41,074 nucleotides of DNA from an uncultured Candidatus Woesearchaeota archaeon (GTDB lineage: Archaea; Nanobdellota; Nanobdellia; Woesearchaeales; GW2011-AR9): positions 1 through 41,074 of the forward strand of contig CABZYC010000006.1 of the NCBI GenBank assembly GCA_902529885.1. The letters run 5' to 3'. The notes beneath the pieces are model-generated. The model worked only from the letters and a program-made list of their open reading frames with translations. It had not been told where the DNA came from and did no database searches. Both the position numbers and the translations under genes were made by a program. Position 1 is the stretch's first letter, and every line of letters begins with the position of its first letter. Of the stretch, positions 1 through 41,074 are shown in pieces.

Positions 1-40
1 ATAATTCTACTAATGGAACATCTACACCGAATAATAACAT
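1..40 (-). CDS. Partial CDS, N-terminus only (MLLFGVDVPLVEL...), runs off left edge
   Basis: Open frame from ATG at 40, 3 nt after the stop of the giant surface protein gene. Confidence 0.35.
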   Translation of the reverse strand, partial: MLLFGVDVPLVEL

Positions 41-43
41 CTT

Positions 44-3000
44 TTAATCCCTCAACACATCCCGTACCATTAAATACGAGATTAACAGTGCGGACACGAG
101 TAATACACTAAGTATGTGTATTATACCGTACCCAACCACATTAGCAGTAATACTACTTGAACTTATAAGTTTACCGTCTTGCACAGCACGCCATTGTACA
201 ACTAGGTCCGTACCTTGAATATCTTCAGAGATAGTAAACTGTTGTACTAATAGACCCTCAGTAAACGGACCATACTGCTCAACATAACGTTGATCAGATT
301 TGAGTAATTCACATATGTTAAACCGACAATAAGTTGACGGATTTTCAATGTTAGCAACAAGTTCTAAATATGCAGGTTCGCTACCGGGATGGTACGCATA
401 AAGTTCTATTGTTTGATCATCAAGATACTCAATATGAGCCTTATACCCAATATTATCTTGTAACGTTAAATTAGTACGATTTATTATAATAGAACTATTA
501 TCTTCAACTAACAAGATCGATACATCTTCCTCTTTAAAGAACCCCGCATTATACAACAAATCAACTTGATTATTCTCCCCGATAGTATACGTTATTTCCC
601 CTTCACCCCCATCACCCTCTGGTAGGACAGGATTAGGTATGAATGGGTAAGACACAACTTGTTCTTCGAACGTAGCAGCACCGTCAAGAAAACTATTTGT
701 ATTTAATCCAACAATGAACCATGCAGGCAATATGTGGGAAGACACCACTTGTAATGGCCTATTATTAAATTCTAATAACTTTAATTGCGCAGGAGATAAG
801 ATTCTAGAAGATGTAACTGGGACCACTTCTAAATGTTGCCCTTCTTCGATCCTGAACGGTAAGGTGAAAATGGTTGCACCTCGACCACCAGAAGATGAAG
901 AAAGAACGGTACCACCAGAAGATTCTTCAGCCGCCCCAGTAGATTCTTCTTCTTCACCATAACTTTCACCATAACTTTCTTCAACCGAAGTAGGTAGAGG
1001 AGAAAGTAGTGCAGGTGCAGAAACTTTTGGTGCTTTAGAACCACCACTACTACTACTACCACCGCCACCACTACTACTACCACTACTGCCAGAAGAAGAA
1101 GGTGGACAAGACAAGATGGTACTATTTTTCACAATAAGATTGTTTATACCGTCTGTAATATTAACTGTAATATTTAGTAAATCATTATGAGAAAAGTTTC
1201 CGTGGTACAACGAAGAGTTGAATATGGTAGCAACAGACCCGTTAACACTGTTATTATACACGTACACATTGTTAACGTACCACAGCATATAGCCAGTAGC
1301 ATTGCTTAATTCATAATCTGTGTGCGTGAAATTTGCAGTAGCGTTAACATTACACGCTGCAGACAAGTTAACGTAGTCTACAACTAAAGGCTTATCAGTT
1401 ATAATTACTGAAAAGTTAAACTTGGTAGTATTACTATCACTATCATTAACCCAGACAGTAACGTTCCAAAAATCACTGTGTGTTAAGTTCCCCGAACTAA
1501 TGTTAAGACTACCATTAAAAGCTTGTAACACATTATTCTTGTACCATAGCGTATTATTTGTTGTTGGTTCTAAATCATCATCAAAAGCGTTAATTGTTAC
1601 AATTAAATTGTCTACTGGACTTGAACCGTTCAAGCTACTGTTCATTACAGGAACAGTATTATCTACCAAACGATAAATAACATGATTCACACTGTCTAGA
1701 CCATTAGCAGTCGCTGACCAATTAACTTTTAGATTGTCACCCTTATCATAAAACGTACTGTTTAATATGCTTGACACAGTTATATTGTTGATAACCCCAT
1801 TTATAGTTTGGTTGTACACACTTAGCCATGCACCAACACTTTCATCTTGTACATGCCACCTAAATGTTATATCACCTGTGTGACTTTCATTATCTAAATA
1901 AATACCGCTAGCTGTAGCGTTTGACGAATTCTTTATTGACATTCCGTTTGAATCATTACGTAGAAATGGGTTCAGAAAATAAGGTATTGTGTCTAAACCA
2001 ACATTCAAACTTCTTTGTATGGATGGGCCACTAGCACTACCATCAGTAGCTGACACAGAACAGTTCCATAAATGTCCCGTATCAATCGATCTGTTCAGAT
2101 ACAATGTAGACCAAGATTGTGTATAATTAAACACGTTATCCTTATAATAATTATACTCATAATTTATTCCGTCACCATCAAGGTCAACCGCAGTCTGGTT
2201 CACTGAACAGTTTAAAATACCTGCATTATATGTCAAATTAATGTCAAGACTTCCAGGAGGAGAATTTAGGATGGTCACATTATTAGTTGTTACATTAGTA
2301 GAATTCTCAAGACTGTCACTAAGCCATAACGTAACGTTCCAAACATCACCTTTTGTTGTGTTTCCACTACCAAGAACGGTCACATTATCAAGCGACGGTT
2401 TATACACATCATTATGATACCATCTTGTATACAAAGTGACAGTATCATTATCAGCATCTGCACTGTCAATTACCACACTTAAAGTTTCGTTAGTAACATT
2501 ATTACCTTGTGCCACTAAAAAATAAGAGTTTAATACAGGAATACTATTATTTACAGGTCTCCCTGATGACAGTTGTGCAATTAAACCGTTCGAAGTTGCT
2601 ACAGCGGTTACACGAATTATGTCGCCACGATCATAAAATAAAGAGCTTAAATTTGAATAAACAAAAGAATTATTTGTAACGTTGTAATAAGTCTGATTAT
2701 AAACGTCAACGTACGGCCCAACATTTTCGTCGCGAATAGCCCATGTCATAGTAATAGTAGCATTATCACCATCAGTGTCAATGTAACGTACTGAAGCGTT
2801 AGCACGCGTTATGTTACCTATGAAATTACCGCCACTCATGTTTAATATGTTCAAGTCAAACAGTGAGGGAGAAGCGTCACTATACTCAACTAATGCGTAT
2901 GCAGACGAATTGTGGGTAAACGCGATTGTGTTGTCAACAATATTCAAAGTGGAAGTAATAATAGATTCATCATTAGTATCAACCATCTTCAATTTATTTT

Positions 3001-6000
3001 CATCAAAAACCATGCCAACCAATGCTTTACTATAATTAATAGTAATATTAGTCATATTACCACTAACATTAACAATATACCTATCTATTGAAGTATAATG
3101 GGGGTTCACCAAATTGTAAGTTCCAGGATACAATAATAAAGAGTCAGTGCATGATGCACAATCATACACAAAGGTGTAATCCGTATCATTAGACCTCGTA
3201 TCAATGAAATGGCCAATGTTATTTGAATGGTCCAGAGGTGTAAAGTTTAGTAACATGGAAGTGTTCATTGTCACGTTCGTTGAAGAAAATATGGAATCCT
3301 CAGCCCTCACTCCAACCTGGGCAGTACAACTTATGTTGGTCAAGGATACGTTACTATACCCTGTATCAACACAAAAATCATTCTCAAACAAAGAGTTTTC
3401 TATAGAAAAATTACTATTATTACTGTGTACACCAAACATACTTGTATTAATTGAGGTTAAATCGTTAATCAGCATGTTATCTGAATCAGAAACTATTATT
3501 TCTCCACCTAATTTAGTAACATTTTTAATACTAGAATTAACAGTGTTATGAGTGTCAATCACACGATAATAATCATTAATGTTACAATTCTTAATGGTAA
3601 TATTTTCTAGCCTTGTACCAAATGGGGCAATAGCTGCAATCGCTGTGTCGCCACTAACACCATCATCAACCGTGAAATTGTAACCATCACAGTTTAATTC
3701 AACGTTCGATGATATTATGTAAACACAAGCTTCATCACCAAAACCGTAATCGTATTTTGTACCACTTAAGTCATTAGTAAGGTTATAAACGCCACTCTGA
3801 GTAATTTGAACACACTGGCTTATACCACCAGATATAGAAATCGTATTAGTTGCTACAGGAGAACCAACAGTTACATAATCAGTTGCACGTACAATACCAC
3901 CCCATACGTCACCAGTTTGTGTTTCTGAAGAAGTAATTTTTGAATAATTACCGTTTGCATAAGCTTGAATCTGTTCTGGTGAAATTGTTCCATTTACAAC
4001 AGTAATATTATCTATTGCACCATTAGGATTGAACTTGAAATTATTTGGATTATGATTGTTCAAAGGACCATGACTATCAGTAAAATTATGTACGCCATTT
4101 ACATAATATTTTATATGTGTACTATTCACTAAAATGCAATTATGATACCAAACACCAACAGATAATGGATCATCATTCTTAAAAATCCTAGTACTATCTA
4201 AAAAAACATCTATCCCTCTTGTTGCATGATGTTCTAAGTTAAGTTTGTGTGTATTGGTCGAACTGTTCACACGTAGAATAACTTGTGTAAGAGTATTAAG
4301 CTTTAAATTAAAACAGAGACTATAATCTGTTTGTTGATTCACTGTAGACTGAAAATTGACTGGATCCCAATACCCTGTTTCAAACCAACCATTCCCAATA
4401 CCATAATTCCATTCTGCAGAGCTTGTACCATGAAATTCGTTATCACTATAATCTGTGACAGTTGTAACATTAGTGTCCAAAGGTGCATACAATAGATAGT
4501 ATGGTAAACTGTTACGTGTCCAACCAATATGACTCACATTAGGTGAATCACCTTCAGGATCAGTAATAGTGCCTGGGATAAAAGTCAAATTTTCATAAGT
4601 AGTGTTACTAACATGCGTTGCAACAATCTCAGGAGTACTTGTAGGCCCACTATTAGCTACAATACTACTGTTTTGAGAATAAGTATTATCAGTACCGTCC
4701 GTCACATTATATGTTACGTTCACTAAATCGCCACGACTAAAGTTGCCAACAGTCAACGTTCTAACAACACTATCATTATGATCCACGCTTACAATCTCAC
4801 TTTGAACCATAACACTATTAACGTACCATGTTACATTTACACTACCGTTTTGAAGGTTAGCGTCTGAATAGGTTGCATTAAATAAAGCATTAGTCAAAGT
4901 TGCAGGGTGGACCCAATAATTTACAGTCCATACCGGAGGCGTATTACTAAACATGTAAGTTGTGTTAGGCGTCCTTGCACCATAAGCAGTACCATCAAAA
5001 GGTTTGGCACTACAATTGTATACGTCAGAAAGATCGAATGTAACATTCAAATTTGTAAAGTTCGTGTTTGTTAACACAGTACTATTAAACACATTATTTT
5101 TGTACCATGAAAAATTGTAGGATAAAGGATCTAAAGTATCAATATCTGTAGCCTGAGTAACCCCACAATTTAAGGTGCTACCATTATAATTAATAATGGG
5201 GTTACCAGTTATCACAGAGAGAGAATTTTGTACAGACCACTGAAAATTGTAGACAGTCTCATTATAACTATCATTAAGCCTAACAGTTATTTTTACCGTG
5301 TCACCCTTAGTAAAGTTTGGCGGAGATAATTGCGTGTTCAAAACAGTACCGTTAGCAATATTCGTTAATTGAGTACTATAAACCAAGGCTGTGTTAACGT
5401 ACCAACTAAAATTGACAAGACCATCATGAAGTTCAACATCTTCATACGTGATGTTCACGTTAACAATTGTATCATTGTAAAGTGTTAACGTTTTTTGAAA
5501 GTTTTCTGCTAACGGAGGCGTATTATTCAACATTATAGATGAAGTGTTTAACGGACCGTAAACGATAGAGTCATATGAACGAACTGAACAAACCCAGTTC
5601 GCACCATATTCGTACGGTACAATTGTACTATTAAATAATGCAGACTGTATACGACTTGATTGGTTCACACCATCTTTAATGAATGTAACATTGTATGATA
5701 CAACGTCACCGTCAGGATCAATTACAGAGTCCCAACTACAGTTTAAATGACTATAATTATAAAATAATTGTAAATTGCTAACTGCTGGAGGCGGAGCATT
5801 CGTATACTCAAACAAAGTTATTTGATCACTAGCGAGGCTTGTGTCAATAGTATTACTACCAGTATTCAAAGTGAAAGCTTGATTGTGGTAAGACCCATTA
5901 TATTTTTTTAGAATAAAAGTAGCTTCGTCAGCACCACCCAAATTTACATCGCTCCAGAAAAAAGTTAAACTGTCAACGTTACCATTAGTTATGTTAACTG

Positions 6001-8809
6001 AACGGTTAATTTCTGAAGATTTGAACGGAACATGACTCGTCAAACTCGGTACAGTCTGCACTTTGTCAATGTTTAAAAATTGGCCAACAGTACTAACATG
6101 TTTTATAATGTGTAATTGTACATCATTAAGTTTAACATTAGTCAGATTTAAAGTATCCCCCATATCAAAAACTGCTTCAATAAGTGACCCTGCACTATTA
6201 ACATGAGTATCATTAAGGGTTACATTAAATCCAGACGTAGAATTTATTGAACCGTTCAATGTGCTTGACTGCACGTAAAGATTTAGATCGGTTGATTCAA
6301 TTGAATGGTCTGTAACATTGATAATGGTATTTTTCACGTATAAACCGTCACCAGCAAGAATACCTAATGCGTACCCATGCATTGAACAATCACCCACAGT
6401 TGAATTTACAGAATCATCTTTAATTGCAATCCCAGTTGTGTGAGTTAAACTATTACCATCACAGTTTATCAGGGTATCATCATGGAATAACCCCACACAA
6501 TAATTCTTACCAGATTGTACACCGTTCAAATTATTTTGTAGTGTGTAAGTACCAGGGCTGTCAGTATCAAAACATTCTGTAACATCACCTGTTACACTTT
6601 GATGAGGACTAAGAGATTCAGTACTATAACTATAATCGTCACTTGCACGAATGTATGATCTAACAGTGTCACCTACACCCAATTCTGTAGCGTGTAACAC
6701 CGTGTAATTTCCTTGTGACCACAACCTAATCTGGTCAGGTGTAACAACGTGGTCTAATAACATAAAATCATCAAGTATACCATCACCAGTATAACTTGAA
6801 AACCCAGGCTTCATACCAAGGTACACATTGTTTGATGACGTGAACGATCCAGCTATAGTAGAATGGTTGAATTCACCGTTAACATAGATCATATAATTAT
6901 TGTCAGCGTCATTGTAGGTATAACATAAATGGACTGGATTACCTGAGGACGGGTTAATAATATCATACGTTTGCCCAGGTAAAAAGAATCTAATCTTCGA
7001 ACTGGCCTGCCAATGAAACATTCGTATATCCGACGCACCATCAAGATAATAAAATTCTTGACTATTTCCACCTGACAGATTTTGATAAAATAAGCATGCA
7101 GTGTGACTCCCTGATATAGGCGTCGTCAAGTTTAACCCTGCGTTTGAATCATTAATTTGTAAAACACCATCATTATCAGTGCCGCCACGATGGATCCAAG
7201 ACACCTTGTCACCCCATAATGCACTTGTTAAAGTACTAGATGAGATATCAATACTATAATTTGATTCAGAATGATAGTCATCAAAAGGAAGATAAATGTC
7301 GTAATAATCCTCCCATGACCCACCAGTATTAATCTGCCAGCTCGAGTATAACCTGGTCTGGTCACCCTCAGGGTCAGTAGTAGTAGCGCTGACTGAGACA
7401 TTTTCAAACGTGTTGTTTAGCGTAGAGTTACTACTAAATATGTTTATGTTAGAAATGTTTGGACTAAGATTAACTTGCCACCCACTAAACCCAGGTACAT
7501 CAATTGTAGACTTAGCATCTTGTCTTACTACCTCAGTATAAGGTGATAACATAGCGTCTTTCAAAAAAATACCTAATCTACCAAAATTATAAAATTCTAA
7601 CCGCGCAGCCGTCTTCAAATTTGAAAAAATAGCATTATTAGAAACACTTATATCACCCTCAGTTATTGAAACAATTGTATCGTCAACTTGACCTGCAACA
7701 TTAAGGTTGGTTGTTGGAAGTGTATATTTCCCAAATTCATTACTGAATACAACAGTGTTAGTAGTAATAGCACTACCATCAGTATAACTACCAACCCTAC
7801 TATTCATAAAATAATTGTTAGTACTTGAAGCATCGATTTTTATGAAAGATTTTAACCAAGAATTGTCAACAGTGGCACCAGAAGAATCAGCAAAAAAAAT
7901 GCTTCTATCAGTAATATTGAGAAATGTAGACATATTACTTTCATTCAAAAAATAAGCATTATTTGTTATATGAGTATTATCAGATGACCCATTTATTAGT
8001 CTAATCTTTTGACTTTGACCAATACTAAATGCGTAAGGAAAACCAATTAGATCATAATTATATATCTTCAATTGATCAGAATTTGTTATTTTAATTGGAC
8101 GTCTTACATGATTAGGAGGAGATTCACCAATAGCATGAGGTTCTATGGTTATATCATTCCAGAATGTATAAGGAGAAGATATCACTTTACTTGGTTGATT
8201 TGAAAAAATACTTACATTCTCAATCAAAGTATTATTACTGAGATTAATAAAAATTGGAACATTAAGTGATGCGTTATTATATTCAGATGAAGTGAACCGT
8301 AATACACAATTTTTAAGTTTAATATTATTCTGTTGAGCAATAATCACCAAACGACCAACTTTATTTGATTGAATAGTGTGTCCTTTACAATCAAAATATT
8401 TTATACCGTTTGAACTTGGGGAACTAACATCCCCTTGGAGTCTCAAAACATCACCGTGTGCAGGACAAACCACATCTGAATTAATATAAGTTCCTTCTTT
8501 AAGAATATCAACAACATTATTGCAATGACCCAATACACAAGAAGCCGATGGACCACAACTTACTAAAGATTTAACAATCCCACCTTCTTCAATAGCTTCA
8601 ATTTCAATACTATCTTCAACAATTATTTCTATTGGTTCAACTATAACTTCTGGAATTATAACATCGTTAGGTGCAATTGCAGTTTCGTTTATGGAGAACG
8701 TTTCAGTGAAAATTGCTGCACCTGTGATGCTTGATGGGAACAAAAAGAGAGTAGTAATAACAGTAGTAATTAGTAGAACTATCGTTAACCACTTCAAACG
8801 TCCATCCAT
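44..8809 (-). CDS. Giant secreted/cell-surface protein: signal peptide, beta-helix-like segments, two LamG/ConA-like domains, Ig/FN3-like repeats, Ser/Gly linker, C-terminal TM anchor
   Basis: 2922-aa ORF; hydrophobic N-terminus (KWLTIVLLITTVITTLFLF), very many NxS/T sequons, repeated WYVN/WYKNNVFN modules, SSGSSGSSSGGGG linker, C-terminal hydrophobic helix. ORF track start is TTG at 8812; ATG at 8809 preferred; TATA-like TTTATAAA upstream. Confidence 0.9.
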   Translation of the reverse strand: MDGRLKWLTIVLLITTVITTLFLFPSSITGAAIFTETFSINETAIAPNDVIIPEVIVEPIEIIVEDSIEIEAIEEGGIVKSLVSCGPSASCVLGHCNNVVDILKEGTYINSDVVCPAHGDVLRLQGDVSSPSSNGIKYFDCKGHTIQSNKVGRLVIIAQQNNIKLKNCVLRFTSSEYNNASLNVPIFINLSNNTLIENVSIFSNQPSKVISSPYTFWNDITIEPHAIGESPPNHVRRPIKITNSDQLKIYNYDLIGFPYAFSIGQSQKIRLINGSSDNTHITNNAYFLNESNMSTFLNITDRSIFFADSSGATVDNSWLKSFIKIDASSTNNYFMNSRVGSYTDGSAITTNTVVFSNEFGKYTLPTTNLNVAGQVDDTIVSITEGDISVSNNAIFSNLKTAARLEFYNFGRLGIFLKDAMLSPYTEVVRQDAKSTIDVPGFSGWQVNLSPNISNINIFSSNSTLNNTFENVSVSATTTDPEGDQTRLYSSWQINTGGSWEDYYDIYLPFDDYHSESNYSIDISSSTLTSALWGDKVSWIHRGGTDNDGVLQINDSNAGLNLTTPISGSHTACLFYQNLSGGNSQEFYYLDGASDIRMFHWQASSKIRFFLPGQTYDIINPSSGNPVHLCYTYNDADNNYMIYVNGEFNHSTIAGSFTSSNNVYLGMKPGFSSYTGDGILDDFMLLDHVVTPDQIRLWSQGNYTVLHATELGVGDTVRSYIRASDDYSYSTESLSPHQSVTGDVTECFDTDSPGTYTLQNNLNGVQSGKNYCVGLFHDDTLINCDGNSLTHTTGIAIKDDSVNSTVGDCSMHGYALGILAGDGLYVKNTIINVTDHSIESTDLNLYVQSSTLNGSINSTSGFNVTLNDTHVNSAGSLIEAVFDMGDTLNLTNVKLNDVQLHIIKHVSTVGQFLNIDKVQTVPSLTSHVPFKSSEINRSVNITNGNVDSLTFFWSDVNLGGADEATFILKKYNGSYHNQAFTLNTGSNTIDTSLASDQITLFEYTNAPPPAVSNLQLFYNYSHLNCSWDSVIDPDGDVVSYNVTFIKDGVNQSSRIQSALFNSTIVPYEYGANWVCSVRSYDSIVYGPLNTSSIMLNNTPPLAENFQKTLTLYNDTIVNVNITYEDVELHDGLVNFSWYVNTALVYSTQLTNIANGTVLNTQLSPPNFTKGDTVKITVRLNDSYNETVYNFQWSVQNSLSVITGNPIINYNGSTLNCGVTQATDIDTLDPLSYNFSWYKNNVFNSTVLTNTNFTNLNVTFDLSDVYNCSAKPFDGTAYGARTPNTTYMFSNTPPVWTVNYWVHPATLTNALFNATYSDANLQNGSVNVTWYVNSVMVQSEIVSVDHNDSVVRTLTVGNFSRGDLVNVTYNVTDGTDNTYSQNSSIVANSGPTSTPEIVATHVSNTTYENLTFIPGTITDPEGDSPNVSHIGWTRNSLPYYLLYAPLDTNVTTVTDYSDNEFHGTSSAEWNYGIGNGWFETGYWDPVNFQSTVNQQTDYSLCFNLKLNTLTQVILRVNSSTNTHKLNLEHHATRGIDVFLDSTRIFKNDDPLSVGVWYHNCILVNSTHIKYYVNGVHNFTDSHGPLNNHNPNNFKFNPNGAIDNITVVNGTISPEQIQAYANGNYSKITSSETQTGDVWGGIVRATDYVTVGSPVATNTISISGGISQCVQITQSGVYNLTNDLSGTKYDYGFGDEACVYIISSNVELNCDGYNFTVDDGVSGDTAIAAIAPFGTRLENITIKNCNINDYYRVIDTHNTVNSSIKNVTKLGGEIIVSDSDNMLINDLTSINTSMFGVHSNNSNFSIENSLFENDFCVDTGYSNVSLTNISCTAQVGVRAEDSIFSSTNVTMNTSMLLNFTPLDHSNNIGHFIDTRSNDTDYTFVYDCASCTDSLLLYPGTYNLVNPHYTSIDRYIVNVSGNMTNITINYSKALVGMVFDENKLKMVDTNDESIITSTLNIVDNTIAFTHNSSAYALVEYSDASPSLFDLNILNMSGGNFIGNITRANASVRYIDTDGDNATITMTWAIRDENVGPYVDVYNQTYYNVTNNSFVYSNLSSLFYDRGDIIRVTAVATSNGLIAQLSSGRPVNNSIPVLNSYFLVAQGNNVTNETLSVVIDSADADNDTVTLYTRWYHNDVYKPSLDNVTVLGSGNTTKGDVWNVTLWLSDSLENSTNVTTNNVTILNSPPGSLDINLTYNAGILNCSVNQTAVDLDGDGINYEYNYYKDNVFNYTQSWSTLYLNRSIDTGHLWNCSVSATDGSASGPSIQRSLNVGLDTIPYFLNPFLRNDSNGMSIKNSSNATASGIYLDNESHTGDITFRWHVQDESVGAWLSVYNQTINGVINNITVSSILNSTFYDKGDNLKVNWSATANGLDSVNHVIYRLVDNTVPVMNSSLNGSSPVDNLIVTINAFDDDLEPTTNNTLWYKNNVLQAFNGSLNISSGNLTHSDFWNVTVWVNDSDSNTTKFNFSVIITDKPLVVDYVNLSAACNVNATANFTHTDYELSNATGYMLWYVNNVYVYNNSVNGSVATIFNSSLYHGNFSHNDLLNITVNITDGINNLIVKNSTILSCPPSSSGSSGSSSGGGGSSSSGGSKAPKVSAPALLSPLPTSVEESYGESYGEEEESTGAAEESSGGTVLSSSSGGRGATIFTLPFRIEEGQHLEVVPVTSSRILSPAQLKLLEFNNRPLQVVSSHILPAWFIVGLNTNSFLDGAATFEEQVVSYPFIPNPVLPEGDGGEGEITYTIGENNQVDLLYNAGFFKEEDVSILLVEDNSSIIINRTNLTLQDNIGYKAHIEYLDDQTIELYAYHPGSEPAYLELVANIENPSTYCRFNICELLKSDQRYVEQYGPFTEGLLVQQFTISEDIQGTDLVVQWRAVQDGKLISSSSITANVVGYGIIHILSVLLVSALLISYLMVRDVLRD
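1041..1090. repeat. Trinucleotide (ACC/ACT)n-like tract encoding the Ser/Gly linker
   Basis: ccaccactactactactaccaccgccaccactactactaccactactgcc. Confidence 0.85.
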
Positions 8810-8871
8810 CAAGAGTATATACGTAAAAATGGTTTATAAAGATTTACAAAAATAAGGAAAAAGATTGCGCT

Positions 8872-9057
8872 TTACGCGCGTTTAAACTCTGCAACAGTGT
8901 CAATGAAATCTACATGACCCATTAAAAGTGCTCGGCAACAGTAACGTTCAACGCCCATGTCGTCCATAACCTTCTTTTTATCAGTCGCGTTTTGGTATGA
9001 TTCCCATAAATGACCAACGGGTTTACCACAACTAAAGCATCGTACCGGAATAATCAT
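8872..9057 (-). CDS. rpoN: DNA-directed RNA polymerase subunit N
   Basis: MIIPVRCFSCGKPVG...RYCCRALLMGHVD signature. Confidence 0.95.
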   Translation of the reverse strand: MIIPVRCFSCGKPVGHLWESYQNATDKKKVMDDMGVERYCCRALLMGHVDFIDTVAEFKRA

Positions 9058-9440
9058 CGGTAAGACTTCTGTCGTTTTGCACGAGCTTTACTATCGTTCG
9101 GTTTACACACTTCTTTACGACGTACGTCCGCAACAAGTAATAACCTGTCATACTGAGTAAACTTTTCTTTTAAAGATTCGTCATGTTGAACTAAACCACG
9201 AGCGATAGCTAATCGGACAGCATCAGCTTGACCGTTCACACCGCCACCGTGCACACGAATGTTAAAATCTAGTTTCTCAGTTACAGCGCCAGCCAATAAT
9301 AAAGGTTCTTGAATTTTCAGTTTGTTCATATCCATTGGAAGTTGGTCTAACAACTTACCATTAATACGAACGGTACCTTTACCTTTATTTATGCTAGCAC
9401 GAGCAATTGCTCGTTTTCGTTTACCTTGTGATTGTATCAT
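9054..9440 (-). CDS. rps9: 30S ribosomal protein uS9
   Basis: GGGVNGQADAVRLAIARGL and C-terminal RAKRQKSYR. Confidence 0.96.
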   Translation of the reverse strand: MIQSQGKRKRAIARASINKGKGTVRINGKLLDQLPMDMNKLKIQEPLLLAGAVTEKLDFNIRVHGGGVNGQADAVRLAIARGLVQHDESLKEKFTQYDRLLLVADVRRKEVCKPNDSKARAKRQKSYR

Positions 9441-9859
9441 GCTTTACCTCCTAAAGACCGAATGATGTCTGCAACAGTTACATGTTTAGACTTTGTAAGT
9501 TTGCTCATGTTTGCTGATTCTAACACAATCAAATCTAATTTTTCAAACTCAGCAGGTACACCCACATAACACATTAAACGAGAAAATGCTTCACGGCCAC
9601 GAGTTGTTTTCCAAGGTAGCATTCCACGAATTGAACGGCGTACAAAACGGTCAGGCATACGAGGACGTTTTTGACTTTTCAAAGGGTAACCACGCCTATC
9701 TTGACGTATTTTCATGTCTTCCATAGTACGTACTTGACGACCAGAAACAACAACCTTCTCACAGTTCACAACACGAACTTCTTCGCCCATTAAAACGTCC
9801 TTAGCAATTTTTGATGCCATACGGCCCAAAAGCATGTTTTCTCCATTGTATACTTTCAT
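9437..9859 (-). CDS. rpl13: 50S ribosomal protein uL13
   Basis: NMLLGRMASKIAK, RRSIRGMLPWKTTRGREAF; operon position. Confidence 0.95.
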   Translation of the reverse strand: MKVYNGENMLLGRMASKIAKDVLMGEEVRVVNCEKVVVSGRQVRTMEDMKIRQDRRGYPLKSQKRPRMPDRFVRRSIRGMLPWKTTRGREAFSRLMCYVGVPAEFEKLDLIVLESANMSKLTKSKHVTVADIIRSLGGKA

Positions 9860-10200
9860 CCTACAATCCTCACGCCTTTCCCCTCAGGGTTTGTCTTTAA
9901 TAAATCCTCAATACTCATCACAGTTCCATTAGCAGTAATTTTAGCTTTCGCCTCACTACTAAACTGGTACGCTGCAACAGTAACTTTCTTATCTAAGTTA
10001 CCAACAGATAATACCTTTCCTGGAACCACAATTGTTTCCCCATCACGAGCTACACGATTAATAGTGTACAAGTTCACTGTACGACGTTGACGAGTGGACC
10101 GAGTTAAATCAGTCGCAACACGTTTCCATACAGGAGCTTTACCCGCTAAAAGGCTTTGTATCAATAATTGTAATCTTAATGTTTGTGGACCTGTTCTCAT
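9856..10200 (-). CDS. rpl18e: 50S ribosomal protein eL18
   Basis: VPGKVLSVGNLDKKVTVAAYQFS; operon position. Confidence 0.93.
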   Translation of the reverse strand: MRTGPQTLRLQLLIQSLLAGKAPVWKRVATDLTRSTRQRRTVNLYTINRVARDGETIVVPGKVLSVGNLDKKVTVAAYQFSSEAKAKITANGTVMSIEDLLKTNPEGKGVRIVG

Positions 10201-10964
10201 TGTAATACCTCTTTTAACAATTTAGCTTTTTCTGCCAACATCCCTGCAGCAGTAGAAAGCATCTCTTCACAAGATAATTGACCCCAAGACTCAATACTAA
10301 ATGTGTACGAATCAATGTAATTAACAGAAATTAATTCTGGGCATACACCTTCGACAACATCTAATAAGTCAAGCTCAACTATTTTTTCAGCCAAAATTTT
10401 GTCGCCAGAAAAAATCTTGGTCGGTAACTTATGGCGTACTTGTTCTAGCAATTTCTTATCCTGTTTAACAGTTATGTCAGCTTGCTGAGCATACCATACA
10501 AGGCCAGGACTCCATTTCATATGTTCCTTACCTTGACCCATTACTGCGTGCATGGTTACATGCACCTTCTGATCATTAATCAGTTTAACAACAGGCATAT
10601 CAGGATATACAAACATACTAGATGGATCATCACTAGTTGCGTCTTTCGCATAAATGATACCGTCCGAAGAAGTTTTAAGCTCCATGCGAACAGTGCATAA
10701 TGCACTACGCTCAACAATGTCTGCTTCACTAGTAGGCAAACTGTAAGAAGACAAATCAGTTTTGATCGGAATTAAGCCTAAACGGTGCGCAATAATTTCA
10801 TCGTATAACGCACTATTATTTTGGTGAAACTCCACGTCTTCCACAGCCAAAGTTGGTACTTCTTCCATTACCATTCTTCGAACTGTGTTCAAAAATGGTG
10901 TGTCTACCCCACTAACAGATAAAACTAAACGTGCATCAGATCGAGATTTGGTTACGAGTTTCAT
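10197..10964 (-). CDS. rpoD: DNA-directed RNA polymerase subunit D
   Basis: [21 protein letters not shown] motif; start at ATG 10964 overlaps uS11 TGA (ATGA). Confidence 0.95.
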
Positions 10965-11386
10965 ACTCGACGACCTCGCCTCCCACCTTTCGCACGGCAA
11001 CCATCGTGTGGTTCTGGAGTAACATCTTCAATCTTACCAATTTTTACGCCGCGCCGACTAATAGCTTTAATGAACGCTTGTGCCCCAGGCCCAGTGTTAC
11101 GAGGACCATTATGACCACCTTTCGCTTTCACACGAAGGTATAAACCGCCAATACCATTATCTTTTAGAGAATCCGCAACCTTCTTTGCAATCTGCATTGC
11201 TGCACTTGCACTACTTTCAAGACGGTCGGCCTTAACAACTTGGCCACCACTACATCGTACCAAAGTTTCTGCACCAGTAATATCTGTTACAGTAACAATA
11301 GTATTATTGTACGTGGACTTAATGTGAGCAATTGCCCACCTTGTTTTCTTCACTTTTGGTTTTGGTTTTATAACAGTCTCACTCAT
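10961..11386 (-). CDS. rps11: 30S ribosomal protein uS11
   Basis: [24 protein letters not shown]...GRRGRRV; ORF-track start is likely over-extended. Confidence 0.96.
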
Positions 11387-11996
11387 CTTTAGCCTCCTCT
11401 TGAACCTTCTCAATCGCTTTATCAAACTGTGTTGCTTCATCAACCGGTTCTTCAACTGGTTCAGCTACAACTTCCTCTTTTACAGGGATTGAACGTTCTG
11501 GATGCTCAATGTTTGACAAAGAACTTTTTCCACGGAACAAAATTTGTTGGTCTTCTTGCACATCAATTAAATATGACGGACTTGAAATTTCTGTACCTTT
11601 CACCATAATATGGCGATGAGTAATAAACTGCCTTGCTTGTGAAACACTTCGTGCTAAGCCTAACCTAAAAACACGAGTTTGTAATCGACGTTCTAAAATA
11701 TCGCGTGGTTCTAAAGATAAAATATCGCTCAAACCTGAACCTGGAGGTAAAATACCTAATCGAACTAGTTTACCTAATACTTGCTCAGTTTCTTTATCAG
11801 ACTGTGCACTTGACGAGGTTGCTAACCTTTTAGCAATAGACCTATATTTTTTCAAGAAAGTGTTTGCACGATAGATCTCTTTCTTGTTTTTAAGACCGTA
11901 TTCTTGTGTTAACACTTTCTCTTTTTCTAACGCTTCCGCGTTCCAAGGATGCATTGGGGTCGCATACTGTTTTCTTAATTTTCGTGGATCACCCAT
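11379..11996 (-). CDS. rps4: 30S ribosomal protein uS4
   Basis: [20 protein letters not shown]4 RNA-binding domain; operon position. Confidence 0.96.
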
Positions 11997-11999
11997 TTT

Positions 12000-12443
12000 C
12001 TACCTCTTCTTCACGGAACCTTTCTTGTTCCTGAAATTTGAACTTGTTCGTTGACCACGTACTGGCAACTTACGTTTGTGCCGGTTACCACGGTAACATT
12101 TGATCTTGATTAACCGCTTAATATCGTTCTGCTGAGCAAAAGATAATTTACCAATCATTAAATGACGGTCACTACCAGTCTCAGGGTCACGCCGACGGTT
12201 TAACATCCATACAGGGATACCGTTCTCTTGCGGATTTACAATTATATTCGTTAACTTCTCTACCTGATCTTCACTTAAAGCTCCTGCTTTCATGTCCATC
12301 GGGATAGAGGCGACTTTACACACTGCTTGAGCAAATGTGTCGCCGACGCCTGTGATCTTAGTCATTGCCACCCATAAGTGTTTATGACCTGGAAGATCTA
12401 CGTTCGCTACACGAACGATATGTCGAAGGTTATTTTCTGCCAT
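12000..12443 (-). CDS. rps13: 30S ribosomal protein uS13
   Basis: RHIVRVANVDLPGHKHLWVAMTKITGVG; C-terminal RGNRHKRKLPVRGQRT. Confidence 0.96.
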   Translation of the reverse strand: MAENNLRHIVRVANVDLPGHKHLWVAMTKITGVGDTFAQAVCKVASIPMDMKAGALSEDQVEKLTNIIVNPQENGIPVWMLNRRRDPETGSDRHLMIGKLSFAQQNDIKRLIKIKCYRGNRHKRKLPVRGQRTSSNFRNKKGSVKKR

Positions 12444-12465
12444 GTTTAATATATTCCTTGTAGAA

Positions 12466-12508
12466 AGATCTAATAGATCTTATCCTCTACGCTCACCACT
12501 CGGATAAG
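12466..12508 (-). promoter_or_regulatory. Structured 5' leader of uS13 operon: two potential hairpins
   Basis: AGATCT-aat-AGATCT (12466-12480) and CTTATCC(12479-12485)/GGATAAG(12502-12508); TATA-like TTTATAAA near 12531-12538. Confidence 0.5.
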
Positions 12509-12541
12509 TATTATAGACGGACTAAGACTTATTTATAAACA

Positions 12542-13789
12542 TTACGCTTGTTTACGACGCATACGCTGCACAGCGTACTGAGAAGGCGTACCGATTGTCC
12601 GGCATAAACTGTCTGGTTTACAAACGTCCAAAGCAAGATAATAACCCTCATTTTTACATTTTGGAGTACGTTTACTTGTATTAAAAGCACGTAATTGACC
12701 CTGAACATAAGCGTCGCGTAAAGGAGTGGGATTTTTAGCGTTCCATTCGTTCACTAAAGATTCAATCATTTCACTTGACCACCCCACTTCTGCTAAAAAA
12801 GTTGTCACTGCAAAAAGAGCACGTTTTTTTCCATCGTTAATACCTTGTAAAATCGATTTAATGCAAGGAGGAAAACAGTCCTCTGGTACAGGATCTTTCA
12901 CTTCAAAACTACGTTTAAACTTTTTTACTTCACGAGGCTTTTTAGCCACATAATCAATAGAACTACGTAATAATTCAGTAGCGTCACCGTCACCTGGTTC
13001 TAAATAGCTGGCAAGAGGCTCAATAAACTTTTCAGGGTGCGCCATTGAACGTTCAAATTTTAAGACCATATCACAAGGGATCGGTAAACTAATAAGCCCA
13101 CTTTTTTCATGTAAACTGTAAGGCATACGGTACAAATGACGGGAAGCTAACAAGATTGTGTCAATATCAATAAAATCTTCAACTTTAACCCGGCCACCCT
13201 CAATAAGAATGTCCCCAACTATCTCGCGTATACCTGCAAGACCGTGCTGTTTTATTAATTGGTCACTTAGCGCTTTATACACATGGTCACTAACAAAAGA
13301 AGCAATAGCACGAGGATACTCTGGAAACATGTCACTGGTTAATGCCTCACCAACAACACGCGGGAAACTTGTCCATGGAACAGCTACATGAAAACCTTTA
13401 TTCCCAGAAAATTTTACAAAAACATGTTTTACTTTATGAAACCGTAAAAATTCTATTATTAAATGAGTACACAGTTTACTAATCTCAAAATGGTTACAGT
13501 CAACATCCAATATTAAATCCCAACCAGAACGTAGTTTGTCAAGCTGTGCACGACCCCGAGTATTAGAAAGCATGAAAGGGTCATGCCAATGTTCTTCACT
13601 CACATGAAAACTGGTCACATTTTGTTTTGCAAACTCTAAAACGTCGGATGGATAACGTAGCATGTCCGGACGCTTTCCAAAAGCTTCACCGTACCGAACA
13701 GATACCTCACGATCTTTAGAAAATGATAATAAAAGGTCTGCAACATAAGAATTTTTGTAATACCGTAAACATGCACCTTTATCTAACAT
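12542..13789 (-). CDS. priS: DNA primase small (catalytic) subunit
   Basis: LILDVDCNHFE (DxD) and VKFSGNKGFHVAVPW (SGxxGxH). Confidence 0.93.
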   Translation of the reverse strand: MLDKGACLRYYKNSYVADLLLSFSKDREVSVRYGEAFGKRPDMLRYPSDVLEFAKQNVTSFHVSEEHWHDPFMLSNTRGRAQLDKLRSGWDLILDVDCNHFEISKLCTHLIIEFLRFHKVKHVFVKFSGNKGFHVAVPWTSFPRVVGEALTSDMFPEYPRAIASFVSDHVYKALSDQLIKQHGLAGIREIVGDILIEGGRVKVEDFIDIDTILLASRHLYRMPYSLHEKSGLISLPIPCDMVLKFERSMAHPEKFIEPLASYLEPGDGDATELLRSSIDYVAKKPREVKKFKRSFEVKDPVPEDCFPPCIKSILQGINDGKKRALFAVTTFLAEVGWSSEMIESLVNEWNAKNPTPLRDAYVQGQLRAFNTSKRTPKCKNEGYYLALDVCKPDSLCRTIGTPSQYAVQRMRRKQA

Positions 13790-13821
13790 GCAGTTAAGAA
13801 ATGTTTAATACATAAAAAAGA

Positions 13822-14112
13822 TTATAGTTTTTTAACAGATTTTGTGAAAGAATTGCTCAATTTAACAATCGCATCACACGCAGATTTGATTGCGTCACGC
13901 GTAGTAACACCGTCAACCTCAACATAAAATTCTGGCACACCAACCAAAGGGTGTTCTACACGGTACGTTGCAATTTTTACACCTTTAACTTTACGCAGTT
14001 CTGCAGCAAGCAAGTTTGCAAAAGTGTGTGTTTCTGTTGGTAATTGGAACCGAATCATTGAATCTGATTCTTCAAGTACTTCAAATTTCATGAGAGTAAA
14101 CTCAGTCGCCAT
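13822..14112 (-). CDS. rpoL: DNA-directed RNA polymerase subunit L
   Basis: QLPTETHTFANLLAAELRKVKGVKIATYRVEHPLVGVPEFYVEVDG. Confidence 0.9.
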   Translation of the reverse strand: MATEFTLMKFEVLEESDSMIRFQLPTETHTFANLLAAELRKVKGVKIATYRVEHPLVGVPEFYVEVDGVTTRDAIKSACDAIVKLSNSFTKSVKKL

Positions 14113-14122
14113 ATTTATAAAA

Positions 14123-15916
14123 CTATTGTTTCAACTCTCGGATTAGTTCACTTACACGTTTACCGTTAGCCTTACCCCCACTAAGCTTCATTACCTGGCC
14201 CATCAATGCACCGAATGGTGCTTCACTGTTCGTAGCGATAACTTCTTGCACAAGCAATTTTAATTCATCATCACCCATCCCTTTCAATTTTTCAATGGAA
14301 TACTCATTATTAAACATTAAAAGTATAGCATGAAGCACGGCATCTTTAGGAACCATGCCCTGATTAATGTCCATAAATACTTTTTTAAATTGATCATCTG
14401 AAAGTTTTACAGTGTCACCTTCACGAGATAATGCACGAAGTTTTGGTCCTAACGTCTCTGCAATAAAAGCAGGTTTTAAAGAAGTTTCAAATACAAGTTG
14501 TTCAAACAAAATAAAATTGTTTTTACTAGTAAACAAAGCTAAGTCTGAAGACAAGCCATAGTCCTTTTCAAAACGTTGTGCACGGTCACGTAAAGTTTCA
14601 GGAATCTCCACCACGCGATCACACAAATTAAGTATTGGGACATCTGTCTCAGGATACATACGGGCAGCGCCAGGCATCGGCCGTAAAAAAGAAGTTGTAC
14701 CATCAATATTAGCTTTCCTTACCTCCATGGGTACACCGTCCCACATTTCTTGTAGTCGACTATAAACTACTTGGAGCGCACGTTCAACATTCAATCTTTT
14801 ATCAGCAACCATAATGAAAGCGTCTTTACTACCACAAGCCAACACTTGTTTGATAATCTCAACTTCATCTTTAGTAACACCATAATTAGGTAATTCATCA
14901 CTATGAAACAAGCCGCCAACCCCTGAAAGACGTTTTGCCCGGCTACTAAGTTCTGTCCCTACACGGTAACCTGGACACAATTCTTGACCTAACCGACCAT
15001 CCCACCCTTCTACCTTTATTGCGTGTACTACACCATTTGCATCCAAAGATTTTCGTAATACTGCAGATTCAGTATTTTCAAGATGAGACGTTACATCAAC
15101 TGGAATAAACAAGTTTAACACTTCGTCTTGAATAGTATCACGTAAACTAATCAAAGCGTTCTGTCTTAAAGCTTCATACTCAACATAAGTGGGTATCAAA
15201 CGAAGGTCTTGCGCACCTTTTATTTCTACACGTACCCCACCAGGAACACTAACATTAACATCTTGCCTGATTGTACCAAGCCCACGTTTACAATTTGGTA
15301 AACTTCGTACGTACATCCCAAGAAGTTCAGCAACCTCTTTAGCTTGTTGTGCAGAGTGAATGTCAGGGGCCGTACCAATTTCGATTAAAGGAATACCTAA
15401 CCTATCAAGATGGTACACTGCCCGATTATGCCCTTGTTCCAAAATCCGGCAACTATCTTCTTCGATGTTAACACCCATTATGCCAACTTCGCCTTCAGAA
15501 GTATCAATTACGCCATCAACTGCTACAAGCATCGTTCGTTGAAAACCGGAAGTGTTACTACCGTCAATCACCGTTTTACGCATAACTTGGCCCAACGGAA
15601 CCCTTGTTGCACGTACTAATTGTGATAATTGTAATGCGGCGTCCAAAGCAGATTCGTTGATTGGTAAAGGTGGTTCAGAATCACATTCTACCATACCTGC
15701 ACTAACATAATCTCCACGATACACAAACGTTCTATCTTTTAAGTGTTCAATCTTTGCTGCAGTATCTATTATTCCTGTTTCCCCAGCCACTGCACGAAGT
15801 TTTCGGTTAAACTCAAAACTGTATAAATTATCTTCTGAAATAACTGTCTGTTTATTACTAAAAAGTTTTTTTCCGTCAAGTTGTTGGTGAATTTCAATAC
15901 CGCACGTAATCTTCAT
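14123..15916 (-). CDS. gatE: Glu-tRNA(Gln) amidotransferase subunit E
   Basis: MKITCGIEIHQQLDGKKLF; PMPGAARMYPETDVP; GatB/E C-terminal domain. Confidence 0.94.
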   Translation of the reverse strand: MKITCGIEIHQQLDGKKLFSNKQTVISEDNLYSFEFNRKLRAVAGETGIIDTAAKIEHLKDRTFVYRGDYVSAGMVECDSEPPLPINESALDAALQLSQLVRATRVPLGQVMRKTVIDGSNTSGFQRTMLVAVDGVIDTSEGEVGIMGVNIEEDSCRILEQGHNRAVYHLDRLGIPLIEIGTAPDIHSAQQAKEVAELLGMYVRSLPNCKRGLGTIRQDVNVSVPGGVRVEIKGAQDLRLIPTYVEYEALRQNALISLRDTIQDEVLNLFIPVDVTSHLENTESAVLRKSLDANGVVHAIKVEGWDGRLGQELCPGYRVGTELSSRAKRLSGVGGLFHSDELPNYGVTKDEVEIIKQVLACGSKDAFIMVADKRLNVERALQVVYSRLQEMWDGVPMEVRKANIDGTTSFLRPMPGAARMYPETDVPILNLCDRVVEIPETLRDRAQRFEKDYGLSSDLALFTSKNNFILFEQLVFETSLKPAFIAETLGPKLRALSREGDTVKLSDDQFKKVFMDINQGMVPKDAVLHAILLMFNNEYSIEKLKGMGDDELKLLVQEVIATNSEAPFGALMGQVMKLSGGKANGKRVSELIRELKQ

Positions 15917-15958
15917 AAAAAAATGTAATTGGACGGACTATATTAGTCTTACGTCCAA
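15917..15958 (-). terminator. Intrinsic-terminator-like hairpin followed by T7, abutting gatE ATG
   Basis: TTGGACG-GACTA-TAT-TAGTC-TTA-CGTCCAA (15929-15958); minus-strand T7 at 15917-15923. Confidence 0.55.
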
Positions 15959-16245
15959 TATCTAATTGTGCGAATATGACAAGAGTCGTAAGGAACCTCT
16001 AAAACAGACTTAATATTATCAACGCGGCAAGGATGATTCTGAAAGTCTGGATGTCTTGAATCAATAGCGCGAAAAAATAATTTTGCTCGGCCGTTAACCA
16101 CACGTTGTTCTAAAGAATTTGCACCGTGCCCCATCACAGCACGAAGTAAGTCGCACATTGACCTTTTAGCACTAGTTACACCCCGTTTATCTGCTAACCC
16201 AATATCGTACGTGATTTCGTACACAGTACCTAAATTAGTTGGCAC
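15949..16245 (-). CDS. Hypothetical 98-aa protein overlapping Fic 3' end
   Basis: Complete ORF, overlaps upstream Fic gene by 11 nt. Confidence 0.65.
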   Translation of the reverse strand: MPTNLGTVYEITYDIGLADKRGVTSAKRSMCDLLRAVMGHGANSLEQRVVNGRAKLFFRAIDSRHPDFQNHPCRVDNIKSVLEVPYDSCHIRTIRYWT

Positions 16246-17200
16246 ATTTAGCCCCTGTAGATTTAGAAGTAGTATCTTTAACCTTAAACCCTTTAATCCA
16301 TTTATTTTTATTAGAATAATTTTCCATCAAAGTCTGTATTAAACCAATATTACTTTTAGTTATAACTTCTACCTTCTTTTTTCCACGCTCAGTTTTCACA
16401 TCCAATAATTCTGAATGGTGACTTAACGCATGCCTATAAAATTTTGTTAGACCACACAATCTTCTTCTTGGACCACGAAAATTAACACTAATTGTATAAC
16501 GATTTAAACCACTAAGTTGGCCCACCATATCGTTAGCTTGTTTTAACGCGTTCACACCAAGAAAATGGTAAAAACTGTCTTGTGCAAAGCAAGGTTCACT
16601 AAACATATGACGAAGATCTCCCCGACGGCTTAGTTGCCTAGTACAATCCTCTAACAAAGAAATATATGTCGACCTATCTTCACTACGAACCAAGAAAGGT
16701 GCATAACCATGATGCTCCATCAAAACATTGTTCAGTATCCTTGTAGTACGACCATTACCATCTATGAAAGGGTGCACTTCAAGCATACCATAATGAAATT
16801 CACCTATACGCTGTAACGGATGCACTTTACTAAAATCGCCCTCACCATTCACACGGTACAATAATTCTTCCATACGCGCACCAATATTAACAGAATGACG
16901 CTGGTCATCACGCCAACCGTCACTATACCATAGATTGTTTGGGTCTACACGGTAAGCTACATCACGGATAAATTGATGTGATAATTCCCCTTGAAAATTT
17001 TCAACAGCATACGTACATGCATTATTTACACGATTTAATGTTTCCAAATTTGAATCTAATTCAAGCGCATTATTGTGCCTGTTTGCATCGCGGCGTGCAT
17101 GCTCAAAAAGTTTTGAACGAACATAATCAGTGTATCCAAAATGATTTTGGTAATTCTGTGTAACACTATCAATCCCAAGTATTAATTCATTCAAATTCAT
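16235..17200 (-). CDS. Fic-domain protein (putative AMP transferase)
   Basis: HPFIDGNGRTTRILNNVLM Fic motif; upstream TYAVEN matches [ST]xxxE[GN]. ATG 17200 preferred over 17263: TATA-like TTTAAA ~25 nt upstream. Confidence 0.9.
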   Translation of the reverse strand: MNLNELILGIDSVTQNYQNHFGYTDYVRSKLFEHARRDANRHNNALELDSNLETLNRVNNACTYAVENFQGELSHQFIRDVAYRVDPNNLWYSDGWRDDQRHSVNIGARMEELLYRVNGEGDFSKVHPLQRIGEFHYGMLEVHPFIDGNGRTTRILNNVLMEHHGYAPFLVRSEDRSTYISLLEDCTRQLSRRGDLRHMFSEPCFAQDSFYHFLGVNALKQANDMVGQLSGLNRYTISVNFRGPRRRLCGLTKFYRHALSHHSELLDVKTERGKKKVEVITKSNIGLIQTLMENYSNKNKWIKGFKVKDTTSKSTGAKCAN

Positions 17201-17262
17201 GATATATAATAAATAGTTTACTTTAAATGTCTTCACAACTGATTTGTGATAAATCAAACACA

Positions 17263-17270
17263 TTTATATA
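17263..17270 (+). promoter_or_regulatory. TATA box for secreted protein gene
   Basis: TTTATATA ~26 nt before ATG 17292. Confidence 0.5.
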
Positions 17271-17291
17271 TCTTGAAAAAAACAATTACCC

Positions 17292-18239
17292 ATGAAAAAA
17301 TTAATATCTTACACACTACTAACCATCTTGGCAATTGGTTTAATTTTAGGTATATTTGAAATTAATTCAATTAATGAATATAATAGATCTATGATTGGCC
17401 TTGCATCAAATGATAATGGAAATGTTTCAATTAATATTAGTAGAGAAACATCTATGGTAGTGCACCAACGGACAGACTTAACACCATTAGACATCTATGT
17501 TCTAAGTGGAAAAACAAACTGTAGTTTTGTGACCGGCGGACATAACCTTAAAATTAGTGCGCATAATAATACAGTACACCTTTTTGACCCCCACATTATA
17601 TACAATAATAGTGGTAAAGGCCTAAATAGTGATATTATTACACCTTCAAACATTAATGCTTGGGACACAGGAGTTATTGGAAATAAAAATGAAGGATGCA
17701 ACAATATTACAAATGATGACCTTCGAAAAACATTCCATCTATTAGAAAATAATGGGAATGTAAATATCGATATTACTGCATCAATTCAAAGTGTCAAACT
17801 AAATGGGATGACTTCATCGATATCCACTTGTAACTTTGTAACAGGGTTACATGACCTTGATGGAAGCGATGGGTGCCAAAATGGAGGAACAAGTACTAGG
17901 TCAGATGTAGAAATTGGTTTTTCATTATATCCAATTCCGGTAAGTATAGAAATGGATTACAATACGCACCTAGCACCACAATTTCAGTATAACAATTATG
18001 ACCAGATTGTTACAAATCAAGATTATAATGATACATTAGTCTCAGTAAATCAAACAGAAGGAGGAGAATTAAGATATATTCGTGATCTTAATACAAGTGA
18101 ACAGCAATTAGCTAAAAATATGAAATGGGCATCACGCGAAGATGAGATTGCTATATTGTTTGGAGCAAGTATTCCTTCTGATGCACAGCCAGGACACAGA
18201 GTGATGACAATTAGATATACAGCTAGTGAAACTATCTAA
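17292..18239 (+). CDS. Secreted/membrane-anchored protein of unknown function
   Basis: N-terminal hydrophobic segment MKKLISYTLLTILAIGLILGIF; sequon-rich ectodomain. Confidence 0.75.
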   Translation: MKKLISYTLLTILAIGLILGIFEINSINEYNRSMIGLASNDNGNVSINISRETSMVVHQRTDLTPLDIYVLSGKTNCSFVTGGHNLKISAHNNTVHLFDPHIIYNNSGKGLNSDIITPSNINAWDTGVIGNKNEGCNNITNDDLRKTFHLLENNGNVNIDITASIQSVKLNGMTSSISTCNFVTGLHDLDGSDGCQNGGTSTRSDVEIGFSLYPIPVSIEMDYNTHLAPQFQYNNYDQIVTNQDYNDTLVSVNQTEGGELRYIRDLNTSEQQLAKNMKWASREDEIAILFGASIPSDAQPGHRVMTIRYTASETI

Positions 18240-18506
18240 TTACAAACTTTTTTTAATAAATTCTTTAACTTCTTTTAAAGATCTAAACTCGTAGAACATG
18301 TTTTCTGGGTATACCCAACATACACGGTTTTCTCCACAATAGCCTAAACAAGTTGTACCCGTAATTTGAATTTTAGACAGTAAACCGTTTTCAATCACCC
18401 ATCGTTTAAGCGTTCGAAGCTCGTTACGGTGCCCACAGTGTGCACCCGCACGTTCGTTCACACAAATAAAAATGTGTAATGGTCGACCCTCCCCAATACG
18501 CCTCAT
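18240..18506 (-). CDS. Thioredoxin-fold [2Fe-2S] ferredoxin-like protein
   Basis: HIFICVNERAGAHCGHRNELRTL...TTCLGYCGENRVCWVYPE cysteine pattern. Confidence 0.8.
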   Translation of the reverse strand: MRRIGEGRPLHIFICVNERAGAHCGHRNELRTLKRWVIENGLLSKIQITGTTCLGYCGENRVCWVYPENMFYEFRSLKEVKEFIKKSL

Positions 18507-19918
18507 CCTTTAATGTTCCCCACGGGTAATAAAGCAACAATCGCACGGCACAGGTTTGCTTGTTCTAAAGCTTCTACAACCTCATTAATATCTTTATAGG
18601 CACCACCAGCTTCTTCAGCTAAGCCTTTCATGCTTGCACTTTGCACATGTATACCCCTTTTTTTCATGTCAGCGAGCAAAGTTTTACCGTCAAACTTTTC
18701 TTTAGCTTCAAGCCGAGACATAGCACGACCTGCACCATGCGCAGAACTTGCAAAAGTGCCAAGAGTGTCTGTGCCTACAAGAAGATAACTACCAGTCTCC
18801 ATACTACCTCCTAATATGACAGGTTGCCCTAAACCATGGTATGCTTTAGGTAACTCATTAGATCTTCCTGGACCAAAAGCTCTCGTGCTACCTTTACGGT
18901 GTACTAATAACCGTTTGTCTTCACCGTTTACATTGTGTGTTTCAACCTTGGCAATGTTGTGTGCTACATCGTACACAAGTTGCATGCCAAACATTTCATC
19001 GGTTAAATGAAAATAGTCTTTGAACACATTTGCAACATTATGCGAGATAACCTGTCGGTTCGCGAACGCCATGTTCGCTGCGCAACACATAGCCTTGTAA
19101 TATGCCTGTCCAAGATCACTTGTGAACGGTGCGCACGCTAACTCTTTATCAGGAACCTTAATACCAAACCCAGGCATTGCATCTAAAAAACGAGTTAAAT
19201 ATTCAGTAGCAATCTGGTGACCAAAACCACGACTTCCACAATGAATCATAATGACAACTTGCCCGTCAAATTCTATCCCCATCCGTTTTGCAGTGGCCCA
19301 ATCACGCACATTCTCATTACGTACAACCTGAATTTCACAATAATGGTTACCGCTCCCAAGTGTCCCTAACTGTTTTAAACCTCTCAAGATTGATTTTTCT
19401 GAAACAAAAGTTGAATCTGCATCTTTTAAACACCCGTTATCTTCAATATACTCACGGTCACGCTTGGTTGCATACCCATTCTCAATGCACCAATCAACCC
19501 CTCGCTCACAAATTTCTTTGAACGTGTCAATGTCAAGGTTAACTGTACCCTTACACCCTACACCGGTCGGTACAACCTTAAACAATCGTTTTACGATTTC
19601 AGGTAAGTGCTTTTCAATTTGGTCAATGTGCAGTTTTGTAGTTAATAACCGCATCCCACAATTAATATCGAACCCAATCCCACCGGGACTAATGACACCA
19701 CCATTATCAATGTCGAACGCTGCCACGCCGCCGATCGGAAACCCGTACCCATAGTGTGCGTCAGGCATGCACAAAGATGCTTGCACAATCCCTGGCATGG
19801 TCGCCACGTTGCGTAACTGTTCTTTTACACCTTCATCCATCGCATCAAACAAATTGTTGGTTGCCACAACTTTAGCAGGAACACGCATGTCACCTTCTTT
19901 TTTAATTTCGTGCATCAT
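18503..19918 (-). CDS. rtcB: RNA-splicing ligase RtcB
   Basis: MPDAHYGYGFPIGGVAAFD, GGIGFDINCGMRLL, SGNHYCEIQ, SSAHGAGRAMSR. Confidence 0.96.
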   Translation of the reverse strand: MMHEIKKEGDMRVPAKVVATNNLFDAMDEGVKEQLRNVATMPGIVQASLCMPDAHYGYGFPIGGVAAFDIDNGGVISPGGIGFDINCGMRLLTTKLHIDQIEKHLPEIVKRLFKVVPTGVGCKGTVNLDIDTFKEICERGVDWCIENGYATKRDREYIEDNGCLKDADSTFVSEKSILRGLKQLGTLGSGNHYCEIQVVRNENVRDWATAKRMGIEFDGQVVIMIHCGSRGFGHQIATEYLTRFLDAMPGFGIKVPDKELACAPFTSDLGQAYYKAMCCAANMAFANRQVISHNVANVFKDYFHLTDEMFGMQLVYDVAHNIAKVETHNVNGEDKRLLVHRKGSTRAFGPGRSNELPKAYHGLGQPVILGGSMETGSYLLVGTDTLGTFASSAHGAGRAMSRLEAKEKFDGKTLLADMKKRGIHVQSASMKGLAEEAGGAYKDINEVVEALEQANLCRAIVALLPVGNIKG

Positions 19919-20550
19919 CCGTACACTTCCATGTGCACTTGGTCACTAGGCACGTTCAACATTTCTTTCATTGCGAACACGAACTCTTTAGGCCCGCACA
20001 AAAACACGTGTGTATCTTTCGTACAATACTGGTCAATGAGTGCCTGGTCTACACGGCCCGTGCGACCGGACCATTCACCGCGCGTAATTGTTGGCACATA
20101 GGTTATGTCCAGTTCACTGAACTCTGCATGATAAATTAAATCTTTTTGAGTTTTATGGCTACTAATAACAGTACATTTCACGTTCATTTGTTCGTCCGTT
20201 AAACATTTGGCAATACTACGAAACGGTGCAATACCGCTGCCAGCGCCCAACAGCAAAATGTCGGCCTGGCCATCGTACACAAATTTTCCGTACGGGCCAC
20301 TAACCTTGAATTCGTCGCCCACTTGAACGTTCTGTAAAAAGGTTGACACAATACCATTCTCCATTTCTTTCACGCACAATTCAATGTGTGGTTCGGTCGG
20401 AGAACTTGCAATACTGTACGCACGGCGATACATTTCACTGTTCACTTCACACTCTAACATGATAAACTGTCCAGGCAAATAATCCATCTCACCGTCAAGC
20501 CGGAACACGATGGTGTCAGGCGTCTCACGGTTCACGTATACAACTTTCAT
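19915..20550 (-). CDS. FAD/NAD(P)-binding oxidoreductase, ferredoxin-NADP reductase type
   Basis: RRAYSIASSP, LLGAGSGIAPFRSI, VFLCGPKEFV. Confidence 0.9.
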   Translation of the reverse strand: MKVVYVNRETPDTIVFRLDGEMDYLPGQFIMLECEVNSEMYRRAYSIASSPTEPHIELCVKEMENGIVSTFLQNVQVGDEFKVSGPYGKFVYDGQADILLLGAGSGIAPFRSIAKCLTDEQMNVKCTVISSHKTQKDLIYHAEFSELDITYVPTITRGEWSGRTGRVDQALIDQYCTKDTHVFLCGPKEFVFAMKEMLNVPSDQVHMEVYG

Positions 20551-20571
20551 AATAGTCTAGACAGCTACTAA

Positions 20572-20577
20572 TTTAAA
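20572..20577. promoter_or_regulatory. Single palindromic TATA-like element TTTAAA between divergent genes
   Basis: Centre ~25 nt from each divergent ATG (20550 minus, 20601 plus). Confidence 0.45.
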
Positions 20578-20600
20578 AAAGATTCTATTACCTTAGTTAA

Positions 20601-21455
20601 ATGAGCCTTATTGAATGGTACCAGGAAAACAAACGTGACTTACCATGGTGTCACACCACGAGTGAGTACCTGGTCCTGCTCATTGAAGTTATGTCGCAGC
20701 AAACACAGATCTCCCGGGTAGGAAAATATCTTGAAAGGTTCACTGCACAATTCCCAACCCTGCACGATTTAGCAAGCGCAGACCAGAGAGATGTTATCAT
20801 TGCATGGGACGGGCTTGGATACAATTCTCGAGCAGTCAATTTGCATAAAACAGCGAAACTCCTCGTTGACAAGTATAAAGGAAAACTCCCTGGCACTGTT
20901 GAAGACATGTTAACGCTCCCAGGCATAGGACCCTACACCGCGCGCAGCATTTTAGTGTTCACGCGTAACCACCACGATATAGCGTTGGACGTGAACATGC
21001 GAAGGGTATGGACACGCCGTTTACATGGGCACGACGGAGTGGTCAAAGACAACGTGTTACGTGAACAGCTTACAAGTATTATGCAGGACCCTAAAACCTT
21101 TCATTCGGCAACCATGGATTTTGCAAACATGATCTGTTTACCTAAACCCAAATGTGCACAGTGCCCGCTAACTTGCCGTTTCAAACCGGTCTACCAATTG
21201 CATGGTGGAAACGTGCTGCGGAAAAGAGTTAAGAAGGTTGAGAAGGGTGTAACTGAAAACGGGAAACATGTGCCGAACAGAATCTTTCGTGGACGGATTA
21301 TCAAACTTTTACGGTCAGGGGAACAAACGTTTGAACAACTCACCTTGGTCAAGAAAGATTATACAAAAAATGATCAATCTTGGCTTATAAAACTGTTACA
21401 AAAGTTAGAATCAGAAAACAAGATTGTTTTCGGTGACACCGTTAGGTTACAGTAA
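20601..21455 (+). CDS. mutY: A/G-specific adenine glycosylase, C-terminal winged-helix-like region
   Basis: EVMSQQTQISRV, LPGIGPYTARSIL, ALDVNMRRV; CLPKPKCAQCPLTC Fe-S loop. Confidence 0.88.
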   Translation: MSLIEWYQENKRDLPWCHTTSEYLVLLIEVMSQQTQISRVGKYLERFTAQFPTLHDLASADQRDVIIAWDGLGYNSRAVNLHKTAKLLVDKYKGKLPGTVEDMLTLPGIGPYTARSILVFTRNHHDIALDVNMRRVWTRRLHGHDGVVKDNVLREQLTSIMQDPKTFHSATMDFANMICLPKPKCAQCPLTCRFKPVYQLHGGNVLRKRVKKVEKGVTENGKHVPNRIFRGRIIKLLRSGEQTFEQLTLVKKDYTKNDQSWLIKLLQKLESENKIVFGDTVRLQ

Positions 21456-21499
21456 TCAATAAATACGATTATAATGTCAATATTGTGAGGTGAACAAAA

Positions 21500-21808
21500 A
21501 TGACAGATTATGCATCTGAAGAACAAGGCATTCTTAAAGAGAAAAATAAAGAAGAAAAAGAGCTTGACATGGAAATTGGGCAAGCTGATGAAGACGTGTA
21601 TACACAAGAGGGTGTAGACCATTTAGTTGAAGACGGAGAAATTAGTCCGGAAGAAGCAGGTTTTATGCAAGGTGCGCAAGGTGGCGGACAACTGGGTAAG
21701 GATGCACTGACTGGTGAACCAATTTTAGGTGAAGCGTACGAGAAAGAAATTGATGGTAAAGTGTACCGTTTTGTAAGTAAAGAAAATGCTGAAAAATTTC
21801 AGCCTTAA
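21500..21808 (+). CDS. Small acidic protein with cysteine-less YHS/TRASH-like C-terminus
   Basis: DALTGEPILGEAYEKEIDGKVYRFVSKENAEKFQP resembles YHS layout. Confidence 0.7.
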   Translation: MTDYASEEQGILKEKNKEEKELDMEIGQADEDVYTQEGVDHLVEDGEISPEEAGFMQGAQGGGQLGKDALTGEPILGEAYEKEIDGKVYRFVSKENAEKFQP

Positions 21809-22899
21809 TTTCTATACTTTTTTTTAACTGTATTTTTTATTTTTGTGAACGCCTTATGCAACGCAGTTTCAATCTTCCAATCTTCATGATCCGCAGCCAC
21901 AATCATGCTAGGAAACATTACTTTCACGTTCACTCTTCGTAAATGTTGTTTATCATATTTACCGCTACTTTTCAAATCTTTGAATGATACTTCTATTCGA
22001 ACATTGTTTTTTACAAGGCGTTTTAAAATCCGTGCTTCTTTCTCAATGATTCTGTCAACATGCTTTCTTTCACTTGGATCAAAATGGACTTTTCTAATAC
22101 CTTTCAAAGCAACTTTTGCTTCAGTACGATCCAAATTATCGGTTACAGCTGATAAAATGTTTTGTAATGTTAAGACACCTTTCAATCTACTGTCAACAAC
22201 CAATAGACCGCTCACACCGTTCTTATGCATTAATTTTACGCAAGATGCAAGAGTTGTCGTGGATGTTGCCAAAGTCCTTTTCTCACTAAATGAGGATACA
22301 GGCAAGTCGCGTAGAGACACTCTGTCAGCCGTTGCATGCGAAGCCATGTTAATTTTACGTTTACCAGTACTAGAAACAGGTTGCATTACAGTACGGTACA
22401 AAGAAGTTGCGTCTATACTACCTTCAAGTTTCCCTTTAACATAATACGGTGCAACTGTGCAGTCTGAATCATGTAGATAATGTAATGTTTCAACAACAGT
22501 CATATCACGTTTAATGGGTTTTGGACGACTAAGCTTAACATCAGACACTTTAAGTCGACGTAGCACTTTTAAAGAACATAAAACATCACACAGTTCGCTC
22601 ACACCAATTACTTTACCATTATCTTCTATTGGAAGAATACTACAATGGTTCGCATGAAACAAGTGTAACAATTCTTCAACAGTAACATCCTTGTCAACTA
22701 AGGGTAACCGCGTCATGATACGAGATAATTTCTTGCTTGGAGACGTTAACGCATTGTGCAAAAAGGTGTGTGCATCAATCACCCCAAAAAGTGGACCGTC
22801 ACTCACTACTGCTTGCATATGCTTGCTTGACCGGACGGATTCAAACGCTTCTTTTACAGTACAATCTTTTAATGTAACAAAATTTTTGTGTATCATCAT
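21805..22899 (-). CDS. Multi-CBS-domain protein with C-terminal HPF/S30AE-like domain
   Basis: Repeated CBS signatures; C-terminal ~105 aa (VALKGIRKVHF...DWKIETALHKAFTKIKNTVKKKYR) resembles the HPF fold pattern. Confidence 0.75.
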   Translation of the reverse strand: MMIHKNFVTLKDCTVKEAFESVRSSKHMQAVVSDGPLFGVIDAHTFLHNALTSPSKKLSRIMTRLPLVDKDVTVEELLHLFHANHCSILPIEDNGKVIGVSELCDVLCSLKVLRRLKVSDVKLSRPKPIKRDMTVVETLHYLHDSDCTVAPYYVKGKLEGSIDATSLYRTVMQPVSSTGKRKINMASHATADRVSLRDLPVSSFSEKRTLATSTTTLASCVKLMHKNGVSGLLVVDSRLKGVLTLQNILSAVTDNLDRTEAKVALKGIRKVHFDPSERKHVDRIIEKEARILKRLVKNNVRIEVSFKDLKSSGKYDKQHLRRVNVKVMFPSMIVAADHEDWKIETALHKAFTKIKNTVKKKYRN

Positions 22900-22959
22900 A
22901 AACCTCGTAATAAACCGTGTTTTTATACTATATATAGATTATCGTCCGATAGACTTTTA

Positions 22960-22999
22960 AACTACTTCTTATCCTAAAAGAACGGAAATGTGGGTAGTT
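22960..22999 (+). promoter_or_regulatory. Nested inverted repeat in eL15 leader
   Basis: AACTAC-TTCTT-atcctaa-AAGAA-...-GTAGTT upstream of ATG 23041. Confidence 0.4.
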
Positions 23000-23040
23000 G
23001 CTTACCTGAATCCAAAAAGAAAAAATAAGGAAGCTAAAAA

Positions 23041-23580
23041 ATGGGTATGTACAAATATATTCGAGATGCATGGAAAAAACCAAAAGAAACCATGCCGGAA
23101 CTTTATAGAGAACGATTAATTGCTTGGAGAAAGCAAGATAGCACAGTGCGAATTGACCGGCCAACACGTATTGACCGAGCACGATCACTAGGATACAAAG
23201 CAAAGCCTGGATTCATTGTAGTGCGCCAACGTGTACCTCGTGGAGGTCACACTCGACCAATGATCAAAAAAGGGCGGCGGCCTAAACGGTACGGGCAGCG
23301 TTTAGACCTTGACAAGAGTTATCAAGTTATTGCACAAGAACGTGCACAACGTAAATATGTGAACATGGTACTTTTAAACAGTTATTGGGTAGCACAAGAC
23401 GGTAAACATTATTGGTACGAAGTTATCATGGTAGATCCTGACCACCCACAAATTGCAAAAGGTAAAATGGCATGGACTGGAAATAACCGAGACCGAGCGT
23501 TCAAAGGTAAAACGTCAGCTGCACGTAAATCGCGTGGAATGCGTGGTAAAGGTAAAGGTTTCGAAAAGAGACAATCTTAA
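23041..23580 (+). CDS. rpl15e: 50S ribosomal protein eL15
   Basis: MGMYKYIRDAWKKPKE; RARSLGYKAKPGFIVVRQRVPRGG. Confidence 0.95.
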   Translation: MGMYKYIRDAWKKPKETMPELYRERLIAWRKQDSTVRIDRPTRIDRARSLGYKAKPGFIVVRQRVPRGGHTRPMIKKGRRPKRYGQRLDLDKSYQVIAQERAQRKYVNMVLLNSYWVAQDGKHYWYEVIMVDPDHPQIAKGKMAWTGNNRDRAFKGKTSAARKSRGMRGKGKGFEKRQS

Positions 23581-24461
23581 TAACTAATTGAGTCTAGTAT
23601 ACTGTGGACGTCTTCTGTCTGCAGATACTGGTTCAACACTTTACTTCTAATACGTAATTGTAATCCTAAATTGAGCATGTCACGTTTACTAACCCGTGCG
23701 TACTTGTCAGCGGTCACTAAGCCTACTGGGTAACCTAACAGTATTGGGTCTGCGCATAAAGGTAATAATAAGGGTACAAGCTCACTATTACCTGTAAACC
23801 TAAACACGTGCCGTGCACGCGCGTGCAGTTTTACGTAGTGGTCAATTATTGACAACGAGCATAGCCACGCACATGATGGCCCGTTACGACTAAGTACATA
23901 TGCTGGATTTTGACCTTGTTCAGTAACATGACTACTACTTTTAGCAATAGCGCACACGTTCGCTCCAAGAGTGCCCATCAGCTTAGCATCTTTATCATTA
24001 AACGTGTCAAAACTACCATCGTAACAAACTGTTCCTTCAAGCTTAGCACACATACGTAATTCGTAATAACGCCTAAAAGAACCAGCTGTCAAACTTGGAT
24101 GTGTTAGCTCAGGGTATGACACCGTATCTTCTTCAACCAATATCGTCATGTCAGCTGAATAAACTTTCACAAAATGAGTATAACGTTTTACATGCACAAT
24201 TATAATGTAGGATTCAGTATTAACTTTCTCAAGCGTTTTACTGTATTGGACAGCTGCAATTTTGATCATTGACGCACAAAGTACAGGCGTAGAAAATATT
24301 TCGCCCTGGCCACCATCAACGTACCATACATCGCCCAAATTTGGGACCATGGGAGTAAATGTACAATTGTCAAGGTCAACATCGTTATCATACAATGTAA
24401 AACTATCATTCCCACGAAAACTTACAAAGTTTTCTAATACGTCACGAAGTTTTTCTATCAT
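23577..24461 (-). CDS. nurA: NurA-domain 5'-3' nuclease
   Basis: WYVDGGQGEI, VCYDGSF, CAIAKSSS, GYPVGLVTADKYARVSKRD. Confidence 0.75.
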   Translation of the reverse strand: MIEKLRDVLENFVSFRGNDSFTLYDNDVDLDNCTFTPMVPNLGDVWYVDGGQGEIFSTPVLCASMIKIAAVQYSKTLEKVNTESYIIIVHVKRYTHFVKVYSADMTILVEEDTVSYPELTHPSLTAGSFRRYYELRMCAKLEGTVCYDGSFDTFNDKDAKLMGTLGANVCAIAKSSSHVTEQGQNPAYVLSRNGPSCAWLCSLSIIDHYVKLHARARHVFRFTGNSELVPLLLPLCADPILLGYPVGLVTADKYARVSKRDMLNLGLQLRIRSKVLNQYLQTEDVHSILDSISY

Positions 24462-24477
24462 AACATCAATAATTACG

Positions 24478-24488
24478 TTAAATATAAG
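24478..24488. promoter_or_regulatory. Shared TATA-like element between divergent genes
   Basis: TTAAATATAAG between ATGs at 24461 (minus) and 24512 (plus). Confidence 0.4.
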
Positions 24489-24511
24489 AAAACATCGTAT
24501 TTTAACACACT

Positions 24512-24823
24512 ATGTATAAACCATTATTACACCCAGACATATGGGCAATAATCTTTGAACGTAACGGGTCTAACCTCGAACATATTCTTGAACTTACAGC
24601 TAAAAATTGTAGTGCCAAATACGATGTAGGTGAACGAAACTTTATCATAGGGCCTGAGGAAGCAGTTACAGTCCAAGAAAGTTTAATGAGAGAAGAACTT
24701 TACCCAATCATCTGCCAAGATATAACCAAAAGTGTTCAGGATTATGTGTTACAACGTCCAAGACCAAGTTGGAAAGAATATTTTGAATTAATAAAAATAA
24801 AAAATTATGATGATTATAATTGA
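24512..24823 (+). CDS. Hypothetical protein
   Basis: 103-aa ORF with TATA-like element at expected distance. Confidence 0.6.
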
Positions 24824-25131
24824 GCCTGTAATTTCTCTTTTAACACAGGTTTTTGGTTGAACCCTACAACACGACCAGACTCTTTACCATCTTTGTAAAT
24901 TATCATGCAAGGAATACCAGTGATGTTTTGTGCCATGGCAACATCTTGATGGTCCTCAGTAGACAATTTAGCAAACACAACACCTTCAAAATCAGGGTCA
25001 GTACTAAGCTCTTCATAGATTGGCGCTAAAGCTTTACAAGGGCCGCACCAACTTGCCCAAAAGTCTACGACCACTTTCTTATTGTCATCTAACGTTTTCT
25101 GAAATGTTTCAGCGGTTAATTCTAATACCAT
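24814..25131 (-). CDS. trxA: Thioredoxin
   Basis: [41 protein letters not shown] 25131 preferred (TATA-like CTTTTAAGG ~25 nt upstream). Confidence 0.94.
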
Positions 25132-25207
25132 AAAATGAACAAGAATTAGTATCCTTAAAAGGCTTTCCATGTGAAACGTTTTTATAGTAATAAAATGTAT
25201 ATATCAT

Positions 25208-26089
25208 GTGAGATGGTTCATAATACTTATTCTATGTACAAGCACGGTTATAGGGTGCACAGAATATTATTATGGTAGTTTGTGTGAATCTTGCAGTGAA
25301 ACAACACAATATTTAATTGACCATAATGTGTATGGAGAAGATGTCCACATTAATAAAAAAGCATTGAAAGAACTAAAATCTAAGTTTAAACTACACGAAA
25401 TACCTGATAACGCTCAAGGGTTACCAATCCTTTTCCAGAACGGTATGTATTTCACTGGTGACACAGCCATACAAGACTATTTTAATTCTAGTCAAACAGG
25501 TAATTGTAGTGTTATTGAAGCTGGCGTAATAAGTCTGTCTGAACCAGTTAGCCCAAGTTCCTATGTAAAATTAAAATGGTACACAAAACAAATTGTTGAC
25601 CATACATTCTTTTTTATGAGTTTACTTATGATATTTATTGGTACAAGCTTCATTTTCCCAGTACAACAAAGTAGTAAACAATTGTTCAAAGAGTATGCAG
25701 TACTATCACCATTGTTAGCACTCGCTATAACTATCCCGTCGTTTAAATGGCTTGCATTATTGGTTGTACCTGCAATACTAACTTCGTGGTACATTATCAG
25801 AAAACAAGGGTTACACATATCAAACCACGCATACTTAGTTGGAACACTTTGTTTCATTGCCGCAATCAGTGGTAATTCAAACCAGTTTTCTTATGCAATG
25901 CCATCATTACGCCTTATAATTTACAACTTGGTTACAATGTCAAGTTTAATGCTTATAACATATGCCGTACACGAGTTTATTGTTAGCGGAAAAAATGAAG
26001 AAGATATGATTGCGGAACAAGTACATTTGTATCATATTGGATGCGGATTTTTAGTCATAGGTATACTTCTTCTTACACAAGCCTTATAA
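25208..26089 (+). CDS. Membrane protein with extracytoplasmic thioredoxin-like domain (CESC)
   Basis: Signal sequence, YYYGSLCESCSETTQYL, cis-Pro-like GLPILFQNG, then about 5 TM segments; GTG start. Confidence 0.7.
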   Translation: MRWFIILILCTSTVIGCTEYYYGSLCESCSETTQYLIDHNVYGEDVHINKKALKELKSKFKLHEIPDNAQGLPILFQNGMYFTGDTAIQDYFNSSQTGNCSVIEAGVISLSEPVSPSSYVKLKWYTKQIVDHTFFFMSLLMIFIGTSFIFPVQQSSKQLFKEYAVLSPLLALAITIPSFKWLALLVVPAILTSWYIIRKQGLHISNHAYLVGTLCFIAAISGNSNQFSYAMPSLRLIIYNLVTMSSLMLITYAVHEFIVSGKNEEDMIAEQVHLYHIGCGFLVIGILLLTQAL

Positions 26090-26111
26090 CCAGAAACAAA
26101 CAAAAAAAAGT

Positions 26112-26900
26112 ATGAAGATTAAGTTTTACCACCAACATAATGTTCGACAATATTTCAAAGGGTATGAAGAGTCTAATGAACCAGAAGTAATAGTGACAGA
26201 CAGGTTCACATCCATTAAATCTTTTCCTAAAACAACTAAGTATATTATACATTGTAGTAGTGGTTATGATAACCTACCATCGATCCCGAACAATGTTAAA
26301 CTTTTTAGAGCGTCCACTGCAAACGTTAAACAAGTTGCAGAATATGTATTGGCAATGTGTTTAAACGTATTACGTAAACTTAACAAGTGCGACGTTGCAT
26401 CATGGAAAAGACCGACCGGTACAACATTGTACAATAAAAAAATTTTAATCATAGGTTATGGTAACATTGGCACAGAAGTTGCACGACTATTCTCAATGTT
26501 CACTCCACACATTAAGGTTTATGACCCATACGTTGAAAGTGAGTATGAAAATGTAACATTAAATAATTTAGAATATGATATTATCACGACCCATATACCT
26601 CTTAACAATAATACAAAAAAGTTTTTGAACAAAGAGTTTTTCAAAAAAATGCCAATTACAACATTATTTGTCAACGCTGCACGTGAAGGCATAGTATCCG
26701 AAAAAGCTATGCGGGATTGGATACAACGCGGTGGTACCGCCGTGATTGACACGTTCAACACTGAACCGTACACCGGAGACCTTCAAAATATGGCAGTGTG
26801 CACACCGCACATGGGTGCCATGACTAAAGAATCGCAAAAAGCAATGATCTTACAACCAAAAAATGATTTCGAACATTATACCAATACTAAAAACGCTTGA
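26112..26900 (+). CDS. D-isomer-specific 2-hydroxyacid dehydrogenase family protein
   Basis: IIGYGNIGTEVARLF; NAAREGIV (R), FNTEPYTG (E), CTPHMG (H). Confidence 0.88.
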   Translation: MKIKFYHQHNVRQYFKGYEESNEPEVIVTDRFTSIKSFPKTTKYIIHCSSGYDNLPSIPNNVKLFRASTANVKQVAEYVLAMCLNVLRKLNKCDVASWKRPTGTTLYNKKILIIGYGNIGTEVARLFSMFTPHIKVYDPYVESEYENVTLNNLEYDIITTHIPLNNNTKKFLNKEFFKKMPITTLFVNAAREGIVSEKAMRDWIQRGGTAVIDTFNTEPYTGDLQNMAVCTPHMGAMTKESQKAMILQPKNDFEHYTNTKNA

Positions 26901-27501
26901 TAAAACAGCAGAACCTACCATGTTGGATGCTTACAAAGATAGGTCTCCTTTCGAACTTTTGGTTATGACCCTACTAAGTGCACGAACCAAAGATGCAACA
27001 GTTATACCCATTGCATTAAAGTTGTATAAAACACATAATAGACCAGAACATTTTGTTAGTATGCAAGATGATATTCTTGCCAAAAAATTGTATGGAATTG
27101 GTTTTCATAATACAAAAGCAAAACATATTATTAAACTCTCTAAAATTTTGATTGATAAGTATAATGGTGAAGTTCCACGTACAATGCACAAGCTTGTAGA
27201 ATTACCAGGCGTTGGCCGTAAGACCGCGAACTGTATTTTATCATACTGTTTTAATATACCAGCCATCGCAGTGGACACACACGTCCACAGAATATGTAAT
27301 AAAGAACGGTTAAACTGGATAAACACAAAAACAGTTAAAGATACTGAACGTGAACTAATGCGGGTTGTCCCAAAAAGGTTGTGGGTAGAAGTTAACAGGC
27401 TTATTGTTGACCATGGACAACGTGTGTGTGCACCAATAAAACCAAAATGTCAACAATGTTCAATCACTGCTTACTGTGCAACATTTGATGACAATCGTTG
27501 A
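26863..27501 (+). CDS. nth: Endonuclease III
   Basis: LLSARTKD, LPGVGRKTANCIL, VDTHVHRI, CAPIKPKCQQCSITAYC (C-x6-C-x2-C-x5-C). Confidence 0.93.
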   Translation: MISNIIPILKTLDKTAEPTMLDAYKDRSPFELLVMTLLSARTKDATVIPIALKLYKTHNRPEHFVSMQDDILAKKLYGIGFHNTKAKHIIKLSKILIDKYNGEVPRTMHKLVELPGVGRKTANCILSYCFNIPAIAVDTHVHRICNKERLNWINTKTVKDTERELMRVVPKRLWVEVNRLIVDHGQRVCAPIKPKCQQCSITAYCATFDDNR

Positions 27502-28030
27502 TTAGAATTTTTGCTTCTTCAGCATATTCATTAAAATCTTTTGAAAAGGTTTTAAGTGAACTTTTAAAACAAATATCTTCAAACTCTAACGTTTTCTCAA
27601 GAGGTAAACATAAAGAAAAACTGCTCATTACATCTACAAAGTTAACCATAGAATCTTTGGTTTCATGTAACAAATGTAAAGTTGAAGCAATGCCAACATC
27701 CCCATAACATACATCTGAAAAACGGCGAGGAATTTCATTATGGCGAACTTTGTGTAACGTAGCTTTGATAGATTCATTAGCTAACGAACGAACTTGTAAA
27801 TCTAAACTGTGCAATTGATGATGCAAATCGTCAAAATCATGTTGCTGAATTAAACGGTCAACCACAAATCTTGATTCATACGAATTAGCAACTATAAATG
27901 AACCAATCGGACACAAATTTTTTCGAACGTCGCCTTTAGAAGTAATAATACGTTTAGGAAGTTTATCACATAATTGCTTAAAATGACGAGATATCTTTTT
28001 GTTTGCAATAAAGTTTTTTCTGTCCCTCAT
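27464..28030 (-). CDS. Hypothetical protein
   Basis: 188-aa ORF, 3' end overlaps nth by 38 nt. Confidence 0.6.
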   Translation of the reverse strand: MRDRKNFIANKKISRHFKQLCDKLPKRIITSKGDVRKNLCPIGSFIVANSYESRFVVDRLIQQHDFDDLHHQLHSLDLQVRSLANESIKATLHKVRHNEIPRRFSDVCYGDVGIASTLHLLHETKDSMVNFVDVMSSFSLCLPLEKTLEFEDICFKSSLKTFSKDFNEYAEEAKILINDCHQMLHSKQ

Positions 28031-28099
28031 TAATTAAAAGTAATAAAATAAAGGTTTATAATAGTTACTTATTGAAATAACTGATTAATTTTAATAAAA

Positions 28100-28423
28100 T
28101 CATTTTAAGGTTCCAATTAATGTTAATGATTGTGGCCTTAACAAATAGTATACGGTAGATTCTAACCCATCACGAAAATCTTTAGGGAGCAATATACGAT
28201 TATTATTATTAGCCCTCTCAACTACATAAATTTGGTCCATTTCTAATACAGAACGTAAATTGTAAGGGTCCGGATCTTGAAAAATGGTTGGATCAGAAAA
28301 CAAGCCAAATAGACGAAGATTATCATGCTCTTCAATACGACCATACAAAATATCATCTAGATGGTGTTTTAACATAATTCGTCCTTTTTCATCAATCTGG
28401 CGTGTTGGCAAATTTGTGTACAT
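28100..28423 (-). CDS. AbrB/MraZ-like protein with two swapped-hairpin-like motifs
   Basis: RQIDEKGRIMLKHHLDDIL and ERANNNNRILLPKDFRDGL. Confidence 0.6.
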   Translation of the reverse strand: MYTNLPTRQIDEKGRIMLKHHLDDILYGRIEEHDNLRLFGLFSDPTIFQDPDPYNLRSVLEMDQIYVVERANNNNRILLPKDFRDGLESTVYYLLRPQSLTLIGTLK

Positions 28424-28547
28424 ATTAGTCTTTTACCCACTAATTTTTAAAAATATTTGGTGTTAAAATAAAACAAATTATCATATTAGACAGTAAATTA
28501 TATATATGTAACATATGTTGTTTAGTCCTAACTCATTGGTAAACAAA

Positions 28548-29354
28548 ATGAAATTAATTTACAAAACTGACCATAGTACTGTTGAAGGTGATGAAACAAC
28601 TGTAACTAAAACGTTTACACCAACCGCTATGGAACTTGTAAGAGAAGGATTAATGAGATCACCAAAACAAGAAGCCAAATTACAAGAAGAATTAGGTAAA
28701 ACCATCTTGACGCCAACAGTCTATTCTTCAAGTGAAAATTCTTTCACAATGCAACGTTTACCATATTGTATGGCAGGTGAACCTTTAACATTTAACCATC
28801 TTGGAAAACTCACTGAAATTATTCATTCTATTAGAGAACAAGGGTATGCACACACTGACTTAAAACGCCAGAATATTGGGGCAGATGAAAGTCAACAAGA
28901 AATATACTTGTTTGACTGGAACGGTGCTACCAAAATTGGTGAAAGACAAAGTATGCCACAGTTCACACCTGGGTACTCCCCACCTGAATTAGAAGGAAAT
29001 GAAAATGTTCAAGAAACAACAGACATTTACAGCTTTGGAATGATATGCCTACGTACCCTTGGATACAAACGAAGACAGTTTGGTTCCATGCCCAGTTTTA
29101 AGGATTATATCCAATACGGTACAGAAAACTGGTCTAACCGTAAAGCTTATGTTGATAACCTTGAACAATGTTTATTTTTTGATCATAGAAAAAGAATGAA
29201 AAGTATGCATGTGTTCAAAGAACTTTACGAAGTTCTTGATGAAGATCACCTTACAAAGTACAGAGAACAAGCGAAGGTAATGACTCAAAAAGATACATTA
29301 CGCTCACCCAAATCTGAAAGATTTACGTTTATATTTGATCAAACTAATTTTTGA
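28548..29354 (+). CDS. Divergent Ser/Thr protein-kinase-like protein
   Basis: YAHTDLKRQNIG, FDWNGA (DFG position), PGYSPPE (APE), DIYSFGMI; alternative start 28515. Confidence 0.85.
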   Translation: MKLIYKTDHSTVEGDETTVTKTFTPTAMELVREGLMRSPKQEAKLQEELGKTILTPTVYSSSENSFTMQRLPYCMAGEPLTFNHLGKLTEIIHSIREQGYAHTDLKRQNIGADESQQEIYLFDWNGATKIGERQSMPQFTPGYSPPELEGNENVQETTDIYSFGMICLRTLGYKRRQFGSMPSFKDYIQYGTENWSNRKAYVDNLEQCLFFDHRKRMKSMHVFKELYEVLDEDHLTKYREQAKVMTQKDTLRSPKSERFTFIFDQTNF

Positions 29355-29857
29355 TACATCTCTTTACTAAGCTTCAATTCTTCAACTGCCCTTTCACAAC
29401 CATGGATGGCAGGCACATCAACTTTCTTACCACGTAGATCTTTGTAATGTTCCAAGAAATATTTTACTTCTTTCATTAAATATTCTGGTAAATCACTAAG
29501 ATCTTTCACGTGTGCATAATGACGGTCATCGTCAGCAACACAAATCAATTTGTTATCTTGATCACCATCGTCAACCATTTCAATCATTCCAATCGGACGA
29601 ACTTTGACAGTGCACCCCTGCACTAAGGCTTCATTAATTATTACAAAGCCATCTAAAGGGTCTCCATCATCACAATGAGTCTGAGGGAAAAAACCGTAGT
29701 CTAAAGGATAGCCCATTGGCGTACTTATCACACGGTCAAAAGCGAATAACCCTGTTTTTTTATCATACTCATACTTGTTACGAGAACCACGCGGTATTTC
29801 TATTACCAATGTGGGTGTTTCAATCGGACCTAAATCTAAATCTTTTAACAAATTCAT
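29339..29857 (-). CDS. ppa: Inorganic pyrophosphatase
   Basis: IEIPRGSRNKYEYDKKTG; PLDYGFFPQT; DDGDPLDGFVI. Confidence 0.96.
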   Translation of the reverse strand: MNLLKDLDLGPIETPTLVIEIPRGSRNKYEYDKKTGLFAFDRVISTPMGYPLDYGFFPQTHCDDGDPLDGFVIINEALVQGCTVKVRPIGMIEMVDDGDQDNKLICVADDDRHYAHVKDLSDLPEYLMKEVKYFLEHYKDLRGKKVDVPAIHGCERAVEELKLSKEMYQKLV

Positions 29858-29889
29858 GAACTAACTAGAAAAAGTGTACTATATTAAGA

Positions 29890-30237
29890 TTACGGACAAA
29901 ATTGAAGTCGGCCTTGTATTAGACTACACTTTTTATGTTTTAAACGTGATAGCAGCTCTTTATCAATGGTACACACAACATAATCTTCATTGTATGTAAC
30001 TAATAAATCATCAACGTAGCCTTCAGACTCAATTATTTTTAGTACACCCTGGCTTACTAACTTTCTAACAATACCACGTGCTGCATGCGCAGCATTCCCT
30101 CCAATATATTCCATCTCGTCTATACTAGCTTCAAGAACATAAATGTCTACACCAGGAAAATCTTCTTGGATACGATGTAAAAAAGAGTTCCTACGGCCTA
30201 TCTCTACAACCAAATTAGTGTCAAGCAGTAGTTTCAT
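29890..30237 (-). CDS. PIN-domain ribonuclease-like protein
   Basis: MKLLLDTNLVVEI ... EASIDEMEYIG ... VCTIDKELLSRL. Confidence 0.75.
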   Translation of the reverse strand: MKLLLDTNLVVEIGRRNSFLHRIQEDFPGVDIYVLEASIDEMEYIGGNAAHAARGIVRKLVSQGVLKIIESEGYVDDLLVTYNEDYVVCTIDKELLSRLKHKKCSLIQGRLQFCP

Positions 30238-30847
30238 GTAATAATATCCCCCTAAAATATGATCGGCCACATACAACAAAAATGCATACAAGCAAAGTTA
30301 ACCAAAATAAGATGTTGTCTGAACTGTACCAAATCAAAAAAAGTGGTAAAATAGTTAACAAAAAGTATAAACCGTAAGCGTACCAAAAGTCAGATCTTTT
30401 CAAGAAAGACCACGTTCGACGATAGTATAACAAAGCGTGATAAATAGTGTACAATAAAATATATAATAATACAAACCAAGGATTGTATAATACTAAAAAA
30501 AAGCTTACTGCAACCAATAATGTTCCAAAAACGATTGTTGCAACATGTTTCCGTGTTAAAGAGAACCGCGATATTTTACAAGTTGCAAGTTCAGCAACAA
30601 TAAACAAGATCCAAATTACTAATAAATATCCTAGTAGACTATACCCTAAAGACACATAAGCATCTTCAGCCTGACGACTGTATGATAACATCTTAGACAA
30701 TTCCTCATTAGTAGGATTATCACTAATAGAAGGTATATCGCTTAAAACACTTAATTTATCGTTAATTGCCCCACTTATTAAAACGAGTAATATCAATAAA
30801 ATGAGGTATTTCCCAGCATCAACCAAACTACGATAAAATAGACTCAT
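30221..30847 (-). CDS. Polytopic membrane protein, unknown
   Basis: Several hydrophobic segments; ATG 30847 ~25 nt downstream of TATA-like AATTAAAG. Confidence 0.7.
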   Translation of the reverse strand: MSLFYRSLVDAGKYLILLILLVLISGAINDKLSVLSDIPSISDNPTNEELSKMLSYSRQAEDAYVSLGYSLLGYLLVIWILFIVAELATCKISRFSLTRKHVATIVFGTLLVAVSFFLVLYNPWFVLLYILLYTIYHALLYYRRTWSFLKRSDFWYAYGLYFLLTILPLFLIWYSSDNILFWLTLLVCIFVVCGRSYFRGILLHETTA

Positions 30848-30925
30848 ATTCTCGCATACACACATTACTTTAATTGTTTTTCGTTAAATCTAACCAGCAT
30901 ATTTAAATAAATACTTACATAATAA

Positions 30926-30954
30926 ATATATGTTTGAGTTCAAGGAGCATATAT
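30926..30954 (+). promoter_or_regulatory. Inverted repeat flanking the Shine-Dalgarno of the AbrB-PhoU gene
   Basis: ATATATG (30926-30932) ... AAGGAG ... CATATAT (30948-30954), ATG at 30956. Confidence 0.5.
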
Positions 30955-30955
30955 T

Positions 30956-31915
30956 ATGGTTAAGGAAGTAAGAAAAGTTATCAGTTTTGGAAAATCTAGT
31001 TTTGTTGTAAGCCTACCAAAAAAATGGGTTACAAGACATAATGTTGAAAAAGGGTCAGTATTATACCTTTCAGAACACGATAATAGCATCATATTAACTA
31101 CACATGAACAGCCAGAAGATGAAGAAAAAAGTATTACTATTGATATCAAAGACTATGATTCATACCAAATTCAACGTCTAATAAATTCTGCTTACATCTC
31201 AAATTATAGAGAAATTAAACTTGTTGGAAAAAATCTGCGAAACATGAGTGAACAAGTATTAGATATTATACATAACTTAATTGCACTTGAAGTCCTTGAG
31301 TTTGATAGTACACAAATTAGTACAAAAGATTTTCTTGACATGAACAAAATTGATATTATAGAAATTGTACGAAAAATGGACATTGTTACACGGAGCATGG
31401 TGAAAGATATGTTATTATGTTTTGAGGATGATCTTTCAAAAAATATTAAATTACGAGACAAAGACGTTAATAGATTATCATACCTTAATTTTAGAGCAAT
31501 ACGCTATGCACTTGAACACCAAAGTGCAGTATTAAAAAAGTATGACCTACGAGCAAAAGATTTACTAAATTTATATTGGACAGCTTACCACCTTGAACAA
31601 ATTGCGGATGAAGCGAAAAGGATTAGTAGGAGCATCATTATCAGTACTAAAGCTAAGGATTATAAAATTGAAATTGAGACTATCCTTGAAAACCTTAAGA
31701 CATATTATCTAAGTGCGTTCAAATATTTAATCTCTAAAGAACGAACGTTAGCCATCAAGCTTAGTACAAAAAAACGTGCAATCAGTGATTCTATCGACGA
31801 TTTATATTTCAAAGTTGAACTTGACGCACATGGATACTATCTATTAGACCGTGCACGAAGAATGTTAGGGTCAATCCATGAATTAAACAGGCTTACGTAC
31901 CAACGCGTAGATTAA
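30956..31915 (+). CDS. AbrB-PhoU domain phosphate uptake regulator-like protein
   Basis: KVISFGKSSFVVSLPKKWVTRHNVEKGS (AbrB-like) plus helical PhoU-like C-terminus. Confidence 0.85.
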   Translation: MVKEVRKVISFGKSSFVVSLPKKWVTRHNVEKGSVLYLSEHDNSIILTTHEQPEDEEKSITIDIKDYDSYQIQRLINSAYISNYREIKLVGKNLRNMSEQVLDIIHNLIALEVLEFDSTQISTKDFLDMNKIDIIEIVRKMDIVTRSMVKDMLLCFEDDLSKNIKLRDKDVNRLSYLNFRAIRYALEHQSAVLKKYDLRAKDLLNLYWTAYHLEQIADEAKRISRSIIISTKAKDYKIEIETILENLKTYYLSAFKYLISKERTLAIKLSTKKRAISDSIDDLYFKVELDAHGYYLLDRARRMLGSIHELNRLTYQRVD

Positions 31916-31946
31916 GTTTAAAAAAAAAGTTATTTAATTACTTTTT

Positions 31947-32975
31947 ATGAAGTTAGAACAGGCAGTCTTACATAATAAAGAGATTGAACCTTACCTTAAA
32001 CTTGAACATAAAATTGAACCGTTTTTCACCACAAAACATTCTTCAATACAAAAAATAGTCTTTCCAGATAATAAAACTTTTTTGATTAAAGAATACCACG
32101 ATGTTGAGCATGGATCAGATATTTATAGACTTCAAAGGCACCCAGACATTTTGTCAAGGCACGAAGAACGTATGCTCAAATTAATGCAAAATACAGTTGG
32201 ACATAAAGGACCTTGTGTACCAACACTTTATGCAACCCTTCCATACTCAGAAAAACCTAAGATTATTATGGAATATATTGATGGGAAAGACGATATTCAA
32301 TTACTAAATGAAGGTGCAAGCCAAGATTTCATAATTAAAAGGTTAAAAGAACTAATCAGTTTTGAACAACAAATGTATGATATCATGAAAAAAAGTTTGA
32401 GAGGAAACGCAATGAATGTTAGGTCTAGGCTTACACGTGACATACAACAGGTTAGAAAAGAACTAGGTTCTAATAGCTCATTCCAACCAAAATTGGCTTC
32501 TTTACATTGGAATTATACACCACAACATGGAGACATTAGGTTACAACATCATATTGAAAATGAAAAAAGAGCCGTCTGGATAGATTTTGAACAAGCCGGC
32601 CGGTACCCCCAAGGGTACAGTATTGTAACATATACATCAGCGAATAAAGGACTATCACGTCTACCTTACGAAACTTTTAATGAAGTAATTAACCAGTATG
32701 CCACAGGAATAAACAAAAAGCATGTTAGATCGGGCGTTTATTCCTTAATAGCACCACAAGAATTGGCATTATGCGCGTCCACATTACATTATCCTAAAGA
32801 AGTTCAACAACTCTATCTGCAAGGACAAACTGTAAAAGAAATGTTGAATGAGCGTATAAGTTATGCTCACGACATGCTTGAAAAAAGTTTATCCCAAGGA
32901 AATTTAACGCGGTACCACCGCCTGTTTCAGGGTTCAATGATGAAAATAGTTGAAGATTTACGTAAAAATTTATAA
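31947..32975 (+). CDS. Aminoglycoside-phosphotransferase-like kinase
   Basis: PQHGDIRLQHHI and VWIDFEQAG. Confidence 0.75.
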   Translation: MKLEQAVLHNKEIEPYLKLEHKIEPFFTTKHSSIQKIVFPDNKTFLIKEYHDVEHGSDIYRLQRHPDILSRHEERMLKLMQNTVGHKGPCVPTLYATLPYSEKPKIIMEYIDGKDDIQLLNEGASQDFIIKRLKELISFEQQMYDIMKKSLRGNAMNVRSRLTRDIQQVRKELGSNSSFQPKLASLHWNYTPQHGDIRLQHHIENEKRAVWIDFEQAGRYPQGYSIVTYTSANKGLSRLPYETFNEVINQYATGINKKHVRSGVYSLIAPQELALCASTLHYPKEVQQLYLQGQTVKEMLNERISYAHDMLEKSLSQGNLTRYHRLFQGSMMKIVEDLRKNL

Positions 32976-33006
32976 ACAGAAGACCGACTACACGAAGATA
33001 TCCCAT

Positions 33007-33092
33007 GTGGGGGTAGCAAAGTCTGGTCAAATGCGCAGGACTTAAGATCCTGTCTCTTAGTGAGTTCGAGGGTTCGAATCCCTCCCCCCACA
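33007..33092 (+). tRNA. tRNA-Leu (UAA)
   Basis: Acceptor GTGGGGG/CCCCCAC, anticodon arm CAGGA-CTTAAGA-TCCTG, variable arm, T arm GAGGG-TTCGAAT-CCCTC, discriminator A, no encoded CCA. Confidence 0.96.
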
Positions 33093-34085
33093 TAGTCCTT
33101 CTACAATCTTCTCACTAATATTTGTTTGATACAATTCTTGTATCCCGCCATATTGTACGTTCCCGTTAACTTCTAGTAAAACACTTAATGGACCACCACC
33201 ATAGCGTTCTGGTAACCATAACACGCCTGGTGTATCACGGTACAGTTCTGGGTCAGTACGAATAAAATCGTTACCCATCACCCGTAAGTTAAGACCTAAC
33301 CGTAATAAGTCGCTGGCAATATATTCAGAGGGTGTAACCTCCGTTTTCACTGCGCGACCTTGCATTAACGAGTTTTTTGACACAGCAATATTGTTTATTG
33401 GACCCTCTGCCCTACGCGACATGCCCAGAGCATACTCGTCCGCGCATAACACCCGGATACTTTCAGATTCTAAGTAGTCAGTACTCCGTTCATGTTCACT
33501 GACAACATAAGGTTGCCCGATCAATTTATGGTTACGTTGTATACCAGATAAAACAGAACATAGTTCTGTCTCAGACACTTTTTCATGTTTCATATCTTCC
33601 TCACCGTCAACACCGCACAGATCTATACGGTACCCATCATCTTTTTGTACGCGGATAATACCTTTACCTTTACCACCAAACCGGTCTTTCAAAATAACGC
33701 CGCCCGGTACCTCTGCTGACCAATAATTAACAAAGTCCATTATGTTTTCAGGACCTACTTCGTACGTGCGAACGTGTGCTACTTGAAGTTCCCTGAACAC
33801 TTTCGGTGACACCCCTTTATCTCTCACACATAATAAACTGTCACTATCATTAATAGTACCCATACGTCTTTCTAATGCTTGTATATGACTGCGCACTTCT
33901 GTAAAACTACATTTCTTGAGGTACCCATAAAACTTGTTTCGAATAAACAAAGGGCCGTCACGTTGTACCGGTCGTTCCATATTAACAATATCTGCAGTGT
34001 ACCCATACCGTTCAAACGATTGTTGTAGTTCATGTTCTAACGAATTGCTTCGTTTACTATTACTTCCCCAAATATTAACATGCAT
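33057..34085 (-). CDS. ATP-grasp ligase-like protein; C-terminus runs antisense into tRNA-Leu
   Basis: GGVILKDRFGGKGKGIIRV and VLLEVNGNVQYGGI; start ATG 34085 shares A with upstream TAA (TAATG). Confidence 0.75.
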   Translation of the reverse strand: MHVNIWGSNSKRSNSLEHELQQSFERYGYTADIVNMERPVQRDGPLFIRNKFYGYLKKCSFTEVRSHIQALERRMGTINDSDSLLCVRDKGVSPKVFRELQVAHVRTYEVGPENIMDFVNYWSAEVPGGVILKDRFGGKGKGIIRVQKDDGYRIDLCGVDGEEDMKHEKVSETELCSVLSGIQRNHKLIGQPYVVSEHERSTDYLESESIRVLCADEYALGMSRRAEGPINNIAVSKNSLMQGRAVKTEVTPSEYIASDLLRLGLNLRVMGNDFIRTDPELYRDTPGVLWLPERYGGGPLSVLLEVNGNVQYGGIQELYQTNISEKIVEGLCGGRDSNPRTH

Positions 34086-35155
34086 TATAATCTCCTTACA
34101 AAATATTCTCTTGTGCATCGTGCAAGTGCATCTTCATACAATTCTACGCCCAACCCAACATCTTGCGGTGATAAAGCTAACGGTTCCATGCTGTACCCAA
34201 GCGATCCACTTATTGGTTCTTTAAGGACGCTCGCACGCGGTTTACCTGTGGTAAAAAAGTCTAAACTTGGTACAGCAAATTCTAAATGACGAGCGTACGC
34301 TGCTGCAATATCTGTCATGGTAGTCCCACCACAGTATGTCTGAAGTCCTGCCTCCTTAGCTTGCATGACCGACTCATGCACGGCTGAATAATGTCCTAAC
34401 TTTAACAATTTTAAGTTGACTGCATCCATGGTATCCTTAAACCTGTGCATGTCTTCAAGACTCTGTACACTCTCGTCGAGCATGACATGTGCATGATCAC
34501 GCAGTTTATTATTCAAAGATTCGCGGCCCACAGAGAAGGGTTGTTCAATCATGTATACACCGTCAAGCTCGCTAGCACGATCATACACGGTTTCGTCCCA
34601 TGCCTGGTTAACGTCAATCCATAAACTCACACTAGGCAGTGTTTCACGGAACATATTAATACGCTCAAAATCGTCGTTAAGGTCCCCTGACAGTTTCATT
34701 CGTACAAAATCATAATCTGCATAACGGTGTAACCCTTTTTGCAATTTTTGGCCTTTCACGTTCGCGCCAATGAATCCTGCGTACGATACAATCTCACGTT
34801 GTTGATCGTTCATTAAACGGTGTAATGGAACACCAATCTGCCGTGAATATAAATCAAACAGTGCAGACTCAATACCCATGGCCGTGCTCGAACCAAGCTG
34901 TGTATACCCAGGATCGAAAGAAAATGGTGTGATTGAAGGCCCTACTTCAATAGACTGTGCCCATGCCACTGCCTGATTAAAACTGCTGTCAAGTGTTTCA
35001 CCGTTAATGTGCGGACGTGGACAAGTCTCGCCCACACCCATATGTTCACCATCACTAATCTGGATAATGACAGCGTTCACGGTGTCCTGTGATGCTTGCG
35101 ATGTTACAAACGGTATTGTACGTCGAATAACACATTTGTTAACTTTAATTTCCAT
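34085..35155 (-). CDS. Enolase superfamily, MLE/dipeptide-epimerase-like
   Basis: VRMKLSG, WIDVNQAW (D), MIEQPF (E), MLDESVQS (D), NLKLLKLGHY (K), CGGTTMTDIAAAYARHL. Confidence 0.87.
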   Translation of the reverse strand: MEIKVNKCVIRRTIPFVTSQASQDTVNAVIIQISDGEHMGVGETCPRPHINGETLDSSFNQAVAWAQSIEVGPSITPFSFDPGYTQLGSSTAMGIESALFDLYSRQIGVPLHRLMNDQQREIVSYAGFIGANVKGQKLQKGLHRYADYDFVRMKLSGDLNDDFERINMFRETLPSVSLWIDVNQAWDETVYDRASELDGVYMIEQPFSVGRESLNNKLRDHAHVMLDESVQSLEDMHRFKDTMDAVNLKLLKLGHYSAVHESVMQAKEAGLQTYCGGTTMTDIAAAYARHLEFAVPSLDFFTTGKPRASVLKEPISGSLGYSMEPLALSPQDVGLGVELYEDALARCTREYFVRRL

Positions 35156-35273
35156 AGCCCACCACCCAACATATCCAGTTTATAAACGCATCGGATCATA
35201 CATGAGAAATCTTACTTAAAAAATAAGCTTAAAACGATATTTTTAAAAATGGTAACTGTTCGCCACACCTTAT

Positions 35274-35345
35274 GCCTTTATGGCTCAGTGGTAGAGCGTT
35301 ACCTTGGTAAGGTAAAGGTCCCGGGTTCAAATCCCGGTAAAGGCT
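35274..35345 (+). tRNA. tRNA-Thr (GGU)
   Basis: GCCTTTA/TAAAGGC acceptor, anticodon arm TTACC-TTGGTAA-GGTAA, T arm CCGGG-TTCAAAT-CCCGG, discriminator T. Confidence 0.96.
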
Positions 35346-35383
35346 TTCTATATTCTGATATTTAGCACCTAAATTCAATTAAT

Positions 35384-35917
35384 TTATTGAAAACGTAACT
35401 CTTTTTCTTTGTTCAAATCGATCCCATAATTTGCATATACTTTGGTCGTGTTTATTGCCGTGGTTTCACTCATATCATTCCCAAGCAGTTTTACAATAGT
35501 TTCCACTTCCTCAACACTTTTACCTTCAATCTCCACATAAGGTGGGATCATTGGCCACTCATCAATCTCAATGTCAACGCCATCAAGCGTGTAACTTGTC
35601 CTTCTATTTTCTTGGTACGCACGCGCATTGTATCCTAGCTTTTTTAATAAAGAGTGCATAACCTCAAAATTGTCAACGACAACTTCTAATTCTTTAGTCC
35701 CATCGACATCATCAGAGTGTATCTCTTTAATGGTAAGCGTGGTCTTACTACCGTCTGTACGGAGACGTACCCAGGAGTCAGGGTTCACAGGCGTAAAATC
35801 GTATACGTAACGTTGTTGAAACTTTTCTTTGACAAAAATCGCACCAATCTCTTCTAACAACTGTTTCATTAACTCAACGTTAACATCCAATATTTTTGTT
35901 TCAAACTCAATTTCCAT
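35384..35917 (-). CDS. CYTH-domain (CyaB/ThTPase-like) protein
   Basis: EFETK (ExExK), WVRLRTDGSKTTLTIKE, YVEIEGKS. Confidence 0.9.
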   Translation of the reverse strand: MEIEFETKILDVNVELMKQLLEEIGAIFVKEKFQQRYVYDFTPVNPDSWVRLRTDGSKTTLTIKEIHSDDVDGTKELEVVVDNFEVMHSLLKKLGYNARAYQENRRTSYTLDGVDIEIDEWPMIPPYVEIEGKSVEEVETIVKLLGNDMSETTAINTTKVYANYGIDLNKEKELRFQ

Positions 35918-35941
35918 AATGCCCAATTACTTGATTTCTAT

Positions 35942-35978
35942 AAAAAATAGTAGGCTCTGCATGAGCAGGGCATACTAT
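35942..35978 (-). terminator. Long hairpin followed by T-tract upstream of CYTH gene
   Basis: ATAGTA-G-GCTCTGC-ATGA-GCAGGGC-A-TACTAT (35947-35978); minus-strand T run at 35942-35946. Confidence 0.55.
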
Positions 35979-36063
35979 ACAAAAACACCAAAGCACAAAA
36001 AATTGAAAATAATCTCTTTTTTAAGATACTAAACCTTAAATAAAAAATGTTTATTAGACAACC

Positions 36064-36948
36064 ATGCGTTTAATTGGAATAATAAATGAGCATGCAGGAA
36101 ATTATTCTAGAAGAGAAGTTGAACAATATCAAGAACTTCTCAAAGATAGTTCTCACGATGGAGAAATATTTACAGTATCATGCTTAGATGATACTGAGTA
36201 CATTATCAAAAATAATCCAGCAAACATTTATTGTATTGGAGGAGGCGACGGAACAATCTCACGTACAATGACGCTTCTTAACAAACATTCAGATTGTAGG
36301 ACAGTGGCACCATTAAGTCTCGGTACAATGAACAATTTAGCACAGTATTATGACTTGCATGACGGTGCCCTTGATCTTATTAGAAGGAGATTAAGATTAA
36401 AACCTAGTAGTCAACAATTTTTTGAACAATTATGTAATAATGATTTTAACGCAAGGCCTATCAGACCACTAAAAATTAATGACGATATTGGTTTTAATGT
36501 GGGTACAGGAATTGTACACGATCTATTATATAATTTTAACAAAAGTAAAGAATTTTATCCTTTAAGAGTATTGAGGACAATCAAAGAATCGTTACAGGAC
36601 CCTGGGCACCGTGACATGATACACCTTGGTGAAAGAGTTAGTGATGAGTATACAGGATTTTACGCAGCAGTATACCCAAATGCTAGCATAGGACTAAAAT
36701 CAATGCAAGTTAAAATGTTAGGTGGGAACACTAGTAAGGTTGACCTTTCAGCAACAAGACTTTCACGGTTACAACTATTACTTAACGCTCCAAGAACTTT
36801 GTTCACATTGTTACCAAACACAGATTATGTACACACAGATTATATTGAAATAAAACATAGTGTACAATACCAAGTTGACGGAGACACTTATGAAGCCGAT
36901 ACTTTGTATGTAGAACGAAGTGAACCTTACACTATCTTAACGAAATGA
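36064..36948 (+). CDS. Diacylglycerol-kinase-catalytic-domain-like lipid kinase
   Basis: IYCIGGGDGTISRTM; PLSLGTMNNLA. Confidence 0.87.
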   Translation: MRLIGIINEHAGNYSRREVEQYQELLKDSSHDGEIFTVSCLDDTEYIIKNNPANIYCIGGGDGTISRTMTLLNKHSDCRTVAPLSLGTMNNLAQYYDLHDGALDLIRRRLRLKPSSQQFFEQLCNNDFNARPIRPLKINDDIGFNVGTGIVHDLLYNFNKSKEFYPLRVLRTIKESLQDPGHRDMIHLGERVSDEYTGFYAAVYPNASIGLKSMQVKMLGGNTSKVDLSATRLSRLQLLLNAPRTLFTLLPNTDYVHTDYIEIKHSVQYQVDGDTYEADTLYVERSEPYTILTK

Positions 36949-37311
36949 TTCGTACAATTCTTGTTTTCCAACCGCTGGTTTCACACCAGAACTAAGCATC
37001 CATTCAAACATGCATTCAGGTTCACGTTTACAAAGTAAGTACTGTTTAAACAGTTGAAAATCACTTATCTCTTGTTCAACGTACCAATCAACTTTCCCAT
37101 CATGTTTAGCTTCGTACATTGGTAAAGTACCGTCAATTAACAAATAATTCATGTTATCTTTACGGAAAAAAATGCTAGTGGATTCCTTTCCTGTACACAA
37201 AGAATTTGTACGGTACGACAATGTTTCATGATCAACATTTGGAACAGATAAAGTTGACGTGTACAAAGACCCGCACAAACCCGCAACTTTTACCATTTTT
37301 GATAAATCCAT
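36937..37311 (-). CDS. Hypothetical protein
   Basis: 124-aa ORF converging on the lipid kinase gene with a 12-nt overlap. Confidence 0.6.
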   Translation of the reverse strand: MDLSKMVKVAGLCGSLYTSTLSVPNVDHETLSYRTNSLCTGKESTSIFFRKDNMNYLLIDGTLPMYEAKHDGKVDWYVEQEISDFQLFKQYLLCKREPECMFEWMLSSGVKPAVGKQELYESFR

Positions 37312-37378
37312 GTTTCAACCAAAGTACATTATACATATAAGCATAACCCTTATATACTCAAAAATAAATATTTGAGAA

Positions 37379-38287
37379 GTGCCACGCCGTAAAAATGAGA
37401 CTGACAAATTAGATTACATCTTGTTATCGCCAGGATCAAAGTTTAACAAAAAAGTGCGTGAAATTGGAAAGTTTCTACATCTGCACATGGACAATTACGA
37501 TAGTAATGTTGGGCGAAGTATTGAAGGTGCACTATTCGTTCTAAACTTTTTAGCAATCATACTTTTTATGGTTAATACACTGCAGCTTGAACCACACATT
37601 ATGAAGTGGTTAAAAATTGCAGAAATAACGGTTGTATCAATTTTCATACTTGAATACGCTGCACGGTACTATGTTGCTAAACAAAAGTTGAAGTATGTTA
37701 CTAGTGGATACGCAATCATAGACTTATTATCGATTTTACCAGTAATTATACTCATTATAGACTTTTCTTTCCTTCGTATTTTTCGATGGTTACGATTTTT
37801 CAGGATGATACGTATCCTTCGTTTTCAACGGATGTTCAAACAACAAAATACACTGTTTGGTAAACTTACTGAGACAGAAATTGTTGTTACACGCATTATT
37901 TTAACCGTGTTCACCATCATTTTTGTGAGTGCAGGATTAATATGGTCAGTAGAAACAAAGTTTGGTAACCAAGATATGGGCACCATTTTTGACGCAATGT
38001 ATTTTGCAATTGTAACCTTGTCAACTGTTGGTTATGGTGACATTACACCTTTAACTCCATTAGGTAAAGGTATCACTACAGTCATGATACTTTCAGGTGT
38101 AGCCTTAATACCCTATCAGTTAACTCAATTAGCAAAAATATTGATTAAATCTGGTTACATTGAATCTAATGAACTACAACAGTTTGGTGGTGCGAAAGGT
38201 GCGTTTAGAATTGATATGGAAGAAATTGAATGTCCACACTGTAAAAAACCGGTTAAAATGAAATCATCTAAACGTAAGCGTGTCTAA
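37379..38287 (+). CDS. Voltage-gated K+ channel
   Basis: S4 RIFRWLRFFRMIRILRFQR; pore TLSTVGYGDITPLT; C-terminal CPHC; GTG start. Confidence 0.93.
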   Translation: MPRRKNETDKLDYILLSPGSKFNKKVREIGKFLHLHMDNYDSNVGRSIEGALFVLNFLAIILFMVNTLQLEPHIMKWLKIAEITVVSIFILEYAARYYVAKQKLKYVTSGYAIIDLLSILPVIILIIDFSFLRIFRWLRFFRMIRILRFQRMFKQQNTLFGKLTETEIVVTRIILTVFTIIFVSAGLIWSVETKFGNQDMGTIFDAMYFAIVTLSTVGYGDITPLTPLGKGITTVMILSGVALIPYQLTQLAKILIKSGYIESNELQQFGGAKGAFRIDMEEIECPHCKKPVKMKSSKRKRV

Positions 38288-38440
38288 CTCGATTTCTAAT
38301 ATAAAAGGCATTAGCATACCAATACTTACTAAAAAAAGTGCGTAATTCCAAGGAAATAATATATCGCTTACAGATAATACAAAACTTAAAATTAAGAAGA
38401 TCTTTCCTAGAATAAACAGCATGAATTCTACCAAACGCAT
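38264..38440 (-). CDS. 58-aa putative two-TM membrane protein (below ORF-track cutoff)
   Basis: MRLVEFMLFILGKIFLILSFVLSVSDILFPWNYALFLVSIGMLMPFILEIELDTLTFR*, translated codon by codon. Confidence 0.5.
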   Translation of the reverse strand: MRLVEFMLFILGKIFLILSFVLSVSDILFPWNYALFLVSIGMLMPFILEIELDTLTFR

Positions 38441-38469
38441 AAAACAATGAATAATGTTCTAGTATATAA

Positions 38470-39414
38470 CTATTTCAGTAACCGTTCAGCCACCATAAAA
38501 TATCGAGAGCGTAATATATCGTCCATATCCTGTAAATGAGTGTATAACCGTTTATTACATTGTGTCTTATGAACAAAAGTCCAAACTAATGCGTCCCATT
38601 CCATACTGCCACGTAAAATGGGAGATTTTTGCAATTCAATTAATTCGTTCACTTTATGACGTGTACGGTCAGGGGAGTGGTCTACACAATGCGATTTTAA
38701 AAACATATAAATTTCGTCGGGGTGTGTTTGCGTAATTGCAAAATAAGTTGCAAGCTCACGAAGGTATTGTGTTGCACCATAACATTCAAACTCTAACAAA
38801 ATTTCAGGGATCATCCCGCGGTTAACATAACGTTTTGTATGATTATACGGATTTTGAATTAAAACATTATAAGGTACTGTTTCAGGTTCTAACAATAAAC
38901 GATATTTGTCAGGGACACATGATAATAAAGTGTCTAACTCTTTATTAGTAATAATGTTATGTTCAAGTAATAACCAATATACTGCTTGAAGATCAATTGG
39001 TGTTATACCTCTCTTTAAATCTTCTACCACATTTTCAAGATAGATCTTAACATGATAGTAACTGTGTGGTATACGATATTTTTCTATTTTGCCAACACCA
39101 GAATAATTGTTCAACACCCACTTTTTAGCTAAAGGAAGCACATCGTTCAAACTTGAAACTTTAACAATGCCTCTCCCATTTGAATAATTATGACGTTCAT
39201 AACTTGAAGATTGTTTTATTGGAACTATTTTACTATGATACTTATTTTCTAATAACCAATTGTGAAATAGTTTCATTGATGCACGATGAAAAAGTAGCTT
39301 GAACAAATGTTGACCATTCTGATAAAAAGTGGGGGAACTAACCAAAAAGTGTGAATCACGATTATTATCAATTATGCTTGGGTGAAGTTGGTCAGGATAC
39401 AAAATTTTTTGCAT
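38470..39414 (-). CDS. Divergent deoxyribodipyrimidine photolyase-related (DPRP-like) protein
   Basis: N-term ILYPDQLHPSI...FKLLFHRASMKLFHNWLLENKYHS; middle QYLRELATYFAITQTHPDEIYMFLKS; C-term MEWDALVWTFVHKTQCNKRL. Confidence 0.55.
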   Translation of the reverse strand: MQKILYPDQLHPSIIDNNRDSHFLVSSPTFYQNGQHLFKLLFHRASMKLFHNWLLENKYHSKIVPIKQSSSYERHNYSNGRGIVKVSSLNDVLPLAKKWVLNNYSGVGKIEKYRIPHSYYHVKIYLENVVEDLKRGITPIDLQAVYWLLLEHNIITNKELDTLLSCVPDKYRLLLEPETVPYNVLIQNPYNHTKRYVNRGMIPEILLEFECYGATQYLRELATYFAITQTHPDEIYMFLKSHCVDHSPDRTRHKVNELIELQKSPILRGSMEWDALVWTFVHKTQCNKRLYTHLQDMDDILRSRYFMVAERLLK

Positions 39415-39447
39415 TGTTATATAACCAGGTCATAGATTATTAAAAAT

Positions 39448-40116
39448 TTACCATGCTTTACTTGCTAAGCTAACACATATTGTATAAAAACCAATAAACA
39501 AAATGTAATGCCAGGTGTAACGAAGTAATTGAAAATTTTTATGATAAAAAATATAAAACAAAATTAAGGGGTACGTCCAAGAAATAATAGTGTAAGGGTT
39601 ACCTAATAAACTAATTAAAACAGTTGAAATAAGACCACTATAAAAAGAATATTGCATACTCTTCATACTCCCTAGTTTTACTGCCAGTGTTTCTTTATTA
39701 TCAAGACTGTCTGAAAAGATGTTAGGAATACCATTTAATAAGGAATAACTACTCAAGAAAAGTATGTACGATATAACTGGCAACCATAATGTGTAACCAT
39801 ACAACATTAATCCAATAAAGTGCATTGTTAATCCTAACCAACAAATAAGAATTAGTTGACTAACCCATTTCTTATTTATTAAAAAAGTGCTTAATAATAA
39901 AATGGTTAAAAATGACCAATAATTATCAGACCAAGGATATAATAGGCTTAATAAGCTTAAACTGTAAGATAAAACGTAATGTTTGTGCCTTACTAAAATA
40001 AAAAGTAAAGTTACTAAAAAAATGTAAGCTAAAGGTTGTATAGAGAAAATGTCGCGCCACGTTGCAGCGTGAACAAACAAAACACTTAACAAGCTTATAA
40101 GATGAATATACCACAT
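39448..40116 (-). CDS. Polytopic membrane protein, UbiA prenyltransferase-like, N-terminally short
   Basis: LNGIPNIFSDSLDNKETLAVKLGS resembles the UbiA second Asp motif followed by TLxVxLG. Confidence 0.5.
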   Translation of the reverse strand: MWYIHLISLLSVLFVHAATWRDIFSIQPLAYIFLVTLLFILVRHKHYVLSYSLSLLSLLYPWSDNYWSFLTILLLSTFLINKKWVSQLILICWLGLTMHFIGLMLYGYTLWLPVISYILFLSSYSLLNGIPNIFSDSLDNKETLAVKLGSMKSMQYSFYSGLISTVLISLLGNPYTIISWTYPLILFYIFYHKNFQLLRYTWHYILFIGFYTICVSLASKAW

Positions 40117-40152
40117 AAAACACTAAAAATCATACTGGTTATTAAACACGTC

Positions 40153-40941
40153 TTAACTAAACAATATATGTTTCACAAAATAATAGCCGTGCACAACCAA
40201 GTTTGGTTTAAATGATGTACGGTAAACCCTGCTTGGACGATCTAATAAACGGTTCAACCGGTATTGGTGAATACGTACTATTTGAGAAAAAAAAATACGT
40301 TGGCGCCAAGGCATGGAAGGTAAACGACGCTGAAAATTCTCACAATATTGATTATACCTTTTATCTTGTAACATCATAAATTGTAAAAGTTGCACTGGAC
40401 GATTTTTAGTGTAAGAAGATTCTAACGTACGAAGATTACACCGTTTAAAATCTTGTTCTGGAAAATATACAATCTTACGTTCAATACTATCCTCAACATG
40501 CAAAGTGTACCTACACAATTGTACACCCCTCGCCACACGGCATATGGAGGAATAAAATTTTGGATGTACACGTAATATCCTGCAAACTACTTTTGCTGGA
40601 CCATCCATCTTATCAGATAAATAATTGTCAAAATCGTCAAACGTTTTATTTGAAGGGTCACGCAACTCTTTACGTGCAGCACGAAACATGTTTTCGAACC
40701 ACTCTCTTGGAACACCATACTTCTGGATTAAATAAACCATGAATTCTATATCTTCATCATTAGATATTTTGCCGTTACAAGCTTTCAACCATTCACCATA
40801 TAATAAATCAAATTGTTCTGTTCGTACAGGTACACGTTCAATATATTTTCTGAGCCTGGTCAAAATACGTGCAAAACGGTGAAGATCTTTATAACGGTCA
40901 ATACCAAATAAAGTTAGACTATATTGTACAAGCTCATACAT
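40153..40941 (-). CDS. Phytoene/squalene synthase family-like protein
   Basis: TFDDFDNYLSDKMDGPAKVVCRIL...CRVARGVQLCRYTLHVEDSIERKIVYFPEQDF. Confidence 0.65.
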   Translation of the reverse strand: MYELVQYSLTLFGIDRYKDLHRFARILTRLRKYIERVPVRTEQFDLLYGEWLKACNGKISNDEDIEFMVYLIQKYGVPREWFENMFRAARKELRDPSNKTFDDFDNYLSDKMDGPAKVVCRILRVHPKFYSSICRVARGVQLCRYTLHVEDSIERKIVYFPEQDFKRCNLRTLESSYTKNRPVQLLQFMMLQDKRYNQYCENFQRRLPSMPWRQRIFFSQIVRIHQYRLNRLLDRPSRVYRTSFKPNLVVHGYYFVKHILFS

Positions 40942-40973
40942 GAATTACCATATTTTGGTTAATAATAAAAAGG

Positions 40974-41074
40974 CTATGCTACGTTTTCATCAATATGAGC
41001 AGCCATAATAAAATCATTACGTGTAACTCCACCAGCATCATGCGTGCTAAACTTTAAAATTACATAACCAGAAC
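40974..41074 (-). CDS. Partial CDS: pterin-4a-carbinolamine dehydratase C-terminus
   Basis: ...SGYVILKFSTHDAGGVTRNDFIMAAHIDENVA*; THDAGGxTxxDFxxAxxID pattern. Confidence 0.75.
   Translation of the reverse strand, partial: SGYVILKFSTHDAGGVTRNDFIMAAHIDENVA

Follow-up and report, generated by a model that had tools for sequence, protein, structure and literature searches.

The stretch of DNA analysed here (the window, 41,074 nt) is the entire contig C6 of an archaeal genome of 0.68 Mb, which is 95% complete and distributed over 23 contigs. The organism is a reduced DPANN archaeon related to the Woesearchaeota, probably with a host-dependent lifestyle. At the end of the contig, between 41074 and 38264 on the minus strand, the truncated tail of a PCD gene is followed by four complete ORFs (Table 1). 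The initial annotation had described five co-directional ORFs about 29-36 nt apart, and this arrangement is indeed found: counted from PCD, the intergenic gaps are about 32, 36, 33 and 29 nt. Codon use of the long ORFs is coding-like and favours the annotated frame, and the chance of a stop-free frame at 37% GC is 9e-9 for P0001, 1.5e-7 for P0002 and 2e-10 for P0003.

Table 1. Genes of the minus-strand set at the end of contig C6, with the evidence for each assignment.
Feature	Position	Strand	Evidence
PCD, C-terminal ~32 codons, truncated by contig end	40974..41074	-	Pfam PF01329 1.2e-7
P0001, phytoene-synthase (CrtB)-like pseudoenzyme, 262 aa	40153..40941	-	PF00494 2.1e-9; CrtB profile 9.7e-23
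P0002, UbiA / lycopene-elongase-like membrane protein, 222 aa	39448..40116	-	PRK12875 1.7e-4; UbiA profile 1.1e-4
P0003, DPRP (photolyase-related)-like protein, 314 aa	38470..39414	-	PF04244 E 0.038, below cut-off; hhalign
Putative membrane protein, 58 aa	38264..38440	-	ORF only

Mis-binning of the contig was ruled out by its tetranucleotide profile, which correlates at r 0.88-0.91 with two further contigs from this bin and at r 0.36 at most with relatives. A viral origin was also discarded, P0001 and P0003 having no relatives in viral contigs and no PHROGs family. A defence system was searched for with PADLOC and gave no match, and no plasmid relatives of P0003 were found. Elsewhere in the window, a 2922-aa ORF (44-8812, minus strand) contains LamG_3 (laminin-G-like) domains and encodes a giant probable surface protein in this genome of 0.68 Mb, and one protein (12542-13789, minus strand) matches both the small and the large archaeal primase subunits, being probably a fused primase.

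The contig stops exactly at 41074, inside the PCD gene, which leaves no sequence into which the locus could be extended, and the remnant covers only positions 64-90 of the 91 of the Pterin_4a profile; no second piece of PCD was detectable elsewhere in the genome. PCD may still be active. At the other end, the 58-aa ORF matches no family in Pfam, NCBIfam, PHROGs or PADLOC searches, and it is considered only putatively coding because the chance of an open frame this long is 0.016. It overlaps by 24 nt the gene at 37379-38287 (plus strand), which encodes an ion channel of the six-TM type (Ion_trans/Ion_trans_2) and is convergent with the operon.

The families that the initial annotation had read from motifs (PCD, trans-isoprenyl synthase of the phytoene-synthase type, UbiA and DPRP) were recovered in all four cases, the first two by Pfam, UbiA with moderate evidence and DPRP weakly. 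In P0001, the SQS_PSY domain scores 37.9 bits against a cut-off of 26, and the CrtB profile of Table 1 was made from 77 CrtBs. By tree path, the closest relatives of P0001 are methanogen CrtBs from CrtI-CrtB-UbiA operons, with at most 21% identity, and its own branch in the tree amounts to about 10 changes per column. There are 41 columns conserved in at least 99% of the 77 CrtBs, and P0001 keeps only about seven of them. The first Asp motif, DDxxD, has become RKxxE (RKYIE), with D39, D40 and D43 replaced by R31, K32 and E35; the second, DxxxD, reads HVEDS (D-D to H-S), and the invariant N, R, D, D and R around it correspond to R144, L147, H148, S152 and I157. Every Mg-binding Asp is therefore gone, and neither of the two Asp-rich motifs that characterise phytoene synthases is present. 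The conserved residues still found are Q141, Y107, Y159, P236 and P246. Near some of the motifs the alignment stands at 15-20% identity, which counts against the reading preferred below. Searching the PDB by sequence with P0001 and P0003 gave no useful match.

The matches of P0002 are more modest: the score against NCBIfam PRK12875 is far below the model cut-off, the second match comes from a UbiA profile of our own, and the Pfam search gave no UbiA domain above cut-off. The protein carries an IPNIxxD...TLAVKLG motif and its gene follows the CrtB-like gene, which is the position of UbiA in archaeal operons. Altogether, there is moderate evidence that P0002 is a UbiA of the archaeal lycopene-elongase kind. 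Both cytosolic catalytic loops, NDxxDxxxD and YSxPPxRFK, are deleted, the second UbiA Asp motif reads NIFSD, and the D of the last motif is N132. When AF2 was run with 18 UbiAs, the resulting model was confident chiefly in part of the C-terminal half, at residues 111-190 (block means 66-94); compared with the PDB by Foldseek, it comes closest to the UbiA homologue 4od4, with low significance. The genome encodes another UbiA, a full prenyltransferase of a different kind on contig C4 (L057:7795-8655), which is present even though no polyprenyl synthase is detectable in the genome.

P0003 reaches 12.3 bits with the Pfam DPRP family, the cut-off being 22.1. However, hhalign against the DPRP alignment gives 33.8, above the maximum of 160 size-matched decoys (25.9) and of 150 shuffles (23.0), and three weak DPRP matches run collinear from the N to the C terminus. 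P0003 thus appears to be a DPRP (photolyase-related) homologue by a match that is weak but above all decoys. Its N-terminal DPRP region and the C-terminal HPDEIY...VD and W-D-A-L-V-W align with the FeS-BCP / DPRP photolyases (PhrB, CryB), but it has 314 aa instead of about 460-520 and lacks HHIxRLM and the FeS-cysteine region. His366 of PhrB is essential for repair (PMC4619345); the corresponding position in P0003 is Tyr, and the HHIxRLM (HHIERLM) segment reads QYLREL. Also missing are the W390 region and the segment that surrounds the Cys region, and the FAD/FeS region after the His366 position is shortened. AF2 of P0003 alone was uninformative (pLDDT 38), which counts against the preferred reading. 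A full-length DPRP is encoded elsewhere in the genome, on contig C12 (L036:11601-13478), and the copy in the operon is therefore a spare one. Upstream of the C12 gene, in the same orientation, is a flavin-reductase-like gene, and the two may form a functional pair; a full FeS-cysteine pattern considered for the C12 protein was dropped, because the cysteine spacing mismatches that of PhrB. Another DPRP, with a photolyase-like fragment, is found in a viral contig (L138:4812-6362) with a fused DHFR-thymidylate synthase nearby.

Gene order was compared in 80 CrtB loci taken from public genomes. UbiA directly follows CrtB in 16 of them, and GGPPS lies between both in three more; archaeal CrtI-CrtB-UbiA carotenoid operons have crtB-ubiA as their conserved core. 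The pair in the present locus was therefore inherited as an operon core, to which PCD and DPRP were added; neither of these was found beside crtB in any of the 80 loci (pattern and single-sequence profile). The conserved neighbourhood put forward in the initial annotation as a check was seen for crtB-ubiA. A complete operon, CrtI-CrtB-GGPPS-UbiA-CruF, each gene confirmed by Pfam, occurs in Woesearchaeota (L043/L058), the CrtB of L058 (SKIA01000051, a Woesearchaeota MAG from the same order as this organism) being a 100% match to that of L043 (genome G125). CrtI-CrtB-UbiA operons were also observed in methanogens of the Methanobacteriaceae and Methanomicrobiaceae (L119, L120, L089, L077), which suggests C50-type carotenoid genes in these organisms. 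Compared with the archaeal C50 (bacterioruberin-type) operon, CrtI-CrtB-(GGPPS)-UbiA-CruF, the present locus likewise has ubiA after crtB on a single strand, but CrtI, GGPPS and CruF are absent from it, PCD and DPRP are added, and the CrtB-like and UbiA-like proteins are devoid of catalytic motifs.

The rest of the pathway was looked for in the 95%-complete genome. Neither phytoene desaturase (PF01593, amine-oxidase-type CrtI) nor polyprenyl synthase (PF00348) was found, both searches being positive in 14 of 14 control genomes. Rhodopsin was not found either, a weaker absence because none of the controls was above cut-off in that search. Among 371 genomes sampled from the phylum no orthologue of P0001, P0002 or P0003 was found, which counts against the preferred reading; a contig scan of genomes with P0003 also gave no orthologue.

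The initial annotation had proposed a light-, prenyl- or pterin-linked pathway with enzymes so divergent that their chemistry might differ. An association of light response, photolyase and pterin genes, of the sort on which it drew, is documented in Pseudomonas, where the LitR light loci combine photolyase/CryB with pterin/folate genes (PMC9758184). Those loci, however, hold intact enzymes and light-responsive regulators, and no such regulator was identified here. By analogy, a light/pterin link is plausible as the ancestry of the operon, and it may now be lost. As a working pathway the proposal is not sustained: the catalytic residues are gone, and searches of the genome did not recover the rest of the pathway.

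The reading we prefer, with moderate confidence, is that an ancestral carotenoid/photoprotection operon now encodes co-transcribed pseudoenzymes, whose retention most likely serves a role other than catalysis. We infer that the three proteins no longer carry out the chemistry of their ancestors and that such a role accounts for their being kept as a set. The main rival is that the locus is a decaying relic, whose function disappeared with the isoprenoid/carotenoid pathway and which drifts to loss under relaxed selection, the intact frames being transient. Missing pathway partners, the extreme branch of P0001, the deletions in the UbiA-like and DPRP-like proteins and the lack of orthologues in a reduced 0.68 Mb genome are all as decay would have them, and we regard it as possible although rather unlikely. 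Neutral drift to saturating divergence should bring stops and frameshifts, whereas three consecutive long frames, for which a random model gives chances of 1e-7 to 1e-10 apiece, are still open and their codon use is normal. The persistence of these coding-biased frames speaks for retention in a non-catalytic role rather than for decay, without proving it.

It is distinctly unlikely that the proteins are working, highly divergent enzymes of a novel prenyl-, pterin- or light-linked pathway fed with host-supplied prenyl diphosphates. The families and the operon layout would fit, P0001 keeps the five conserved residues named above, PCD retains its C-terminal motif, and scavenging of host lipids is known in DPANN (PMC11035636); nevertheless, all the Asp residues binding Mg and diphosphate and the adjacent Arg/Asn are replaced in P0001, the whole NDxxDxxxD loop is missing from P0002 and P0003 has lost the repair His. 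The assignments themselves could be mistaken, P0002 and P0003 being unrelated orphans and only the PCD and CrtB-like genes true family members. Neither protein has a Pfam family above cut-off, the P0003 model is uninformative and the Foldseek match of P0002 is weak, but P0003 beats every decoy and shuffle against DPRP with its three weak matches in order, and P0002 has both the motif and the place of a UbiA in archaeal operons; we consider this very improbable.

Regarding how the retained set might have originated and act, a photolyase-related gene and a PCD gene would have been added to the core of an archaeal C50-carotenoid operon (crtB-ubiA). Candidates for the non-catalytic role include the binding of lipids, pigments or proteins. 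Most likely, the CrtB-like and UbiA-like proteins would work at the membrane, where they would bind host-derived isoprenoid or carotenoid lipids or serve as an assembly scaffold like NDUFAF6, and P0003 would be a remnant co-opted to bind DNA or a partner. Likened by their description, NDUFAF6 and NDU1 of C. albicans are the nearest precedent of this kind: they too are SQS/PSY relatives without either Asp motif, and lacking DxxxD motifs they act in complex I assembly (PMC8007014). They differ from P0001 in being mitochondrial, in having no operon with UbiA/DPRP relatives and, as far as known, in having been derived separately. Two observations suggest a role in handling isoprenoids or pigments of the host: endogenous prenyl synthesis is lacking, and another DPANN symbiont takes up lipids of its own host selectively; bacterioruberins are under-represented in that symbiont, which speaks against a simple pigment uptake there (PMC11035636). 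That the whole carotenoid/photorepair set forms a multi-protein pseudoenzyme complex able to sense, bind or move host isoprenoids or pigments is an unlikely extension of this proposal.

Single pseudoenzymes with the phytoene-synthase fold were already known. What is unusual here is that active sites are lost in each of the three core enzymes that can be recognised, yet the open frames and the gene order are kept. If only decay is taking place, the locus still preserves a trace of a carotenoid/photoprotection operon being lost as the genome shrank. Otherwise it would offer a system in which to ask whether symbiotic archaea put entire pathways to new use once their chemistry is lost, and how DPANN archaea deal with lipids and pigments beyond their own synthesis.
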